Shown here: one piece after another, positions 1 through 64,000 of the stretch
How the letters are laid out: each line of letters begins with the position of its first letter
Position numbering within the stretch: the stretch's first letter is position 1
NCBI GenBank assembly: GCA_029821875.1
Contig: JALGXW010000001.1
Span: forward strand, 225,987-289,986
Reading direction: 5' to 3'
Source of the DNA: Candidatus Hebobacterum abditum
GTDB lineage: Bacteria > Armatimonadota > Hebobacteria > Hebobacterales > Hebobacteraceae
Length of the DNA: 64,000 nucleotides
Position numbers and translations under genes: made by a program
Notes under the pieces: generated by a model
The model's database searches: none
Seen by the model: only the letters and a program-made list of their open reading frames with translations
What the model was told of the DNA's origin: nothing

Positions 1-1
1 C

Positions 2-964
2 CTCCCCCCGACGCAGGTTCGGGACGAGCCCGCGTCGCCCCTGGACAGGTGGCTCTCGGCTCGCCTGGCCGCCGGCGTCGAGGAGGTGAACCGAGCGCTG
101 ACGTCGGTTGACTCGGCTCGCGCGACCAAAGAAGGCCTCTCGCTACTGGACGATGTGTCGAACTGGTGGGTCCGGCGAAGTCGGCGGCGATTCTGGAAGA
201 GCGGCGACGGCACGGACAAACAGGCCGCCTACGCGGCCCTTTGGGCGGCCCTTCACTGCGTGAGTCGACTGCTGGCCCCCTTTGTACCTTTCACGGCCGA
301 GGCTCTCCACCGGAAGCTGGCCGCGCCCTTCGCCGGAAAGCTGCCGGAGAGCGTGCACCTATGTGACTTCCCTCGCGCCGATGAGTTCACGGAGGATCAG
401 GCTCTGCTGGACGAATGTGCTCGCGCTCGCGACGTTGTCCGCCTCGGCCGCGCCGCGAGGGCGCAGGCCGGCATCCGAGTGCGACAGCCACTCGCGGCCG
501 CCTTCGTCCTGACGTCTGTGTATGATCGTGAGCGGCCGCTGCCGCACTTCGAGCAAGACGTGATGGACGAGCTCAATGTCAGGCGAATCGAATTCGTCTC
601 CGATCACGCCGGTCTTGGCGATGCGGCCGTCCAGGACGCCGGCCTGGCCGTAGGTATTGACACACGAATCGAGCGAGATCTCCGACTTGAGGGCATCGCG
701 CGCGATCTCGTGCGACATGTTCAGAACCTGCGCAAGCGCTCCGGGCTGCATGTGGAGGAGCGTATCTACCTGTGGATCGAGCCTGACGGGACCGGCGAGG
801 TGGGGTGCGCTGTGGCCCAGCATGCGGCCTACCTCCGCGCGGAGACGCTTGCCGACAGTCTGGCCGCCGCGGAGGTCCCGAAGGAAGCTCAGTCAGCAGA
901 ATGTCGGGTCGCAGGCGCTCGGGTCAGGATCAGCCTGATGCGCGCTGGAGTTGCCTCGCAGTAG
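2..964 (+). CDS. ileS: Isoleucyl-tRNA synthetase, C-terminal part (5' end outside window)
   Basis: The reading frame is open from the window edge and gives the last 320 residues of a class I aminoacyl-tRNA synthetase that charges tRNA-Ile. The visible part is the anticodon-binding helical domain: 'PLDRWLSARL' near the edge, then the conserved 'DDVSNWWVRRSRRRFW' block and 'APFVPFTAEALH'. The C-terminal segment 'ARDLVRHVQNLRKRSGLHVEERI' type region, with no zinc-finger cysteines at the end, fits the eukaryote-like (type 2) IleRS better than the E. coli type. The catalytic domain lies upstream, outside the window. The assignment rests on the anticodon-binding motif order. Confidence 0.93.
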   Translation, partial: LPPTQVRDEPASPLDRWLSARLAAGVEEVNRALTSVDSARATKEGLSLLDDVSNWWVRRSRRRFWKSGDGTDKQAAYAALWAALHCVSRLLAPFVPFTAEALHRKLAAPFAGKLPESVHLCDFPRADEFTEDQALLDECARARDVVRLGRAARAQAGIRVRQPLAAAFVLTSVYDRERPLPHFEQDVMDELNVRRIEFVSDHAGLGDAAVQDAGLAVGIDTRIERDLRLEGIARDLVRHVQNLRKRSGLHVEERIYLWIEPDGTGEVGCAVAQHAAYLRAETLADSLAAAEVPKEAQSAECRVAGARVRISLMRAGVASQ

Positions 965-1085
965 GCACCACGGAGCAGCGGGCGCTCCGGGATTCCGCCC
1001 ATTAATCGCTGGGCCGCGAAGGATTTCGCACGCCAGATGGCAACCTCTCTGTGGCAGGGCGCAGCAACTCTGGGGAAGAGGACGC

Positions 1086-1712
1086 ATGGACTCGACCGCG
1101 GAGGCGATCGGCGCAGCGAAGAGGGCCCCGTCGGGCGCGGGTGACGACACAGCCGTCGCGCGCCGCATCGCAGGGGGAGATGTCGCGGCCTGGGGAGCGT
1201 TCTTTGACCGCTGCGCCCCCTGGGCCTACCGCTTTGCTTACCATCATCTGGCCGGGAACCATGCCGACGCAGAGGACCTCTGCTCAGACATCATGATGGC
1301 CGCCGCGCGCTCGATTGGCCGGTATGACGGCAAGCGCGGCACGCTGGATGTCTGGCTTCTCGGGCTTGCCAGGCACAGGCTGGCGCGGTTCTGCCGACGG
1401 CGCCGGGTTGAGATGCCGCTGGTTCCCGATGTGGCGAAGGCCGGGGTCCAAGCCGCGAATCCAGTGCCCGACCATGCCGCAGATGCGACCTTACACCGTG
1501 CGGTTGTGAACCGCGCACTCGCTTCGCTCCCCCAACGACAGGCCGCGGTCCTCATAGGCAAGTATGTCACCGGCCACACGGTCGAGGAGCTGGCCGCCCA
1601 AATGGGATCGACGCCGAAGGCCATCGAATCGCTGCTCTCGCGGGCCCGCGCGGCCTTCCGGTGTGCCTTCAGCGCCTTGCTCAAGGACGGTTCAGGAGGT
1701 GGAGAGCCGTGA
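1086..1712 (+). CDS. ECF-type RNA polymerase sigma factor
   Basis: A 208-residue sigma-70 family protein that would redirect RNA polymerase to an alternative promoter class. Region 2 is visible around residues 40-100 ('AEDLCSDIMMAAARSIGRYD', then 'LDVWLLGLARHRLARFCRRRR'). Region 4 lies near residues 140-195 ('ALASLPQRQAAVLIGKYV' and the helix-turn-helix 'TVEELAAQMGSTPKAIESLL'). The start is the ATG preceded by GGGGAAGAGG; the open frame extends upstream but without a comparable ribosome site. The stop overlaps the next gene's GTG by four bases, so the two are translationally coupled. That neighbour carries a FecR domain and is probably its anti-sigma/regulatory partner. Confidence 0.9.
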   Translation: MDSTAEAIGAAKRAPSGAGDDTAVARRIAGGDVAAWGAFFDRCAPWAYRFAYHHLAGNHADAEDLCSDIMMAAARSIGRYDGKRGTLDVWLLGLARHRLARFCRRRRVEMPLVPDVAKAGVQAANPVPDHAADATLHRAVVNRALASLPQRQAAVLIGKYVTGHTVEELAAQMGSTPKAIESLLSRARAAFRCAFSALLKDGSGGGEP

Positions 1713-4132
1713 GTGAATCGGACAATCACGAAGCCAATATCGCCCGCCTGCTCGCGGGCGGCTATCAGGAGGTTGCAGCGCCGGCCGTCTTCCGTGATGT
1801 CCTGCTGTCGCGGACGACACCCCTTGTGGCGCGTCGTGCCCGCCGAGCTGTGCGCTGGTGGCTGCCGAAACTTGCCGTCGGAGTCGCGCTCCTCGGGGTC
1901 GCCCTGGGTGCCTGGCATCTCCTCGGGGATCGCAGCGCGCCGGTCCGATGCGGGGCCCCGCTCGTGGCCGTCATCGCGGCCCGCGGCTCCGTTGTGGACG
2001 CGCAGGGCGAGCCCCTCGCCGTGGGCGACAAGCTTCCCGTCGGGGCCACCGTCCGGACCGGACAGGAGGCGCGCGCTACCCTGATCACTCGCCGCGGGAC
2101 GGAGTTCACTCTGGGGAGCGAGAGCGCTCTTGTGCTGGAGGGAGCACACGTCGCGGCGCTCACAGCCGGTCGCCTATACTGCCGCAGCCGCGCCGGAGAG
2201 GTCTCCCGGATAGACACCGATGCCGGGCGCATCCACCTGCTTGGAACCACCCTCGACGCCCACGTCCAGAACGAGAGCAGTGTCGCCGTCACTGTCCTCG
2301 AAGGCAAGGTGCGCCTCGCCAACAGGCACGGCGAGGCCGAGGTCACGTCAGGCCGCCGCGCTCTCCTCGTCGCCGCTCTGCCGCCGGGGGAGGGCGAGGT
2401 TGTCAATCGCGCGTCCGCCGCGGAGTGGTACTACGGGCGCACCGACATCGAATCCGACTTCGGCGACATCGCCTACATCGTGAGCAGAAAGGCGGCCCAG
2501 GCCCTGGCCACTGAGGTCTGGGCTATGGACGCAGACGGCTCCAATAAGCGCCGCCTCAAGACGTACCTCGGGTGGGGGTTCGCTCCCGGCCCCTGGCTCC
2601 CTGGCCAGCGGTGGCTCGTCTACAGCGCCCATAGCGTCATCTGGACGCAGCCCGATTTCGAGAACCGCCGCGCCCACAGCGCGGCCGGGCACCCAATCGT
2701 CGAGGACCAGGCGTGGCTTCTCAACGCCGCCGCCGGCCAGGACGTCGCCTTCGATCTCCCGCCGGGCGCCGACCCTCTCTACACCGACCTCTCGCCCGAT
2801 GGCACCCGATTGGCCTTCAACGGCCGCTACCAGCCCGATCCCGATGATCGCGAGACGCGCGAGGGGGGCCTCTGGGTCTTCGACAGGAGCACTGGTGAGA
2901 TGACGAAGCTCCTCGACGGCTGGATGAAGACTCCCATGTCCTGGGCGCCTGACAACCGCCGCATCGTCGCCGACACCGGGGAAGGCTACGTGGTCCACCA
3001 CCCACTTATCGTGGTCGATGCCGACACAGGCGAGGTTCGTGATCTCGGCGTCAACGGATCCGGCGGCACCTTCTCACCTGATGGCACGAAGGTGGCCTAC
3101 TGCGGCGAGTTCCAGAGCGGGGGGAGTTGGTTCGCCGGCGTGCCTACAAGTGGCCGCATCCTTGTCCACCACCTCCGCACCGACGAATCTGTGCCCATCT
3201 CGCCCTCCGGCGAGGGAGCTCTCGAGCCCCGCTGGTCGCCCGACGGCCGGCGCGTCGCGTACCGTTTCAGCGTCCACGGCGAAGACGATCCTGAGAGTGG
3301 CTGGCCCGAGAGCACTACCTCGATCTGCGTCGCCGCCGCCGATGGCTCGGGCTCGGCGCCCGTATTCGAAACCCAGGCCGAAGTAAGCGGCTTCGCGTGG
3401 ATGCCGTCCGGGGATGCTCTCTATCTTGCAACGGAGCAGGGAGTCCAGATCATCGCCGCCGACGGCTCCGGCCCTCTTGCCGACCTCGGCGGGAGCGCCG
3501 AGGACAGCCTGCTGGCTCCGCGCCAGGAGGAGCACACCGTGGGCGCTCTCGACGCCATCCGGGAAGCGGTCTACCAGTACGCCCTCGGCAACATCGGCCG
3601 CTTCGAGGGCAAGCCCCGCGAGGCCCGGGCTGCCTTCCAGGCCGCCGCCGACATCTTCGGCGGCCTCGCCTGGGAGTACCCGCTCGCCAACCTCAGCCCA
3701 GGACAGCTCCTGCTCTACGCCGACAAGTGCGCTCAGCTCACCGCGACCTCTTCTAGAGAGCTCCTCGCCGAGAGCTGCCAGGAGCGCGTGAACTACCTGG
3801 GATATCGCCTGGTCTCCTACGTCGCAGACGCGGGCGAGTTCCCAGACGACCTTGCTGCTGTCGAGCAGCACTCGCTCCAATCAAGTTGGGGTATGGACTG
3901 GTTCTCCAACCAAGATACCGAGTGGCTCAAGATGCTCTTCCGGTGTCCCGTCGCCGGACCATTCAGCTACCATCCACCGTCAGGCGATCCGGCGATCGGC
4001 GACGTGCTGGTCACGTGCTCCTCCCACCCCGACCATAGGCTCGTTTGGACTGCACGACTCGCCGAGGACCTCGCCTGGCACGAGCAAGTCGCCGCCAGCC
4101 GCGCCGAGCGGGAAAGCGAGAAGCCCCAATAG
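1709..4132 (+). CDS. Membrane-anchored FecR domain / TolB-like beta-propeller protein
   Basis: An 807-residue protein. A short cytoplasmic N-terminus (about 50 residues) is followed by one transmembrane helix (about 52-73, 'LAVGVALLGVALGAWHLL'). A FecR-like domain follows (about 78-230, with 'LPVGATVRTGQEARATL' and 'TVLEGKVRL'). Next is a series of PD40/TolB propeller blades (about 265-590), seen as repeated 'SPDGTRLAF', 'SPDGTKVAY', 'SPDGRRVAY' motifs. A C-terminal region resembles the globular part of prepilin-type proteins. The GTG start has CAGGAGGTGGAG upstream and overlaps the sigma gene stop. By analogy to FecI/FecR it probably senses an extracytoplasmic signal and controls the upstream sigma factor; the propeller fusion is unusual. 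Confidence 0.8.
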   Translation: MSESDNHEANIARLLAGGYQEVAAPAVFRDVLLSRTTPLVARRARRAVRWWLPKLAVGVALLGVALGAWHLLGDRSAPVRCGAPLVAVIAARGSVVDAQGEPLAVGDKLPVGATVRTGQEARATLITRRGTEFTLGSESALVLEGAHVAALTAGRLYCRSRAGEVSRIDTDAGRIHLLGTTLDAHVQNESSVAVTVLEGKVRLANRHGEAEVTSGRRALLVAALPPGEGEVVNRASAAEWYYGRTDIESDFGDIAYIVSRKAAQALATEVWAMDADGSNKRRLKTYLGWGFAPGPWLPGQRWLVYSAHSVIWTQPDFENRRAHSAAGHPIVEDQAWLLNAAAGQDVAFDLPPGADPLYTDLSPDGTRLAFNGRYQPDPDDRETREGGLWVFDRSTGEMTKLLDGWMKTPMSWAPDNRRIVADTGEGYVVHHPLIVVDADTGEVRDLGVNGSGGTFSPDGTKVAYCGEFQSGGSWFAGVPTSGRILVHHLRTDESVPISPSGEGALEPRWSPDGRRVAYRFSVHGEDDPESGWPESTTSICVAAADGSGSAPVFETQAEVSGFAWMPSGDALYLATEQGVQIIAADGSGPLADLGGSAEDSLLAPRQEEHTVGALDAIREAVYQYALGNIGRFEGKPREARAAFQAAADIFGGLAWEYPLANLSPGQLLLYADKCAQLTATSSRELLAESCQERVNYLGYRLVSYVADAGEFPDDLAAVEQHSLQSSWGMDWFSNQDTEWLKMLFRCPVAGPFSYHPPSGDPAIGDVLVTCSSHPDHRLVWTARLAEDLAWHEQVAASRAERESEKPQ

Positions 4133-4244
4133 CCCGTGAGAAAGCCAGAGGCTGCCGGCCAAGCCCTCGCCCGCGAATTCTGACCTATGGTCAGCAACTC
4201 AGTCAACGTGGCGACCCTCGCGGACGCCACGGGATTGAGAGAAA

Positions 4245-4268
4245 GGGGACGCCCTTCGGGGCGTCCCC
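4245..4268. terminator. Bidirectional stem-loop terminator with UUCG-type loop
   Basis: A perfect 10-bp stem, GGGGACGCCC / GGGCGTCCCC, encloses a TTCG tetraloop. It lies between two convergent genes (ending at 4132 on + and 4299 on -). On the minus strand the stem is followed by TTTCTCTC, and on the plus strand by only TT, so termination should be stronger for the minus-strand gene. Confidence 0.8.
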
Positions 4269-4298
4269 TTCAGCATTCGGTCAGACTCGGCTGGTTCG

Positions 4299-5393
4299 CT
4301 ACTTCTTCTTGCCCTTGCCTTTGTTGTTCTGGTTGTTCTGCTTGTGCTCTTTGCCCTTGCCCTTGTCGTCGTCCTCCACGACCACGACTACAGGGGGGCC
4401 CTGCTTCTTGCTGAGTCCTGGCGGATGGTAGGGATCGCCGTGCTTCGCCCAGCCGGTCTTGCGGCCGCGATCCCATCCCGGCGGCCTATAGCGAGGATCC
4501 TCGCCCGGCCCCACGAAGAGAGCGACCCGATCGAAGTAGCGGTACTGGTCTGGATGCTGCTCGTATTCCTTCGCCCGCAGCAGCATGGCGTCGATGATCG
4601 CGGTGCAGCCGACGCCTTTGACGCGCTGCGTCTTGAGCGGATTCAGCGAGTCACTGGGCACGAGTGCGCGCAGCCGCACGCGGCCGCTGTCGAAGAGGTC
4701 CTCGTACTGCCAGACTGCCTGCACACGGTCGACCAGCTCCTTCGGCCCGGCGACCTGCATCATGCCGATGTAGGCCTTCTCGCCGAAGGTGAGGTAAGGC
4801 ACGACCTTCGTTGCCCCCGCCGGGGTGCCGCCTTCGGCCTTGTAGACCGAGTTGATGAAGGAGTTGATCTGCGGGCCGTACGTGCGCACAGCATAGCCAA
4901 TCGCCGCGCCCTTGAGCACATCGCCCGCGTTCCAACCGCGCGAGGCCGGCACCAGATAGGCGTTGCTGCTGAGTGCAACGTCGAGCAACCCGGTGATGCC
5001 GAGGCCTTGCACGCGGCTGACACCGATCGGGTTGACCGAGTCCAGCGGCATGAGCAGCTTGATCCGGTATTGCTTGTTGCTCCACGAGGTCTCGAGCTGC
5101 CCCACCGCCTTCGTCCGGCTCACCAGCCCCTGCGACCCGGCCACCTGCGCGGCGCCGACATATCCCTTTTCACCGAGAGTGAGGATCGGCACGACCTTCG
5201 TCGAGGTGCCGGCCGGCAGGCTGCGGTTGCCGGTGAGGGTGTTGATCGCGTCATCGGCCGGATCGGCGATGGCGGTGACGACCGCGCCGACTGCGACCGT
5301 CTTAACAATGGCCTCGCCGAGGTCGACGGCGAGCGCCGTGCCGCCAGCCAGGCAGAGAGCTAGCCCCAGCAGAACTGCAGATTTCCAGGTCAT
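4299..5393 (-). CDS. Secreted protein of unknown function with two tandem ~117-residue repeats and a basic tail
   Basis: A 364-residue protein starting with a clear signal peptide (M-T-W-K then 'LLGLALCLAGGTALA'). I do not recognise a family. Residues about 25-142 and about 156-272 are two copies of one unit. Landmarks repeat in order: 'PAGTSTKVVPILTLGEKGY' versus 'PAGATKVVPYLTFGEKAY', 'AAQVAGSQGLVSR' versus 'MMQVAGPKELVDR', and 'PLDSVNPIGVSRVQG' versus 'PSDSLNPLKTQRVKG'. The C-terminus turns Gly/Pro/Arg-rich, then V-rich, and ends in a Lys/Gly/Asn/Gln low-complexity tail. The start ATG follows GGGGGACAAGG. It is probably exported; a surface or nucleic-acid/polyanion-binding role for the tail is only a guess. 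Confidence 0.75.
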   Translation of the reverse strand: MTWKSAVLLGLALCLAGGTALAVDLGEAIVKTVAVGAVVTAIADPADDAINTLTGNRSLPAGTSTKVVPILTLGEKGYVGAAQVAGSQGLVSRTKAVGQLETSWSNKQYRIKLLMPLDSVNPIGVSRVQGLGITGLLDVALSSNAYLVPASRGWNAGDVLKGAAIGYAVRTYGPQINSFINSVYKAEGGTPAGATKVVPYLTFGEKAYIGMMQVAGPKELVDRVQAVWQYEDLFDSGRVRLRALVPSDSLNPLKTQRVKGVGCTAIIDAMLLRAKEYEQHPDQYRYFDRVALFVGPGEDPRYRPPGWDRGRKTGWAKHGDPYHPPGLSKKQGPPVVVVVEDDDKGKGKEHKQNNQNNKGKGKKK

Positions 5394-5440
5394 CCTTGTC
5401 CCCCTGTCTGTTGTGTCCTGTCTCGCCGCCTTTTGCTCAA

Positions 5441-5454
5441 GTGGAGTATTCCAC
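5441..5454. promoter_or_regulatory. Small palindrome upstream of the duplicated-repeat secreted protein
   Basis: GTGGA-GTAT-TCCAC is a perfect 5-bp inverted repeat about 50 bp upstream of the minus-strand gene start. It could be an operator or part of the promoter. A palindrome this short can occur by chance. Confidence 0.25.
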
Positions 5455-5537
5455 ACGCGGGCACGCGTCTATGCCTGACGCTCGGCTTACGGGGAGCGAG
5501 AGACGCTCGGGCGTCGTCTGGGGGTCGGGTGCGCAGG

Positions 5538-5566
5538 GTGACAAATCCTGGCATCTGTACTATCAT
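5538..5566 (+). promoter_or_regulatory. Putative sigma-70 promoter of the GspE/PilB gene
   Basis: GTGACA (5538-5543) and TATCAT (5561-5566) are separated by 17 bp, about 50 bp upstream of the start codon. The elements are partial matches to consensus. Confidence 0.4.
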
Positions 5567-5616
5567 AGCCGCGGACGAGCGACGGTTGCCGAAACAGGAA
5601 GTTCGGGGGAATAGAA

Positions 5617-7137
5617 ATGCGCAGCGACCCAGTACCGACCATCACCGAGTTGAACCTGTACGTCGACGACGCGGCCCTCGAGCTTATCCCGAGGCGGGAG
5701 GCGATGCGCCTGCAGATCCTCCCAATGCAGCTCCAGGGCGGGTGTCTGATATGTGCGATGGTCGACCCGAATGACATCCTCAAGATCGACGAGCTGCGGC
5801 GTCTGACCGGAAAGGACGTAAAGCCAGCGCGTGCCGATCTCCGCGTGATCGATCGCGGCATTCAACGGTTCTACGGTGAGCGCGAGGAGCTCGAGACCGG
5901 TCCGGCCCTCATGGAGCCCGGACTGGTTGTCGAGGCGGACGCGCGGATGGGCCCAATGCGTGGGCGAGGGGAGGACGCGCCGGCCGTCGCGTTGGTCAAC
6001 GAGCTCCTCGAAACTGCCATCATGTCGCGGGCGAGCGACATACACTTCGAGTCCGGGGCCACCAAGCTTCAGGTCCGGCTGCGCGTCGACGGTGTTCTCT
6101 TCGACCACCAGAGCTATCCGATGGATCTCCACGCCTCCGTTCTATCCCGCCTGAAGATCATGGCCGGCATGGACATCGGCGACCACCGCCTCCCTCAGGA
6201 CGGCCGCTTCGACGCACGGCTGCGAGGAAAGGTCTTCGATATCCGGGCCTCGGTGGTCCCGGCGACCTTTGGCGAAACGGCCGTGCTCCGCCTGCTGCCG
6301 AAGACGGCGACCGGCCTGCGTCTGAGCGAACTCGGTTTCTCGCCTGAACACGAGCGGGAAATGGATGAGCACATAGTCAACCGGCCACACGGGATGATCT
6401 TCGCCACCGGCCCGACGGGCTCGGGGAAGACGACGACGCTCTACGCGATACTGAGCTCCCTGGACCGGGTCGGCCGCAATGTCGTCACCATCGAGGACCC
6501 GGTGGAGTACCAGCTGACGCGGGCCACTCAGATCCAGGTCCACGAGAAGATCGGCCTCGACTTCGCCGTCGGCCTCCGGCACATACTGCGACAGGACCCC
6601 GACATCCTGATGGTCGGGGAGATCCGTGACCTCGAGAGCCTCCGCATGGCCATCCAGTCGGCCCTGACCGGGCACCTGGTTCTCACCACGGTGCACTGCA
6701 ATGACGCGGCCAGCGGCGCGGCCCGGCTCGTGGACATGGGGGCCGAGCCCTTCCTCGTTGCTTCCGCGGCCACAGCTTTCATCTCTCAGCGCCTCGTGCG
6801 AAGGGTCTGCACCGATTGCAGGACAGAGGACAAGCCGAAGCCCGGGGTGCTGGAGACGCTCGGCATCTCGGACGATGGCGCCACCTACTACCGAGGCCGC
6901 GGCTGCGACCAGTGCCGCGGCACGGGTTATTTCGGCCGCACGGCTGTGTTCGAGATCATGATGGTCAACGACATCATCTCGTCTGCCATCGTGCGAAAGG
7001 AATCCTCCGGCGAGATCCGCCGCCTTGCCCGCAGCATCGGCTTCGACGGTCTGCGCGAGGACGCCCTCAAGAAGGCTCGCGAGGGCCAGACCACACTCGA
7101 GGAGATCGTCCGCGGCGTCTGGGTCGAGGAGGACTGA
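5617..7137 (+). CDS. GspE/PilB/VirB11-family secretion or pilus-assembly ATPase
   Basis: A 506-residue cytoplasmic ATPase that powers type IV pilus extension or type II secretion. An N-terminal GspE-N/MshEN-like domain (about 1-95) is followed by the N2 domain with 'SRASDIHFES'. The motor domain has a Walker A 'GPTGSGKTTTL' at about 266-276, an Asp box ('TIEDPVEYQL'), a Walker B 'DILMVGEIRD' and a His box ('GHLVLTTVHCNDAA'). A C-terminal tetracysteine zinc element ('CTDC' and 'CDQCRGTGYFGR') is typical of extension ATPases rather than PilT. No other pilus or secretion gene is adjacent, so the pathway cannot be decided here. RBS GGGGGAATAG precedes the ATG. Confidence 0.93.
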   Translation: MRSDPVPTITELNLYVDDAALELIPRREAMRLQILPMQLQGGCLICAMVDPNDILKIDELRRLTGKDVKPARADLRVIDRGIQRFYGEREELETGPALMEPGLVVEADARMGPMRGRGEDAPAVALVNELLETAIMSRASDIHFESGATKLQVRLRVDGVLFDHQSYPMDLHASVLSRLKIMAGMDIGDHRLPQDGRFDARLRGKVFDIRASVVPATFGETAVLRLLPKTATGLRLSELGFSPEHEREMDEHIVNRPHGMIFATGPTGSGKTTTLYAILSSLDRVGRNVVTIEDPVEYQLTRATQIQVHEKIGLDFAVGLRHILRQDPDILMVGEIRDLESLRMAIQSALTGHLVLTTVHCNDAASGAARLVDMGAEPFLVASAATAFISQRLVRRVCTDCRTEDKPKPGVLETLGISDDGATYYRGRGCDQCRGTGYFGRTAVFEIMMVNDIISSAIVRKESSGEIRRLARSIGFDGLREDALKKAREGQTTLEEIVRGVWVEED

Positions 7138-7274
7138 AGGCCGTCTGCCGACGCGTCCGCGCGGGCCTCGTCGGACCGTAGGCGTTCCGCAAGTAGGATG
7201 TGATCCATGCCGGTCGGCTTCGGCTCGCCGGGAGCTGGCAGGCAGCAGACGGGCCCGTCTCGAAGCCGTTCCGT

Positions 7275-7892
7275 ATGCCTGGCGATCACTACTTCAGCGA
7301 GAAGCCGGCCGCGAGAGGCGGTCGGCGGCTTATGGCGGTCGGGCTTCGCGGATTTGCACTGCGGCTCCTGACTGAGGCCGGGGTCTTCTCCCGGGAGCGA
7401 ATCGACCGCGGCACCCGTCTGCTGATCGACCACTTCGAGGTGTGTGCAACTGACCGTGTCCTCGACCTCGGCTGCGGCTATGGCGTGGTCGGCATCGTCG
7501 CCGCCCTCCTTGCGCCTGAGGGCAGCGCCACCCTTGTAGACATCAACCGCCGGGCTGTCGAACTCGCCCGGCAGAACGTCGCCCTGAACAACATCTCGAA
7601 CGCGGAGGTATTGTGCGGGGACGGCTTCGCGCCTGTGCGTGACCGCACCTTCGACCTCATCGCGCTGAACCCGCCAATCCGGGCCGGCCTCGCCGTTGTC
7701 CATCGACTCATAGCGGAATCCAGGGATCACCTCGCTCAGGCCGGTCGGTTCTATCTCGTCGGCCGAACCAAACAAGGAGTGGTTAGGCTGTCGCAGAAGA
7801 TGTCCGCAACATTTGGCGACGTATGCGAGGTCGCGAAGGGGGGCGGCTTCCGTCTTTACCGCGCCGAGAAGACGAACTCGGACTCGTGCTAG
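7275..7892 (+). CDS. SAM-dependent methyltransferase, RsmC/YbxB-like (MTS domain)
   Basis: A 205-residue class I methyltransferase. The N-terminus 'PGDHYFSEKP' and 'AGVFSRERIDRGTRLLI' match the small RsmC-like/YbxB proteins that methylate guanine in 16S rRNA. The SAM motif 'VLDLGCGYGVVGI' (about residues 70-82) and the catalytic 'NPPIR' motif, typical of exocyclic amino (N-) methylation, are both visible. The ATG at 7275 was chosen because family members start with a similar sequence. A GTG at 7200 in the same frame would add 25 residues, and neither start has a strong ribosome site. The rRNA target is inference from the family. Confidence 0.8.
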   Translation: MPGDHYFSEKPAARGGRRLMAVGLRGFALRLLTEAGVFSRERIDRGTRLLIDHFEVCATDRVLDLGCGYGVVGIVAALLAPEGSATLVDINRRAVELARQNVALNNISNAEVLCGDGFAPVRDRTFDLIALNPPIRAGLAVVHRLIAESRDHLAQAGRFYLVGRTKQGVVRLSQKMSATFGDVCEVAKGGGFRLYRAEKTNSDSC

Positions 7893-7903
7893 AAAGGACT
7901 CTG

Positions 7904-8965
7904 ATGCGGAGAGAATCCCTTGTCTTCCTCGAGGAACTCGTCAACGCACCGAGCCCCTCCGGCTTCGAACAGCCGGCCCAATCGGTGGTCCGGCAGTACG
8001 CCGAGCGGTTCGCGGACGAGGTGGTGACCGATGTCATGGGAAACGTCATTGCCGGCGTGAACCCTGGCGGCAAGCCGCGTGTGATGCTGGCCGGGCACTG
8101 CGACGAGATCGGCTTCATGGTCCGATACATCACAGACCAGGGCTTCCTCCACTTCTCGCCGATTGGCGGGGTTGACGCGCATCTCGTGCCAGGTCAGAAA
8201 GTACATGTTCACGGCGCCAAGGGGCATGTACTGGGCGTAGTGGGGAAGAAGGCCATCCACCTCATGCGGGCCGAGGAGCGAAGGAAGGTCCTGGACTTCC
8301 ACCAGCAGTGGGTCGACATCGGTGCCGTCGATCGGAAGGGCGCGGAGAAGCGGGTGAGTGTAGGCGACGCGATCACGTTCGCGACGGTCTTCGAGCGGCT
8401 GACCACCAACATCGCTGTGGCCCGCGGCTTCGACGACAAGATGGGCAGCTTCGTTGTGATGGAGGCGCTGCGCCTGATCCCGCGATCCAAGCTGAAGGCA
8501 GCCGTCTTCGCCGTTTCGACGGTGCAGGAGGAAGTCGGCCTTCGCGGCGCCACGACGAGCGCCTTCTCCGTCGATCCTCAGGTCGCTATCGCGGTCGACG
8601 TCACCCATGCGACAGACTACCCCGATGCCGACAAGACGCAGTTCGGAGAGACCAAGCTCGGCGGCGGACCCGTTCTTCACCGGGGGGCCAACATGAATCC
8701 GGTCGTCACAGCGCATCTGCTCGCCGCCTCGACGAAGGCCCGCCTCAAGCATCAGATGATCGGGGTCCCCGGCCGGTCTGGGACGGACGCGTGGGCCATG
8801 CAGCTTGTCAGAGGCGGGCTCGCCAGCTCCGTTGTGAGCGTGCCGCTGCGGTACATGCACACCCCCATCGAGGTGCTCGACATCCGCGACCTGCAGGCCG
8901 CGGCGAAGCTGCTTGCGACTTTCTGTGTCGATCTGAAGCCCGGGACCGACTTCGTCCCTAAGTGA
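7904..8965 (+). CDS. M42 family aminopeptidase (FrvX/glutamyl aminopeptidase-like)
   Basis: A 353-residue di-metal peptidase that trims N-terminal residues from peptides, normally as a large cytoplasmic tetrahedral oligomer. Metal ligands and catalytic residues of the family are visible: 'AGHCDEIGFM' (His), 'FDDKMGSF' (Asp), 'STVQEEVGLRGA' (Glu pair), 'AVDVTHATD' (Asp) and C-terminal 'MHTPIEVL' (His). The length is normal for M42. The start ATG has AGAAAGGA upstream. It lies 11 bp after the methyltransferase and 29 bp before tldD, so a peptide-turnover group is likely. Confidence 0.93.
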   Translation: MRRESLVFLEELVNAPSPSGFEQPAQSVVRQYAERFADEVVTDVMGNVIAGVNPGGKPRVMLAGHCDEIGFMVRYITDQGFLHFSPIGGVDAHLVPGQKVHVHGAKGHVLGVVGKKAIHLMRAEERRKVLDFHQQWVDIGAVDRKGAEKRVSVGDAITFATVFERLTTNIAVARGFDDKMGSFVVMEALRLIPRSKLKAAVFAVSTVQEEVGLRGATTSAFSVDPQVAIAVDVTHATDYPDADKTQFGETKLGGGPVLHRGANMNPVVTAHLLAASTKARLKHQMIGVPGRSGTDAWAMQLVRGGLASSVVSVPLRYMHTPIEVLDIRDLQAAAKLLATFCVDLKPGTDFVPK

Positions 8966-8994
8966 GCTTCAGCTAAAGGAAGGGAGGACCGCAC

Positions 8995-10446
8995 GTGAGA
9001 GATCTCGCCGCGCGCGCCGTCCAGCGCGCCCGGGCCGCGGGGGCAACCTACGCCGACGCCCGGGCGGTGGTCAGTCGCACCCAGGAGATCAACACGAAGA
9101 ACGGCGCGCCTGAAGGGCTCAGCGATTCCACAGATCAAGGCATTGGCATCCGCGTCATCGCCGAGGGCGCTTGGGGGTTCGCCAGCACTGCTTCGCCTCG
9201 AGAGGAGGCCGTCGACGAAGCGGCCGAGTTGGCGGTTCGCATCGCCCGAGCGAGCGCGACTCTGTCTGCGGGGGGTGTCGAGCTGGCCCCACAGGATCCC
9301 TGCCGGGCCGAGTGGTCGGCCGACTACGAATCCGATCCCTTCTCTGTGCCGCTGGAGAAGAAGCTCGCACTGCTGCTGGACGCGGACAAGCGGATGCGTG
9401 ATGTTCCCGGGGTACGAGTGGCAGCCGGCGAGATGACCTTCGTTCGGGAGGAGAAGTCGTTCGCCAGCAGCGAAGGCGCCGAGATCGTCCAGGCGCGCCT
9501 TCAGTCGGGCGCTGGCATCCACGCGATGGCGGAGGGGAACGGCGAGGTACAGCGGCGCTCCTATCCGGCCTCGCACGGGGGCGGCAATGCCAACCGAGGC
9601 TACGAGTTCGTCGAAACCATGGACCTACCCGCTAACGCGCGGCGCGTGGCACAGGAGGCAGTAGCGCTCCTCTCAGCAGATCCATGTCCGGCCAAGGTCA
9701 CGACGTTGATCCTCGACGGAGGGCAGCTTGCCCTGCAGGTGCACGAGTCGTGCGGGCATCCGACGGAGCTCGACCGCGTCTTCGGCACGGAGCGCAGCTT
9801 CGCCGGCACATCCTTCTTGACGACGGACAAGCTGAACGAACTGCGATATGGTTCCGACGTCGTGAACTTGTACGCCGACGCCACGATCCCCGGCGCCCTG
9901 GGGAGCTTCGGATACGATGATGAGGGCGTTCCGGCGGCGCGTGTTGACTTGGTAAAGGCTGGCACGTTCTCTGGCTATCTCAGCTCCCGGGAGACGGCCG
10001 CGCGCCTGGGCATCGAGAGCGGCGGCGCGATGCGTGCGAGCGGCTGGAGCCGTACCCCGATCATCCGCATGACCAACATCAACCTGGCGCCGGGCGACTC
10101 GAGTCTGGAGAAGATGATCCGGGAGACCGACGACGGAATCTACGCCGTCACGAACAAGAGCTGGAGCATCGACGACCTGCGACTCAACTTCCAGTTCGCC
10201 ACCGAGATCGGATGGGAGATCAGGAACGGCGAGTTGGGCCGGATGCTGCGCAACGTGACATATCAGGGCGTGACGCCGGACTTCTGGGGGGGCTGCGACG
10301 CGATCGCGGGCGAGGACGAATGGTACCCGTGGGGGCTGCTGAACTGCGGGAAGGGCGAGCCCATGCAGGTGATGTGGGTCGGCCACGGCGTAGCCCCGGC
10401 CCGCTTCCGGGAGGTCCGGGTCGGCGTGGGAGCCGATGAGGATTAG
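8995..10446 (+). CDS. tldD: TldD-family metalloprotease subunit
   Basis: A 483-residue TldD homologue. In E. coli TldD pairs with TldE/PmbA to form a zinc protease that degrades unfolded peptides and matures RiPPs such as microcin B17. The HExxxH zinc motif is present as 'HESCGH' (about residue 250), followed by the conserved 'SGGAMRASGWSRTPIIRMTN' region. The GTG start is preceded by AAGGAAGGGAGGA. The partner PmbA-like gene is at 11157, separated by one convergent gene. Confidence 0.92.
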   Translation: MRDLAARAVQRARAAGATYADARAVVSRTQEINTKNGAPEGLSDSTDQGIGIRVIAEGAWGFASTASPREEAVDEAAELAVRIARASATLSAGGVELAPQDPCRAEWSADYESDPFSVPLEKKLALLLDADKRMRDVPGVRVAAGEMTFVREEKSFASSEGAEIVQARLQSGAGIHAMAEGNGEVQRRSYPASHGGGNANRGYEFVETMDLPANARRVAQEAVALLSADPCPAKVTTLILDGGQLALQVHESCGHPTELDRVFGTERSFAGTSFLTTDKLNELRYGSDVVNLYADATIPGALGSFGYDDEGVPAARVDLVKAGTFSGYLSSRETAARLGIESGGAMRASGWSRTPIIRMTNINLAPGDSSLEKMIRETDDGIYAVTNKSWSIDDLRLNFQFATEIGWEIRNGELGRMLRNVTYQGVTPDFWGGCDAIAGEDEWYPWGLLNCGKGEPMQVMWVGHGVAPARFREVRVGVGADED

Positions 10447-10465
10447 GACAGCGGTGGTGTGCGAC

Positions 10466-11050
10466 CTACCCGGGCACGGCCAGGATACGATGGACCTTCA
10501 TCTTGAAGAGATTGGCGCTGGCCGCGGAGGTGGCCACGATCGCCGTGTCCGCTCCGTGCCCCGTCCCCGCGCAGGAGATCACCTTCACTCTCTCCGGCAG
10601 CAGCCCGGCGTCGCAGGCCATCGCGATGATCTCGACGCAGACCTTCATGCCCTGGGAGAACAAGTACAGGGTGTGCGCCATGATCGCCCCGGGCGGGAAG
10701 CCCTCGAACTGGCTCTGCAGCGCCCGGTCCACCCCGCCCGTGAGCGCGTGGGTCCCGCAGGCGAGCTTTATGCCGGCCTTCTCCATCGCTCGGCCGTGAC
10801 GCGCGTTCCACTTCACGTCGTACAGCTTGTCGATGGCCGGCGCCATCTTAACGCCGACGAAGTTGACCTTCGGGCGCGCCTGGGCCAGCGGGGCGAACTG
10901 CGCGCCGACATACCCCGTGTTCGTCGCCATCACGACGTGCCGAATCCGGCTCGACTTCAGATGCCTGCCTACGATGTCCACGACAGCCGCCGTGTTCTGC
11001 CGCCACTTGCCGGTATCTTCGAAGTAAGTGATCTGCTCGATGTTGGCCAT
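10466..11050 (-). CDS. Pyruvate kinase alpha/beta (C-terminal) domain-like protein
   Basis: A 194-residue stand-alone protein resembling the C-terminal regulatory domain of pyruvate kinase, without the catalytic barrel. It begins 'MANIEQITYFEDTGK' and has 'RIRHVVMATNTGYVG', 'THALTGGVD', 'GMKVCVEIIAMACDAGLL' and 'AGTGHGADTAIVA'. Such free-standing proteins are known in bacteria and archaea, but their function is not established. The start follows GGAGGAAGA. The gene is transcribed towards tldD (stops 19 bp apart) and divergently from the PmbA-like gene, with a 106-bp shared promoter region. Confidence 0.7.
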   Translation of the reverse strand: MANIEQITYFEDTGKWRQNTAAVVDIVGRHLKSSRIRHVVMATNTGYVGAQFAPLAQARPKVNFVGVKMAPAIDKLYDVKWNARHGRAMEKAGIKLACGTHALTGGVDRALQSQFEGFPPGAIMAHTLYLFSQGMKVCVEIIAMACDAGLLPERVKVISCAGTGHGADTAIVATSAASANLFKMKVHRILAVPG

Positions 11051-11156
11051 TCGATCTTCCTCCGTGTGAGGATGGCGGCTGACTTCGCTGGGGGACGGCA
11101 GGCGTCCTGCCATCACAAGACCGTATCGTCTGCTATGTCCGCTAAGGAGACAGTCT

Positions 11157-12470
11157 ATGCTCGGTGAAGCCAAGTGTCTTGAACTTCTGGCGGCGGCCCT
11201 CGACGAGTGCGACTGCGATCAGTCCGAGGCTATACTGGTAGCCCAGAACAGTGCCCTCACGCGCTTCGCCGATTCTGCCATTCACCAGAACGTCGCCGAG
11301 ACCGACGCGATGATCTCCGTGCGGGCAGTCCTGGGGAAGAAGATCGGCGTCGCGGGCGGCAACCAGCTCGATGAAGGCAGCGTGCGGGAGGTGTCTCAGC
11401 GAGCGTTCGAGCTGGCCCGTGTGTCGGCCGATGACGCGCATTTCGTGTCGCTCCCCGGGCCGAAGCCGATACCCCCGGTGCAGAGCTTCGCACAGGCGAC
11501 GGCCGACTGCGGCCCGGACGAGCGCGCGCAGGTCGCCCACGCAATCGCGGCCGTAGCCGAGAAGCAGGGATGTCGGGCCTCGGGGTCACTGGCGGCGGAG
11601 TCGGCCGAGATAGCGGTGGCGAACTCGCTTGGCGTGCGTGCCTACACACCCGTTACCGAGGCGACCCTCATCACCGTCGTGGCGGACGATGACTCCAGCG
11701 GGTACGCCGAATGGCGCGGCACGAACGTCGCTGATATGGACGCAGCGCATGTCGCCGAGGTAGCCACCCGGAAGTGTGTGGACGGCCGCGGCGCCGAGGC
11801 CATCGAGCCGGGGGAGTACGCGGTGATCCTAGAGCCACCCGCGGTGGGAGACATGCTCTTCATGCTCGCCTACATGGGAATGGGCGCATTGGCCTTCCAG
11901 GAGGGCCGCAGCTTCATGTGCGACCGAATAGGGGAGAAGATCGCTGGCGACAATATCACCGTCTGGGACGACGCCACCGACCCGCGCCAGCTCGCCTGGG
12001 CCTTCGATTGGGAGGGAGTGCCGCGGCAGAAGGTCACGATCATAGAGAACGGCGTCGCCCGCGGTCCCGTCTACGACTCCTACACGGCGCACAAGGAGGG
12101 CAAGGAGTCCACCGGGCACGCCTTCCCCGCGCCGAACACGTTCGGGCCCGCGCCAACGCGCCTCTTCCTGGGGACGGGCGATTCGTCGGTCGAGGAGATG
12201 ATTGCCTCGACCGACCGCGGCATTCTCGTCACTCGCTTCCACTACACGAACATCGTCCACGAGAAACACACTATCTTCACCGGCATGACGCGGGACGGCA
12301 CCTTCCTCATCGAGAACGGGAAGGTCAGCAAGCCCGTCAAGAACCTCCGCTTCACCCAGAGCATCCTTGAAGCGCTCAGCGACGTCGAGATGATCGGCCG
12401 GGAGGGCCATCTGGTCGAATACGCCTGGGTTCCGGCCCTCAAGATCGGGAAGTTCGCGTTCACGAGTTGA
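11157..12470 (+). CDS. TldE/PmbA-family subunit
   Basis: A 437-residue member of the TldD/PmbA superfamily lacking the HExxxH zinc motif, as expected for the TldE/PmbA non-catalytic partner. Diagnostic regions are 'EDAMISVRA'-like 'ETDAMISVRAVLGKKIG' near the N-terminus and 'GDSSVEEMIASTDRGILVTR' with 'GTFLIENGKV' near the C-terminus. AAGGAGA precedes the ATG. Together with the gene at 8995 it could form a heterodimeric peptidase. Confidence 0.88.
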   Translation: MLGEAKCLELLAAALDECDCDQSEAILVAQNSALTRFADSAIHQNVAETDAMISVRAVLGKKIGVAGGNQLDEGSVREVSQRAFELARVSADDAHFVSLPGPKPIPPVQSFAQATADCGPDERAQVAHAIAAVAEKQGCRASGSLAAESAEIAVANSLGVRAYTPVTEATLITVVADDDSSGYAEWRGTNVADMDAAHVAEVATRKCVDGRGAEAIEPGEYAVILEPPAVGDMLFMLAYMGMGALAFQEGRSFMCDRIGEKIAGDNITVWDDATDPRQLAWAFDWEGVPRQKVTIIENGVARGPVYDSYTAHKEGKESTGHAFPAPNTFGPAPTRLFLGTGDSSVEEMIASTDRGILVTRFHYTNIVHEKHTIFTGMTRDGTFLIENGKVSKPVKNLRFTQSILEALSDVEMIGREGHLVEYAWVPALKIGKFAFTS

Positions 12471-12603
12471 GGCGCTGACACCCTCCCGTCCATCGCGACC
12501 AGGTCATTCCGGCGGCATTCGGCCGGGCAACAATCTCGTGCTCGCGCAGGACAGACGCGGGCGATTGGCGAATGCAGCATCATCCCAGGCATGAGGCCCT
12601 TTG

Positions 12604-13647
12604 ATGGTCTGTCGCGACTACAACCCGGAGAAGGACAAGGACTCCGTCTATCGCGTCCTCCGCGAGGTAGGGTGGGCCGAGCCGGGCAAAGAGGAGGTCC
12701 TCGACCTCGTGCTCGAGTGCGACCGCTCCCTGGTGGCCGACATAGACGGAGTGGCTGAGTGTGTCGTGTGCACCTCGCCGGGGACGATGCGCTACTTGGA
12801 GGAGGAGCTTCCACTCGTCGAAGTGACGCTCGTGGCCACCAGCCGCGTGGCGCGGCGCCAGGGGCTTGCGCAGCGCGTCCTCGCCCGCGCGCTTGCCGCG
12901 GATGTGGCCGAGGGGGCTGTGGTGGCCCGGGTATGCCCCTTCGACCTGGGATTCTACGATCAGCTGGGGTTCGGGCCCGGCCCGTATGGGCACGCGTTCT
13001 TCTTCGATCCGAGCACGCTCCGGGTGGATGTCCGGCCGCGCGTTCCTCGGCGCCTGACAGCCGACGACGCCGGACTCGTGCATGCGTCTCGTCTCGCCCG
13101 GCGCCGCGGGCACGGGGCCGTCAACTACCCTGCCGTCGCGCTGAGTGAGGCGGAAATGCGCTATTGGCCCGATAAGGGCTTCGGGCTGGGCTACTGCGAC
13201 GGGCCAAATGGTGAGCTCACCCACCACTTCTGGTGCACCGCCGAGAACGTAGAGCGTGGCCCCTACCACATTCAGTGGATGGCATTCCAGACCCGCGAGC
13301 AATTCCTCGAGCTGATGGCTCTGCTCGCGGGCCTCGGAGACCAGGTTCGCCTCGTCCGCATGCACGAGCCTCAGGACATGCAGCTCCAGGACCTCCTTGC
13401 TCGCCCCTTCCGGCAGCGGTCTATCACAGGCGAATCGACGTATGAGAATCGCTGCAATGCCTTCTCGTTCTGGCAGGCGCGGGTCCTGGACCTGCAGCAG
13501 TGCCTGGCCCTCACCCGCCTCTGGCTCGGCGTGGGGCTAGCCACGGGCCTCGCGTTCACGGACGATCTAGACGGACCGCCCGAACTGCTCGACGCGCTCG
13601 ACTCGGCCGTTCGCCTGCCCGAGATGAGGCCGGACTGGGACTTCTAG
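12604..13647 (+). CDS. GNAT-family N-acetyltransferase (two-domain, Eis-like)
   Basis: A 347-residue acetyl-CoA dependent acyltransferase. The acetyl-CoA binding loop is visible as 'VATSRVARRQGLAQRVLARAL' (about residues 78-98), followed by 'LGFYDQLGFGPGPYGHAF', as in Eis-type enhanced intracellular survival proteins. The second half (about 150-347) fits a second GNAT or SCP2-like region. The substrate is unknown. ATG at 12604 is preferred over TTG at 12601; no strong ribosome site is visible for either. Confidence 0.75.
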   Translation: MVCRDYNPEKDKDSVYRVLREVGWAEPGKEEVLDLVLECDRSLVADIDGVAECVVCTSPGTMRYLEEELPLVEVTLVATSRVARRQGLAQRVLARALAADVAEGAVVARVCPFDLGFYDQLGFGPGPYGHAFFFDPSTLRVDVRPRVPRRLTADDAGLVHASRLARRRGHGAVNYPAVALSEAEMRYWPDKGFGLGYCDGPNGELTHHFWCTAENVERGPYHIQWMAFQTREQFLELMALLAGLGDQVRLVRMHEPQDMQLQDLLARPFRQRSITGESTYENRCNAFSFWQARVLDLQQCLALTRLWLGVGLATGLAFTDDLDGPPELLDALDSAVRLPEMRPDWDF

Positions 13648-13722
13648 CGCCGGCCGCTGCCGACAGGACCTGGCGGGGACGAGCCGAACCTCTCACTGCA
13701 TCGAATTCAGCGGAGCGACATC

Positions 13723-14598
13723 ATGCGGATAGGGATAGTCGGAGCCGAGAACAGCCACTGCACGCACATCGCCAAGAGCCTCAACATCGAGCATGCTGCC
13801 CCGGACGTCGAAGTCACCCATGTCTGGGGTGAGACGGACGAGTTCGCGGCGAAGGCCGCGCAGGAGGGGAGGATCCCCAACATCGTCGCCGATCCTCCCG
13901 ACATGATCGGCCACATCGACGGAGTCATGCTCGACCACCGAGATGGCAAGTATCACCTGCCCGCGGCCCGGCCCTTCGTCGAGGCGGGGATACCGGTGTT
14001 CGTTGACAAACCGTTCTGCACCGACCTCGCGGAGGGCATCGAGTTCGTAGAGTTCGCCCGCGCCAAGAACGTCCCGGTTACGAGCTTCAGCACCGTGCCT
14101 CTGCAGCAGTCAGTCCTCGCCTTCTACGAGGCCGCCAAGCGGCTCGGCCGGCTTCGCTCTCTGGTTACCGCCGGGCCCTGCGATGTCGCGAGCGAGTATG
14201 GCGGCGTCTTCTTCTATGGCATCCACCAGGTGGAGATGGTCACCAAGTTCCTCGATACGGCGCCGCTCGAAGTCACCACCGCCCGCCACGGCGATGACGC
14301 CATCGCCGTCGTTGCCTTCGAGGGTGGCCCCGTCGTTACTCACCAGTTGCTGCAGGAGTGGTGGGCCGCCAACTTCACCGCTGCGGCCTACGGCGAGGAC
14401 GGCGCCCGCCACACAGAGCTTCCGTGGGACGAGGATCTCTACATCGCGGGTATTCGCCTCTTCACGGGGATGTTCGAGAGCCGACAGGAGCCGTTGCCCC
14501 CGGCCGACTATCTCCGTCCCATCGCCATCCTGCAGGCCATGGATCAGTCGCTCGGGACTGGTAGCCCTGCGGCGGTGCTGCCCATACCGACGTTCTAA
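13723..14598 (+). CDS. Gfo/Idh/MocA family oxidoreductase
   Basis: A 291-residue NAD(P)-dependent dehydrogenase-like protein. The N-terminal Rossmann strand 'MRIGIVGAENSHCTHIAKSL' carries a divergent dinucleotide loop (GAENSH instead of GxGxxG/A). The conserved E/D-K-P motif appears as 'IPVFVDKPFCTDLAEG'. These enzymes usually act on sugars or cyclitols. The next gene encodes a sugar isomerase-like barrel, a frequent partner, suggesting a small carbohydrate pathway. The divergent loop leaves cofactor binding uncertain. Confidence 0.75.
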   Translation: MRIGIVGAENSHCTHIAKSLNIEHAAPDVEVTHVWGETDEFAAKAAQEGRIPNIVADPPDMIGHIDGVMLDHRDGKYHLPAARPFVEAGIPVFVDKPFCTDLAEGIEFVEFARAKNVPVTSFSTVPLQQSVLAFYEAAKRLGRLRSLVTAGPCDVASEYGGVFFYGIHQVEMVTKFLDTAPLEVTTARHGDDAIAVVAFEGGPVVTHQLLQEWWAANFTAAAYGEDGARHTELPWDEDLYIAGIRLFTGMFESRQEPLPPADYLRPIAILQAMDQSLGTGSPAAVLPIPTF

Positions 14599-14671
14599 CT
14601 CTCCGGCGCGGTCATCCCGTCGCACTGGAGTAGGAATCAAGCACCTATACTGGGTCTGAAGCGAGGTCGAG

Positions 14672-15442
14672 ATGAAGCGAAGTCAAGTTGCAGCTGCACT
14701 GTACACAGTCCGTGAGCACGCAAAGACGCCTGCCGATGTTGCAGCCACCCTCACGAAGGTTGCCGAGATCGGCTATGCCGGGGTCGAGGTGAGCGGAATC
14801 GGGCCGGTTCCGGACAGCGACCTCGCGGCGATGCTGGCCGATGCAGGCCTGACATGCTGCTCGACGCACGAGCCCTCTGGGAAGATCCTGGAGCAGCCGG
14901 AAGCCATCGCAGAGAGACTGGGGAAGCTCGGCTGCAAGCACACAGCCTACCCCCATCCGGGCGGCGTCAAGCTGGACACATTGGATGACGTTATCGGGCT
15001 GGCGAAGGGGCTCAGCGCTGCAGGCAAGGTCTTCCACGATGCGGGGATCGTGCTTTCGTACCACAATCACGCGGTGGAATTCCGTCGGTTCAACGGCCGC
15101 CTGATGCTGGAGGTCCTTCTCGAGGAGACCGATCCCTTGCTCCTCAAAGCGCAGCCAGACACTTACTGGATTCAATACGGCGGCTGCGATCCGGTGGAGT
15201 GGTGCCGTCGGCTGAAGGGCAGACTGCCACAGCTGCACATGAAAGACTACAAGGTGAAGGCAGATGGAACCCCCACCTTTGCCGAGATCGGGAGCGGCAA
15301 CCTGAACTGGACTTCAATCATCGGCGCCGCCGAGGAGGCGGGATGCGAGTGGTACGTCGTGGAGCAGGACTCGTGCGATGGCGACCCGTTCGACTCCCTC
15401 CGGATGAGCTTCGAGTATATCGCGGAGAATCTCTGCTCGTAG
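14672..15442 (+). CDS. Sugar phosphate isomerase/epimerase-like TIM-barrel protein
   Basis: A 256-residue AP-endonuclease-2/xylose-isomerase-like barrel. Metal-binding positions typical of the family are present: 'GYAGVEVSG', 'LSYHNHAVEF', 'QPDTYWIQYGG', 'QLHMKDYK' and 'WYVVEQDSCDGDPF'. Relatives include inosose dehydratases and ketose epimerases. The exact substrate cannot be read from sequence. It follows the Gfo/Idh gene on the same strand after a 73-bp gap that includes a TATACT element near 14646. Confidence 0.8.
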   Translation: MKRSQVAAALYTVREHAKTPADVAATLTKVAEIGYAGVEVSGIGPVPDSDLAAMLADAGLTCCSTHEPSGKILEQPEAIAERLGKLGCKHTAYPHPGGVKLDTLDDVIGLAKGLSAAGKVFHDAGIVLSYHNHAVEFRRFNGRLMLEVLLEETDPLLLKAQPDTYWIQYGGCDPVEWCRRLKGRLPQLHMKDYKVKADGTPTFAEIGSGNLNWTSIIGAAEEAGCEWYVVEQDSCDGDPFDSLRMSFEYIAENLCS

Positions 15443-15489
15443 GCCTGCGTGGCACAGGAGCGCCTAGGGAAGTCCGGTGGGCTAGGCCG

Positions 15490-16176
15490 TCAGGCCTCGC
15501 CCGCCTTCTCTAACGCCACTCCAGCAGGCAGGACCTCGACTCCCTCGGCGGCGACGAGCCGTTCGAGGAGCATCTCGAGATAGCCGCTTCGGATGGGCCC
15601 CCAGCCCTCATCGTCGAGTCCATGCGTGTTGTAGATCAACCATCCGTCGGGCCGTGACAGGAGCAGCTCTATCTGCTCGTTGACGTGCCACTCGCAGTTG
15701 TCCGGCCCCGCACCTGTTGTCGTGAGCTTCGTCGTCTCCGGACCGGGGAGGGGGTTCAGCCCTCCTCCGCCCGAGCGGAAGGCCCTGACGACGGTGGGCA
15801 GCCATTCCTCTAGCTCCGGTGTGGACCGGTTATACGGGAAGTTGAAGACGGCCTTCTTCGGGTCGAATCCATCGAGCTTCTCTGCAAACACGTCGAGGCA
15901 GCGAAGGATGGACTCCTTCGCCTCGTCTGACGGCAGCTCGGCGTGGTTCGCGTGGTCGTAGCCGTGGGGCATGATCTCATGCCCGCGGGCCTGCAGCTCG
16001 TTCCACAACCCGAAGTCTCCCCGGTCGGTGCCCCACGTGTGCTGCTCGGGCACTAGTTGATCGGGCGCGGCCAGTACGTTCATGCAGGCTTGCAGCCCGA
16101 GCCGCTCGTAGATCTCGGCGATCTGGAGGTTGGACTTCCGGAACCCGTCGTCGAAGCTCAACGTGATGATGTGCAT
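15490..16176 (-). CDS. Polysaccharide deacetylase (NodB-domain) protein
   Basis: A 228-residue NodB-fold protein. Motif 1 is 'LSFDDGF' at the very N-terminus (Asp-Asp catalytic/metal pair). The metal histidine motif is 'MPHGYDHANHAEL', and later landmarks include 'FNFPYNRSTPELEEW' and 'YNTHGLDDEGWG'. There is no signal peptide, so it probably acts in the cytoplasm or on a small sugar substrate. It converges on the TIM-barrel gene. Confidence 0.82.
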   Translation of the reverse strand: MHIITLSFDDGFRKSNLQIAEIYERLGLQACMNVLAAPDQLVPEQHTWGTDRGDFGLWNELQARGHEIMPHGYDHANHAELPSDEAKESILRCLDVFAEKLDGFDPKKAVFNFPYNRSTPELEEWLPTVVRAFRSGGGGLNPLPGPETTKLTTTGAGPDNCEWHVNEQIELLLSRPDGWLIYNTHGLDDEGWGPIRSGYLEMLLERLVAAEGVEVLPAGVALEKAGEA

Positions 16177-16549
16177 GTTCGCTGTTCCTTCTGCGACGCG
16201 ACCTCCCGCCCCTTGCCCATCGAACAGACCTGTAGGCCGGGCGAGCGGCAGATGACTGGGCCGCCCCGGGCCACGGACAAGTGAAGTTCCTCACTTCGCA
16301 CCCGCCAGTGTGGTCGCCCGGTGTCTTGTCCAGGTGAGCGCACACGCGGTCGACGTACCTGGTATGCAGGGACAAATACCAATACCCACACCTGTGGATA
16401 TGTGTGTGGATTCGCCGTGGAGGGCGGAGGATGCCTCTCAGAGCACCCAAGACCAGTGCCAGCCCCTGATCGGCTTGTGGCCGCGGCGTAACAACCTGTG
16501 ACGACCTGTGGGTCATGGCGTGCCCGCAGTAACTCCCATGTGCATGCTC
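16177..16549. other. Noncoding interval between the deacetylase and the padR promoter
   Basis: About 370 bp with no convincing gene. It contains a 6-bp inverted repeat, AAGTGA-AGTTCC-TCACTT (near 16279-16296), and a CCACAC...GTGTGG repeat around 16388-16412. Both could be regulatory sites for the divergent genes, but nothing confirms this. Confidence 0.4.
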
Positions 16550-16577
16550 TTGACAGGAGAGACAGACGTGGTAGAAT
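16550..16577 (+). promoter_or_regulatory. Sigma-70 promoter of the padR-HAAS operon
   Basis: A perfect TTGACA (16550-16555) and TAGAAT (16572-16577) are separated by 16 bp. The -10 element abuts the large operator palindrome, so the predicted start site (about 16584) lies inside the operator. Confidence 0.75.
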
Positions 16578-16610
16578 ACCTCTGAGTCAGATATATATGA
16601 CTCAGAGGTA
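16577..16610. promoter_or_regulatory. Palindromic operator, probable PadR autoregulatory site
   Basis: Perfect 13-bp arms, TACCTCTGAGTCA and TGACTCAGAGGTA, are separated by an 8-bp spacer GATATATA. The site overlaps the -10 element and the transcription start and ends four bases before the padR ATG. PadR repressors typically bind such palindromes in their own promoter, so binding would block RNA polymerase directly. Confidence 0.8.
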
Positions 16611-16613
16611 ACG

Positions 16614-16949
16614 ATGAGAAGTGATCCACAGCTCGTGAAGGGGACGGTTCGCCTGCTGGTGCTGAGGCTGCTGGAGCGGGAGCCCATGTACGGCTACCAG
16701 ATGATCCAACACCTGAAGGACCGCAGCGAGGGCTACTTCCGGCTCGGCGAGGGCGCGCTCTACCCGCTGCTACATGAGATGGAAGAGCAGGGCTTCCTCC
16801 GCGCCGAGTGGCGCGAGCAGGAAGGTCGCCTCAAGCGCCGCTACTACCACCTCGCCGCGAAGGGGCGGAAGGAACTCGCGCGCCGCCTCGAAACGTGGCA
16901 GGACTTCACCCGCGCCGTCGACTCGGTGTTGGAGGCCAGCCATGTCTGA
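16614..16949 (+). CDS. PadR-family transcriptional regulator
   Basis: A 111-residue winged-helix regulator. The family signature is clear: 'LVKGTVRLLVLRLLEREPMYGYQMIQHL', the wing 'GEGALYPLLHEMEEQGFL' and 'RRYYHLAAKGRKEL'. PadR proteins are usually repressors controlling an adjacent membrane protein or efflux gene and themselves. It overlaps the next gene by 8 bp, giving a padR-HAAS two-gene operon. Confidence 0.93.
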   Translation: MRSDPQLVKGTVRLLVLRLLEREPMYGYQMIQHLKDRSEGYFRLGEGALYPLLHEMEEQGFLRAEWREQEGRLKRRYYHLAAKGRKELARRLETWQDFTRAVDSVLEASHV

Positions 16950-17961
16950 GATCGACGACTACCTCGCCCGACTGCGCTCCCACCTCAGCGACCTTGACCC
17001 CAGGCGCGCTGAGGAGATTGTCGCCGAGCTGCGCAGCCATCTCGAGGCGCGAGCAGCCGAACTGCGCGCTGGCGGCACGGAGGATGACGAAGCGACTGCG
17101 AGGGCGGTGGGTTCGTTCGGCGATCCGGAGCAGGTGGGCCGTGACCTTCTCCAGGGCAACGCCCGCCACCGCCACCCCAGTACACTCCGCGCCGTCGCCG
17201 CGCTTGCCGTGGCCCTCGGGCATGTTGTCGCTCTGGACAAGTTCATGAACAGCCCGATCGGGCGAGACCACTTGATAGCAGGTGTCATCATGCCCCTCAC
17301 AGGGCTCGACTGGGGGCCCGCCGCGGCCTTGGTTGAGTACGGGATATTCATCCCTGTGAGTATCCTCGTCGGGATGATAGGTGGTCGGCGGTTCTGGTGG
17401 CTCTCCGCCGCGCCCGTTGTCATCGGCACAATCTGGTTCTGGGCGACGGTCCTCTTCCGCCTTCCGCCGCACGTGGAGATCCATTGGGGAGCACGTCTCA
17501 TTCGGTTCGCCGTCCACGCAGTTCCTCTCGGTGCCCTGCTGGCAGGCCTGGGTTGGCTGGGCTCTCGCCTGCTCACGAGAAGATCCTTTGGGCTACCCAT
17601 CGCCGCCATCTGTACTTCGACTGTTGCCGCCCTGTGGCTGGCGGCCCTGACTGCGGGCGGGGGACGGCCGTGGGATTACGGGATGCTGACCCTCTTTGTA
17701 CTAGCGGTGATCGTGCTGCTTCTCGTCGCCGGCCGCCGCGACCGCTGGCTCAGTCGCCATGCCTTCGTGGCGTCGGTATCTGCCCTGTGTGCGATGGGTC
17801 TGCTCTTGGTGATTGCCCTGGTGTTTGTCTTCTCCCGCGACAATCGCTGGGCGCTCCGCGAAGGGCAGCCAATGCTCACGGTCGTAGCCGTCGCGTGTAT
17901 CGTCGGGGCCCTTGGCACTCTCATCTACTGGGTGCGTGGTCGGGCGGCTGATGTGGGGTGA
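16942..17961 (+). CDS. HAAS-domain multi-pass membrane protein
   Basis: A 339-residue protein. The first 75 residues form a HAAS/DUF1700-type helical domain ('YLARLRSHLSDLDPRRAEEI', 'ATARAVGSFGDPEQVGRDLL'), which typically accompanies PadR regulators. The remainder has about eight hydrophobic segments (for example 'YGIFIPVSILVGMIGG', 'LTLFVLAVIVLLLVAG', 'ALCAMGLLLVIALVFVFS'). The HAAS domain probably mediates contact with, or signalling to, PadR or a partner. The function of the membrane part is unknown. Confidence 0.82.
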   Translation: MSEIDDYLARLRSHLSDLDPRRAEEIVAELRSHLEARAAELRAGGTEDDEATARAVGSFGDPEQVGRDLLQGNARHRHPSTLRAVAALAVALGHVVALDKFMNSPIGRDHLIAGVIMPLTGLDWGPAAALVEYGIFIPVSILVGMIGGRRFWWLSAAPVVIGTIWFWATVLFRLPPHVEIHWGARLIRFAVHAVPLGALLAGLGWLGSRLLTRRSFGLPIAAICTSTVAALWLAALTAGGGRPWDYGMLTLFVLAVIVLLLVAGRRDRWLSRHAFVASVSALCAMGLLLVIALVFVFSRDNRWALREGQPMLTVVAVACIVGALGTLIYWVRGRAADVG

Positions 17962-18025
17962 GGCCATCTTGTGGATAGCCGGGCTGGCCGCGTACCTGTG
18001 GTGCAGGTGGCCGGCGACGAAGACC

Positions 18026-18778
18026 TCAGCCGCTTAGCGCACGCGCAGCTCTCACAGCAAGCTCGGCCGCGCCGCGCCATCCCCTTCGCAGGCGGTCGAG
18101 GTCGGTCTGTCTGCACTCATATACGTTGTCGCTGGCGACCAGAATCGCCACCGCGTCCATCCCCATGGCCGAGGCGACGGTGTAGAGCGCGGCCGTCTCC
18201 ATATCCACTCCAAGACACCCGAGGCTGTGGTGCCGCCCCACCTTGTCTCGGGTCTCTCGCAGGATGCCGTCGGTCGTCCAGACGGGGCCGAGCCGCAGAT
18301 CGATGCCGAGTTCGGCCGCGCAGGCATTCACCACCTCTGCCGCCTTGGGCGAGCACTCTGCCGCGTGGTCGGCGGGACCGTAGTTGTGAGACGCGCCTTC
18401 GTCTCGTACGGCCGAGCACGGCAAGACGAGTTCGCCGCACTTGACGTCCGGCTGCAGGCCGCCGCAAAAGCCGATGCCCACAACGGCGTTGAATCCAGCT
18501 TTCGCAAAGACGTCAACTGCCATCGCAACGGCCGGGGCGCCGAACTTCGGCGAGGAGAAGGCGATGCGAGTGTCGCCGACAGTGCCGAGAGTGACCGTGC
18601 TAACCTGCTGGAGGTCGCGAGCGTGCTCGCCGATCCAGCTGGCATCGTAGACGTCCGGGTTCTCCATGGGGAGGACGATCACACGGGGGAGGCCCGTGCG
18701 CGAGTCTTCGGGTCCCAGCAACCACCCCGCGGCGGTCTCGCGAAACGCCTCGACCCAGAGATCTGGCTTGTCCGCCAT
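18026..18778 (-). CDS. Nucleoside phosphorylase (uridine/purine phosphorylase family)
   Basis: A 250-residue PNP/UDP-1 family protein that would cleave a nucleoside with phosphate into base and (deoxy)ribose-1-phosphate. Family motifs: 'AVVGIGFCGGLQPDVKCGELV' type region with the glycine-rich phosphate loop, and 'LGVDMETAALYTVASAMG' containing the ribose-binding Met-Glu. The base specificity cannot be decided. Its product could feed into the deoxyribose-phosphate aldolase at 34009, though the two are not linked. Confidence 0.85.
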   Translation of the reverse strand: MADKPDLWVEAFRETAAGWLLGPEDSRTGLPRVIVLPMENPDVYDASWIGEHARDLQQVSTVTLGTVGDTRIAFSSPKFGAPAVAMAVDVFAKAGFNAVVGIGFCGGLQPDVKCGELVLPCSAVRDEGASHNYGPADHAAECSPKAAEVVNACAAELGIDLRLGPVWTTDGILRETRDKVGRHHSLGCLGVDMETAALYTVASAMGMDAVAILVASDNVYECRQTDLDRLRRGWRGAAELAVRAARALSG

Positions 18779-18880
18779 AGCGGTACCCCTGCTTCACTCC
18801 AGCGCTAGGTGAGGTACTAAGTTCGTCGGCAGGCAGCGCCCTCCTTGGAGCTCGATGTCCTGCCATTCGGCTCTCCAGAG

Positions 18881-19714
18881 TCACCCGGCCTTGCAGAAGA
18901 CTGAGAATATGTGGGGTACGCCGAAGCTTGGCGCGACGTGCTGGCGGACAACCTCGAAGCCCGCGCGCTCCAACGCCTCCCGCAGCGTCTCCGGGTCGAA
19001 GTGGGCCTCGACGTCGTAGAAGCAGTCCAGGAGCGCCTCCCGCGGGATGTCTTCCGGTGTGAGATCGGTGAGCTTCCGGCACTCAGCGCGGAGCTTCTCA
19101 TCGGCCGACAGTTGCCGAGCGAAGTTGCTGCCAGGATCGAGCATATAGCGCTCGTCGCGAATGCGGTAGGGGTCCACGAGATAGTGTCGTGCCTGGAACA
19201 CCAGCTGCTCTCCATCCAGCCGAAGCCAGGACTCGGTGCGGGGCTGGCCGTCGGGCACGAAGTATCGGAAGTCCCATTCGAGGTTCGCGATTACGGCCTC
19301 ATCGGCGGTGACGCGTGACAGCTCGGCGAGCGCCGCGTCGGGATCAGGCAGGCTTTCTAGTGTGCCACTGACCGCGACGCCGTCGAAGACCGCGTCGGGG
19401 AAGGGGAGCATCTCGGCCAGTCCGCGCGCGAGCGCGGCATTCGTGATGCCGAGAGCGGCGATGTTCCGCCTCGCGAGAGCCAGCATGGATGGCGCCGCGT
19501 CGAGTCCGCAGATGGTCGTCACGCACTTGGCGAGCGCGAGGAGAGGGCCTCCGGCGCCACACCCGAGGTCCAGGACTCTCTTTCTACCTTCGAGAGCAGA
19601 GCGGAAGAACGTCGCTTCGTCCTCGCCATCCGGCGAGGGCGAGTCGCTGACGCCTTCAAGTCTCCCCTCAGCCGCAAGCCTCTCGTAGGCATGCCATGTA
19701 GGCACTTGTCTCAT
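18881..19714 (-). CDS. Class I SAM-dependent methyltransferase
   Basis: A 277-residue methyltransferase with SAM-binding motif 'VLDLGCGAGGPLLAL' (about residues 50-64), 'GLDAAPSMLALARRNIAALG', and the post-motif 'LPFPDAVFDGVAVSGTLESL'. This is typical of the Methyltransf_11 type. The start at 19714 gives 'MRQVPTWHAYERLAAEG'; the frame is open upstream but without homology-like sequence. The substrate is unknown. Its upstream region is divergent with the SOS-type promoter at 19886. Confidence 0.82.
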   Translation of the reverse strand: MRQVPTWHAYERLAAEGRLEGVSDSPSPDGEDEATFFRSALEGRKRVLDLGCGAGGPLLALAKCVTTICGLDAAPSMLALARRNIAALGITNAALARGLAEMLPFPDAVFDGVAVSGTLESLPDPDAALAELSRVTADEAVIANLEWDFRYFVPDGQPRTESWLRLDGEQLVFQARHYLVDPYRIRDERYMLDPGSNFARQLSADEKLRAECRKLTDLTPEDIPREALLDCFYDVEAHFDPETLREALERAGFEVVRQHVAPSFGVPHIFSVFCKAG

Positions 19715-19885
19715 GGGGCATCCTTGCTGCGAGGCGCAGGAGCGACACCGCAGGTACTTCTGTCGGGGGGACGGGCCTCCTCCGCTGGGTGGCGAGTAGG
19801 TCACAGCTGACCGAGAAAGGCGTCTGAGGTCCCAGTGCCTTCCTGAGCCCCTTGTCCTCAAAGGCATACATGTGTTCGAATTTCC

Positions 19886-19914
19886 TTGACCTGAGAACAT
19901 TTGTTTGCTATAAT
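19886..19914 (+). promoter_or_regulatory. Sigma-70 promoter containing a LexA (SOS) box
   Basis: TTGACC (19886-19891) and a perfect TATAAT (19909-19914) are spaced by exactly 17 bp. Between them, GAACATTTGTTT (19895-19906) matches the Gram-positive-type LexA/DinR box GAAC-N4-GTTY. LexA binding there would occlude the promoter. The downstream genes are a small conserved protein and a Y-family polymerase homologue, which fits SOS control. Confidence 0.75.
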
Positions 19915-19938
19915 ATGTCCACTTATGTGGGTAAGAGG

Positions 19939-20193
19939 ATGTTGGAAATCATTGGTGAGCCGATTCGGGTGTGTGCGTTCTTCAGGCGGGGCAGGATCTC
20001 GCCGCTGTGGTTCGACTGGAAAGGGAGGCGATATCGAATCGAGCGCATTCGCAATCGCTGGGTGGCAAACGAGGGCGTTGGAAGGTGCTATCACTTCGCG
20101 GTGACGGTGGACAACGGGGCGGACTTGTATGAGATCTTCCTTCGGTCGGAGACGATGGGATGGCACCTCGAGAAGATCGATGTGAGTGGGTGA
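19939..20193 (+). CDS. Small DUF6504-like protein preceding the ImuB-like polymerase
   Basis: A basic 84-residue protein: 'MLEIIGEPIRVCAFFRRGRI', then 'PLWFDWKGRRYRIERI', 'RCYHFAVTVDNGADLYEIF' and 'MGWHLEKIDV'. I recognise it only as similar to small DUF6504 proteins found beside DNA-repair polymerase genes; the name is from memory and moderately sure. The ATG at 19939 was chosen because the promoter's predicted +1 (about 19921) excludes the in-frame ATG at 19915; a GTG at 19927 is possible. It is co-transcribed with the polymerase homologue (39-bp gap). Confidence 0.65.
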   Translation: MLEIIGEPIRVCAFFRRGRISPLWFDWKGRRYRIERIRNRWVANEGVGRCYHFAVTVDNGADLYEIFLRSETMGWHLEKIDVSG

Positions 20194-20232
20194 TCCGGGT
20201 GTGATTTGGATCGTGTAGGGAAGGGGGTTGCG

Positions 20233-21435
20233 ATGAGCAAGCGGAGGCGGAGACTGAGAAGAGTGTATGCGCACGTGCGGGTGCACGGCCTCGAGGCCTC
20301 GGTGGAGGCGCGCGAGCACGGGGATGAGGGGCTTCCGGTGGTGCTGTGTGACGAGGGCGGCCACCAGGTGACGAGCGTGTCTCCCGAAGCATCGAGCCGG
20401 GGGATTTCTCCGGGGATGACGTGCTGGGAGGCGGAACGGCTCTGCCCGGAGGTGCTCGTTGCCGAACCGGATGGAGAGAAGTACGCCTATTTCTGGCAGC
20501 GAGTGCTGGATATCTGCGGCGACTACACACCCGACCTGAGGACCGAAAGTGGCCATGAGCTGTCGCTGGACCTAACGGGAACCGAGCGCCTGTTCGGGTC
20601 GGCGAAGCAGATTGCCCAAGAGATCTCCAATCGGCTCGAGGCGGAGGTTGGAGTCGTGGTGTCGGCGGGAATAGGGTCGAATCGCCTGGTGGCGCGGCTG
20701 GCATGTGATGTGGCGAAGCCGGGGCAAATCGTGGAGGTCGCGCCGGAGAAGGCGGCGGAGTTCGTGGGCAAGTTGTCGGTCGCTGTGCTTCCGGGGGTCG
20801 ACGCGGAGTGGGTGCAGCGCTTGAGAGATATGGGAATCCGGCGGGCAGGTGAGCTCGCGATTCTGCCGGTCGAGGCAGTGGAGCGGGCGCTTGGGCCGTG
20901 GGGGCGGAGGCTGTGGAAGATCGCCCACGGCGACGATCCCGGCGAGCAACGGAAGGGCGCCCTCTTCTACCCGGAAGGGAGTGAGGTCTTCTCGGCCCAG
21001 GCGGAACTGCGCCCGGCCACCGAGGAACGTGATCGCGTCCACTCCGCGCTGCGGAAGGCCGCCGACGGCCTGGCGCGAAAGCTGCGCCGGCAAGGGCTGG
21101 TGGCACAGCGGGTGCAGGTGGTTGTTGTATTTGACGACATGCGCAAGGTCGGCGCGCGGCGGACCCTTGGGCGGGCAACTCGCTCCGCTGAGGTGATCTT
21201 CGGGGCGGCGAGATCGCTGTTTGATAGGATGAAGCTGGGCGGCCGATTGGTGAGGCGAGTGCGCATTGCTGCCGGTCGCCTCGCCGCCGGTCCGCGCGGC
21301 GGGCAGCTTGGCCTGCCATTGCTGCAGCAAGAAGAACGGCGGGAACGACTGGCCGACTATATGGATCAGGTCAAGGACCGCTTTGGCGAAGGGGCGGTAA
21401 CAAGGGGCGGTGCGCTGGAACTGGTCGACCGGTAG
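20233..21435 (+). CDS. Y-family DNA polymerase homologue lacking catalytic carboxylates (ImuB-like)
   Basis: A 400-residue protein with the Y-family order: 'HVRVHGLEASVEAREHG' (motif normally HVDMDAFFASVE), 'SPEASSRGISPGMTCWEAERL', 'ESGHELSLDLTGTERLFG' (normally SIDEAYLDVTG), 'AGIGSNRLVARLACDVAKPG', a thumb helix-hairpin-helix region ('LPGVDAEWVQRLRDMGIRRA') and a little-finger region. The metal-binding Asp positions are Arg16/His18 and His108; only the following Glu109 remains. It is therefore predicted to lack polymerase activity, as known for ImuB, which acts as a scaffold in SOS mutagenesis. No imuA or dnaE2 is in the window. RBS AAGGGGG. Confidence 0.82.
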   Translation: MSKRRRRLRRVYAHVRVHGLEASVEAREHGDEGLPVVLCDEGGHQVTSVSPEASSRGISPGMTCWEAERLCPEVLVAEPDGEKYAYFWQRVLDICGDYTPDLRTESGHELSLDLTGTERLFGSAKQIAQEISNRLEAEVGVVVSAGIGSNRLVARLACDVAKPGQIVEVAPEKAAEFVGKLSVAVLPGVDAEWVQRLRDMGIRRAGELAILPVEAVERALGPWGRRLWKIAHGDDPGEQRKGALFYPEGSEVFSAQAELRPATEERDRVHSALRKAADGLARKLRRQGLVAQRVQVVVVFDDMRKVGARRTLGRATRSAEVIFGAARSLFDRMKLGGRLVRRVRIAAGRLAAGPRGGQLGLPLLQQEERRERLADYMDQVKDRFGEGAVTRGGALELVDR

Positions 21436-21449
21436 GCAGCGCAATAGGC

Positions 21450-21478
21450 TTGACAACCCGCCCCCCTCGAAATAGACT
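21450..21478 (+). promoter_or_regulatory. Sigma-70 promoter upstream of the SpoU methyltransferase
   Basis: TTGACA (21450-21455), 17-bp spacer, TAGACT (21473-21478). It begins 14 bp after the polymerase-like gene stop, giving the methyltransferase its own transcript with a leader of about 125 nt. Confidence 0.6.
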
Positions 21479-21608
21479 GGGCCTGTTCCGACTCACGTGT
21501 AGTGGAGATCTGTCGGCATAGTGCCGTGAGCCGCGTCGGGCGGCGGCCTTTCTTCGCCGCCCATCTCGGTGTGTGCGTCGTTGACCATCCCTCCGGCGTA
21601 CGCGTGCC

Positions 21609-22421
21609 ATGCTCATCACCAGCCGTCACAACCCACGGGTCAAGGCGATACGGGGTCTGCTTCAGCGCAAGCACCGCGATCGCGAGCAGCTGCTCCTTGC
21701 GGACGGAGTCCGGCTGGTCCGGGCCGCCGTCGAGGGGGGGATGGAGTTCGACTCACTGATAGAGGCCCCCGAAGTCGTGTCAGAGGAGACGAAGGGATGG
21801 CTCGACGCCAGCGACCAGCTCGCCGGAGTCCCGCGGACGCAAGTGAGCCCCGACGTGCTCCGCTCGCTCTCGGCGAAACACTGGCGTCAGGGCATCGCCG
21901 CTGTGGTGCGGCAGCAGTGGTCGGGCCTGGATGAACTACTGCCCTCCTCGACCTCCGTCGCTGTCGCGGTGAGGGAGATCCGCCAGCCCTGGAGCATCGG
22001 CAACATCATCCGGATCTGTGAGGCGGTTGGGGGCTCCGGCGTGCTCTTGGTCGGGGATTCAGCGGATCCACATCACCCGGCAGCGGTGCGCGCCAGCGTC
22101 GGGACGGTCTTCTCGCAGCGACTGGTGCGGACTACGCTTGATGAGCTTGCCGAGTGGAAGCAGCAGCGAGGATGCCTCCTCGTCGGTACATCGCCTTCCG
22201 CGGCGAGCGACTATCGGGAAGCTGTCTACCGCTGGCCGCTTGTGCTCCTCGCGGGAAGCGAGCGCGTCGGTCTGTCGCCTGAGGAGAAGTCGCTCTGCGA
22301 TGTCACGGTCCGCATCCCAATGATGGGCACGTGTGACTCACATCACGTGGTGGTTGCGACGGCCCTGGTGCTCTATGAGGTCTACGGCCAGGCAGCGGCC
22401 GCGGGCGCCGGCGGCCGGTGA
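21609..22421 (+). CDS. SpoU/TrmH-family RNA 2'-O-methyltransferase
   Basis: A 270-residue SPOUT enzyme predicted to 2'-O-methylate rRNA or tRNA. The N-terminal RNA-binding part ('SRHNPRVKAIRGLLQRKHRD') is followed by the knotted SAM domain. Motif 1 is 'EIRQPWSIGNIIRICEAVGG', motif 2 'LVLLAGSERVGLSPE', and motif 3 'VRIPMMGTCDSHHVVVATAL'. In motif 3 the usual Ser-Leu-Asn is Ser-His-His, which may affect SAM or substrate contacts. The target nucleotide is unknown. Confidence 0.85.
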   Translation: MLITSRHNPRVKAIRGLLQRKHRDREQLLLADGVRLVRAAVEGGMEFDSLIEAPEVVSEETKGWLDASDQLAGVPRTQVSPDVLRSLSAKHWRQGIAAVVRQQWSGLDELLPSSTSVAVAVREIRQPWSIGNIIRICEAVGGSGVLLVGDSADPHHPAAVRASVGTVFSQRLVRTTLDELAEWKQQRGCLLVGTSPSAASDYREAVYRWPLVLLAGSERVGLSPEEKSLCDVTVRIPMMGTCDSHHVVVATALVLYEVYGQAAAAGAGGR

Positions 22422-22504
22422 CGTGGGCTGGAAAGCCGCATGCAGGTGTGGAAAATCATCCCGAGCCGCAGTAACATAGGGAGGACCGCTTCAAGGAGGA
22501 GTCC

Positions 22505-23062
22505 ATGAGCATCGAGATCTGGGTCATACTTGGGATAGTCGCGATCGTCGTGCTGTGGTGGATCGCCACCTTCAACCGCATGATCGTGCTGCGCAACCGC
22601 ATCGACAACGCATGGTCGCAGGTGGATGTCCAGCTCCGCAGACGGTACGACTTGATCCCGAACCTGGTGGAGACGGTGAAGGGCTACGCGGCCCACGAGC
22701 GCCAGACCTTCGAGGAGGTCACGAAGGCTCGGCAGGCCGGCATCGACGCGCGGACAGTCCAGGATCAGGCACAAGCGGAGAACATGATCAGTCAGGCACT
22801 GCGGCGGCTTTTCGCAGTGGCGGAGAACTACCCGCAGCTCCGCGCCAGCGAGAACTTCATGCAGCTCCAGGAAGAGCTGACCGGCACGGAGAGCAAGATC
22901 GCCTACGCGCGGCAGTTCTACAACGACACCGTGCTCGGATATCACAACCTGATCCAGTCGTTCCCGGCGCGGCTCGTAGCGTCGATGGGCAACTTCCAGA
23001 AGCGCGACTACTTCGAGATCGAGGAGGAGGCCGCGCGCGGGCCGGTGCAGGTGCAGTTCTAG
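22505..23062 (+). CDS. lemA: LemA family protein
   Basis: A 185-residue protein with one N-terminal membrane helix ('[19 protein letters not shown]') and the LemA helical domain: '[20 protein letters not shown]', '[17 protein letters not shown]', '[13 protein letters not shown]' and 'FPARLVASM'. The function is unclear. It commonly sits next to HtpX/M48 proteases, as here (gap 17 bp), so a role in membrane quality control is inferred. Strong RBS AAGGAGGAG. Confidence 0.93.
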
Positions 23063-23079
23063 GCAGGTAAGAGAAGCCG

Positions 23080-23961
23080 ATGTTCGACGCGATCGCCAGC
23101 AATAGGCGGCGATCCTATCTGCTGCTGTTCGTCGTGGTTCTCCTCATTGTCGGGGTGGCCTACGTCTTCGGCCTCTACTATGAGCTGGGCCACTGGATTG
23201 TGATCCCTGCCGTCGCCTTTGCACTTATGGCGACCTGGGGGGGCTACTACTACAGCGACAAGATCGTCCTCCGCATGAGCCAGGCCCGCGCCGTGGCCAA
23301 GCAGGAAGAGCCATACCTGTGGAACACGGTGGAGGGCCTCAGCATCGCGGCCGGGCTGCCGATGCCCCGGCTCTACGTGATTGAGGACAGTGCCCCCAAC
23401 GCCTTCGCCACGGGCCGGGATCCCCAGCACGCCGCGATCGCGGTGACTCGTGGGCTTCTCGACAAGATGAACCGGCTGGAACTTGAGGGCGTCATCGCTC
23501 ACGAGATGTCCCACGTCCAGAACTACGACATTCGTTTCATGACGCTGGTCACGGTCCTTGTCGGCACGGTCGTATTGCTGTCCGACTGGATGCTGCGGAG
23601 TCTGTTCTACCGTCGGCGGCGAAGCAGCAGCAAGAGCGGAGGGCATCCGATACTGCTCCTCATCGGGCTGTTGTTCGTCATCCTCTCTCCTATCATCGCG
23701 CGGCTGATGCAGATGGCCGTGTCTCGCCGGCGAGAGTATCTCGCAGACGCGTCCGGAGCCAGGCTCAGCAGGTATCCTGAGGGCCTGGCTAGCGCGCTCG
23801 AGAAGCTCGGCGCCGATACCGAGCCACTGGAGGTGGCCAACAAGGCCACCGCGCACCTCTACATCATCAATCCGCTCACAGAGCACAGAGGCCGGATCAA
23901 CCGTCTCTTCACGACCCATCCCCCCATCGAAGACCGAGTCAAGCGTCTCCGCGGCATGTGA
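23080..23961 (+). CDS. htpX: HtpX-like M48 membrane metalloprotease
   Basis: A 293-residue zinc protease of the inner membrane that degrades misfolded membrane proteins. Two N-terminal helices ('LLLFVVVLLIVGVAYVFG' and the following segment) and two central ones flank the active site. The zinc motif is 'VIAHEMSHVQNYD' (HExxH), and the third ligand lies in 'RREYLADASGARLS'. A C-terminal 'FTTHPPIEDRVKRLRGM' is the usual HtpX ending. It forms an operon with lemA. Confidence 0.93.
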   Translation: MFDAIASNRRRSYLLLFVVVLLIVGVAYVFGLYYELGHWIVIPAVAFALMATWGGYYYSDKIVLRMSQARAVAKQEEPYLWNTVEGLSIAAGLPMPRLYVIEDSAPNAFATGRDPQHAAIAVTRGLLDKMNRLELEGVIAHEMSHVQNYDIRFMTLVTVLVGTVVLLSDWMLRSLFYRRRRSSSKSGGHPILLLIGLLFVILSPIIARLMQMAVSRRREYLADASGARLSRYPEGLASALEKLGADTEPLEVANKATAHLYIINPLTEHRGRINRLFTTHPPIEDRVKRLRGM

Positions 23962-24014
23962 GCCCTCCGTCGCAGCGGCGCAGAACCGACGGCCGGTGTC
24001 GCCGCACACTGCAC

Positions 24015-24043
24015 TTGCGGGGTAGCCCTCCCGGTGATAGCAT
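24015..24043 (+). promoter_or_regulatory. Putative promoter of the secreted esterase gene
   Basis: TTGCGG (24015-24020), 17-bp spacer, TAGCAT (24038-24043), about 65 bp upstream of the start codon. Partial consensus. Confidence 0.4.
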
Positions 24044-24107
24044 GATAGGGAGAGGGGTCCCCTTACTCAACTCACGCGCCAGACTCGCCCTCTGCTGAGG
24101 TGCTTTG

Positions 24108-26063
24108 ATGTTGCGCTGCACGCTGTTCGTCGCTGTCGCCACAGTCGCACTAATGGCTCTGCCTGGGGCCGCCCGCGCAGAGGACGAGGCGACTGTGAGC
24201 ATCGTCTCGCCCGCGGATGGCACCGTCGTCACCTTCGGCGAACCGATTACAGTTGAGATTGAGCTCAGCCGGACGCTCGAAGGTTCCCCTTTCAGCCTGC
24301 GCGTGGATGGCAAAGGAGTCTGGATAGGGCAGCAGTCCTATCGCAAGTCCTTCGACAGCACCGAGTGGGGGGAGGGAAGGCACTGGCTCCAGGCGGCGGT
24401 GTTCAAGGACGACGACGAGATCACATCGCCAGCGGTATGGGTGGAAGTCGTCGCGCCTGAACCAGAGGAACCCCCAGAGCCGGGGGAGCCCGGGGAGCCG
24501 GAAGCCGGGGGCTTCGCCGCGCCTGCGGAGAGCTACCGGGAGGGTCTAGGCCAGAGGCCAGCCACGGAGGGCTTTGGGCTGCCGTTCTCCGATGGGTTCG
24601 AGGACGAAGACTTGGACAGCGCCAATTGGATGCGCTACCTCCCGACCCCGGGCATCGAAGTCGTGGAGTTCGACCACGAGCTCCGCATTGCTGGGGAGGC
24701 ACTGTCTGCCGAAGCAGGGGGCGCAGCGGCCACCGTCAAGGCGTTCTTCAACGAGCCAATTGACTGCTCGGTATGGTTCCGTCTGCAGGAGTTGGGCTGC
24801 GATGAGTGCGCAGTTTCCCTGGCGATTCACAGCGAGAGCGGCGCGGTCCACATCAGATACCAGCCCACGATTGGGTACGTTCTCTTCAGCTCAGGCCGGC
24901 AAGATCAACTGAGAACAGCCCCCGCCTTCGGCGACGAGGCCAGTGAGTGGCACCAGCTTCGCCTCGCCTACGATCCCTCTGAGGGATCGGCCCGGGGCTT
25001 TGTGGACGGCGTGTTGCTCGGAACCGTGTCGGCCTCGATTGAGGGCTTCGCGGTCAGTGCTGGGGTAGTGGTCTGGCGCTATGGCTGCTTCCTCGATGTC
25101 CGCTTCGACGACTTCGAGCTGAAGCGGCTTGGGGATGAGCCGGAGCAGCTTCCGCCGCCGGCTGACATCGTCGAGGAAGAGGCGGAGTGGGACCGCGATC
25201 CCTGGCTTGGACCCGACGAGCCCCTTGTCCCCGGCCAGATCGTCGAGCGCCGCACACCGTATGGCGACTACTTCGAGTATGTCCCCCACACCGTCGTCGA
25301 GCCCGCCTTGGTCGCCATCGTCTCTCATGGTTCCTACGGTGATGACCAGATGGACCTCGAACTCAGCCGCGTCAGCGCCCGTAGGTCGATCCACGAGAGG
25401 GGATGGCTGCTGCTCGCCGACACCACCGGCCTCATTCTGGTCGCGCCGTCGTTCGACCACTGGCGCTTCTACGGATACCGCTTCCTCAAGGGATCCCCCA
25501 TCGACGCCGACGAGTTCATCTTCAGAATCGTGGACAGCTATCGCGGCCACTTCGACGCGGTGGATAATCGCATCATTCTCGTCGGCCACTCCGCCGGCGC
25601 GCAGTTCGCCCAGCGCTTCCTCCTGGTTCATCCACACCGCGTCTTCGCCGCCGTCCTCTCCTCCGCTGGCACTTACACCTTCCCCGACGAGACAGTCGAC
25701 TGGCCCTACGGCCGCCGCAATAGCCCCAATCCCGATGGTTTCCTTGAGGCAACGGTGTTGCCCGTGCGCGTTGTCATGGGGTCCCGGGACACGGGCGACG
25801 CGACGGGAATGGGCGTCGCCCAGCGTGGCGACACCCGCGTCGACCGGGCCGACGCCTGGGTCGACGCGATGCGCCAGTTTGCCAACGACAACGGCCTCGA
25901 GCCCCGCATCCATCTCGTTGTCATCCCCGGCGCCGGCCACAGCGCCTGGGCCCTCGATGTGAACGGCGCCTGGTGGCTTGCCGGCATCATCGACACTGAT
26001 CGCGCCGAGCGGCAACCACCTGGCACGGTGCCGGGCTTTCCCGGGATGCAGCCGCCATACTGA
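24108..26063 (+). CDS. Secreted multidomain alpha/beta-hydrolase (esterase/depolymerase type)
   Basis: A 651-residue exported protein. Signal peptide ('CTLFVAVATVALMALPGAARA'-type, about 1-24), then an Ig-like domain (about 30-105; 'VSIVSPADGTVVTFGEPITV'). A Pro/Glu/Gly-rich linker (about 108-135) and a concanavalin/LamG-like domain (about 155-335) follow. The alpha/beta-hydrolase domain (about 385-650) has nucleophile elbow 'ILVGHSAGAQFAQRF', acid region 'VVMGSRDTGDATG' and His in 'IPGAGHSAWALD'. It resembles PHB-depolymerase/feruloyl-esterase-like folds. A carbohydrate or polymer target is inferred from the binding module. ATG 24108 with GAGG seven bases upstream. Confidence 0.8.
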   Translation: MLRCTLFVAVATVALMALPGAARAEDEATVSIVSPADGTVVTFGEPITVEIELSRTLEGSPFSLRVDGKGVWIGQQSYRKSFDSTEWGEGRHWLQAAVFKDDDEITSPAVWVEVVAPEPEEPPEPGEPGEPEAGGFAAPAESYREGLGQRPATEGFGLPFSDGFEDEDLDSANWMRYLPTPGIEVVEFDHELRIAGEALSAEAGGAAATVKAFFNEPIDCSVWFRLQELGCDECAVSLAIHSESGAVHIRYQPTIGYVLFSSGRQDQLRTAPAFGDEASEWHQLRLAYDPSEGSARGFVDGVLLGTVSASIEGFAVSAGVVVWRYGCFLDVRFDDFELKRLGDEPEQLPPPADIVEEEAEWDRDPWLGPDEPLVPGQIVERRTPYGDYFEYVPHTVVEPALVAIVSHGSYGDDQMDLELSRVSARRSIHERGWLLLADTTGLILVAPSFDHWRFYGYRFLKGSPIDADEFIFRIVDSYRGHFDAVDNRIILVGHSAGAQFAQRFLLVHPHRVFAAVLSSAGTYTFPDETVDWPYGRRNSPNPDGFLEATVLPVRVVMGSRDTGDATGMGVAQRGDTRVDRADAWVDAMRQFANDNGLEPRIHLVVIPGAGHSAWALDVNGAWWLAGIIDTDRAERQPPGTVPGFPGMQPPY

Positions 26064-26156
26064 CGCGTGCCGCGATCCGGGGCCTCGTCGCCGAAGGCTG
26101 ACCGCCCCGCGCGTCGTGCCGCCTGCATGGCAGCCAAACCAGCTTGGAGTTGGCGC

Positions 26157-26185
26157 TTGACGCGGCGGCGAATCTGTGGTAGAAG
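26157..26185 (+). promoter_or_regulatory. Putative trp operon promoter
   Basis: TTGACG (26157-26162), 17-bp spacer, TAGAAG (26180-26185). The predicted transcription start (about 26192) is only a few bases before the leader-peptide ATG, so the leader would be nearly leaderless. An additional upstream promoter cannot be excluded. Confidence 0.45.
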
Positions 26186-26198
26186 TGGTTACGGACAG

Positions 26199-26291
26199 AT
26201 GTTGCGATCAGCTCTCGACAATGCGGTGCGCGGTTGCTGGTGGTGGCGCGGTAGGTCTTCCGGCTTGCCGGGCTCCCGCGCGCACGACTGA
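26199..26291 (+). CDS. trpL: trp leader peptide (30 residues, three consecutive Trp)
   Basis: A short open frame ending before the attenuator encodes 30 residues with Cys-Trp-Trp-Trp-Arg at residues 13-17 (TGG TGG TGG, 26238-26246). Trp runs of this kind in a short ORF ahead of trpE are the hallmark of attenuation by ribosome stalling. Stalling at these codons when charged tRNA-Trp is scarce would cover region 1 and free the antiterminator strand. A weak GGACAG lies just upstream of the ATG. Confidence 0.85.
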   Translation: MLRSALDNAVRGCWWWRGRSSGLPGSRAHD

Positions 26292-26361
26292 GCTAGAGCG
26301 CAAACCAAATACGAGACGAAGAGCGATCAGACCAGCCCGGCAAGCCCGGGCTGGTTTTCTT
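26246..26361 (+). promoter_or_regulatory. Trp transcription attenuator: mutually exclusive hairpins
   Basis: Region 2 GGCTTGCCGGGCT (26262-26274) is perfectly complementary over 13 bases to region 3 AGCCCGGCAAGCC (26334-26346), forming the antiterminator. Region 3 also forms the terminator stem with 26346-26355. A 6-bp pairing GCGCGG (26246-26251) with CCGCGC (26276-26281) would act as the 1:2 protector. The geometry matches classical Trp-codon attenuation. Confidence 0.82.
26331..26361 (+). terminator. Intrinsic terminator of the trp attenuator
   Basis: A perfect 10-bp stem, ACCAGCCCGG (26331-26340) and CCGGGCTGGT (26346-26355), with a 5-base loop, is followed by TTTCTT. It lies 38 bp before the trpE start, so it controls entry into the operon. 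Confidence 0.88.
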
Positions 26362-26398
26362 GATTTCGGCTACCACCAAATGAGCGAGGTGCAAGGCG

Positions 26399-27883
26399 AT
26401 GTACTACCCAAGCAAGGCGGAGTTCAAAGAGAAAGCGCGCAGAGGCAACCTCATTCCCGTCTGGAAGGAGGTGCTCCTCGACACCGAGACACCGGTGTCT
26501 GCGTTCCGGAAGATCGGCAACAGCCAGTACGCCTTCCTGCTCGAAAGCGTCGAAGGCGGCGAGAGCGTGGGCCGGCATTCGTTCCTTGGCTCAGAGCCCT
26601 TCGCCGTGTTCACCTCTAAGGGCGACACGGTGACGGTCATGCGGGACGGCCGGAAGCAAACTCGCCAGCTCGCGGAGGGCGAGGACCCCCTCAACGCACT
26701 CGAGGGGCTGCTGTCGGAGTATAGGTTCGTTCCCGTCGAGGGCCTCCCGAAGTTCTGCGGCGGCGCGGTCGGATTCATCGGGTACGACGCAGTCAGGTTC
26801 TTCGAGAAGCTGCCCGAGCAGACGACGGACGACCTCGCCCTTCCGGACTGCGTGCTCGTGCTGACCGACACCTGCGTGATCTTCGACCACGCCTACCACC
26901 GCGGGAAGGTCGTGTCGAACGCCATCGTCAACGGCAATCCGGAGGCGGCCTATGACGAGGCGGTTCGGAAGATCGATGCTATCTGCGCTCGACTGGCCGC
27001 TCCGGTGCCGGCCGTTTCGGCCCCCGCTCCGCGCCCGAAGGACACAAGCCTGAAGACCAACCTGACGCGGGAGGAGTACGAGCGGATCGTCGGCGCGGCG
27101 AAGGAGTATATCTCGGCCGGCGATGTCATCCAGGTGGTGCTGTCGCAGCGGCTCACCCGTGAAGTGGCTGCCAATGTATTCGACATCTACCGCGCGCTGC
27201 GGTCGGTGAACCCGTCGCCATACATGTACTACCTGACCTACGGCGATCTCCGTATTGTTGGAAGCTCCCCCGAGCGGCTCGTCTCCGTGGAGGGCACCGA
27301 GGTGGTCACACGTCCCATCGCGGGCTCCCGGCCGCGCGGCGAGACGGCGGAGGAAGATGAGGCGCTGGCACAGGAATTGCTGGCCGACGAGAAGGAGCGG
27401 GCCGAGCACATCATGCTTCTCGACCTGGGGCGCAACGACATCGGCCGGGTATGCCGGTATGGCACCGTTCGCGTCGACGAGCAGATGGTGATTGAGAAGT
27501 ACTCGCACGTGCAGCACATCGTCTCGAATGTTCGCGGCGAGTTGGGGTCCGATAGCGATCAGTTCGATGTGCTGCGGGCCTGCTTCCCGGCCGGGACGCT
27601 ATCGGGCGCGCCGAAGGTGCGCGCGATGGAGATCATCGAAGAGCTGGAGCCGACGCGGCGCGGCCCCTACGGGGGCGTGATCGGGTACTTCAGCTTCTCG
27701 GGCAACATGGACACGGCCATCACGATTCGCACCATCGTCTGCACGAATGGCACCGCTCACATGCAGGTCGGCGCTGGCATCGTGGCCGACTCGGTGCCAT
27801 CGCGGGAGTACGACGAGTGTGTGAAACTAAAGGGGGGAGCTCTGCTGCGGGCGATTGAGATGGCCGAGGCGGGGCTGGAGTAG
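26399..27883 (+). CDS. trpE: Anthranilate synthase component I
   Basis: A 494-residue enzyme that converts chorismate to anthranilate with ammonia from TrpG, the first committed step to tryptophan. The Trp feedback site is visible in 'FLLESVEGGESVGRHSFLG' (about 42-60). The chorismate-binding domain has 'AGDVIQVVLSQRLTR', 'PSPYMYYLTYGDLRIVGSSPE', 'RPIAGSRPRGET', 'LLDLGRNDIGRVC', 'FPAGTLSGAPKVRAMEII' and 'GAGIVADSVPSREYDEC'. ATG at 26399 with GAGGTG upstream, immediately after the attenuator. First structural gene of the trp operon. Confidence 0.96.
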   Translation: MYYPSKAEFKEKARRGNLIPVWKEVLLDTETPVSAFRKIGNSQYAFLLESVEGGESVGRHSFLGSEPFAVFTSKGDTVTVMRDGRKQTRQLAEGEDPLNALEGLLSEYRFVPVEGLPKFCGGAVGFIGYDAVRFFEKLPEQTTDDLALPDCVLVLTDTCVIFDHAYHRGKVVSNAIVNGNPEAAYDEAVRKIDAICARLAAPVPAVSAPAPRPKDTSLKTNLTREEYERIVGAAKEYISAGDVIQVVLSQRLTREVAANVFDIYRALRSVNPSPYMYYLTYGDLRIVGSSPERLVSVEGTEVVTRPIAGSRPRGETAEEDEALAQELLADEKERAEHIMLLDLGRNDIGRVCRYGTVRVDEQMVIEKYSHVQHIVSNVRGELGSDSDQFDVLRACFPAGTLSGAPKVRAMEIIEELEPTRRGPYGGVIGYFSFSGNMDTAITIRTIVCTNGTAHMQVGAGIVADSVPSREYDECVKLKGGALLRAIEMAEAGLE

Positions 27884-28932
<1,049 letters not shown>

Positions 28933-28933
<1 letters not shown>

Positions 28934-29523
28934 TGCTGGTGATGATAGACAACTACGATTCCTTCACGTACAACTTAGTCCAGTACCTGGGCGAGCTCGG
29001 CCAGGCCATCAAGGTCTACCGCAACGACCAGGCCACCGTGGACGAGGTGGAGCAGCAGAAGCCCGAACGGATCGTGATATCGCCGGGGCCTTGCACGCCC
29101 AAAGAGGCCGGGGTCTCGAACGAGATCCTGCGGCGCTTCGCGGGTAAGGTGCCCATCCTCGGCGTCTGTCTGGGCCATCAATGCATCGGATATGTGTTCG
29201 GCGGCGAGGTCGTCCGCGCGCCGCGTCTGATGCACGGGAAGACATCGATGATCCAGCACGATGGCAAGACGATCTTCGAAGGGCTGCCAAACCCGTTCGA
29301 GGCGACGCGCTATCACTCGCTCATCATCAAGCGGGACACGCTCCCGGATTGCCTCGAGATCACAGCCGAGACCGATCAAGAGGAGATCATGGGGGTGCGG
29401 CACAAAGATCATGCCATTGAGGGGGTGCAGTTTCACCCGGAGTCGATCCTCACGCAGGCCGGCAAGGATCTGCTTCGAAACTTCTTGGCTCTCCAAGAGA
29501 AGGGGGAGGACGATGATCGCTGA
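28933..29523 (+). CDS. trpG: Anthranilate synthase component II (glutamine amidotransferase)
   Basis: A 196-residue class I amidotransferase supplying ammonia to TrpE. The catalytic triad is visible: Cys in '[17 protein letters not shown]', His and Glu in '[13 protein letters not shown]'. The N-terminus '[19 protein letters not shown]' is diagnostic for TrpG/PabA. ATG at 28933 overlaps the trpS stop (TGATG) and has GGAGG seven bases upstream. It may also serve para-aminobenzoate synthesis if no pabA exists elsewhere. Confidence 0.95.
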
Positions 29524-30517
29524 TGCCATTCGCAAGGCTGCGGACGGATCGAATCTGACAGGTGGTGAAGCCAACGCGGCCATGGCTGCTATCATGTCGG
29601 GCGAGGCCAGCCCGGTTCAGATAGGGGCCTTCCTCGTGGCGATGCGGATGAAGGGTGAGACTGTTGAAGAGGTGACCGAGTTCGCCCGCGTCATGCGCCA
29701 GCACGCTCGCGAGGTGAAGACCAAGAGGCGACCGCTGGTAGATACGTGCGGCACCGGTGGCGACGCGATCAAGACCTTCAACGTGTCGACCGCGGCGGCC
29801 TTCGTGGCTGCCGGGGCCGGCGTCGCCATCGCCAAGCACGGCAACCGATCCGTGACGAGCAAGTGCGGTAGCGCCGACGTGCTGGAGGCGCTTGGTGTGC
29901 GGTTCGACCTCACGCCAGAGGAGGCGGCAAAGGCGATCGACGAGGTCGGGCTTGGCTTCATGTTCGCGCCTTCATACCATCCCGCCATGAAGCATGCAAT
30001 GCCGGTCCGCAGGGAGCTTGGGCTGCGCACAGTGTTCAACATGCTGGGGCCGCTCACGAACCCGGCGGGCGCGGATGCCCAGGTGCTGGGGGTGTACTCG
30101 CCGGAGCTCACGGAGTTCCACGGCGGAGTCCTCCAGAGTCTTGGGGCAAGTCGAGCCTTCGTGGTCCACGGCGCGGGCGGCCTCGACGAGCTGTCGACTC
30201 TGGGCGAGACGCGGGTGACCGAGCTCAAGGACGGAGCTCTCGAGACCTACGAGCTCGTGCCGGAGGACGTTGGGCTGTCGCGGGCATCGGGCCCGGAGGC
30301 GATCCAGGGAGCGACGCCGGAGGAGAATGCACGCCTCCTCGCCGAGATACTGGACGGCAAGCACGGGCCGGCACGAGACATCGTCGTGCTGAATGCGGCC
30401 GCGGCGGTCGCAGCTGCCAGTCTGGCAGACACCATAGAAGCGGGCGTCGCGGTGGCGGCCGAGTCCATCGACTCCGGCGCCGCGGCCGAGAAGCTTCGAC
30501 AGCTCCAGGCCTTCTGA
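29513..30517 (+). CDS. trpD: Anthranilate phosphoribosyltransferase
   Basis: A 334-residue enzyme joining anthranilate and PRPP, step two of the pathway. The PRPP loop '[18 protein letters not shown]' and '[20 protein letters not shown]' are present, with '[20 protein letters not shown]' and the metal site region '[12 protein letters not shown]'. Start ATG overlaps trpG by 11 bp, with GGGGGAGGA upstream. Confidence 0.96.
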
Positions 30518-30530
30518 AGTTGTAGGCGAG

Positions 30531-31301
30531 ATGATTCTCGACGAGATCCTGGAACGCAAACGGTCGGAGATCGCCGGCCTTCGGCCACTATGCGAAGGCT
30601 GGTCGCCGCCGGCTGTCCCTCCTCCGCGCAGGGACTTCGCGGCCGCCGTGCAGCGCGCCGGGATATCGCTCATCGCGGAGTTCAAGCGGCGGTCTCCCTC
30701 GCGCGGTGACATCAATGTGGGTGCGGACCCAGCGCGGGTGGCACGGGCCAATGCGGGTGCCGGCGCGGCGGCGCTCTCGGTCCTCACAGACATCCGGTTC
30801 TTCGGAGGAAGTATGGACGACTTGCTGGCCGCGCGCGGCGCCGCGGAGCTTCCGGTGCTCCGGAAGGACTTTATCATCGACCCGTGCCAGGTCGCCGAGT
30901 CGTCAGGGGCAGATGGCCCGGATTGTCTGCTGCTGATCGCGGCCGCGCTCGATGCAAGCCAACTCCGATCGCTTCGCGAGCTGGCCGCGCGCTGCGGGCA
31001 GGCGGCACTCGTCGAAGTGCACAACAAGGATGAGCTGGAGGAGGCCCTGGCGAGCGGGGCCGAGATCGTCGGCATCAACAACCGCGACTTGAGGACGTTT
31101 GAAGTGTCGCTGGAGACGACGCTGTCGCTGCGGCCCCGCGTGCCGACAGGGATCCCCGTGGTATCGGAGAGCGGGATCCATACGTGTGACGATGTGCAGC
31201 AGCTGGCCGACGCGGGCGTGGATGCCATCCTCGTGGGGGAAGCATTGATGGCGGCCGATGATCCCTCGCGGAAGATCGAGGAGCTGATGGGGGCAGCATG
31301 A
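30531..31301 (+). CDS. trpC: Indole-3-glycerol phosphate synthase
   Basis: A 256-residue TIM barrel that closes the indole ring. Catalytic landmarks: 'ISLIAEFKRRSPSRGDI' (Glu-Lys), 'VLRKDFIIDPCQV' (Lys), 'EIVGINNRDLRTFEV' (Asn) and 'IPVVSESGI' (Glu-Ser). Mono-functional, not fused to TrpF. Its stop overlaps the trpF start (ATGA). Confidence 0.96.
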   Translation: MILDEILERKRSEIAGLRPLCEGWSPPAVPPPRRDFAAAVQRAGISLIAEFKRRSPSRGDINVGADPARVARANAGAGAAALSVLTDIRFFGGSMDDLLAARGAAELPVLRKDFIIDPCQVAESSGADGPDCLLLIAAALDASQLRSLRELAARCGQAALVEVHNKDELEEALASGAEIVGINNRDLRTFEVSLETTLSLRPRVPTGIPVVSESGIHTCDDVQQLADAGVDAILVGEALMAADDPSRKIEELMGAA

Positions 31302-31919
31302 CGCGCATCAAGATCTGCGGGATTACTCGCACGGAGGACGCGCTGCACGCCGCCGAGTGCGGGGCGGATGCCATCGGCTTAAACTTCGCCGAGAGCCCGC
31401 GGCGGGTGTCGCCCGAGAGGGCGGGCGAGATCATGGCCGACGTCGGTCCGTTCCTCACCGGGGTCGGCGTGTTCGTCGACAGCAGCGCCGAAGAGGTGCG
31501 GAGCGCGCTGCGAACCGGCTCGTGCACTGTTGCTCAGCTACACGGGAGCGAACCGGCCGACTTCATACCGGCCCTCTCGCCATACCGGGTTGTGAAGGCG
31601 ATAAGAGTGAGCGGCGCCCTTGACGAGACCGTGCTGCGACGGTATAAGGATGCTGCGGCGATCCTATTGGATACCTACGTGGTGGGGAAAGCGGGCGGAA
31701 CGGGAGAGCGCTTCGATCCGGCGGTCGCTGGTCGTCTGGTGAAGGAGGGTTGGCGCGTGATAGTGGCGGGAGGGCTGACGCCTGACAACGTCGGCGAGGT
31801 GGTGGCCGCCGTTCGGCCGTACGCTGTTGACGTGAGCACGGGCGTCGAGGCGGCGCCCGGCAGGAAGGACCTCCAGAAGGTGGCTGACTTCATCGCGGCC
31901 GTTCGGGCGGCCGATCGAG

Positions 31920-31930
<11 letters not shown>
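31298..31930 (+). CDS. trpF: Phosphoribosylanthranilate isomerase
   Basis: A 210-residue TIM barrel catalysing the Amadori rearrangement in tryptophan synthesis. The catalytic Cys is in '[14 protein letters not shown]' and the catalytic Asp near 'ILLDTYV'. The phosphate site is '[16 protein letters not shown]' with '[16 protein letters not shown]'. Overlaps both neighbours. Confidence 0.95.
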
Positions 31931-33136
<1,206 letters not shown>

Positions 33137-33140
<4 letters not shown>

Positions 33141-33961
33141 GCCGCATAGGGGCCTGCTTCGACGAACTCGGACGGAAGGAGCAGGGGGCTCTGGTCGTGT
33201 TCACTGTCGCTGGCCACCCCACCCCGGCGCTCAGCTCGGAGCTGCTCGTCGCCATCGCGGAGGCCGGCGCGGATATCATCGAGCTGGGGATTCCCTTCTC
33301 CGATCCCCTGGCGGATGGGCCTGCGATTCAGGCGGCCTCCCAACGGGCGTTGGCGGAGCACATGACGCCCGCTCGCGTTCTGGAACTAGCGGCTGGGTTC
33401 CGGGCCGCGCGCGATGTACCCCTCGTGTTGATGACATGCTATAATCCGGTCTACCAGTTTGGCCTCGAGGAGTTCGCGGAGGCAAGTGCTGGGGCCGGAG
33501 TAGACGGAGTGATCGTCACGGACCTGCCGCCGGAAGAGGCCGACGACTGGGCCGGGATAGCGCGCAAGCGCGGGATCGACACCATCTTTCTACTCTCTCC
33601 CAACAGCCCCGCCGCGCGCGTGAAAAAAGTGGTTGACCTTGCGGGTGGCTTTGTGTACTGTGTTTCCCGGTTGGGAGTGACGGGTGCGCGTCCTGAGCTG
33701 CCGACGGATCTGGCGCAACTCGTGGCCCGCATCCGAGGCGAAACGACGAAGCCGATTGCCGTTGGGTTCGGGGTATCTCGGCCCGAGCATGTGGCTGAAG
33801 TATGTCGGGTCGCTGACGGCGCGGTCGTGGGCAGTGCCGTCGTGTCGCTCATCGATCGGCAGGCGGGGTCGGCGGGGCCTGCCGAGGCTGTCGGAGCGTT
33901 CGTTCGCGAGCTCAAGGCGGCGACGCGAAGCGAGCGCGTGACGAAGCCGGATCCGCTCTGA
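33137..33961 (+). CDS. trpA: Tryptophan synthase alpha chain
   Basis: A 274-residue TIM barrel that releases indole from indole-3-glycerol phosphate for channelling to TrpB. Catalytic Glu is in '[19 protein letters not shown]' and Asp in '[12 protein letters not shown]'. Other landmarks are '[13 protein letters not shown]' and '[12 protein letters not shown]'. GTG start overlaps the trpB stop by four bases (GTGA). Last trp gene of the operon. Confidence 0.96.
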
Positions 33962-34008
33962 GAGAGGCGCGGACATGCGGAGTGGCGGACAGGAGTAAGG
34001 GGAGAGTC

Positions 34009-34731
34009 ATGTTCTCGAGAATCGCCCTGGCGAAGATGATTGACCACTCGATCCTGCGGCCCGATGCTACCGAGAGCGATATCGTTCAGTACTGCGACGA
34101 TGCTATGGAGTACCACTTCGCCTCCGTCGTTGTGCTCCCGTATTGGTGCCATGTGGCGGAGCGTCGGCTTCGGGGCTCAGACGTGAAGGTGGGGACGGTC
34201 ATCGCCTATCCCCTCGGTGCCGTTCCGACACAGGTGAAGGTTTATGAGGCCCGACAGGCGATGAACGCGGGAGCGACCGAGATTGACGTAGTGGTCAATC
34301 TCGGCGCCGTGAGGTCCCACGACTACGTATGCGTCCAAAGGGACCTCGAAGAAGTTGTGACCGTCTCGAATCTCGCCGGCCTCACTGAGGACAGCGATGA
34401 TATTTTGACGAAGGTGATTATCGAGGTCGGTCTCACGACGCGGGAAGAGCAGACCCGAGTGTGTCGGATCGCGAAGGCTGTTCGCGCGGACTTCATCAAG
34501 ACCTGCACTGGACGGGGCCCCCGCGGAGTCACGGTGCAGGACGTCAAGCACATCAGGCAGGCCGTCGGCCGGGAGATGGGCGTCAAGGCGGCCGGCGGGA
34601 TCCGGACCATCGAGCAGGCAAGCGCCCTGATAAACGCCGGCGCCAACCGCATCGGGACGAGCACGGGGGTGGCGATAGTCGAGGCGTATGATCAGTCGCA
34701 GGGAGCCGTTACGGAGGAAGTCCTCCGGTAA
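34009..34731 (+). CDS. deoC: Deoxyribose-phosphate aldolase
   Basis: A 240-residue class I aldolase that splits 2-deoxyribose-5-phosphate into acetaldehyde and glyceraldehyde-3-phosphate in nucleoside salvage. Schiff-base lysine is in 'ADFIKTCTGRGPRG', the proton-relay lysine in 'MGVKAAGGIRT', with 'NAGATEIDVVVNLGAV' and C-terminal 'GTSTGVAIVE'. ATG at 34009 is preceded by AAGGGGAGAG; an in-frame GTG at 33982 lacks such a site. It follows trpA by 47 bp and may share its transcript. Confidence 0.94.
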   Translation: MFSRIALAKMIDHSILRPDATESDIVQYCDDAMEYHFASVVVLPYWCHVAERRLRGSDVKVGTVIAYPLGAVPTQVKVYEARQAMNAGATEIDVVVNLGAVRSHDYVCVQRDLEEVVTVSNLAGLTEDSDDILTKVIIEVGLTTREEQTRVCRIAKAVRADFIKTCTGRGPRGVTVQDVKHIRQAVGREMGVKAAGGIRTIEQASALINAGANRIGTSTGVAIVEAYDQSQGAVTEEVLR

Positions 34732-34768
34732 GCTTCCGCTCAGCGCGGCCTCAGGGCGGGTGTCTCCA

Positions 34769-35530
34769 GTGAGGCGAGTACGGCTCTATCGCGTTTCCTC
34801 TGTTGTGGTCCGCCAGAGAGACCTCGGCGAGGCGGACAGGGTTCTCATGCTCTACACGCGAGAGCGCGGCAAGCTCTCCGCAGTGGCCAAGGGCATCAGG
34901 CGGCCCCGCAGCAAGCTCGCCGGGAGTCTTCAGTTGTTCTCTCATGCGAGCGTTCAACTGGCAGCCGGCCGTTCGCTGGAAGTCGTGACGCAGGCACGGG
35001 CGCTGGACACCTTCTATGACCTCCGCAGCGACATGGAGCGGTTCGCTCATTCATCGTACGCGGCCGAGTTGCTGGACGCGCTGACGGACGAAGGTATGGC
35101 AGACAGTGTCCTCTTCGGCCTCCTGCTGTCTACGTTGGCGGCCCTGCACTCAGGCGGCGATGCCCCCACCCTGATTCGCGCGTTCGAGCTGAAGCTGTTG
35201 ACGCGTCTGGGATACGGCCCAGAACTCGACGCGTGCACCTCCTGCGGCGGCGAGATGGACGGGCGCGAGCAGGGATTCTCCGTTGTGCAAGGCGGCGTGC
35301 TCTGTGGCACCTGCGGGTCGGCGGCGGGCGGCGCTCGCCTCTCCACAGCCGGCCTGCAGGCTCTGAGAGAGCTTCGCCACACGGACACCGAAACAGTGGC
35401 TGGGAGGCGCCTGTCTGCCAGTGCACGCGACGAATTGGAGCGATTGATGAGGGCCTTCGTGGACTCGCACCTCGATCGGCCGCTTCGCAGCAGCGCCTTC
35501 CTAGCGCAGGAAGGCTTGGACAAGTCTTGA
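34769..35530 (+). CDS. recO: DNA repair protein RecO
   Basis: A 253-residue RecFOR-pathway protein that loads RecA on SSB-coated gaps. The N-terminal OB-fold is recognisable ('VVVRQRDLGEADRVLMLYT', 'KLSAVAKGIRRPRSKLAG'), and the C-terminal part has a zinc knuckle with 'CTSCGG' and 'LCGTCG'. GTG 34769 fits the usual RecO N-terminus; GTG 34760 is also possible, and the frame reaches back to an ATG at 34688 inside deoC. The stop is 1 bp before polX. Confidence 0.9.
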   Translation: MRRVRLYRVSSVVVRQRDLGEADRVLMLYTRERGKLSAVAKGIRRPRSKLAGSLQLFSHASVQLAAGRSLEVVTQARALDTFYDLRSDMERFAHSSYAAELLDALTDEGMADSVLFGLLLSTLAALHSGGDAPTLIRAFELKLLTRLGYGPELDACTSCGGEMDGREQGFSVVQGGVLCGTCGSAAGGARLSTAGLQALRELRHTDTETVAGRRLSASARDELERLMRAFVDSHLDRPLRSSAFLAQEGLDKS

Positions 35531-35531
35531 C

Positions 35532-37304
35532 ATGAACAACACAGAGATCGCGCGTGTCCTGTCTGAGATCGCCGTACTGCTTCAGATCAAGGGAGAGAAT
35601 CCGTTCAAGGTCCGCGCCTATGAGCGCGCGGCGGAGGCGGTAGGCGACCTCTCCCAGACGGTCGAACAGGTGCGCGCCGGGGAGGAGGGGCTGCGTTCGC
35701 TTCCGGCGGTGGGTGCAGGCATCGCCGATAGGATCGAGGAGATGCTGGACACCGGCAACTGCACCTACCACCAGGACCTGCTCCGGGAGATACCCGCCAC
35801 CGTCTTCGACATGCTCCGCATCCCAGGCGTGGGGCCAAAGACGGTGAAGATGCTCGCCGAGCGTGAGGGCATCGTGACAGTCGAGCAGCTCGAAGAGGCG
35901 GCGCAGGCAGGGGTGCTTCGCGAGTTGCCCGGGATGGGCGAGAAGACAGAGCAGGAGATTCTGAGGGGCATCGCACATCTCCGCGAGTACGGGAAGCGGA
36001 TCGACCTGGGGCTGGCATGGGACATTGCGGACAGCGTGATCGAGCAACTGAGGGAGGCGGCGCCGGTGAGCAGGCTGGCCGCCGCGGGAAGCTTGCGGCG
36101 CATGCGCGAGACGATCGGTGATATTGACATCCTGGCCACCTCCGGCGCCCCGGAAGCCGTCATGGAGGCGTTCGTCAACCTTCAGCTCGTGGCGGAGGTG
36201 GTGGCGCGGGGCCCGACCAAATCCAGCGTACTGACCCCGGCCGGGGTCCAAGTGGACCTCCGAGTGGTGGCGCCGGACTCATTCGGCGCCGCTCTGCAGT
36301 ACTTCACCGGGTCCAAGCAACACAATGTGAAGCTGCGCGATCTTGCCGTTCGCAGGAAGATCAAGCTGAACGAGTACGGCGTCTTCCGGGTGGAAGGCGA
36401 CGAAGAGGAACGCCTGGGCGGAGAACTGGAGGAAGAGATGTACGCCGCCCTCGGCCTTCCCGTCATGCCGCCGGAGATGAGGGAAGACCGGGGCGAGATC
36501 GAGGCCGCCCGCGAGGGGAGGCTCCCCAGCCTGATCGAAGAGGCTGACATCAAGGGCGACCTCCACGTGCACAGCACTTGGAGCGATGGGCACAGCACGA
36601 TAGAGGAGATGGCGCGGGCCGCCAAGAAGGCCGGCTATCAGTACCTGGGCATCACAGACCACTCTCCCTCGCAGACGGTGGCGAACGGGCTGAAGATCGA
36701 CCGCTTGAGGGCGCGTAGCGAGGAGATTGAGGCCGCGCGGAGGGCCGTGCCGGAGATCGAGATCTTCGAAGGGACGGAAGTTGACATTAAGCGGGACGGC
36801 AAGCTCGACTACCCGGACGAGGTGCTGGCCGAGCTCGACTTCGTGGTGGCGTCGGTGCACTCCGGCTGGAAGATGGAGCGCCGGGCGATGACGGAGCGTA
36901 TCATCAAGGCCATCCAGAATCCGTGGGTGGACTGCATCGGCCATCCCACGGGGAGACTGGTCGGACAGCGGGAGCCCTATGACGTGGACCTCGAAGCGAT
37001 GCTCGAGGCCGCTGCGCGCGCCGGCGTCGCCCTGGAGATGAACGCCGATCCAAACCGCCTCGACCTCAAGGATACTCATGCTCGGCGGGCCAAGGAGATC
37101 GGAGTCCCGGTGCTCATCGCAACCGATGCGCACTGGGCCAACCACCTTTCGTTGATGCGGTTCGGCGTGGCAACGGCCCGGCGCGGATGGCTGGAAGCGC
37201 CCGATGTGCTGAACGCGATGCCAGTTGTCGAGTTGCGGACCGCACTGCGCCGCGCGCAGAGTCCCCGGGCGCGCTCGAAGGCTCGGAAGCGTAGGCGTCG
37301 TTGA
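35532..37304 (+). CDS. polX: DNA polymerase/3'-5' exonuclease PolX
   Basis: A 590-residue bacterial family X polymerase for base-excision repair gap filling. N-terminal helix-hairpin-helix regions ('[16 protein letters not shown]', '[17 protein letters not shown]', '[13 protein letters not shown]'), the palm motif '[17 protein letters not shown]' (metal Asp pair) with 'VQVDLRVVA', then a C-terminal PHP nuclease domain from about residue 335. That domain has '[14 protein letters not shown]', '[11 protein letters not shown]', '[16 protein letters not shown]', '[10 protein letters not shown]' and 'IATDAHW'. Normal length. The last 20 residues are Arg/Lys rich. Confidence 0.95.
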
Positions 37305-37397
37305 CCACCTAGAAGGGGAAGGAGTTGGGCGGAGCAGAGAAGAAAGGTTCGCCGCCGGACTTCGGGCGACACGAGACAACTGGCGGGAGGTGTCGTG

Positions 37398-37703
37398 GTG
37401 ACCAAGGCCGATCTGATCGATGAGGTCTCACAGGCGACTGGGCTGAGGAAGAAGGATGTCACCAGTGTCGTGGAGGCGTCCTTCGCTGCAATGATGGGAG
37501 CGCTGAGACGCCACGAGAAAGTCCAGATAGTTGGGTTCGGCACTTTCGAACCGCGGCGGCGCAAGGCGCGGATCGGCCGCGACCCGCGCACCCAGGAGGT
37601 CATCCGCATCGGTGCGTCCTGGTCTCTGAACTTCCGCCCGGGGAAGCAGCTGAAGGAGACCCTGACGGGCAGAGAGTCCAAGAGGCGCAAGCGCGCGCGG
37701 TAA
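37398..37703 (+). CDS. HU-family DNA-binding protein
   Basis: A 101-residue histone-like protein with the DNABII signature: 'TKADLIDEVSQATGLRKKDV', 'VQIVGFGTFEPRRRKAR', 'GRDPRTQEVIRIGAS' and 'FRPGKQLKETL'. The GTG at 37398 was preferred over the adjacent GTG at 37395, because it gives the usual MTKADLI start and 7-base spacing from AGG. The C-terminal tail is basic (RESKRRKRAR). It binds and bends DNA in the nucleoid. Confidence 0.92.
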   Translation: MTKADLIDEVSQATGLRKKDVTSVVEASFAAMMGALRRHEKVQIVGFGTFEPRRRKARIGRDPRTQEVIRIGASWSLNFRPGKQLKETLTGRESKRRKRAR

Positions 37704-37718
37704 GACCGAGCTGCCGCG

Positions 37719-37746
37719 TTGACAGCGGCCTCCTGCCTGGTATAAT
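37719..37746 (+). promoter_or_regulatory. Consensus promoter of tRNA-Pro
   Basis: Perfect TTGACA (37719-37724) and perfect TATAAT (37741-37746), 16 bp apart. The predicted start is about 20 bp before the tRNA 5' end. Confidence 0.85.
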
Positions 37747-37771
37747 ACGTACAGCAGGTTCGCAAAGGCAT

Positions 37772-37845
37772 CGGGGCGTGGCGCAATTTGGTAGCGCACC
37801 GGTATGGGGTGCCGGTGGTTGTCGGTTCGAGTCCGGCCGCCCCGA
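37772..37845 (+). tRNA. tRNA-Pro (anticodon GGG)
   Basis: A 74-nt cloverleaf. Acceptor CGGGGCG pairs with CGCCCCG, D-arm GCGC/GCGC, anticodon stem CCGGT/GCCGG with loop ATGGGGT (anticodon GGG), T-arm GTCGG-TTCGAGT-CCGGC. Discriminator A. CCA is not encoded. Confidence 0.93.
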
Positions 37846-37946
37846 TATGTCTTCCTTCGGTGTGGTGGGTCGGGGGCCCGCTCCTTGATGCTCTTTGGCG
37901 ACTAGGCCTGATTGCAGGCGCGGCCGACCTGTGCTACCATGTAGGC

Positions 37947-38202
37947 GGAAGGACAGTTCGCCCTGCGGTGTGCGTGTTGTCCTTAGAAGCTTTGAGCCAA
38001 CAGATACGTGCCGGGAGCCAGAGTCTGGCGGCCAAGTAGAATCCTGGCGGACTCGCCTCGATTCACGCGGACGACCAGCGCGGCACCCACCTGCTTCGGC
38101 AGGTTCAAAAGCTCGTAGGACTCACGGCACTCGCGGGGCTCTGATATGGGCGGGGCTCACAACAGCTCACCAGAAGGCGGGCCCGAACGGGCCCGCCTTC
38201 TG
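37947..38202 (+). ncRNA. Candidate noncoding transcript ending in a strong terminator
   Basis: The interval from tRNA-Pro to rhaD (37846-38317) has no convincing gene. An extended -10 (TGCTACCAT, with TACCAT at 37935-37940) lies 17 bp after TTGCAG (37912-37917), giving a predicted start near 37947. Visible structure: a 5' hairpin AAGGACA/TGTCCTT (37949-37984), a stem-loop ACCTGC-TTCG-GCAGGT (about 38090-38105), long-range GAGCC/GGCTC pairings, and the terminator at 38171. I could not match it to 6S, tmRNA, RNase P, SRP or a riboswitch class. Confidence 0.4.
38171..38202 (+). terminator. Strong intrinsic terminator upstream of rhaD
   Basis: A perfect 15-bp inverted repeat CAGAAGGCGGGCCCG-AA-CGGGCCCGCCTTCTG is followed by TTTGGGTT. 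It closes transcription of the tRNA-Pro/noncoding segment before the rha promoter. Confidence 0.88.
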
Positions 38203-38208
38203 TTTGGG

Positions 38209-38238
38209 TTGCGTCGCGAGCGTGGGCAGGGCTATAAT
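38209..38238 (+). promoter_or_regulatory. Putative rhaDBA promoter
   Basis: TTGCGT (38209-38214) and a perfect TATAAT (38233-38238) with an 18-bp spacer, directly after the terminator and about 80 bp before rhaD. No regulator gene for rhamnose is visible nearby. Confidence 0.55.
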
Positions 38239-38317
38239 CCCAGGCCGGAAGCGCGGCGGACCCGCGGCGACGTCCGCCTCCGTTCAGGCCGCTGCGGGCA
38301 CCCGCGAGGCGAGGTCC

Positions 38318-39154
38318 ATGAACGCTCCTCGTAGTCTCTTCGGGAACATCGAGCAGGTGCTCGCGGACGCGGGTGAGGTGGCCGCACTGCTGTGCCAGCG
38401 CGGCTGGGCCGAGCGGAATGCCGGCAACATCTCGGCCGATGTCACCGAGCTAGCCGACGTGGCCGACGGGGAGTTCGATCACCTTCCGCTGACGCCACTG
38501 GAGTCGGCCTGCCCCGAGATGGCATGTCGCGTGATGCTCATCTCGCGAAGCGGCGCCCGCATGCGCGACGTGGCCAAGAATCCCTCTGTGAGCATGGCTG
38601 CCATTGGCATTTCGGCCGACGGGCGCGCGTACAGGCCCTTCCAGGGAGCATCCGGGGGCATGACTCGCCCACCCACCTCTGAGCTGTGCGTGCACCTTCG
38701 CGTTCATCAGTCCCTGCGTGCGCGATCGGCCGTGCAGAGCGCGATAGTCCACACGCACCCCACTGAGTTGATCGCGCTCACGCAGGCCCAGGAGTTCTGC
38801 GAGGAGGAGAAACTCAACCATATCCTGTGGGGAATGCACCCCGAGGTGAAGGTCTTCATCCCAGAAGGCGTCGGTTTCGTCCCCTATCTCCGCCCGGCCT
38901 CTGAAGGGCTGGCCGAGGCCACCGCGGCCGCTCTCGATCGACACCGCATCGTCGTGTGGGAGAAGCACGGTGCCATCGCCACAGGACGAAGCCTGGCCGA
39001 GGCGTTCGACCTCATCGACACCCCGAACAAGTCTGCGCAGATCTACCTGCTCTGCAGGAGCGCGGCACTGCAGCCGGCAGGGCTGACAGCGGCGCAGCTG
39101 GCGGAACTCAAGGAGGTCGAGAGGTTCTTCAGATCGTTTGGTGACTCCGCGTGA
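38318..39154 (+). CDS. rhaD: Rhamnulose-1-phosphate aldolase (class II aldolase family)
   Basis: A 278-residue class II aldolase that cleaves L-rhamnulose-1-phosphate to dihydroxyacetone phosphate and lactaldehyde. The family fold shows 'RGWAERNAGNISADV' and the phosphate site region 'MLISRSGARMRD'. Zinc histidines lie in 'SAIVHTHPTELIAL' and the third in 'VWEKHGAIATGRSLAEAFDLID'. The assignment to rhamnulose is supported by rhaB and rhaA following directly. Start ATG at 38318 with GCGAGG upstream; the frame is open 140 codons further upstream without homology-like sequence. Confidence 0.9.
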   Translation: MNAPRSLFGNIEQVLADAGEVAALLCQRGWAERNAGNISADVTELADVADGEFDHLPLTPLESACPEMACRVMLISRSGARMRDVAKNPSVSMAAIGISADGRAYRPFQGASGGMTRPPTSELCVHLRVHQSLRARSAVQSAIVHTHPTELIALTQAQEFCEEEKLNHILWGMHPEVKVFIPEGVGFVPYLRPASEGLAEATAAALDRHRIVVWEKHGAIATGRSLAEAFDLIDTPNKSAQIYLLCRSAALQPAGLTAAQLAELKEVERFFRSFGDSA

Positions 39155-39187
39155 GGGGCAAGCACGTGGATTCGCTTGGGATTCGCC

Positions 39188-40657
39188 ATGGCACACAAGA
39201 ACTTCCTAGCGATTGACCTCGGAGCCGGAAGCGGCCGGGCATTGATCGGGTCGCTCGATGGCGCGGGTCTGCGCATTCGGGAGGCATCTCGCTTCCGCAA
39301 TGACATGGTCCGGATTCGGGACCATCTGCACTGGAACGTCATCCATCTGTTCGAGCAGGTTCTCAATACGCTCAAGGCGTGTGCTTCGCAGCAAGCGGAT
39401 ACTCCTGAGAGCATCGGCCTGGACACGTGGGGAGTTGACTTCGGCCTCTTGGCCGCCGACGGCAGTCTCCTCGGGTTTCCTGTGTGCTATCGAGACGGGC
39501 GCACGGAGGGCGCCATCGAGGGCTTCCTCGAGCGCGTGCCGCGGCAGCGTGTGTACGAGCTAACCGGCCTTCAGTTCCTTCCTCTGAACACTCTCTACCA
39601 GCTCTATGCAATGGTGCGTGACGGATCACCTCTGCTGGGGGTGGCCAGTGCCCTGCTCTTCATGCCCGACCTTTTCAACTACCTGCTGACAGGGGAGAAG
39701 AAGGCCGAGTTCACCATCGCCAGCACCTCTCAGCTCTATGATCCTCGTCGCCGGGAGTGGGCCGGCGAGCTCTTCGATGCTCTGGGGATTCCGCAGGCGA
39801 TCATGCAGGATATCGTCCCCCCTGGCACTGTCCTCGGGGCGCTCGACGAGGAAGTGGCCCGAAGCGCCGGGTCGGCGGCCATTCCTGTGGTCGCGACGGC
39901 GAGCCATGACACCGCGTCCGCAGTGGCTGCGGTTCCGGCCGAGGGGAGGGAGTGGGCCTACATCAGCTCTGGGACGTGGTCGCTGATGGGGGTCGAGAGC
40001 GAGGTCCCAATCATCACAGGGGACTCTCTCGACTTCAACTTCACAAACGAGGGCGGGATCGGCGGCACCTTCAGGGTCCTGAAGAACATCGCGGGGCTCT
40101 GGCTGCTCGAGCAATGTCGCAGGGCGTGGGAGGAGGACCGGCAGTATACGTACGAGCAGCTCGTCGAGATGGCAGAGGCTTGCTCGTTCGAGTCTCTCAT
40201 CGATCCGGACGACGCCGACTTCCTGAGTCCACCCGACATGCCGGAGGCCATCCGCGGCTTCTGCAGGCGAAGCGGCCAGCCCGAGCCAAACGGCCCTGGC
40301 GAGTTCGTCCGCTGCATTCTCGTGAGCCTCGCGCTGAAGTACAGGCTCGTGCTAGACCAACTGCGACGCATCTACTCGCACCCCATGAGCCGGATCCACG
40401 TGATCGGCGGCGGGGCGCGGAACGAACTCCTGTGTCAGCTGACGGCCGATGCGACGGGACTGCCGGTCGTCGCAGGTCCCGCCGAGGCGACCGCGATCGG
40501 AAACCTCCTGGTGCAGGCGATGGCGCTCGGGCACGTCGGCTCCCACGAGGAACTCCGAGAGATCGTCCGGGCGTCCTTCCCAGTTGGGCACTACGAGCCG
40601 CGCCCGGCCGCAAAGTGGAATTCGCTCTACCAGCGGTTCCGTGAGCTCTGCGGCTAG
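39188..40657 (+). CDS. rhaB: Rhamnulokinase (FGGY family)
   Basis: A 489-residue sugar kinase phosphorylating L-rhamnulose. 'FLAIDLGAGSGRALIG' is the N-terminal ATP site, with 'IGLDTWGVDFGLL', 'LTGLQFLPLNTLYQLYAM', 'ATASHDTASAVAAVP', 'WAYISSGTWSLMGVE' and 'IHVIGGGARNELLCQL'. These match RhaB rather than xylulokinase. ATG 39188 gives the usual start; a TTG at 39176 is in frame. Neither has a strong ribosome site. Confidence 0.93.
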   Translation: MAHKNFLAIDLGAGSGRALIGSLDGAGLRIREASRFRNDMVRIRDHLHWNVIHLFEQVLNTLKACASQQADTPESIGLDTWGVDFGLLAADGSLLGFPVCYRDGRTEGAIEGFLERVPRQRVYELTGLQFLPLNTLYQLYAMVRDGSPLLGVASALLFMPDLFNYLLTGEKKAEFTIASTSQLYDPRRREWAGELFDALGIPQAIMQDIVPPGTVLGALDEEVARSAGSAAIPVVATASHDTASAVAAVPAEGREWAYISSGTWSLMGVESEVPIITGDSLDFNFTNEGGIGGTFRVLKNIAGLWLLEQCRRAWEEDRQYTYEQLVEMAEACSFESLIDPDDADFLSPPDMPEAIRGFCRRSGQPEPNGPGEFVRCILVSLALKYRLVLDQLRRIYSHPMSRIHVIGGGARNELLCQLTADATGLPVVAGPAEATAIGNLLVQAMALGHVGSHEELREIVRASFPVGHYEPRPAAKWNSLYQRFRELCG

Positions 40658-40686
40658 TGGATTCGCAGGCAGAGGAGGGAACTTCG

Positions 40687-41958
40687 TTGCCGACCGGAGG
40701 GACTGACAAAGCCTACGAGGAGGCGAGAGCGCGCTACGCCGAGGCCGGCGTCGACACGGAGGCGGCCCTCTCCTCACTCGAGCGCGTGCCCCTGTCTCTT
40801 CATTGCTGGCAGGGCGACGACGTGAGGGGATTCGAGCGCCGCGGCGCCACTCTCGCGGGCAGCGGGATCCAGGTGACCGGCAGCCATCCGGGCAGGGCGC
40901 GCTCGGTGGGCGAGCTTCGGACCGATCTGGTCAAGGCCTTTTCCCTTATCCCGGGGCGGCATCGGCTCAACCTCCATGCCATGTATGGTGAGTTCGGCGC
41001 CGGAGAGGTCGACCGCGATGAGATCGGGCCGGAACACTACCAGGGCTGGGTCGAGTGGGCGGCCGAGCAAGAGCTGGGCCTTGATTTCAACGCCACCTGC
41101 TTCGCCCATCCCAAGGCCGAATCGGGCTTCACCCTCAGCCACAGAGAGAAGGCCATTCGCTCCTTCTGGGTCGAACACGTGAAGCGATGCCGAGAGATCG
41201 GTGCATTCATGGGTCGGGCGCGCGAGAGTGCCTGCGTGCACAACCTGTGGATACCCGATGGGTCGAAGGACATGCCGGTCGATCGATTCTGGCGGCGGGC
41301 CGCGCTGCTGGAGGCACTGGACGAGATCTACGCGTTGCGACATGACCCGCGGCACCTGAGGGATTCGCTCGAAAGCAAGCTGTTCGGCATCGGCAGCGAG
41401 TCATTCGTCGTCGGCTCACACGACTTCTACCTCGCCTATGCGCTCCGGGCCGGGAAGATGGTGTGCCTTGACCTGGGGCACTTCCATCCCACCGAATCTG
41501 TGGCCGACAAGGTGTCGGCGCTGCTTCAGTTCTTCGAAGGCATCCTCCTACACGTGAGCCGCGGGGTGCGTTGGGATAGCGATCACGTGGTGATTGTCAC
41601 CGACGAGCTGCAGGAGCTCATGCGTGAGGTTATCCGATGTCGAGCCCTGGCGCGCGTGCACATCGCGTTGGATTTCTTCGATGCTGCGATGAGCCGAGTA
41701 GGGGCGTGGGCGATCGGCGCTCGGGCGACGCTCGTCGCGCTGCTGAGGGCCCTGCTGGAGCCGGCAAAAAGGCTCGAGGAGGCGGAGCGGGCCGGCGACG
41801 CCTTCACTCGTCTCGCGTGGTTAGAGGAATCTAAGGCATTGCCTTTTGGGGATATCTGGGATCACCTCTGCATGAGGTGTGAGGTCCCCCCGGGTAGGCA
41901 CTGGATCGCGGAGGTCCAGGAGTACGACAGAACCATCGCGGCCGAGAGAGGCCGGTAG
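40687..41958 (+). CDS. rhaA: L-rhamnose isomerase
   Basis: A 423-residue TIM-barrel isomerase converting L-rhamnose to L-rhamnulose. Diagnostic motifs: 'VPLSLHCWQGDDVRGFE', 'INVHAIY'-like 'LNLHAMYGEF', 'LDFNATCFAHPKAESGFTLS', 'VHNLWIPDGSKDMPVDR', 'IGSESFVVGSHDFYLAYA', 'LDLGHFHPTE' and 'VRWDSDHVV'. The start is set at the TTG 40687 because AGGAGGGA sits six bases upstream; a GTG at 40657 overlapping the rhaB stop would add ten residues. Part of rhaDBA. Confidence 0.93.
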   Translation: MPTGGTDKAYEEARARYAEAGVDTEAALSSLERVPLSLHCWQGDDVRGFERRGATLAGSGIQVTGSHPGRARSVGELRTDLVKAFSLIPGRHRLNLHAMYGEFGAGEVDRDEIGPEHYQGWVEWAAEQELGLDFNATCFAHPKAESGFTLSHREKAIRSFWVEHVKRCREIGAFMGRARESACVHNLWIPDGSKDMPVDRFWRRAALLEALDEIYALRHDPRHLRDSLESKLFGIGSESFVVGSHDFYLAYALRAGKMVCLDLGHFHPTESVADKVSALLQFFEGILLHVSRGVRWDSDHVVIVTDELQELMREVIRCRALARVHIALDFFDAAMSRVGAWAIGARATLVALLRALLEPAKRLEEAERAGDAFTRLAWLEESKALPFGDIWDHLCMRCEVPPGRHWIAEVQEYDRTIAAERGR

Positions 41959-41965
41959 GGGAGCG

Positions 41966-43159
41966 ATGGAGGCCGTCGCCGCATCTTCAGATGCCGAGGC
42001 CGTGACGACTGGCGCCAGGGTCCTGCTCGTCGCACCGCCAGCGGCGGGCGGGCTGGCCAATCACGTCATCTCGCTCATGCGTGACCTGCATGGCGACGGG
42101 TATCGCGTCGGCGTCGCTTGCGAGCCCGGCGGCCGCATCGCCGAGGCCACGGCCGAGCTGGAGTTGCCGGCGTTTGGAATCATCTGCACGGCAGCCGGTG
42201 GGCCGCTGCCAACCGCGATCCGGGCAGCTCGGCTGATCCAGTGTGTGAGGCGGTTCCGACCACAGATCGTGCACACTCACTCACTTGCCGCAAGCGCAAT
42301 CGGCAGCCTCGCCTGCACGGTAGTGCGATCGCCGAGCTTGCTGGTGACGGTGCACAACTACCCGCCGGGAGCGGCCGGCATGGCGGCCGACTCAGCGGGC
42401 CACCGTTGGGCGCTGGGGCTGGCGGTGCAGCGCGCAAGCCGCATTATCACGGTCTCGGAGGCACTGCAGCGCGACCTCCTGTTGGCGCATCCTGAGGCCA
42501 CCGGCAAGTGTCTGACGATCCACAACGGCATAGATACCCGGAAGAAGCCGACCCGCAGCCGTGAAGACGTGTGCGAGTTGCTTGGCCTCGCGGGTGCGGG
42601 CCCCCTCGTGGGGATGCTCGCCCGGCTGGCGCCTCAGAAGGGCGTTGAGGACTTCATCCGCGCGGCCTCGATAGTGGCGAAGTCGTGGCCCACCGCGAGC
42701 TTCGTTCTCGCAGGAGATGGGCCTCTCACGCCGTCTGCTCTGCAGCTTCGACAGGATCTGCATCTGGAAGGCAGACTGCACCTGCCCGGGCATGTGGAAT
42801 GGGCCCGCGACTTGGTTGCAGCACTGGACGTGCTGGTCGTCGCCTCGGTCTCCGAGGGATCGTCAGTGGCGGCGATGGAGGCGATGTCGCTGGCGAAGCC
42901 GGTGGTGGCAACCGCGGTCGGCGGGGTGCCGGAGGTCGTCGCCGACGGCCAGACCGGGGTTCTCGTGGCGCCTGGGCGGCCGGAGATGCTGGCCACAGGA
43001 ATCGAGGAGGTCCTCGGTGAGCCGGCGCGGGCGCGGGAGATGGGGGAGGAGGGCCGGCGGCGAGCGGTCGGGCAGTTCGACATAACAGACATGCTTGCGC
43101 GGACGCAGGCCGTCTACGCCGACGTCATTCGAGAGGAGGTCGAGGCAGGCAAGAAATGA
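41966..43159 (+). CDS. Glycosyltransferase family 4 protein
   Basis: A 397-residue GT-B retaining glycosyltransferase. N-terminal 'VLLVAPPAAGGLANHVISLMR' (acceptor domain start), 'IVHTHSLAASAIGSL' and 'ITVSEALQRDLL', then the donor-binding half 'GMLARLAPQKGVEDFIRAA', 'FVLAGDGPL' and 'VVASVSEGSSVAAMEAMSLA' (the E-x7-E region). Sugar donor and acceptor are unknown. It begins 7 bp after rhaA with GGGGAG, and its stop overlaps the next start (ATGA). It may therefore be expressed with the rha genes and act on the cell envelope. Confidence 0.88.
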   Translation: MEAVAASSDAEAVTTGARVLLVAPPAAGGLANHVISLMRDLHGDGYRVGVACEPGGRIAEATAELELPAFGIICTAAGGPLPTAIRAARLIQCVRRFRPQIVHTHSLAASAIGSLACTVVRSPSLLVTVHNYPPGAAGMAADSAGHRWALGLAVQRASRIITVSEALQRDLLLAHPEATGKCLTIHNGIDTRKKPTRSREDVCELLGLAGAGPLVGMLARLAPQKGVEDFIRAASIVAKSWPTASFVLAGDGPLTPSALQLRQDLHLEGRLHLPGHVEWARDLVAALDVLVVASVSEGSSVAAMEAMSLAKPVVATAVGGVPEVVADGQTGVLVAPGRPEMLATGIEEVLGEPARAREMGEEGRRRAVGQFDITDMLARTQAVYADVIREEVEAGKK

Positions 43160-45369
43160 TCCCTCGACGCATCGCCCACATGCTGGCATTCGCGTGCCTT
43201 CTGGTCGGACTTAGCCCCCGCCCGGGCGGGGCGGCCGAACAGAAGCTGCTGCTCGTGGTTCTGGACAAGGTCACGTGGCACGACCTGATGTCCGAAGATG
43301 TGCAGGCGCCCACGCTGCGGCGCCTCGCCGAGGACGGCGCGGTCGGCCTCATGTGCGTCCGGGCCGCGCGCGGCTATGGCGGCGAGTACCTGACGATCGG
43401 CGCTGGATCGCGTGCCGCCTCTCGGCTCGACCCAGTCACCCGGACCAATGCGGAGGCGCATGCGTTCCAGGTGAGCGAAGTTGTCGGGGGACGCACGGCT
43501 GGCGAAATCTACACAGCGCGCACCGGGTGGCAAGCCGCAGGAGACCCGATTATTCAGCTTTCGATCGGCGAGTTGGTGCGGCAGAACGCGGCCGCTGACT
43601 ACCCCCTGCAGCTGGGGCTGCTGGGCGGGGCGCTTCGCCGCGCCGGCGTCGGAGTTGCCTGCGTCGGGAATGCTGATACCCCAGGGCGCGCGCACCGCGA
43701 GCTTGTCGCCATTGCCATGGACGAGCAAGGGCGCGTCGCGCTGGGTGATGTCCGCGCGCGGCTGGCGGTCAGTGACTCTGCCCGCCCGTGTGGGGTCACG
43801 TTCAACCCACCTGCTATGCGGTCTGCGCTTCGGCGTGCGGCGAGGGCCGCGGACTTCGTGGTCTTCGACCCAGGCGAGACCTCGCGTGTGGAAAGCTGTG
43901 CAGACAAGATGACGGCCAGGACGGTCGAGGCCGAGCGGCGCAGGGCGATTGAGGAGACCGATGATCTCATCGCTGAGGCCCTCTCCTCTCTGTCGGCGCA
44001 GCAGTGGTCCGTGCTGGTCCTGGCGCCCAGCCTACGAGAGCCGCAGCCGGGAGAGAGCGATCTCGGTTTGGCGCCGGTGATCCTGTGGAGCCCGGGGCGC
44101 CGACCTGGGCTCCTCTCGTCGCCCTCCACGAGACGCCCAGGACTGGTGCTGAACATAGATGTAGCGCCGACGGTGTTGGCGCACTTCGGCGTCGAGGCGG
44201 CCCAGGAGCCGGTTGGGCGGCCGATCGCGGTGGCCGAGGCGGAGGGGGGCGCGCTGAGCAGGCTGGAAGAGGAGCTGGCGCGTCACAGAGCATCCGAGAC
44301 CGCGCGTCGCCGGGTCTTCCGAGTGCTCCCCATGGCTGCCACCATCGCACTGTGGGTCGCGGCTTTCTTCCTTCTCGTCGGCGAGCGTATTCCGGGCGTA
44401 CTGCGGGTGCTTCTCAGAGGGGTGTTGCTGGTCGTGCTGTCCGTTCCAGCCGGGATGCTGCTGGCCGCTACACGGCCCCTGCCTGCCGAACAAATGCTGT
44501 TGGCTGGCATAGCGGTCGCGGGGGCGACAGCGCTCGTGGGCTCCCACCTAACGGGGTGGCGATCGGGGCACGTTCTTCCGTGTCTTCTGCTCGTCGGGTT
44601 ACTCACCTACGACCTGATTCGAGGACAGCAGATGCTTTATTGGTCGCCCCTGAGTTACTCTCCCAGCGGCGGCGCGCGTTTCTACGGCATAGGCAATGAG
44701 TACGCGGGCGCACTCCTTGGAGCATCGCTGGTAGGAGCGGCCTCTGTGCTCTGGCCGCGCGACCGGGCCGGACCTGGAGAGCGCGTACTGGTCGCAGGGG
44801 GCCTCCTGGGTCTGGCCGTCGTTGTAGGAGTTTCCCGGTGCGGCGCGAACCTCGGTATGTCGCTCGCGCTGGCCATCGGGGCCGCGGTCTTCGCACTGTA
44901 TCTCTGTCAACGATCGATAGGCTGGATAGAAGTAGGTGTGGGCCTTCTCCTTGCCACGTTCCTGGTGGGAGCTGCCATCATCGTCGATGTCGTCTACCGC
45001 GGCCCAGATGCATCACATATCGGCCGCTGGGTGACGGATCTGAGAAGCCACGGATGGCAGGCCGTCTATGATGTCCTGTCCCGCAAGTTCTCCATGAACT
45101 GGCTCCTGCTCCGGGTCTCGTCGTGGACCGGCATGGCGGCCGCGGCTCTCGGCGTGCTGGGAGTCGCTGTCGCGGCGCGGCCGGCGCGGGTGGTCGCGGT
45201 GCTCAAGGAGCGGACATGGCTCTCGGCGGCGCTCATCTCGTGTCTGGCCGGATCGGCGACTGCATTCGTGCTCAATGACTCCGGAATCGTGGCAGCTTCG
45301 CTGGCTCTCCTGTATGCTGCGGGCGCGCTCGCCTACCTGGCCCTGGGAGACGTTGGGCTGGAGAAGTAG
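43156..45369 (+). CDS. Alkaline-phosphatase-superfamily domain fused to a polytopic membrane domain
   Basis: A 737-residue membrane protein. Signal/anchor helix at 5-26, then an extracytoplasmic phosphatase-superfamily-like domain to about residue 385 ('LLLVVLDKVTWHDLMSEDVQ', 'GGEYLTIGAGSRA', 'NIDVAPTVLAHFGV'). About ten transmembrane segments follow from residue 390 ('MAATIALWVAAFFLLVG' through 'AALISCLAGSATAF'). Conserved-looking 'YSPSGGARFYGIGNEYAGAL' and 'VSRCGANLGMSLALAIG' lie in loops. Similar proteins occur in Clostridia-like genomes without known function. Coupled to the glycosyltransferase, so an envelope polysaccharide or lipid modification role is inferred. Confidence 0.7.
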   Translation: MIPRRIAHMLAFACLLVGLSPRPGGAAEQKLLLVVLDKVTWHDLMSEDVQAPTLRRLAEDGAVGLMCVRAARGYGGEYLTIGAGSRAASRLDPVTRTNAEAHAFQVSEVVGGRTAGEIYTARTGWQAAGDPIIQLSIGELVRQNAAADYPLQLGLLGGALRRAGVGVACVGNADTPGRAHRELVAIAMDEQGRVALGDVRARLAVSDSARPCGVTFNPPAMRSALRRAARAADFVVFDPGETSRVESCADKMTARTVEAERRRAIEETDDLIAEALSSLSAQQWSVLVLAPSLREPQPGESDLGLAPVILWSPGRRPGLLSSPSTRRPGLVLNIDVAPTVLAHFGVEAAQEPVGRPIAVAEAEGGALSRLEEELARHRASETARRRVFRVLPMAATIALWVAAFFLLVGERIPGVLRVLLRGVLLVVLSVPAGMLLAATRPLPAEQMLLAGIAVAGATALVGSHLTGWRSGHVLPCLLLVGLLTYDLIRGQQMLYWSPLSYSPSGGARFYGIGNEYAGALLGASLVGAASVLWPRDRAGPGERVLVAGGLLGLAVVVGVSRCGANLGMSLALAIGAAVFALYLCQRSIGWIEVGVGLLLATFLVGAAIIVDVVYRGPDASHIGRWVTDLRSHGWQAVYDVLSRKFSMNWLLLRVSSWTGMAAAALGVLGVAVAARPARVVAVLKERTWLSAALISCLAGSATAFVLNDSGIVAASLALLYAAGALAYLALGDVGLEK

Positions 45370-45576
45370 GAGCTGGGGACGCGGCTGTGAGCACGCCACG
45401 GCCGCTGGCGGCGCCCGCCTCGCCAGGCCGTCGGACCTGGCCACAGCTCGCCCTCCGGCACTCCGGCCAGGAGCATGATCCTAGCAGGTGCGAGGCCCTC
45501 GGCGTGCCAGCCTCCCTGAACGGCCCTGAATCAGAAACGATTGCGGCGCCCGGCGCGGGTCGAGGGCGGTCTCGAC

Positions 45577-45605
45577 TTGCGGTCGAGTCGACAGACGAGT
45601 AGAAT
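45577..45605 (+). promoter_or_regulatory. Promoter of the AmrS-like gene
   Basis: TTGCGG (45577-45582), 17-bp spacer, TAGAAT (45600-45605). The predicted start is only about 15 bp before the ATG. The rest of the 256-bp interval (45370-45576) shows no gene. Confidence 0.5.
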
Positions 45606-45625
45606 CGTGGGGGGACAGCAACGCG

Positions 45626-46633
45626 ATGGCTCAACTCGGACTGAGAGAGGCCGCGTTCTGGGAGGAGGGTGAGGGGGGCCGCGTGCACTGCCTCCTCTGC
45701 CCCAATGATTGCCGCATCGCCGAGGGGGAGACCGGGGTCTGTCGGGTCCGACAGAACATAGACGGAGTGCTGCGGAGCTTGAACTATGATCGAGTGTCCG
45801 CCGTCAACATGGACCCGATCGAGAAGAAACCCCTCTTCCACTTCCGCCCTGGGTCGAACATACTCTCCCTTGGGACGGTGGGCTGCAATCTGTCGTGCGC
45901 GTTCTGCCAGAACTGGTCGATATCTCAGTCGACCGGTGGCACGCGTAGGATGTCCTCGGAGGAAGCGGTGCGGATGGCGTTGGACGCGCCGGGGAACATC
46001 GGCATCGCCTACACCTACAACGAACCCTTCATATGGTACGAGTTCGTGGCCGAGACTGCCCCGCGCATGAAGGAGGCCGGTCTGCACAACGTTCTTGTCA
46101 CGAATGGCTACGTTTCAGAGCGGCCCCTTCGCGAACTACTGCCATACATCGACGCGATGAACGTTGACATCAAGTCCATGGAGGCTGACTTCTACCGGGA
46201 GCTCTGTCGAGGACAGGCGGAGCCGCCGAGGCGGACCGTGGAGATGGCCCACGCGGCCGGCTGCCTCGTAGAAGTGACAAACCTCATCATACCCAACTGG
46301 AACGACGATGAGCGTGCCATCCGAGCGCTGATCGACTGGGTCGCGAGCGTGGGCACTGAGGTCGCGCTGCACTTCTCGCGATATCATCCGGACCACAAAC
46401 TGAGCGAGCCGCCGACGCCCACAGATACCCTCCTGAGGGCGCGGGAAATGGGGCTGGAGAAGCTCGACTACGTCTACATCGGCAATGTGTGGGGCGAGAA
46501 CGGCGAGGACACGCGGTGTCCGAGCTGCGGCAAGGCTGTGGTGGAACGGCGGGGCTTCAGCGTGTCAAAGGTGGCGGTGAGCGGCGGGAAATGTGACTAC
46601 TGCGGGGGAAAGGTGGCGATTGTCGGCACGTAG
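45626..46633 (+). CDS. amrS: AmrS-type radical SAM protein (AmmeMemoRadiSam family)
   Basis: A 335-residue radical SAM enzyme. N-terminal 'VHCLLCPNDCRIAEGETGVC' cysteines, the [4Fe-4S] motif 'GCNLSCAFCQNWSISQ' (CxxxCxxC), 'YTYNEPFIWYEF', 'VDIKSMEADFYRELC' and 'HFSRYHPDHKL'. Two C-terminal CxxC pairs ('CPSCGK', 'CDYCGG') form a zinc-like element. The AMMECR1 and MEMO partners often found with it are not in the window. The reaction is not established with certainty. Confidence 0.9.
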   Translation: MAQLGLREAAFWEEGEGGRVHCLLCPNDCRIAEGETGVCRVRQNIDGVLRSLNYDRVSAVNMDPIEKKPLFHFRPGSNILSLGTVGCNLSCAFCQNWSISQSTGGTRRMSSEEAVRMALDAPGNIGIAYTYNEPFIWYEFVAETAPRMKEAGLHNVLVTNGYVSERPLRELLPYIDAMNVDIKSMEADFYRELCRGQAEPPRRTVEMAHAAGCLVEVTNLIIPNWNDDERAIRALIDWVASVGTEVALHFSRYHPDHKLSEPPTPTDTLLRAREMGLEKLDYVYIGNVWGENGEDTRCPSCGKAVVERRGFSVSKVAVSGGKCDYCGGKVAIVGT

Positions 46634-46661
46634 TCCGGCCGAGAAAAGGAGGAATTGCAGC

Positions 46662-46991
46662 ATGAGCGACGAGATGAAGATCACTTCCTGGCGCGAGTTG
46701 CTCGAAAGGACGGTTGAGCTGGGCCTTGGTGCGGCGTTGCTTACAAAGGAGTCGGCGACGAGGTTGGTGGACGAACTCGTCAAGAAAGGCGACGTGAGTC
46801 GGGAAGAAGGCAAGAAGCTTGTCTCCGACATGCTGGAGAAGGGGCGGGGGCAGAAGGAGAAGATGGAGGACTTCGTAGCGGAGATCGTCGAGCGCGCACT
46901 CGCGAAGGCCGACATCGCCCGGCGCTCCCAGATCGAAGAGATTGAGCGCCGGCTTGAGGAGATCGAAAAGCGCGCCGCCGGAGCCGAGTAA
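46662..46991 (+). CDS. Phasin-like coiled-coil protein
   Basis: A 109-residue, highly charged helical protein: 'SWRELLERTVELGLGAALL', 'LVDELVKKGDVSREEGKKLV' and a heptad-rich C-terminus 'RRSQIEEIERRLEEIEKR'. The layout matches small phasin/PHA-granule-associated-type proteins that commonly precede UbiB-family genes. AAAAGGAGG precedes the ATG. The next gene (26 bp on) encodes a UbiB-like kinase. The biochemical role is unknown. Confidence 0.7.
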   Translation: MSDEMKITSWRELLERTVELGLGAALLTKESATRLVDELVKKGDVSREEGKKLVSDMLEKGRGQKEKMEDFVAEIVERALAKADIARRSQIEEIERRLEEIEKRAAGAE

Positions 46992-47017
46992 CGGCCCGCG
47001 CTGCAGGCCAAACACCG

Positions 47018-48679
47018 ATGAACCTGGGAATCGGTCTTCGCAACCTAAGTCGGGCCCGTGAGATCCTGTCTGTTCTCGTTCTCGACTACGGCTTCGGCTA
47101 CGTCTTCGATCAACTCGGGCTCTCGCGTCACCTGCCAATCGCGCGCCGCCGCCGCCCCTCGCGGGAGTACGCCGGCCTGCCGGGGCCGCGTCGACTTCGG
47201 CTCGCGCTGGCCGAACTCGGGCCCGCCTTCATCAAGCTTGGCCAGGTGCTGGGCGCGCGCGGCGATTTCCTGCCGCGGGCATTCGTCCAGGAGCTTCGGC
47301 GCCTTCAGGACGAAGGGCCGGTAGTCCCGTTCGCCGAAATCCGAGGCGTCATCGAGACGGAGCTCGGACGGCCGATCGAGCGCTGCTTCCGCGAGGTGGA
47401 AGCTGATCCTCTCTCTTCGGCGTCGCTGGGCCAGGTGCATGCAGCAGTATTGCCTGACGGGCGTCAGGTGACGGTCAAGGTGCTTCGCCCTGGCGTCCGG
47501 CGTGTCGTTGAGACCGATCTGCAGATTCTGTCCGATGCGGCGGCCCTCTTGACGCGACAGGTCCCGGCGCTCAGACGCCATGATCTTCCCGGCTTTGTGC
47601 GCTACTTCGCCACCCAGATGGAAGACGAGATGTCGTACACCATCGAGGCCCACACGGCGGACCGATTCAGACACAGCTTCACCTCGGCCGGGGTCGATAT
47701 CCGCATCCCCGAGATCATCTGGGACCTCACCGCGCGAGAGGCGCTCACGACTGAGAGGATCCGGGCAGAGCGCGTGGACCGGCTCCCTGGCCGGAGCTGC
47801 GCGATCGACCGGAAGGCGGCGGCACAGCAGATCGGCCGCGCCTTCCTCCACCAAGTCTTCGTGGACGGTTTCTTCCACGGCGACCCCCACCACGGCAATC
47901 TGCTCATAGACGATGCTGGCCGTCTTGTGCTGCTCGACTTCGGCATTGTAGGGCACCTGGATCCCCGCACCCGGCGTCTGCTCTGCGAGGCCGTGCGTCG
48001 CCTCTATGAGGAGGACATCGAGGGGCTCGTCGCGGCCATGTCGGAGCTCGGCACGCTCGGCGGTGATGCAGACCTGCAATCATTGAGGCAGGAGCTGGCG
48101 AGAATCGTGAGCCGGTTCATGGTGCTTCCTCGGCGCGAGTTCCCCATGGGTGAGGTGCTCATGCGGACCCTGCGGGGCCTCTGGCTCAACCACATCCGGG
48201 TCCCCGCGGAGTTGTCCCTGGCCGCGAAGTCGTTGCTGATGGCCGAGGCGGTGGCGACGGATCTGGACCCGGACTTCGATCTCAGACAAGTGGCGGCGCC
48301 GGTGCTCCGGGAGGCACGGGCCAGGGAGCTGGTCCCCGAAGAGCTGGTTGACAGATCGGCGCGCGCTGTCGAGAGTGCGGCCCGGCGCCTCGGCCGGCTG
48401 CCGGCGAGGCTCGACAGAGTGCTCTCTCTCATCGAGCACGGCGGACTGCGCGTCCGCGTGGAGGACCTGGACATCGATACCCGGTGGGGGCGGATGAGCA
48501 GAGCGCTGAATCGTCTGGCGCTCGGCGCCGTTGCCATGGGGCTGCTCATCGCTGGCGCGGTGCTCCTCGTCCTCGGGAAACACACGACTCATGCGGTCCT
48601 GGGCGGCGTCGCCTTCGCGGGCGCGCTCCTGACCGGCCTGGTGGTTGTCCTGCGGGCCATGCGGCCTGGGCAGCTGTGA
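47018..48679 (+). CDS. ABC1/AarF/UbiB family atypical kinase
   Basis: A 553-residue UbiB-type protein kinase-like ATPase linked to lipid/quinone metabolism. The family KxGQ motif is in 'AFIKLGQVLGARGDFL', the alanine-rich nucleotide loop in 'LSSASLGQVHAAVLPDG', the catalytic loop 'GFFHGDPHHGNLL' and the metal motif 'LVLLDFGIVGHL'. Two transmembrane helices close the C-terminus ('GAVAMGLLIAGAVLLVLG', 'LGGVAFAGALLTGLVVVL'). Its stop overlaps the maf start. Confidence 0.92.
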   Translation: MNLGIGLRNLSRAREILSVLVLDYGFGYVFDQLGLSRHLPIARRRRPSREYAGLPGPRRLRLALAELGPAFIKLGQVLGARGDFLPRAFVQELRRLQDEGPVVPFAEIRGVIETELGRPIERCFREVEADPLSSASLGQVHAAVLPDGRQVTVKVLRPGVRRVVETDLQILSDAAALLTRQVPALRRHDLPGFVRYFATQMEDEMSYTIEAHTADRFRHSFTSAGVDIRIPEIIWDLTAREALTTERIRAERVDRLPGRSCAIDRKAAAQQIGRAFLHQVFVDGFFHGDPHHGNLLIDDAGRLVLLDFGIVGHLDPRTRRLLCEAVRRLYEEDIEGLVAAMSELGTLGGDADLQSLRQELARIVSRFMVLPRREFPMGEVLMRTLRGLWLNHIRVPAELSLAAKSLLMAEAVATDLDPDFDLRQVAAPVLREARARELVPEELVDRSARAVESAARRLGRLPARLDRVLSLIEHGGLRVRVEDLDIDTRWGRMSRALNRLALGAVAMGLLIAGAVLLVLGKHTTHAVLGGVAFAGALLTGLVVVLRAMRPGQL

Positions 48680-49275
48680 CGGCGCTCATCCTGGCCTCGC
48701 GATCTCCCAGGCGCCAGGAGCTCCTCCGCTCGGCCGGCATCGAGTTTCGCCTAGTCGTTCCCGAAATACAGGAGCCGTCGCCTGTGCGGCGGCAGTATGC
48801 GCAGTATGTCCGCGTGGCCGCTCTGCTGAAGGCCGTCGCCGTGTCGCAGACGGCGACGGGGCTGGTACTGGCCGCGGATACAATCGTCGTCTGTGAAGGC
48901 CGGGTCCTTGGCAAGCCATCCGGGGCCGACGACGCGCGGCGCGCTCTCCTGAGCCTCAGCGGGCGCTGGCACTCCGTCTACACGGGTGTGGCCCTGGTGG
49001 AAGGAGAGAGGCGACTGGTCGACTACGAGCGGACGGAGGTGGCCCTCCGGCCCCTGTCGAACGAGGACATAGACCGGTACATCACAACCGGCGAGCCCAT
49101 GGACAAGGCCGGCTCCTATGCCATCCAAGGCGGAGGCGCGGCCTTGATTCGCGCCATCCGGGGCTGCTATACGAACGTGATCGGACTTCCACTTCCGAAG
49201 GTGCTGAGGATGCTCGTGGAGTTCAAGAGAGGCGGGAAGGCCGCACCTCGGCCCGGGGCGAGCAGCCGCCGATGA
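48676..49275 (+). CDS. maf: Maf-family nucleotide pyrophosphatase
   Basis: A 199-residue Maf/HAM1-type house-cleaning nucleotidase acting on dTTP/UTP or modified nucleotides. 'LILASRSPRRQELLRSAGI' at the N-terminus, 'VLAADTIVVCEGRVLGKP' (catalytic Asp) and 'PMDKAGSYAIQGGGAALI' are diagnostic. GTG start overlaps the UbiB gene (GTGA), and its stop overlaps mreB (ATGA). Maf is frequently adjacent to the mre operon. Confidence 0.94.
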   Translation: MTALILASRSPRRQELLRSAGIEFRLVVPEIQEPSPVRRQYAQYVRVAALLKAVAVSQTATGLVLAADTIVVCEGRVLGKPSGADDARRALLSLSGRWHSVYTGVALVEGERRLVDYERTEVALRPLSNEDIDRYITTGEPMDKAGSYAIQGGGAALIRAIRGCYTNVIGLPLPKVLRMLVEFKRGGKAAPRPGASSRR

Positions 49276-50306
49276 TCTGGCGGCGCGTGCTGTCCCGATA
49301 CTCGCGGGACATGGGGATCGACCTGGGCACGGCGAACACCCTTGTCCACGTGCGAGGGCGGGGGATCGTGCTGAACGAGCCCTCCGTGGTCGCGATAGAC
49401 CAGACGAACGGGCAGATCCTATGGGTAGGCTCGGAAGCGAAGCGAATGCTGGGACGCACGCCGGCCAACATCGAGGTGGTGCGGCCGCTGAAGGACGGCG
49501 TGATCGCAGATTTCGATGTGGCCGAGGTGATGCTGCGCCATTTCATCCGCCAGGTACACGGGCGGCGAGCACTCGTTCATCCTAGGGTCGTGATGGGTAT
49601 CCCATCGGGGGTCACGGAGGTGGAACGGCGTGCGATGCGAGAGGCCGTCATTCGCGCGGGCGCGGGCGAGGCCCACCTGATTGAGGAGCCGATGGCCTCG
49701 GCGATTGGGGCGGGGCTCCCGGTCTGGGAGCCTGCCGGGAACATGGTGTTGGACATCGGCGGCGGTACGTCCGAGGTCGCTGTGATAGCGCTCAGCCGAG
49801 TCGTCGCCGGGCGCTCAATGCGGATAGCGGGGGACGAGGTCGACGAGGCCATCGTGACGTTCTTCCAGCACGAGCACGGCTTGGCGATCGGCCTGCCGAC
49901 GGCCGAGAGACTCAAGCTGGAGATAGGATCCGCCTCCGCCTTCGAGGGCGATGATGAACTCGTTGCCGTCGCCGCAGGTAGGGACCTGGTTACAGGTCTC
50001 CCGCGATCAGTCGAGGTGAGCGCGCCAGAGATCCGGGAGGCAATCGCGGAGGCACTTGCGGGGATAGCGGAATCGATCAGACTGACACTGGAGAGCACGC
50101 CCACCGAGTTGGCGTCCGAGGTCATGGCGCGCGGCCTGGTGCTCACAGGCGGCGGCGCGCTGCTCAGGGGAATCGAGCTGCTGCTCGCTCAAGATACCGG
50201 CATGCAGGTACGCGTCGCCGAACACCCGCTGACCTGCGTCGTCGAAGGCGCCGGCAGTGCGCTCGAAGACCTCGAGCATTTCGCCGACGTCTTCGCGCCT
50301 TCTTGA
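49272..50306 (+). CDS. mreB: Rod shape-determining protein MreB
   Basis: A 344-residue bacterial actin forming membrane-associated filaments that guide lateral wall synthesis. 'DMGIDLGTANTLVHVRGRG' (phosphate 1), 'EEPMASAIGAGLPV', 'NMVLDIGGGTSEVAVIAL' (phosphate 2), 'IAGDEVDEAIVTFF' and 'GLVLTGGGALLRGIELLL' (adenosine site). The presence of MreB suggests a rod-shaped or elongated cell. Confidence 0.96.
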   Translation: MIWRRVLSRYSRDMGIDLGTANTLVHVRGRGIVLNEPSVVAIDQTNGQILWVGSEAKRMLGRTPANIEVVRPLKDGVIADFDVAEVMLRHFIRQVHGRRALVHPRVVMGIPSGVTEVERRAMREAVIRAGAGEAHLIEEPMASAIGAGLPVWEPAGNMVLDIGGGTSEVAVIALSRVVAGRSMRIAGDEVDEAIVTFFQHEHGLAIGLPTAERLKLEIGSASAFEGDDELVAVAAGRDLVTGLPRSVEVSAPEIREAIAEALAGIAESIRLTLESTPTELASEVMARGLVLTGGGALLRGIELLLAQDTGMQVRVAEHPLTCVVEGAGSALEDLEHFADVFAPS

Positions 50307-50316
50307 GGATCCAGCA

Positions 50317-51162
50317 ATGATAGCGAGACTCCGCAGCGAGAGAGGCCGGACGGCAGTGTTGTTCGCTGGGCTCGCGGTGTTCGCCCTGGCCCTGCACCTC
50401 TGGCAGGGCGCCGCGCGGAGGGGTGGGGGAGCGACATGGCTGGATAGCGCGGTATGCGGGGTCTCACGTCCTCTCCAACAGATCTTGACCTCATGCGCCG
50501 ACTTCGTGGAGAGGGAGTGGCTTGCCACAGTACACGCACGAGACCTCATCGATGAGAACGCGGATCTATCCGCGCGCGTCGCCATGCTGGAGGCAACCCT
50601 ATCGCGGAGCGACGAGGAGCGAGCGGCGTATGGCCGCGAGGCCGCGCTGAGATCCGCTTACCCCGGCGTTGGCAGGGATCGATTGGCGCAGGTGATCGGC
50701 GTCGGCGAGGGAGGCTGGTTCAACCACCTCACCTTGGATCGAGGGAGTGCCCATGGAGTGCGCGTGCGCGACGTGGCCGTGACCCCGGAGGGTCTCATAG
50801 GGCAGGTCTCCGCGGTCGCCGCGCGCACCTGTAGGCTCGTCCCACTGACCGAGCCTGCGAGTTCTGTCGCAGTGAGGCTTCAGCGTTCCCGCGATGGAGG
50901 GCTGCTCGAGGGTCTGGGCGGCTGGCGGTGTGAGTTGCGCTACCTATCTCCGAATGCAGATGTGCAGCCGGGGGACGTGGTCCTCACCTCGGGCCTGGGT
51001 GGCGTTTTCCCGCCGGGCCTGCGCGTGGGTATCATTACGTCGGTGAAAACCGACCCCGCGGCGCCCGGCAAGGCCGCCGAGGTGCGGCCTGCGGCACGGC
51101 TTCGGAAGGTGGAAGATGTGCTGCTCCTTCCAGCGCGTCCCGACGTCTGGCCCGAGCCGTGA
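50317..51162 (+). CDS. mreC: Rod shape-determining protein MreC
   Basis: A 281-residue membrane-anchored periplasmic scaffold linking MreB to the elongation machinery. One N-terminal helix ('TAVLFAGLAVFALALHLW'), a coiled coil (about 75-110, 'DENADLSARVAMLEATL') and the beta-barrel domain with 'LTLDRGSAHGVRVRDVAVTPEG' and 'QPGDVVLTSGLGGVFPPGLRVG'. Starts 10 bp after mreB. mreD, pbp2 and rodA do not follow; the next gene is on the opposite strand. Confidence 0.93.
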   Translation: MIARLRSERGRTAVLFAGLAVFALALHLWQGAARRGGGATWLDSAVCGVSRPLQQILTSCADFVEREWLATVHARDLIDENADLSARVAMLEATLSRSDEERAAYGREAALRSAYPGVGRDRLAQVIGVGEGGWFNHLTLDRGSAHGVRVRDVAVTPEGLIGQVSAVAARTCRLVPLTEPASSVAVRLQRSRDGGLLEGLGGWRCELRYLSPNADVQPGDVVLTSGLGGVFPPGLRVGIITSVKTDPAAPGKAAEVRPAARLRKVEDVLLLPARPDVWPEP

Positions 51163-51163
51163 T

Positions 51164-51844
51164 TCAGGGCCCGTAGATGATCACATACCCGGTCGCGCTG
51201 CTGCCGGAATGGCGGACGATAAGCTCTCCCGTCCGCGGCCGTCCGCTGCGCCGCCATACCTCGTAGGTGACGCGCAGATCCCCCGAGTCCGGAAGCTCCT
51301 CCGGATCACCCACAGACACCTTCACTGGCGGATCATCCCCGAACATCTGCTCAAGATGGAGAGCAGCCTGTCTCCGGGAGCCGTACTTGTCGACCAGGGC
51401 CGGGTAGAAGACGGTGGCTCCCCGGTAGTGTCCTCCGACCATCGACTGCCAGAACCCCTCAACCGCCTCCTGTGGCGTCGCGGCCGGAGGCGGAAGCGGC
51501 TCCGGACGGAGGAGTAGGACCGCGGCGGCGATGAGCGCTGCCCCTACGGCGCCGAGCGCGATCCATCGCGCCGGTCCGCCTCGGGCACGAGGCGCCGCGC
51601 GCTCCGCGACCTGGCGCTCGCGTATCGCCTCAACCGCGCCCTGAACTTCGTCTCGGGACTTCTGGCGCTCGGCATCCTGCTCCTCCCGCGCGCGGCGCCT
51701 GGCGGCATCCTCTTCGGAGACGTCCTCCGGCGCGGCAGAGGGCTCGGCCTGCGCCCCCCGCTTCTGCTGCTGGTCTTCGAGTTGGCGGAGAGCCTCGGCG
51801 AGGTCGTCCTGGGAGTCGTCGCCGCCTAAGTCTATCCGTGCCAT
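51164..51844 (-). CDS. Single-pass membrane protein of unknown function
   Basis: A 226-residue protein. A charged, Gln/Glu/Arg-rich helical N-terminus (about 1-85, probable coiled coil), one transmembrane helix (about 94-113, 'IALGAVGAALIAAAVLLLRP') and a C-terminal domain of about 110 residues. That domain starts 'ATPQEAVEGFWQSMVGGHY' and resembles small extracytoplasmic SnoaL/DUF4878-like folds. I do not recognise a specific function. It abuts mreC tail-to-tail with only 1 bp between stop codons. Confidence 0.65.
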   Translation of the reverse strand: MARIDLGGDDSQDDLAEALRQLEDQQQKRGAQAEPSAAPEDVSEEDAARRRAREEQDAERQKSRDEVQGAVEAIRERQVAERAAPRARGGPARWIALGAVGAALIAAAVLLLRPEPLPPPAATPQEAVEGFWQSMVGGHYRGATVFYPALVDKYGSRRQAALHLEQMFGDDPPVKVSVGDPEELPDSGDLRVTYEVWRRSGRPRTGELIVRHSGSSATGYVIIYGP

Positions 51845-51904
51845 CGTCGGCCCTCACGCCTCCTACCGGCGAATTCTCCGAGGCCTGACTGCTTCCTGCC
51901 TTTG

Positions 51905-51933
51905 TTGACGGCTGCGCACCATGTTGTTAGACT
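51905..51933 (+). promoter_or_regulatory. Promoter of tRNA-Arg
   Basis: TTGACG (51905-51910), 17-bp spacer, TAGACT (51928-51933), ending 25 bp before the tRNA. Confidence 0.65.
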
Positions 51934-51958
51934 CAGGTTGGTGGCAGAGAGTTCGCGC

Positions 51959-52032
51959 GCCCCCGTAGCTCAGATGGATAGAGCAGGGCCCTCCTAAGGC
52001 CCGTGCCGCGCGTTCGAGTCGCGCCGGGGGCC
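51959..52032 (+). tRNA. tRNA-Arg (anticodon CCT)
   Basis: Acceptor GCCCCCG pairs with CGGGGGC, D-arm GCTC/GAGC, anticodon stem GGGCC/GGCCC with loop CTCCTAA (anticodon CCT), T-arm GCGCG-TTCGAGT-CGCGC. The base after the acceptor is C (52032), an unusual discriminator, followed by CCA at 52033-52035, so the 3' CCA may be encoded. Confidence 0.92.
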
Positions 52033-52098
52033 CCAGCCACCCACCGCGGTGAGCCTCCAGAGGTTTTCCCTCCTGTCCCGCCGAAGCCATCGTGCATC

Positions 52099-52656
52099 GT
52101 GAAGATCATAGTCGGTCTGGGCAATCCCGGTCTGAAGTACCGCAGGACGCGGCATAATCTGGGCTTCATGGCGCTCGCCGCGCTCGCCGATCTGAGGGGG
52201 ATGCGATTCCGGCGAGCGCGATTTCGCTCGACCCAAGCCCGTGGTCGGATCGGAAGAGAGGAGATCATCCTCGTCCGCCCGATGACGTTCATGAACCGGA
52301 GCGGGGAGAGCGTGGCCAGAGTCCTGAGCCAATCCTCGTGCTCTCCCGTCGACATGCTCGTTGTCTGCGATGATGTGCATCTGGACCTGGGGCGGATGCG
52401 GCTGCGCCGCTCGGGCAGCGCGGGCGGCCACAGGGGACTGGAATCGATCATCCAACAGCTGCACTCCCGGGACTTCGCGCGCCTCAGGCTGGGAGTCGGC
52501 GCGCCGCCCGAAGGCGTCGATATGATGGACTACGTGTTGAGAGGCTTCGGGCGCGGGGAGTGGCCGGCGGTGCGCGAGGTCCTCGCGCGAGCCGCGCAGG
52601 CGATGGAGACGTGGGTGTACCACGGCATAGACGAAGCCATGAACCGGTTCAACTAG
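52099..52656 (+). CDS. pth: Peptidyl-tRNA hydrolase
   Basis: A 185-residue enzyme recycling peptidyl-tRNA released prematurely from ribosomes. 'KIIVGLGNPGLKYRRTRHNLGF' region carries the conserved Asn and catalytic His; 'MTFMNRSG' and 'VVCDDVHLDLG' (catalytic Asp) follow. 'GSAGGHRGLESII' has Arg where E. coli has Asn, a substitution seen in other lineages. GTG start at 52099; the frame is open upstream into the tRNA but that is not coding. Confidence 0.94.
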   Translation: MKIIVGLGNPGLKYRRTRHNLGFMALAALADLRGMRFRRARFRSTQARGRIGREEIILVRPMTFMNRSGESVARVLSQSSCSPVDMLVVCDDVHLDLGRMRLRRSGSAGGHRGLESIIQQLHSRDFARLRLGVGAPPEGVDMMDYVLRGFGRGEWPAVREVLARAAQAMETWVYHGIDEAMNRFN

Positions 52657-52672
52657 GCCGCCGGCCGCGGCG

Positions 52673-52702
52673 TTGACAAGCCGCGACCGGTTCGGCCATA
52701 AT
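52673..52702 (+). promoter_or_regulatory. Promoter of the aminotransferase-serA unit
   Basis: Perfect TTGACA (52673-52678), 18-bp spacer, CATAAT (52697-52702), about 55 bp before the start codon. Confidence 0.6.
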
Positions 52703-52757
52703 GAGGTCCCTCGACGTGAGGTCCTCGTGAACCCCATAACGCAGGAGGTCGGAACCC

Positions 52758-53906
52758 TTGGACGAGAAGCAGTTGCTGATGATCCCCGGACCAACGGCGG
52801 TCCCGCAGTCGATTCTCTTGGCCGGTGCCCGCCCGATGGTCAACCACCGCGGGCCGGAGTTCAAGGCCGCGCTGGACGAGTGCACCAGAGGACTCAAGCG
52901 AGTCTTCCAGACTTCGCACGAGATGTACATCCTCACCGCCTCCGGAACCGGCGGACTGGAGGCGGCCATCGTCAACATGCTGTCCCCAGGCGATCTCGTG
53001 CTGTCGGTGAGCATCGGCGTGTTCGGCGACCGGTTTGCGGACATCGCCGAGACCTACGGCGCGCGGGTGGAGAAGATGGACTTCGAGATGGGGCAAGCGG
53101 CCGATCCCGAGCAGCTTCGGACTCGGCTCTCCCAGGACAGCGGCAAGGAGATCAAGGCCGTACTGATCACCCAGAACGAAACCTCCACTGGCGTAACCAA
53201 CGATCTGGCCGCGGTCGGGGCGATCGTGAGAGAGCACGGAGCACTGCTGCTCGTGGACGGCATCAGCTCGCTCGTCGCGATGGACTGCCAGATGGATGCC
53301 TGGCAGATCGACGTGCTCGTGGCAGGCTCCCAGAAGGCCTTCATGATCCCTCCCGGCCTGTGCTTCGTTGCCATCAACGACCGGGCGGAGGCGGCCATGA
53401 AGCAGGCGAAGATACCGCGATTCTACTTCGACCTCGGCAAGGCGAAGAGCTACCTCGAACAGGGGCAGACACCATGGACGCCGGCAGTGCCCCAGGTGTT
53501 CCAACTCCAGGCCGCCTTGAAGCTGCTCGAGAAGGAGGGGATGACGGACTGCTTCGGCCGCCACGCGCGCCTCGCGAGGGCGACCCGCGAGGGGGTCAAG
53601 GCTCTGGGGCTGAAGCTGCTCGCCGACGAGGCCCACGCGAGTAACGCCGTCACCGCTGTGCGGAGGCCGACGGGCGTGGCCGTCGCCGATCTACGCAAGC
53701 TGATGCGAGAGAAGTACGGGGTCGTGCTGGCCGGCGGCCAGGGCACTCTGAAAGATGAGATCTTCAGAATCGGCCATCTCGGGTATGTGGGAGAGGCCGA
53801 TGTGATCGCGACGCTTGGGCTGCTCGGGCTCGGCCTGAAGGAGCTCGGCGTCGACGTAGACCCGGCGGCCGGTGTAGGGGCGGCCGTCAGTTCCTTGGGA
53901 GGTTGA
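52758..53906 (+). CDS. Class V aminotransferase (SerC-like / alanine-glyoxylate type)
   Basis: A 382-residue PLP enzyme. 'LLMIPGPTAVPQSIL', 'VNHRGPEFKAALDEC', 'LTASGTGGLEAAIVNMLSPGD', the cofactor Asp in 'LLLVDGISSLVAMD', and Schiff-base Lys in 'VLVAGSQKAFMIPPG' identify the serine-glyoxylate/alanine-glyoxylate family. Because serA follows 3 bp later, it most likely transaminates 3-phosphohydroxypyruvate to phosphoserine. TTG start with AGGAGG nine bases upstream; an ATG at 52779 is the alternative. Confidence 0.9.
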   Translation: MDEKQLLMIPGPTAVPQSILLAGARPMVNHRGPEFKAALDECTRGLKRVFQTSHEMYILTASGTGGLEAAIVNMLSPGDLVLSVSIGVFGDRFADIAETYGARVEKMDFEMGQAADPEQLRTRLSQDSGKEIKAVLITQNETSTGVTNDLAAVGAIVREHGALLLVDGISSLVAMDCQMDAWQIDVLVAGSQKAFMIPPGLCFVAINDRAEAAMKQAKIPRFYFDLGKAKSYLEQGQTPWTPAVPQVFQLQAALKLLEKEGMTDCFGRHARLARATREGVKALGLKLLADEAHASNAVTAVRRPTGVAVADLRKLMREKYGVVLAGGQGTLKDEIFRIGHLGYVGEADVIATLGLLGLGLKELGVDVDPAAGVGAAVSSLGG

Positions 53907-53909
53907 TGC

Positions 53910-55514
53910 GTGGCAAGTAAGCAGCGATGGCAGGTCCTGGCCAGCGACAAGTTGGCCGAGGAGGGCCTTTCCGCACTTCGGGAGAATCCGGCGATAGATC
54001 TCGTCGTGAAGACGGGCCTGTCGCCCGAGGAGTTGAAGGAGGCGATCGCCGGCGCTCACGGGCTGCTGGTCCGTAGCGCCACGAAGGTCACGTCCGATGT
54101 CATCGCGGCCGCGCCGAACCTGGTCGCGATCGGCCGCGCCGGCGTCGGCGTCGACAACATCGATGTAGAGGCCGCGACCGAGCGCGGCATTGTCGTGTGC
54201 AATTCGCCAGAGGGCAATACGGTTGCGGCCGCCGAGCACACCCTGGCTGTGATGTTGGCGCTGGCGCGGAACATCTCTGCCGCCGACACCTCAGTCTCGG
54301 GTGGTGAGTGGAAAAGAAGCGCCTTCCTCGGCGTCGAGTTGCTCAACAAGACGCTTGGGATCATCGGCTTGGGGAAGATAGGAGGCGAGGTGGCCGCTAG
54401 AGCGGCCGCCTTCGGAATGAAAGTCATAGGCCAGGACCCATTCATCGCGGCAGATCAGGCCGAACGAATCGGGGTGGAGATCGTCGAGCTCCCGGAGCTG
54501 CTCGAGCGCGCCGACTTCATAACCGTTCACGTGCCGCTCACAAAGGACACGAGGCACCTCATCGGGAGGGAGAGCCTGGCCAAGGTCAAGCCCGGGGTGC
54601 GGATCATCAACTGCTCGCGCGGGGCTGTCGTGGACGAGGCCGCGCTCGCGGAGGCGGTCCGGGACGGGCGGGTGGCCGGTGCGGGCCTCGACGTCTTCGA
54701 GAAGGAGCCTCCCACGGAGAGCCCGCTGCTCGGGCTGGACAACGTCGTCCTCACACCGCACCTCGGTGCGTCGACAGCCGAGGCGCAGATCAAGGTGGCC
54801 GTCGATGTTGCGCAGCAAGTTCTCGATGTTCTCCAGGGGAAGCCGGCGCGCAGCGCCGTCAACGTCATACCGGTGAGCCCGGAGGCGCTCCGGGCGCTGG
54901 AGGCCTACCTGCCGCTGGCTGAGAAGATGGGGAGCCTCCACGGGCAGCTCGCGGAAGGACCGCTCCGATCGGTCGAGATCACGTATGCAGGGCAGCTGGC
55001 CGACGAGGACCCTCGACTGCTGACGCGATCATTCCTGAAGGGACTGCTGTCGCCGATCATTGACGAATCCGTGAACCTCGTCAACGCCTCGGTTGTGGCC
55101 CAGGCGCGGGGGCTGCGGATAGTAGAATCGCGAAGCCGAGAGCCAGAGGACTATGTGAGCCTCATAAGCGCCCGCGTGGCGGTCGACGGCCGCGAACGGA
55201 CCATCTCCGGCACCCTGTTCGGGCGCAGCGACCCGCGCATTGTGCAGGTCGACAAGTACCGCGTCGACTTCGCGCCGGCCGGACATATGCTTGTATCCAT
55301 GCACATCGACCGCCCGGGCATGATCGGCCGCGTGGGCACGATTCTGGGCGACAACCAGGTCAATATCGCGGGCATGCACGTGGGCCGAGGGCAGCCAGGC
55401 CCTGGGGGCCTGTCGGTCATGGTTCTCGCACTCGATGGACCTGTGCCCTCGGACGTGATGGAGCAGCTTCTACAGGTCGATGGCATAGAGACAGCGCAGC
55501 TCGTGGAGCTGTGA
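53910..55514 (+). CDS. serA: D-3-phosphoglycerate dehydrogenase
   Basis: A 534-residue enzyme oxidising 3-phosphoglycerate with NAD, the first step of serine synthesis. 'IGRAGVGVDNIDVEAATERG', NAD loop 'LGIIGLGKIGGEVAARAAAFG', catalytic Arg in 'IINCSRGAVVDEAAL', Glu in 'AGLDVFEKEPP' and His in 'LTPHLGASTAEAQ'. The long form has the intervening substrate-binding domain (about 320-450) and a C-terminal ACT domain ('GMIGRVGTILGDNQVNIAGM') for serine feedback. GTG start with GGGAGG upstream. Confidence 0.96.
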   Translation: MASKQRWQVLASDKLAEEGLSALRENPAIDLVVKTGLSPEELKEAIAGAHGLLVRSATKVTSDVIAAAPNLVAIGRAGVGVDNIDVEAATERGIVVCNSPEGNTVAAAEHTLAVMLALARNISAADTSVSGGEWKRSAFLGVELLNKTLGIIGLGKIGGEVAARAAAFGMKVIGQDPFIAADQAERIGVEIVELPELLERADFITVHVPLTKDTRHLIGRESLAKVKPGVRIINCSRGAVVDEAALAEAVRDGRVAGAGLDVFEKEPPTESPLLGLDNVVLTPHLGASTAEAQIKVAVDVAQQVLDVLQGKPARSAVNVIPVSPEALRALEAYLPLAEKMGSLHGQLAEGPLRSVEITYAGQLADEDPRLLTRSFLKGLLSPIIDESVNLVNASVVAQARGLRIVESRSREPEDYVSLISARVAVDGRERTISGTLFGRSDPRIVQVDKYRVDFAPAGHMLVSMHIDRPGMIGRVGTILGDNQVNIAGMHVGRGQPGPGGLSVMVLALDGPVPSDVMEQLLQVDGIETAQLVEL

Positions 55515-55524
55515 GCGGCTCTGA

Positions 55525-56289
55525 ATGAGAATCCTCATCACGAACGATGACGGGATCCATGCCGCGGGGCTGTTGGGCCTCTACTCATCACTGCGGCAGC
55601 TCGGAAAGGTGACGGCGATTGCGCCGGAGCGCCCGCGCAGCGCCTGCGGACACGCCATCACGCTCCACAAGCCCCTGCGACTTCGCGCAGTGCAGATGCC
55701 GGACGGGGAAACCGGCTATGCCAGCAATGGCACTCCTGCGGATTGCGTCGCCCTGGGAGTGAGCGATCACGTCGGCGGCCGTCCCGATCTCGTGGTGTCC
55801 GGCATCAACCTCGGACCGAACTTGGGCGTCGACATGACCTACTCGGGAACAGTCGCGGCCGCCATGGAGGCGGCCATCTGTGGCATCCCCAGCTTCGCGA
55901 TAAGTGTGGCCTCCTACGAGAAGGCCGACTTTGGCCCTGCGGCCGACTTCGCGCGCTACCTTGCCAAGGAGATCGCCGAGCATGGACTCCGGAGGGCGAG
56001 CTTCCTCAATGTCAACGTTCCCGCGGTATCCCCTGCTGAGATCGAGGGGGTGAGCGTTACCCGCCAGGGAAGAGTACGATACAGCAATCGAATCGAGAAA
56101 CGTACCGATCCGCGGGGGGGAGTGTACTACTGGCTCACCGGCGAGAGAGTCGACCAGTCGAGGCAACCGGGAGGTGACGCGGACGCCATTGCCAGCAAAC
56201 GAGTATCCGTGACGCCAGTTCGGCTCGACGTCACAGATGAGGCCCTGATTGAGGACCTCTCCGATTGGGGGCTGGACTGGCCGCGGTAG
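55525..56289 (+). CDS. surE: 5'-nucleotidase SurE
   Basis: A 254-residue metal-dependent nucleoside monophosphatase. 'MRILITNDDGIHAAGLLGL' carries the paired metal Asp residues. 'APERPRSACGHAITLHKPL', 'SNGTPADCVALG', 'VSGINLGPNLGVDMTYSGTV' and 'ALIEDLSDWGL' complete the family pattern. Ten bases after serA, so probably co-transcribed. Confidence 0.95.
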   Translation: MRILITNDDGIHAAGLLGLYSSLRQLGKVTAIAPERPRSACGHAITLHKPLRLRAVQMPDGETGYASNGTPADCVALGVSDHVGGRPDLVVSGINLGPNLGVDMTYSGTVAAAMEAAICGIPSFAISVASYEKADFGPAADFARYLAKEIAEHGLRRASFLNVNVPAVSPAEIEGVSVTRQGRVRYSNRIEKRTDPRGGVYYWLTGERVDQSRQPGGDADAIASKRVSVTPVRLDVTDEALIEDLSDWGLDWPR

Positions 56290-56370
56290 GCCGGCAGACG
56301 GTACCGCGGTCAGCTTCTGACGGACAGCTCGGCCGCGCGCTCGCGCCCCCGTATGGTCGATGAGTGATCC

Positions 56371-57297
56371 ATGACGCAGGAACCATTCACTTCTGGCTAC
56401 ACGTGTCTGCCAGAGCCTGTCCTCACAGAACGGACGGATGCGCTCCGGGACATGATGCGAGCCTGCCGGCTCTGCCCCCGGCACTGCAACGTCAACCGCC
56501 CGGACGGGGAGCTGGGAGCCTGCCGGACCGCAGCAGATCCGGTCGTGTCGAGCTACGGGCCCCACTTCGGAGAGGAGAGGCCGCTGGTGGGTCGCATGGG
56601 ATCGGGCACCATCTTCTTGACGAACTGCAACCTGCGGTGCATCTTCTGTCAGAACTGCGACATATCCCAGCTCGGCGAAGGTCGTGCGGTGAGCGTCGAA
56701 GAGGTGGCGCGGATGATGCTGGAACTCCAGCGCCGCGGCTGCCACAACATCAACTGGGTCACGCCGACACACCAGGTGCCGATGCTCGTCGAGGCCACAA
56801 GGCTGGCGGCGGCCGAGGGCCTCCGGGTGCCCATTGTCTACAACTGCGGGGGGTACGAGTCGGTGGACTGCCTCCGACTGCTGGAGGGCATCGTGGACAT
56901 CTACATGCCGGACGCGAAGTACGGCGACAACGCGGTCGGAGAACAGCTCTCCGGCGTTCCCGACTACTGGGATCGGTGTAGGGAGGCTCTGACCGAGATG
57001 CACCGCCAGGTGGGTGCTCTCGAGCTGGATGAGCAGGGGGTGGCAACGCGCGGCGTGTTGGTCAGGCATCTGGTGCTTCCCGAAGACATGGCACGCAGCT
57101 CCGTCGTGATGCAGCACTTGGCCGCGCTCAGCGCGGACACATATGTTAACGTCATGGCACAGTATCGTCCGGCCCATCGAGCTCGGGAGGTGAGTGCAAT
57201 CGCCCGGCCGCTGTCGCGCGCGGAGTATCGGGCGGCCGTGCAGGCCGCGCTCGATGCTGGGTTGCGTCGGCTGGACGAACGGCGCTTGCTGGTATGA
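56371..57297 (+). CDS. Radical SAM protein (PflA-like/COG1313 type)
   Basis: A 308-residue radical SAM enzyme. N-terminal 'CRLCPRHCNVNRPDGELGAC' cysteines precede the [4Fe-4S] motif 'LTNCNLRCIFCQNCDISQ'. Further landmarks are 'WVTPTHQVPML', 'YNCGGYESVDCLRLL', 'VDIYMPDAKYGDN' and 'VLVRHLVLPEDMA'. It is related to the AmrS-like protein at 45626 but lacks that protein's C-terminal zinc element. Substrate unknown. Its stop overlaps the phosphoesterase start. Confidence 0.88.
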   Translation: MTQEPFTSGYTCLPEPVLTERTDALRDMMRACRLCPRHCNVNRPDGELGACRTAADPVVSSYGPHFGEERPLVGRMGSGTIFLTNCNLRCIFCQNCDISQLGEGRAVSVEEVARMMLELQRRGCHNINWVTPTHQVPMLVEATRLAAAEGLRVPIVYNCGGYESVDCLRLLEGIVDIYMPDAKYGDNAVGEQLSGVPDYWDRCREALTEMHRQVGALELDEQGVATRGVLVRHLVLPEDMARSSVVMQHLAALSADTYVNVMAQYRPAHRAREVSAIARPLSRAEYRAAVQAALDAGLRRLDERRLLV

Positions 57298-58475
57298 CCA
57301 CCGCTTGTCCTGCCATTCCTGCGCCCACGCGCCGCGAGCTGGTCGGCTTCTCGCTTCTCCTCCTGTGGCTGACATCGGGCTACGCTGCCATCCTTAGTCT
57401 CGTGTTAGGGCTTGCGTGGTGGGTCGCGCTGCGGGAGGCCGTTCCGTGCGTAGCAGCGTGCGGGCCTCTGCTGTTGGTCGTCATCGGCGCGGTCACACTT
57501 CCGAAGAGGCTTACGGGAGTCTCGCAAGGCGCGTACTGGGTCGCAGCCGCAGCAGCCGGCCCCCTCCAATACGCCATTCCCTGGCTTGGCTGGTCGGCGA
57601 TCATCTGGGCCATGAATGCCGGCCGGGTCTCGGCGGCCAGCGCTCTAGTGGCCGGCGCCAGCGTGGCCGCGTTCTCCTTTCTCACCGGCCTCGCCGTGAT
57701 GCTCATGCTCCGGCCACGCGTGCAGGATGTGGGGGTGACGTGCACGGAAGTGACCGTCGACCGATTGCCCCACGCCTTCGATGGATACCAGATCTTGCAT
57801 GTCTCAGATATCCATGGCGGCGGCCATCTGTCCCGAGGCTCCGTCCCCGATAGGCTGGCCAAAGCCGAAGCCTTGCACCCCGATTTGGTGGTGTTCACCG
57901 GCGATCTAGCGGCCTCGCACGGAGCGGTCGAGGAGGCCGCCGACGCCCTGGCCTGCCTTACGGCACGTGACGGCACCATCGCGGTGCTTGGGAATCACGA
58001 CCACTGGATAGGGGAGAAGAGAGTAGCGGCGGCCCTGGCTGCGAGGGGGGCAAGAGTGCTCGGCAACGAGCACCTGACGCTGGCGCGCAACGGCGATATT
58101 CTCTACATGGTCGGTGTGAAGGATGCTTCTTACGTCAGGCGAGACGACCTACCTGCAGCTCTCGCCGGGATCCCCGATGGTGCGCCGGTGATTATGCTTA
58201 CGCATTCCCCGGACGTAGTCTACAAACCACTCTCTGAGCGCGCCTCGCTCATCCTGTCCGGACACACCCATGGAGGCCAGGTCGTGTTCCCGTGGATTGG
58301 GCCTCTGTACGTGCCCACCCGCCTGGGCCGGCGCCGGATGTCAGGACTCCTGAGCCTCGATGGGCGGCTCATCTTCATCAACCGCGGGCTGGGAGAGATC
58401 TTCCCTCCGATGCGGCTCAACTGTCCACCGGAGCTCGCGCTGCTAACGCTCCGCCGCCGCGGCGGAGCGGTTTGA
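57294..58475 (+). CDS. Membrane-anchored metallophosphoesterase
   Basis: A 393-residue protein with four hydrophobic N-terminal segments (about 15-145) and a calcineurin-like phosphoesterase domain. Metal-site motifs: 'ILHVSDIHGGGHL' (DxH), 'LVVFTGDLAASHG' (GD), 'IAVLGNHDHWIGE' (GNHD), 'IMLTHSPD' and 'LILSGHTHGGQV' (GHTH). Relatives cleave lipid-linked or cyclic phosphodiesters. ATGA overlap with the radical SAM gene. Confidence 0.92.
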   Translation: MTTACPAIPAPTRRELVGFSLLLLWLTSGYAAILSLVLGLAWWVALREAVPCVAACGPLLLVVIGAVTLPKRLTGVSQGAYWVAAAAAGPLQYAIPWLGWSAIIWAMNAGRVSAASALVAGASVAAFSFLTGLAVMLMLRPRVQDVGVTCTEVTVDRLPHAFDGYQILHVSDIHGGGHLSRGSVPDRLAKAEALHPDLVVFTGDLAASHGAVEEAADALACLTARDGTIAVLGNHDHWIGEKRVAAALAARGARVLGNEHLTLARNGDILYMVGVKDASYVRRDDLPAALAGIPDGAPVIMLTHSPDVVYKPLSERASLILSGHTHGGQVVFPWIGPLYVPTRLGRRRMSGLLSLDGRLIFINRGLGEIFPPMRLNCPPELALLTLRRRGGAV

Positions 58476-58500
58476 CAGCCGCTCTGCCACCTCCTATACT
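58472..58500 (+). promoter_or_regulatory. Consensus promoter of tRNA-Ser
   Basis: Perfect TTGACA (58472-58477), 17-bp spacer, TATACT (58495-58500). It overlaps the stop codon of the phosphoesterase gene. Confidence 0.8.
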
Positions 58501-58507
58501 CGTGGGC

Positions 58508-58595
58508 GGAGAGATGGCCGAGCTGGTCGATGGCGCACGACTCGAAATCGTGTAGGCGCGCAAGCGTCTCGTGGGTTCGAATCCCACTCTCTCCG
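58508..58595 (+). tRNA. tRNA-Ser (anticodon CGA)
   Basis: An 88-nt class II tRNA. Acceptor GGAGAGA pairs with TCTCTCC, anticodon stem-loop ACGACT-CGA-AATCGT, a long variable arm (GGCGCGCAAGCGTC region), T-arm GTGGG-TTCGAAT-CCCAC, discriminator G, no encoded CCA. It is followed at once by recombinase remnants, making its 3' end a likely old integration site. Confidence 0.94.
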
Positions 58596-58602
58596 CTGAC
58601 GC

Positions 58603-58757
58603 CAGGCAAGAATGTCCTGAGCCTTCGGTGCCTTCCCGTTGCCGTCGTCCACCGGAAACGAGTAGTTCACCTCGACGGAATCTGTACCTACGACTACGCT
58701 GTCGAGGATGCTGCTGAGGAAAACCTTGATCTTCGGGCGGTCCGCGCGGAGGAGTAG
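58603..58757 (-). pseudogene. Possible serine-recombinase C-terminal fragment
   Basis: The minus strand encodes a fragment with 'RADRPKIKVFLSSILDSVVV' and 'GTDSVEVNYSFPVDDGNG', which resembles the C-terminal end of large serine recombinases/resolvases. There is no intact gene around it, and the open frame runs into antisense of the tRNA. The assignment is weak, based on a short stretch. Confidence 0.35.
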
Positions 58758-59021
58758 ACGACGGAGGTCGCGCGTGAGTTGCACCACATGGGACTTCCTG
58801 ATGCGGCGCTTCCGCCCGAGGTGGCGGCCGCCGTCAGTCCTCACTCGCTGCGGCATACGTTCATCACGATTGCGCTGGAGGCCGGGGCGTCGCTTCGGCG
58901 AGTGCAGTATGCTGCGGGCCATGCTGACCCAAGGACCACGGAGAGATACGATCGGGCGCGGGAGAACCTCAGCGACAACGCGGCGGACTATGTGACCAGG
59001 GCACTGAACGGCCCTGATTGA
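58758..59021 (+). pseudogene. Tyrosine recombinase/integrase C-terminal remnant
   Basis: About 87 codons encoding only the catalytic end of a phage-type integrase: 'VSPHSLRHTFITIALEAGAS' (His-x-x-Arg), 'VQYAAGHADPRTTERY' (His and nucleophile Tyr). A stop codon (58755-58757) interrupts the frame just upstream, and no N-terminal or core-binding domain is present. It is therefore a truncated remnant. Located 160 bp after tRNA-Ser, as expected for a tRNA-targeting element. Confidence 0.82.
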
Positions 59022-59883
59022 CCGCCCGCTTCGCCCCGAGGGTGCTACGCCCCTACGGAGGCGGCGGCCCGCGTTCCAGCGTTGGGGAGCGTCGTCCTCC
59101 TCACGCGGTAGCTCCTCCTTGTGAACGGCCGAGGGCGACGGTCGCAGCGGCTGCGGGAGGCCGAAGCGAGGGCTGCGCGGTAGGGAGGTGTTCTTACTCT
59201 CGCGTTGGGACTCTGCAACCGTGCAGCTCTCCAGGTGGAGGGGGCAAGCAACCGTCAGGCGCCACGCGTGCCGATGGGGCAGGAGACAGGATCCACGGGC
59301 GCGCGCGACCCACGCAGTGATCTGGCGCGGTGTGCCCGGATCCACTCTCTGCCGATTCCCAAGCCACGCCCAATGTGAAGCTGCAGTGCCAGGGCTGCCT
59401 CCCTGACGAGAATGGAGGGGGACACGCGGAGGCTCCAGGATGTGCAGAGGGCGAGCCAAGGGAATGAGGGGAAGCTCTTGACGCGACGAAGCCTCGGTGG
59501 TAGTGTTCTCCGGAAGGTCAGGCCCCGTCGTTGACGCCGTGGTAGGGACTGGCACTAGTCAAGCGAGCCGACAACCCGTGTCGCAAGAGATTGGCTGCCT
59601 CGCGGCTCAACTCTCGGCGCGACATTCGCGGTCGCAGAGGGGGAACCTTGAGGGACAGCAGACACTCGGCTGTGGAGTTCCTCGGACCTGGTGGGATTGC
59701 GCTTGTTTCCCATGCAGGTGTCGTTTTCTCTCGCCATCCCCCTGCTGCGAGCCCTTCTCCTTGCTGTGCTCTATGACACTCTCCCGATGAACGATGATGG
59801 CGCGCCGGAGGTCTCCGCGGCGCCGGACAGCAGTTGCTCGGGCGTGGAGACAGGCCGTCCGGTGAGCGAATGGAGGAGCGATG
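59022..59883. other. Noncoding or decayed segment between integrase remnant and protease gene
   Basis: About 860 bp in which I see no convincing gene. Open frames on both strands are short or have unnatural composition. It is probably decayed mobile-element DNA plus the protease promoter region. No copy of the tRNA-Ser 3' end was found here by eye. Confidence 0.5.
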
Positions 59884-61956
59884 ATGAACAGCGATAAGGC
59901 GCACCCGCTCGGCCCCAAGTGCCGGAAGATCCACCCCAAGCTGCGGATGATAGCGAACGGCAGCGAGTTGGTCAACGTCGTACGCGCCGAACACTGCGCG
60001 GCGTTGTCAGCGGGGGCCTCGCCGTTGGTTGAGGAGGCGGAGGTGAGTCGCGGCGTGGGCGCCGCGCCTGTCGACCAAAGCCAGGTTGCAGAGGACCTCA
60101 CTGCACAGGATCTGGGGCCCATTCCAGAACGAGTGGTAGCCAACGTGTTCGTCTATACCGCGGAGACCGGCAAGGAGCCCGACGTACTGATGGAGACGGG
60201 GCGCAGGAGCAATCTCAGGACTGCCAAGGTGCCGTTATCTGGCCTAAGGGAGATGGTCGAACCCGACGAGATCAGCTTCGTCGAGTTGGGGGAGCCACTC
60301 TCGATGCCGACACCGGAGGTCACAGACACTTCTCCACAGGAGCCCAAATACGAGGAGCGCAGAGTTGCGTGTCCGGCCGTTCACAAAGATGGCGAAGGTG
60401 TGTTGGTGGGAATCATCGACTGCCAGGGCTTCGACTTCGCACACCCGGACTTCATCGGTGAGGATGGCAAGACGCGTTGGCTGGCGATCTGGGACCAAGG
60501 CGGTCGCTCGAGCGGCGGTTCCAGCAGTGGTTCCCGCGTTCCCTACGGCCGCGAGCTGACCAAGAAGCAAATGGACAGGGCAATAGATAAGGCAGGCGAT
60601 TATTATGTGCCCCCGCAGGACCTGGAGCCTCAATCGCAGATGGTCCCGGGCTCCCATGGCACGCACGTGGCCAGCATCGCCGCCGGCAAGAGCGGTGTGT
60701 GCCGGAAGGCGATGATCGCCGGCGTGCTCATATCCCTCAGCGATGACGATATGGCACGACGTAAATCCTTCTACGACTCTACGTGTCTCGCTCATGCCGT
60801 CGAGTATCTAATCGCGCTTGCCGAAGAACACAAGATGCCGGTCTCGATCAACATCAGCCTCGGAACCAACGGCCATGCCCATGATGGGAGCGCGGCCATC
60901 AGCCGGTGGATCGACTCCGCTCTATCAGTACCCGGCCGAAGTGTCTGCGTCTCGGCCGGCAATGCCGGACAGGAGGAGGCCGAGCACGACGGCGATATCG
61001 GCTGGATCATGGGCCGCATCCACACTGCCGGCCGCATCCCGTCCCGCAAACTGGTCTCAGACATCGACTGGCTTGTTGTGGGCAACGGCATCGCTGACAT
61101 CTCCGAGAACGAACTCGAGATCTGGTACGGCCCGCAGGACCGGTTCAGCGTCCTGGTGCGGCCACCGGGGGGCGATTGGATCGGTCCCGTCAAGCCTCGT
61201 GAGTGTCTCGAGAACCAGCAGCTCAAGGATAGGACCTTCCTGAGCGTGTACAACGAAGTCTACCATCCGGCCAACGGCTCCAACTACATCTCCGTATATT
61301 TGAGCCCCTTCCTACGCTCGCCAGGCGCGGTTGGCGTGCGCTCCGGAAGCTGGCTGGTGCGCTTGCAGGGCGACGACGTTCGAGCCGGCGAGTACCACGG
61401 ATGGATAGAACGCGACGACCCCCGACCCATAGGCCGGCTGGGCGACAGTCAGACCGCCTGGTCATTCCCTTCGTTCTTCTCGGAGCGATCAAATGTGGAC
61501 GACCATTCCGTCAACTCTCTTTGCTGTGGGCACAACGTTGTCTCGGTCGCGAACCTGGATGAGGCGGCCGAGAAGATCAACAAGACCAGCAGCCAGGGCC
61601 CCACGCGGGACGGCCGGTCCAAGCCGGATATCGCTGCTCCGGGTACCGACATAGTGGCGGCGAAGGGGTTTGCCGGCCCAAATGACCTGTGGGTAAGTAT
61701 GTCGGGTACGAGCATGGCGAGCCCACACGTGGCGGGTGTGATCGGGCTGATGCTCGCGGTTGAGCGGAAGCTGACGTCGGCACAGATCCTGGGGATACTA
61801 CGTCGCACCGGACAGCCGCTGCCGGGAGCAGACTACGCGTGGTGCAACGCCGCAGGCTTTGGCAGGATCGAACCAGAGGCGTGTCTGGAGGAGGCACGTG
61901 ACGTCAACAAGAGGCCCGACCTCACCAGAGATCTCGATTCGAACTCCACGAGCTAG
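59884..61956 (+). CDS. Intracellular S8 (subtilisin-like) serine peptidase with large insertion
   Basis: A 690-residue protease without signal peptide. An N-terminal region (about 1-150) of unknown fold precedes the subtilase domain. The catalytic triad is Asp179 in 'LVGIIDCQGFDFAHPDF', His261 in 'GSHGTHVASIAAG' and Ser610 in 'MSGTSMASPHVAGVIG'. About 350 residues separate His and Ser, far more than in subtilisin. The insert contains 'NELEIWYGPQDRFSVLVRPP' and further beta-rich sequence, reminiscent of the jelly-roll insertion of clostridial Csp proteases. ATG 59884 has GGAGGAG five bases upstream (ATG 59881 is also possible). Operon with the MBL-fold gene 26 bp downstream. Confidence 0.85.
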   Translation: MNSDKAHPLGPKCRKIHPKLRMIANGSELVNVVRAEHCAALSAGASPLVEEAEVSRGVGAAPVDQSQVAEDLTAQDLGPIPERVVANVFVYTAETGKEPDVLMETGRRSNLRTAKVPLSGLREMVEPDEISFVELGEPLSMPTPEVTDTSPQEPKYEERRVACPAVHKDGEGVLVGIIDCQGFDFAHPDFIGEDGKTRWLAIWDQGGRSSGGSSSGSRVPYGRELTKKQMDRAIDKAGDYYVPPQDLEPQSQMVPGSHGTHVASIAAGKSGVCRKAMIAGVLISLSDDDMARRKSFYDSTCLAHAVEYLIALAEEHKMPVSINISLGTNGHAHDGSAAISRWIDSALSVPGRSVCVSAGNAGQEEAEHDGDIGWIMGRIHTAGRIPSRKLVSDIDWLVVGNGIADISENELEIWYGPQDRFSVLVRPPGGDWIGPVKPRECLENQQLKDRTFLSVYNEVYHPANGSNYISVYLSPFLRSPGAVGVRSGSWLVRLQGDDVRAGEYHGWIERDDPRPIGRLGDSQTAWSFPSFFSERSNVDDHSVNSLCCGHNVVSVANLDEAAEKINKTSSQGPTRDGRSKPDIAAPGTDIVAAKGFAGPNDLWVSMSGTSMASPHVAGVIGLMLAVERKLTSAQILGILRRTGQPLPGADYAWCNAAGFGRIEPEACLEEARDVNKRPDLTRDLDSNSTS

Positions 61957-61982
61957 CATTACTGGAAGGGAGGACTGTGTCA

Positions 61983-63308
61983 ATGGAACTCACGGTTTTC
62001 CGCGCTGACAAGGGCGACTGTCTGCTGCTGACGGGAGCAGACGGGAGGCGCATGCTGATCGACGGCGGGATGCCCAACTCCTACCACGCGCATGTGGCTC
62101 CCGCGCTCAGCCAACTGCAGCAGCAAGACGAACCACTTGACCTGGTATGTGTGTCGCACATCGACGAAGACCACATCGCTGGCGTGCTGCAGATGTTCGA
62201 GGACGAAGTTGCCTGGCGCGTCTACCAATACCATCAGGACATCGGAGACGACGACTACGAACCACCCTCCGTCCCCCAGCCGCCGACGGTGAGTGGCATC
62301 TGGCACAACGGCTTCGGCGCCCAGGTGGGGGAGAATACCGGGCCGATCGAATCGATGCTCACATACCTCGGTCGCGTTCTATCCGGCGCCGACATTGAGA
62401 GACTCCGAACGGAAGGTATGTCCTTCCGAAACCTGGCGACGGGCGTCGCCCAGGGAGTCGAGCTGTCCCGGCGGATCGGCCCCGATCAACTTGGGATCCC
62501 GCTGAACTCGGGGTTCGACGACGGGTACGTGAAGGTGCAAGACGGCACACCTGATCCCACACTGGGCGGCATGTCGCTGACCATCATTGGTCCCACTGAA
62601 GACCTGCTGGAGAAGGTGCGGAAGAAGTGGGATAAGTGGGTGCGCGGCAATGATGATCGTATCCGAGAGATAGACGATGAAATGCGACGTGACGAGGAGC
62701 GTCTGATCTCGGGTGCCTCCGAGCCGTCAGCGCGACTCCATTCGGGGGCGCTGGCGTCGCCCGAGGTAGCGAGGCTGCTGCTCTCGGCGCTCACCCAGGC
62801 AGACGAGCTGGGACGCCGCAGCGAGGTGACAAAACCGAACTTGGCGTCGATCATGCTGCTGGTGGAGGAAGGTGACAAGAGCATACTGCTGACCGGTGAC
62901 GGTCACGCCGAGGACATCCTTGGGTGCCTGGATGCGCGCGAGAAGCTCACCGACGGACGCCTGCACGTCAATGTGTTTAAAGTGCCTCACCACGGATCAG
63001 AGCACAACCTCGACCCCGACTTCTGCAAGAAGGTGACGGCGGACCACTACATCTTCAGTGCCAACGGTGCTCACGAGAACCCCCATGAGGACATCGTTCA
63101 GGCAATAGTGGACGGTCGGCTCAACTCCGGAGTTCAAGGTACTTTCAAGCTCTGGTTCAACCACAATTCGACGACGCCGTCGACCACCATCCGCAGGAAT
63201 CACATGGAGGACATCGAGACCAAGGTGGCGGAGCTGGCACAGAGCAGCAACGACCGCATGGAGTACTTCTTCCTGGGCGCGGAAGACAGCTTTCCGTTGC
63301 CACTCTAG
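61983..63308 (+). CDS. ComEC-like metallo-beta-lactamase-fold hydrolase
   Basis: A 441-residue MBL-fold protein. 'MELTVFRADKGDCLLL' and 'MLIDGGMPNSYHAHV' open the fold; the metal motif is 'VCVSHIDEDHIAG' (HxDxDH variant). 'SILLTGDGHAEDILGCL' and 'FKVPHHGSEHNLDPDF' are the later metal-site strands, as in ComEC/Rec2-associated MBL domains. A charged helical insert lies at about 205-265. No signal peptide. GGAAGGGAGG precedes; ATG 61983 gives better spacing than GTG 61977. Such MBL proteins paired with proteases occur in bacterial conflict systems; the target here is unknown. Confidence 0.82.
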   Translation: MELTVFRADKGDCLLLTGADGRRMLIDGGMPNSYHAHVAPALSQLQQQDEPLDLVCVSHIDEDHIAGVLQMFEDEVAWRVYQYHQDIGDDDYEPPSVPQPPTVSGIWHNGFGAQVGENTGPIESMLTYLGRVLSGADIERLRTEGMSFRNLATGVAQGVELSRRIGPDQLGIPLNSGFDDGYVKVQDGTPDPTLGGMSLTIIGPTEDLLEKVRKKWDKWVRGNDDRIREIDDEMRRDEERLISGASEPSARLHSGALASPEVARLLLSALTQADELGRRSEVTKPNLASIMLLVEEGDKSILLTGDGHAEDILGCLDAREKLTDGRLHVNVFKVPHHGSEHNLDPDFCKKVTADHYIFSANGAHENPHEDIVQAIVDGRLNSGVQGTFKLWFNHNSTTPSTTIRRNHMEDIETKVAELAQSSNDRMEYFFLGAEDSFPLPL

Positions 63309-64000
63309 AGGCAGCAACCAAGGGGGGCATTTCAGCTCTCGGGGGATTCCGGGGACACCATACGAGACTCCTCAGTCTTAGCACGGGACGCGGCACTCCC
63401 GGCACCCGCGTGGCTATTGCGGCCCGAGCTGTGGGTCGGATCCCCTCGATGCGTCGGCTCCCCTACCAGACTGTCGTGTGATCATAGCAGAGTCCCCGGC
63501 GGGGGGGAAGTGGAGGGATGGTGTCGCTGGTGTCCGGACGTGGGTGAGGGGGGGGTGATGGCGTCAAGTGTAAGCCGCGGTTCATCCGGCGCGCTCGTCC
63601 CCGAGGAGAAGCACGAGGTGGTCAGCGAAGCCTAGATCCTTCGCCTGCGCCCGTCTTCGCCTTCGGCGTCGAAGGGGCTCCGTCTCAGGATGACATCGCA
63701 GCACGCGCAGGACGGGAGGCGAAGGGAACAACTCTAGATGGCTGAGGCGGCGGCCCTTCTCCGGAAGGCGCCATCGCCTCACGAGCACCGGGGCAAGCGC
63801 GTTGCGCATTGCGACGAAACAGGCCTCCGCTTGGAACCTACGAGTTGCCTACTGCCCTCGCTGCGGTTGCCACGAAGCGTTCGGCCGGCACGAACCAGCA
63901 AGCACATGAGTCCCTCGCCTCTTGTAACGCCGGAGCGGTAGCCCGATCGAGCCATCCAGGGTGAGTGCTCCTTGCCTAGCGTCTGAGTCGAGCTCTCTCC
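63309..64000. other. Tail of the window without a supported gene
   Basis: About 690 bp with no open frame I would call. A short frame ending at 63909 contains a 'YCPRCGCHEAF' zinc-ribbon-like string, but it has no clear start or ribosome site. An imperfect long inverted repeat lies at 63638-63726. Confidence 0.4.
63638..63726. repeat. Imperfect long inverted repeat / structured element
   Basis: CCTTCGCCT...CCCGTC (63638-63655) is matched in reverse complement by GACGGGAGGCGAAGG (63711-63725). Nested inside are a CGCC-TTC-GGCG hairpin and an ATCCT (63636-63640)/AGGAT (63687-63691) pair. The flanking AGATCCTTCG and CTCAGGATGACA strings look like a type of intergenic palindromic repeat seen in several phyla; that resemblance is from memory. 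Confidence 0.4.

Follow-up and report, generated by a model that had tools for sequence, protein, structure and literature searches.

The short leader ahead of the tryptophan biosynthesis genes of Candidatus Hebobacterum abditum raised the question of how the trp operon is controlled in this organism. The locus lies in a 64,000-nucleotide stretch of DNA, referred to here as the window, from a 4.3-Mb MAG (G000) of the Armatimonadota. Trp attenuators are established in Proteobacteria, and the original prediction had placed one in a lineage with Terrabacteria-like traits; that guess agreed with the nearest named relatives of trpE, which were Armatimonadetes MAGs. Our analysis indicated that the leader very probably controls the trp operon as a transcription attenuator of the classical, ribosome-mediated type, a reading drawn from the sequence and its comparison with relatives.

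Elements of the trp leader and the proposed switch

The leader preceded trpE-trpS-trpG-D-C-F-B-A, all genes being on the plus strand, as are the leader elements, with short gaps or overlaps between them. The genes trpE (anthranilate synthase component I, 26399–27883, TIGR00564), the auxiliary trpS-like gene (27890–28933, TIGR00233), trpG (28930–29523, TIGR00566), trpD (29507–30517 with an approximate start, TIGR01245), trpC (30531–31301, NF001377), trpB (31920–33140, TIGR00263), and trpA (33137–33961, TIGR00262) scored above the cut-offs of their models. The product of trpF (31298–31930) reached 206.5 bits with NF002298, below the cut-off of 215, and was assigned by operon position. A second TrpE/PabB-like protein, with 43% identity to TrpE, was encoded at G000:C27:192110–193519. 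Further along the window, a 6S RNA (37957–38143) was located directly 3' of a tRNA-Pro gene (37771–37846).

The leader ORF (trpL, 26199–26291), as read from the sequence, comprised 30 codons from an ATG at 26199 to a TGA stop at 26289–26291, and its translation up to the stop was MLRSALDNAVRGCWWWRGRSSGLPGSRAHD. The predicted TGG TGG TGG was present at 26238–26246, encoding residues 14–16, and these three tandem Trp codons would serve as the sensor. Region 2, the 5' strand of the antiterminator (GGCTTGCCGGGCT, 26262–26274), lay within the leader ORF, where it coded for GLPG, and started 24 nt after the first Trp codon, a distance of 24–28 nt in the window and four relatives. Region 3 (AGCCCGGCAAGCC, 26334–26346) was common to antiterminator and terminator and contained the terminator loop CAAG. 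Regions 3 and 4 formed an intrinsic terminator with a T-rich tail (26329–26361), in which 12 pairs and a 5-nt loop occupied 26329–26357. The placement of region 3 in the terminator stem was correct as originally described; the tail, given as TTTCTT, is TTTTCTT, whose leading T's may be assigned to the stem.

Regions 2 and 3 were perfectly complementary, as claimed, over 13 of 13 bases (26262–26274 with 26334–26346), a score that 500 dinucleotide-shuffled leaders never attained (p = 0.002), and their duplex had an energy of −29.4 kcal/mol (p = 0.003). The terminator energy was −22.4 kcal/mol, and the 28-nt core of its hairpin had −16.2 kcal/mol (z −2.9). The terminator scan returned two overlapping terminator-like sites, against a mean of 0.3 in shuffles, and the whole leader folded better than did 197 of its 200 shuffled versions (z −2.19). 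For 26255–26351, which represents the RNA beyond a stalled ribosome with region 4 incomplete, the minimum-energy fold was the 2:3 antiterminator. When region 4 was included (26255–26363), the terminator was lower in energy than the antiterminator at equilibrium. Because the terminator wins at equilibrium, the switch must be kinetic and decided during transcription; the E. coli trp attenuator switch is also kinetic. Region 1, placed approximately at 26241–26253 over Trp, Arg, and Gly codons, would pair with about 26276–26287 and so close region 2 in a hairpin. This 1:2 pairing appeared in the minimum-energy fold of 26199–26331, which was not better than shuffles (z −0.66), and region 1 with its modeled 1:2 state was the least supported element of the attenuator.

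The leader, its Trp run, the 2:3 and 3:4 pairings, and the operon can be read directly in the DNA, as can their conservation described below, and from them we infer a transcription start, ribosome stalling, a 1:2 state, and a response to tryptophan as follows. RNA polymerase would start just 5' of 26199, and a ribosome would load on the near-leaderless ORF. With charged tRNA-Trp plentiful, the ribosome would pass the Trp codons, translate region 2, and end at 26289; since the ORF contains region 2 and continues to a stop codon 15 nt past it, an unstalled ribosome would run through region 2. Regions 1 and 2 would then re-pair behind it, leaving region 3 free to form the 3:4 terminator, and transcription would stop before trpE. 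With charged tRNA-Trp scarce, the ribosome would stall at 26238–26246, covering region 1 and exposing region 2, which would pair with region 3 once that was made. The terminator would be blocked, and trpE-trpS-trpGDCFBA would be transcribed.

Where the transcript would begin was approached through the promoter. A putative sigma-70 promoter at 26157–26185 on the plus strand, consisting of TTGACG (26157–26162), a 17-nt spacer, and TAGAAG (26180–26185), matched 9 of 12 consensus positions (p = 0.007 against mononucleotide shuffles), with homologous boxes 5' of the leader ATG in four relatives (G002, G004, G005, and G008). It was not reported by a stricter promoter scan; its −10 box, TAGAAG, is poor, with G at position 6. 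In the window, the gap from the −10 box to the leader ATG was 13 nt. The same question was asked of 38 Armatimonadota leaders (32 before trpE and 6 before trpS), with start codons picked by hand, by scoring the best TTGACA-TATAAT pair ending at most 30 nt from the leader ATG against shuffles. The promoter pair beat shuffles (p < 0.05) for 32 of the 38, and among those 32 the gap from the −10 box to the ATG was 7–22 nt, being 9 nt in 11 and at most 10 nt in 17. A search for Shine-Dalgarno words found none in 26 of 32 leaders. Transcription starts about 7 nt 3' of a −10 box; with the leader ATG about 9 nt past a sigma-70 −10 box in many genomes, this spacing suggested that many leaders of the phylum probably start at or beside the first RNA base and are leaderless.

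Conservation in the order and distribution in the phylum

The original prediction was staked on conservation of the Trp codons and the antiterminator pairing in close relatives, and both were kept in all four relatives with readable DNA 5' of trpE, namely G002, G004, and G005 of the same family and G008 of the same order. Left out were G001, of the same genus, whose contig ends 47 nt before trpE, and G003, G006, and G007, which had no usable trpE start. TrpE identity to the window was 85% (G002), 79% (G004), 76% (G005), and 70% (G008). The leader peptides contained ...CWAWRG in G002 and G004, ...CWWWRG in G005, and ...AWVWRG in G008, so that the Trp run and the following Arg-Gly were kept in four of four, the first and third Trp were invariant in the order, and the middle residue was W, A, or V. 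The terminator was likewise kept in each. The 2:3 pairing extended over 13 bp in the window, 13 in G005, 12 in G004, and 11, including G-U, in G002; in G008 it was a 7-bp run whose duplex was not significant (p = 0.062 in the perfect-run test and p = 0.133 by duplex energy). The loop CAAG is not needed by the terminator as such; it was retained in the three relatives in which region 2 has CTTG, and G008 was without both. In G005, two A-U pairs at the base of the terminator stem were changed to C-G on both sides.

The conservation of residues other than Trp (CW-x-WRG and GLPG) could also be expected if the leader peptide were a ligand-sensing arrest peptide or acted in trans, whether or not it was a codon sensor as well. 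TnaC senses free Trp as an arrest peptide. A trans role is described for the Sinorhizobium peptide peTrpL (PMC7298713). In the order examined here, the conservation of CW-x-WRG and GLPG is accounted for by their position on RNA strands 1 and 2. The middle Trp varies, the peptides of other families share little beyond W-x-W-R, and the TnaC logic would induce biosynthesis at high Trp, which is senseless for a trp operon. A sensing or trans-acting peptide is therefore very unlikely, and sensing of charged tRNA-Trp through the Trp codons is preferred.

A survey of the phylum yielded a trpE match in 229 of 261 sampled genomes. Upstream DNA was taken for 140, mostly of the best-scoring trpE, and one locus with 47 nt (L002) was dropped to leave 139, with family f15 under-sampled; a locus count of 19/130 contained duplicate genomes and was set aside. 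Only 45 of the 139 trpE upstream regions had any terminator-like hairpin of the kind sought, and in 32 such a hairpin came after a short ORF containing TGG-TGG or TGG-x-TGG. When the same test was applied to all other sense codons, the maximum was 9 (CGC) and the median 1. A strict leader scan was passed by 17 of the 139 regions, where dinucleotide shuffles would give 0.05. The 32 trpE leaders spanned 17 families, and most of them read W-x-W-R or W-W-W-R.

These counts also bear on the possibility that a Trp-rich ORF and the terminator of the upstream gene merely adjoin by chance. That gene is on the same strand and ends at 26063, and the motif TGGTGGTGG alone occurred at 145 places in the genome, compared with 93 for the reversed control; bare TGGTGGTGG is not special, and the weight lies on the combination and its conservation. 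Such a coincidence is hard to reconcile with a device kept in four relatives with diverged surroundings, with the excess in the strict scan, and with TGG as the outlier among 61 codons, and we gave it practically no credence.

Pairing between leader and terminator was examined across the same leaders. Of 31 genomes (one of the 32 having no terminator by the second method), 16 showed pairing of the leader with the nearest terminator at p < 0.05; pairing with a second terminator reached this level in none of 12 in the duplex test. Under the strict perfect-run antiterminator test, significance was reached by only 7 of the 35 combinations of leader and terminator, two of which involved a second terminator. 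Another homologous group, 12 leaders of families f20, f35, and f36, had its antiterminator paired in 87.1% of cells, compared with 37.8–52.6% when it was slid by 1–3 columns; 3 of its 10 pairs had changes on both sides, and the paired fraction was reached by 19 of 500 shuffles. The terminator helix of this group was paired in 84.1% of cells, with covariation not above shuffles.

Tandem terminators were observed between the Trp leader and trpE at L011, L022, L029, L159, L160, L163, L185, L215, L226, and other loci. A relay, in which the freed 3' arm of terminator 1 would block terminator 2, was tried in 11 genomes; own pairs had a mean rank of about 4.5 of 11, with the three genomes of family f28 ranking 1 to 3. 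Since own pairs had no clear advantage over swapped ones, a relay is not claimed.

The leader scan was also applied to 76 trpE upstream regions from other phyla and a few Armatimonadota (77 loci minus L083, which had a short upstream region), and returned 3 Trp hits compared with 5 for AAG, which is no enrichment. The three were L087 and L107 (Desulfobacteria/Deltaproteobacteria) and L099 (Armatimonadetes). As a separate observation, L087 (WSWWWSSG) and L107 (WYWWWRSLEG) were strong Trp leaders with terminators 5' of trpE in MAGs. An Rfam scan of 20 trpE loci of relatives without leaders yielded only tRNAs at the gathering score.

The operon trpS and other regulators of amino acid genes

The nearest solved relative of the auxiliary trpS-like product was TrpRS II of Deinococcus radiodurans (PDB 1yi8/2a4m). 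In both genomes of the genus (G000 and G001), the KMSKS motif of the operon trpS reads KMGAS, which makes the aminoacylation activity of the operon TrpRS uncertain, and this paralogue, judging by its motif, could act as a regulator or have only weak enzyme activity. The second TrpS of G000, on contig 42, keeps KMSKS. Within the class, the operon paralogue occurred only in G000 and G001, and the other clear TrpS matches were 34–46% identical to it. The Deinococcus auxiliary TrpRS is linked to nitric oxide synthase; a corresponding link was considered and rejected here, as nitric oxide synthase was found in 0 of 14 genomes of the class.

An association of trpS with the leader was seen outside the genus as well. 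Six genomes from families f20 and f36 (loci L271–L276 in G081, G139, G114, G161, G134, and G099) had trpS directly 5' of trpE, and in all six a Trp leader reading W-V-W-R or W-G-W-R preceded trpS. In at least three families, one attenuator therefore appears to control both TrpRS and Trp synthesis. Stand-alone trpS genes of family f9 (L279, L280, and L286) were also preceded by short ORFs containing WW or WAW, which are possible trpS attenuators.

An incidental leader ORF, with the operon controlled by TRAP, a T-box, or a TrpR repressor, was weighed against attenuation. T-boxes do occur on other genes of this genome: four matches were located in G000 before ilvD, valS, aspS (non-discriminating), and pheS (L258, L259, L260, and L287), with scores of 72.8–92.4 bits, below the gathering cut-off of 93, and E values of about 1e-15 or better. 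One weak TrpR-like match in G000 reached 22.5 bits against a cut-off of 27. No T-box (RF00230) was found in the window at the gathering score, nor at E ≤ 10 in 26100–26500. TRAP (PF02081) was found in 0 of 14 genomes of the class, with a positive B. subtilis control, and TrpR above cut-off also in 0 of 14. Moreover, a T-box needs neither tandem Trp codons in an ORF nor a region 2 within that ORF, and control by any of these three in place of attenuation was judged extremely improbable. The presence of T-boxes on other amino acid genes of the same genome indicated instead that the trp operon is handled differently. TrpR could act in addition to the attenuator, and repression by some other protein may occur. 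At the leader, the best Rfam matches were sraL (E 0.08) and Yfr1 (E 8), below the gathering score and taken as chance. His-codon runs were present at 6 places in G000, compared with 3 in the control.

Relation to known attenuators

The leader of the window shares with E. coli, as generally known for that system, tandem Trp codons, mutually exclusive 2:3 and 3:4 pairings, and an intrinsic terminator before trpE. The E. coli leader stop codon lies before region 2; the window differs in having it after region 2, in its near-leaderless ORF, and in the presence of trpS in the operon. Rfam RF00513, the Trp_leader family of the E. coli trp attenuator, had no match at the window leader even at E ≤ 10, so the window leader would work like Trp_leader without being a member by that model.

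In Corynebacterium and Streptomyces, attenuators of trp and trpS2 have been predicted or shown, and Actinobacteria use T-boxes too, according to the passages of PMC1262725 on these genes. Double or triple UGG, a GC-rich terminator, attenuators of trp and trpS2, and T-boxes in the phylum are common features. In Actinobacteria, trpS was reported as a separately attenuated gene, whereas trpS and trpE are under one leader in the genus of the window and in the six genomes of two other families. As Actinobacteria, which belong to the Terrabacteria, already have trp and trpS attenuators, the Terrabacterial surprise is limited. The original contrast with TRAP and T-box lineages was accordingly weakened, and what stood of it was the different handling of trp in a genome that has T-boxes. 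Neither the trpS paralogue in the operon nor the spread of such leaders over the phylum had been noticed in the original prediction.

The trpL of Sinorhizobium meliloti (rnTrpL), whose 5' end is reported to start with the ATG (PMC7298713), resembles the window in having its ORF at or near the transcript 5' end with no Shine-Dalgarno sequence needed; in the window, the 5' end is predicted from promoter spacing only. Dehalococcoides (Chloroflexi) likewise has a trp gene of a Terrabacterial lineage under a leader RNA, which at trpE is a tRNA-sensing T-box (PMC2494555), in contrast to the leader peptide of the window. A 2010 paper (PMC2965389) held that leader-peptide attenuation was known only from Proteobacteria, Actinobacteria, and, with its own hisS case, Firmicutes. 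In the open-access literature, we found no report of leader-peptide trp attenuation in Armatimonadota. The ribosome-stalling trp attenuation first proposed for this locus was well supported by the leader, the 2:3 and 3:4 pairings, and their conservation. What is surprising is less the device than the phylum in which it occurs and how widely it is distributed there.

A wider picture can be sketched, in which an old, phylum-wide leaderless trp leader system exists beside T-boxes, one charged tRNA-Trp sensor in several lineages drives both Trp synthesis and TrpRS in a closed feedback loop, and the KMGAS TrpRS of the genus of the window is perhaps more a regulator than a full synthetase; we consider this speculative and, taken as a whole, rather doubtful.

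With these findings, the window gains a firm functional annotation. The occurrence of trp leaders in 17 families of Armatimonadota, a phylum that also has T-boxes, helps to frame the question of why one amino acid is sensed through the ribosome and others through a tRNA-binding RNA. A second question that becomes easier to put is whether leader peptides arose independently in different phyla.

Follow-up and report, generated by a model that had tools for sequence, protein, structure and literature searches.

A Csp-like subtilase paired with a putative gated MBL-fold nuclease: a probable two-gene effector in Candidatus Hebobacterum abditum

Why would a bacterium encode a cytoplasmic subtilase immediately ahead of an MBL-fold protein? 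The two genes lie near the end of a 64,000-nucleotide stretch of the Candidatus Hebobacterum abditum genome (assembly GCA_029821875.1, contig JALGXW010000001.1, positions 225,987 to 289,986 of the forward strand), which we refer to as the window and whose own numbering we use throughout. A preliminary description of this DNA proposed that the pair is a minimal two-component defence or toxin-like system in a tRNA-adjacent island, in which the protease either activates the hydrolase or is restrained by it. Our analysis argues for activation: we think it probable that the pair is a subtilase-nuclease effector, in which a triggered Csp-like S8 protease would cut loops of the MBL protein and the freed DNase would degrade DNA and arrest or kill the cell.

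The protease gene (59881..61956, plus strand) encodes 691 amino acids and matches Pfam Peptidase_S8 (1e-27). Its catalytic triad, D180 (60418-60420), H259 (60655-60657) and S611 (61711-61713), and its oxyanion residue, N361 (60961-60963), are invariant in 81/81 S8 homologues. We found no N-terminal hydrophobic segment: the maximum 19-residue Kyte-Doolittle value in the first 60 amino acids is 0.71, and none of the 81 homologues exceeds 1.6. The protein is thus, as first described, an intact subtilase that lacks a signal peptide. The homologue alignment reveals a conserved N-terminal motif at residues 17-35 (IHPKLRMIANGSELVNVVR; 59929..59985, plus strand), in which L21, R22, N26, V31, N32 and R35 are each at least 85% conserved.

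What kind of subtilase this could be is suggested by its predicted structure (pLDDT 89; a single-chain model, as is that of the MBL protein). The nearest solved structures found by Foldseek are CspA, CspC and CspB; the top 11 matches are all Csp chains, with E values of 1e-33 to 1e-36, and the next group follows at 1e-14. The subtilase domain of Csp proteases is interrupted by a jellyroll insertion, and CspB, without which the cortex hydrolase SleC (pro-SleC) is not cleaved efficiently, unusually retains its bound prodomain, leaving its site occluded (PMC3567191). In our model, the beta/alpha elements of a prodomain-like region (approximately residues 86-150; 60136..60330, plus strand) precede the catalytic domain, and the fold match extends over Csp structures that include the prodomain. 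A strand-only segment at approximately residues 375-545 (61003..61515, plus strand) appears to be an inserted all-beta domain and sits between N361 and S611, the position of the Csp jellyroll; the match to the NCBIfam CspBA model spans residues 410-625. Because the scores against CspBA (114 bits, cut-off 1250) and CspC (91 bits, cut-off 675) fall far under the cut-offs, we classify the protein as Csp-like rather than as a Csp orthologue. No autoprocessing site could be predicted in S8, where the conserved P145 leaves the position ambiguous, and no sensor domain was recognised.

The second gene (61977..63308, plus strand; Pfam Lactamase_B) encodes 443 amino acids from GTG 61977, or 441 from the in-frame ATG 61983, which is the invariant first Met of its family. 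The 26-bp gap behind S8 that had been reported holds from this ATG, and the reported HxDxDH site is found as HIDEDH at residues 61-66 (62157..62174). The second metal half (62898..62993) consists of D308 (62898-62900) and HH338-339 (62988-62993). All of these ligands are conserved in 77-79 of 79 MBL homologues. The protein also matches the PADLOC MBL models LmuA, Avs1a and RTasMBL, as do 56/56 aligned family members; these three families are treated as one kind of gated pro-nuclease by Tuck et al. 2025 (PMC12799240).

A fold search of the MBL model (mean pLDDT 86) returned a single match below E 1e-3, the ComEC nuclease domain 9ic4 (E 2.8e-11). The likeness to ComEC/Rec2 is limited to this nuclease domain, without the membrane part, and the score against TIGR00361 (ComEC/Rec2) is 35.7 bits, for a cut-off of 190. 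Given that MBL folds act on many substrates and that one weak fold match, 7dck, is a phosphodiesterase, one could imagine that the protein is another hydrolase of the lactonase or phosphodiesterase type, and that the pair serves in metabolism or signalling. We regard this as extremely unlikely, since the best and sole significant match is a nuclease domain and since the protein shares a clade with gated nucleases.

In HamM and Avs1a, a partner trypsin switches on the DNase by cutting two insertions that otherwise block the active site, and caspase partners likewise activate gated nucleases (Tuck et al. 2025, PMC12799240). Two insertions are also present here and, in our model, they are positioned where HamM and Avs1a carry these protease-cut gating loops. 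The core of the model is mostly above pLDDT 90, and confidence drops to 49-74 in two segments, the putative gating insertions at residues 111-160 (62307..62456, plus strand; pLDDT 60-74) and 215-289 (62619..62843, plus strand; pLDDT 49-71). Both represent a length excess over ComEC-type proteins: the spacing between HxDxDH and the second metal Asp is 219-273 amino acids in the window's MBL family, compared to 92-97 in five of six ComEC-like proteins (190 in the sixth), 149-211 in trypsin-paired MBLs, 172-186 in caspase-paired ones and 169-201 in a second subtilase group. The extra residues fall within the two low-confidence segments, and these additional loops probably obstruct the active site. 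A search of these insertions for a conserved cut-site residue gave none above background. QLxIPLN (residues 171-177) is conserved, and we rejected it as a cleavage site because N177 is also kept in other nuclease groups; the motif looks structural.

A tree of 59 MBLs separates the gated family (trypsin-, caspase- and subtilase-paired) from ComEC-like proteins with support of 100/100, and by this phylogeny the window's MBL is a member of the gated family. Its own family is one clade (100/99). All subtilase-paired MBLs, with one unpaired long-branch row, fall in one branch (99/93) that excludes the trypsin- and caspase-paired MBLs, as labelled from neighbouring frames read by eye and from record annotation. 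This branch also contains a second group, S8-II (L102-L104, L127-L130 and L139; plasmids, Hyphomicrobiales), which likewise has a subtilase directly upstream of the MBL; however, the S8-II subtilases score only ~60 bits against the window's S8 family profile, and the second MBL insertion is shorter. Some S8-II loci have added genes: a patatin (L104), a DUF2235/Tle1-like phospholipase (L103, L224) or a cyclase-E2-TIR set (L102). Two further arrangements were seen among gated-family MBLs. At four Burkholderiales loci (L152, L154, L155 and L157), the MBL lies directly behind what appears by eye to be a CHAT/caspase-like protein, possibly a canu-type arrangement. On the Bradyrhizobium plasmid pBb38S5b (L105), the order is DUF2235, caspase, an unknown gene and a gated MBL, followed by a convergent S8 and an AAA ATPase, placing one nuclease between two protease classes.

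How firmly are the two genes tied to one another? With the S8 alignment as query, one genome from each of 84,980 species was scanned; this yielded 111 relatives, of which we examined the best 80. Among these, an MBL gene lies directly downstream on the same strand in 78 of 79 testable cases, usually with a 4-bp overlap at the junction; one locus (L032), whose contig ends 89 bp past S8, was left out of this count. The exception is Roseomonas sp. AR75 (L094), in which S8 is solitary and the whole genome lacks an MBL of the family; this particular protease therefore has some role without the MBL, or is a relic. The distances within S8 and within MBL are strongly correlated (Mantel r 0.895; the largest of 2000 permutations gave 0.239). 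The two proteins co-evolve, and their adjacency is near-obligate. The pair is therefore a real two-gene module whose homologues do co-occur as neighbours; rare adjacency, which the preliminary description named as a refutation of its proposal, is not what we see. The observation in that description that no immunity or sensor gene is visible extends beyond this genome: with genes called by simple ORF selection, no third gene is broadly shared across 86 loci. Where neighbours recur, this mostly reflects local synteny in seven Cupriavidus loci, all of which represent a single conserved chromosomal site of the pair and have identical flanking genes.

Two closely coupled genes with the protease in first place would also suit a different arrangement, in which the MBL is a constitutively active toxin and S8 an antitoxin-like regulator that degrades or restrains it. 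This seems very unlikely to us, given that the MBL carries pro-enzyme insertions and that proteases act as activators in those homologues that have been studied (PMC12799240). For the related suggestion of a toxin-like system in which the hydrolase restrains the protease, we found no evidence. Since the MBL is homologous to gated pro-nucleases (PMC12799240), the reading with the strongest support is that the protease activates the nuclease.

The module is widespread and sparse. The best 80 of the 111 S8 relatives cover at least nine phyla, and phylum labels, limited by record titles and bins, change 16 times on the S8 tree against a minimum of 8, an excess that is compatible with horizontal transfer. 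The 4.3-Mb assembly studied here (103 contigs) has a single copy of the pair, which is present in 1 of 14 genomes of the window's class and 1 of 291 of its phylum. Full-length matches to the MBL profile (E < 1e-100) were obtained in 2/249 genomes in the order of the Mesorhizobium seed, 1/300 in that of the Cupriavidus seed and 1/248 in that of the Flavivirga seed, seeds included; in the single new case, S8 is again directly upstream. A tblastn search of plasmids located both genes on 12 rhizobial plasmids, and in the seven that we opened they are adjacent (7/7), mostly overlapping by 4 bp. The pair is accessory, not core; conservation as fixed core genes, which would have spoken against the original proposal, is not what we see.

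The setting in the window matches the first account in several respects. Housekeeping surroundings are seen for ~52-58 kb of the window, and a tRNA-Ser(CGA) (58508..58596, plus strand; ARAGORN, Rfam RF00005, blastn against L217-L220) and an 80-residue C-terminal remnant of a tyrosine recombinase (58779..59021, fragment 58779-59018, plus strand; Pfam PF00589 Phage_integrase, E 1e-10) lie beside the pair. The metallophosphoesterase gene that precedes tRNA-Ser is homologous to four related genomes by blastn. In three of these (G007, G008 and G010), homology reaches the 3' end of tRNA-Ser and stops there (window ~58599); the contig of the fourth (G009) has the metallophosphoesterase homology and yields no tRNA. 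In G008, which belongs to the same genus, a ~331-residue tyrosine-recombinase frame, identified by eye from the sequence, follows the same tRNA-Ser (L217, 3641-4633). Because homology stops at the 3' end of the tRNA and because G008 has this frame behind it, the site is likely an integration hotspot that has been used recurrently. The GC content of the two genes is 0.61-0.62, compared to 0.64-0.66 in upstream genes. No attR copy of the tRNA-Ser end was found within ~30 kb downstream, and the recombinase fragment is at most a candidate for what brought in the pair.

If the pair serves in defence, one might look for defence genes around it. Within 6 kb on each side of 14 chromosomal loci, 119 genes match 26 PADLOC families (E ≤ 1e-10), compared to 133 genes and 89 families in 14 matched control regions of the same genomes, in a comparison that uses a small sample, counts families rather than proteins and overweights systems having many models. 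By this measure, there is no sign of defence-gene enrichment around the 14 loci. Pfam assigns the chromosomal neighbours mostly to ordinary metabolic genes. The seven plasmid neighbourhoods are mixed, some with Shedu-like, caspase, TIR, NERD or patatin genes and others with none; on pRle248d, the pair stands alone amid metabolic genes. The earlier idea that the pair resides in defence islands is therefore not borne out, and we dropped the argument built on it. Three rhizobial plasmids (L018, L019 and L020, ~7600-9900) have two recurrent genes upstream of the pair, encoding an unknown ~303-residue protein and an XendoU endoribonuclease-like protein that weakly matches a lamin-tail domain (tested on L018). 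Carriage by phages or prophages was rejected as well: the pair is absent from viral contigs, and phage records contain no full-length copy, only partial matches that are 24-37% identical and come mostly from faecal samples.

The metabolic neighbours, PADLOC matches no higher than in controls, the isolated pair on pRle248d and the viral contigs without relatives would all suit the same protease-activated nuclease in a non-phage role, carried as ordinary accessory DNA and serving in stress- or DNA-damage-triggered DNA turnover or cell death, or in the control of plasmids or foreign DNA. Yet the experimentally studied gated nucleases all act within antiphage systems (PMC12799240), and a patchy distribution with carriage on plasmids is what one typically sees for conflict genes; we consider a non-phage role unlikely. 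We infer a defence role from homology to experimentally proven systems rather than from context, with phage or other foreign DNA probably being the target.

In the mechanism that we favour, the MBL would be an inactive gated ComEC-type DNase in which two extra loops lie over the active site, and the Csp-like S8 would be held silent by its retained prodomain. Once an infection-related or foreign-DNA signal reaches S8, the protease would cut one or both loops, and the freed nuclease would degrade DNA, leading to cell arrest or death. Against this mechanism we count the solitary S8 of Roseomonas, the lack of a conserved cut-site residue in the MBL insertions, the lack of a defence-gene excess around the 14 chromosomal loci and the lack of a recognised sensor domain in the pair. 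Because no sensor gene accompanies the pair, S8 may sense the trigger itself. One could go further and speculate, as a tentative and rather doubtful extension, that the pair is a complete autonomous two-protein immune system, in which S8 is both sensor (through its N-terminal extension, prodomain or all-beta domain) and activator, release of the bound prodomain is the switch, as in germination, and no STAND, helicase, SMC or cyclase sensor is involved.

The pair is best read as a subtilase-activated pro-nuclease, a variant on the pairing of nuclease and protease described by Tuck et al. 2025 (PMC12799240). Csp-like subtilases would then be a third protease class paired with gated MBL nucleases, spread over nine or more phyla and unaccompanied by a sensor gene; a subtilase clade may already be drawn in fig. 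S2 of that paper. This raises a testable question, namely how a lone protease decides the moment of nuclease release. Through a common protease architecture, it would also connect a bacterial conflict pathway with the germination of clostridial spores, in which a proenzyme is woken by a Csp protease.

Several known systems come close, and none of the three that we tried as an assignment fits. AVAST type 1 was rejected because the Avs1b trypsin-STAND protein and Avs1c are absent beside the pair and NF041809 scores 146 bits for a cut-off of 420. Lamassu was rejected because the LmuB SMC-like ATPase and LmuC are absent from the flanking ORFs of the window and no third gene is broadly shared in the 86 loci. 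Canu was rejected because the upstream protease is a Peptidase_S8 rather than a caspase-family protein. The trypsin pairs (HamM/HamA of Hachiman, Avs1a/Avs1b of AVAST type 1, Lamassu and DRT variants; PMC12799240) have an MBL that is homologous, shares the metal motifs and has two insertions between them, and the protease is obligately linked in both cases. However, their trypsin is fused to a sensor or NTPase and encoded downstream, whereas here a stand-alone Csp-like subtilase is encoded upstream, without a STAND, SMC or helicase gene. Canu (KaeCanABC, PMC12799240) likewise places a stand-alone protease upstream of a nuclease of the same family, but its protease is a caspase, it has three genes rather than two, and its nuclease lies in a different tree branch than the window's MBL family. 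In the trypsin/S8-NucA operons (System 3 of Kaur et al. 2020, PMC7159879), peptidases are also coupled to an endonuclease and a proteolytic cascade has been proposed; NucA, however, is HNH-type, with a fold unrelated to MBL. On the protease side, the Csp germination proteases (CspA/B/C; PMC3567191; PDB 4i0w, 9pr8, 9pr9) share with the window's S8 the arrangement of prodomain, S8 domain and inserted all-beta domain. Identity is 18-22%, the hosts here are outside the spore-forming clostridia, and an MBL hydrolase takes the place of the cortex hydrolase SleC as partner. In clostridial spores, Csp proteases activate a proenzyme (PMC3567191), and by analogy the window's S8 would do the same.
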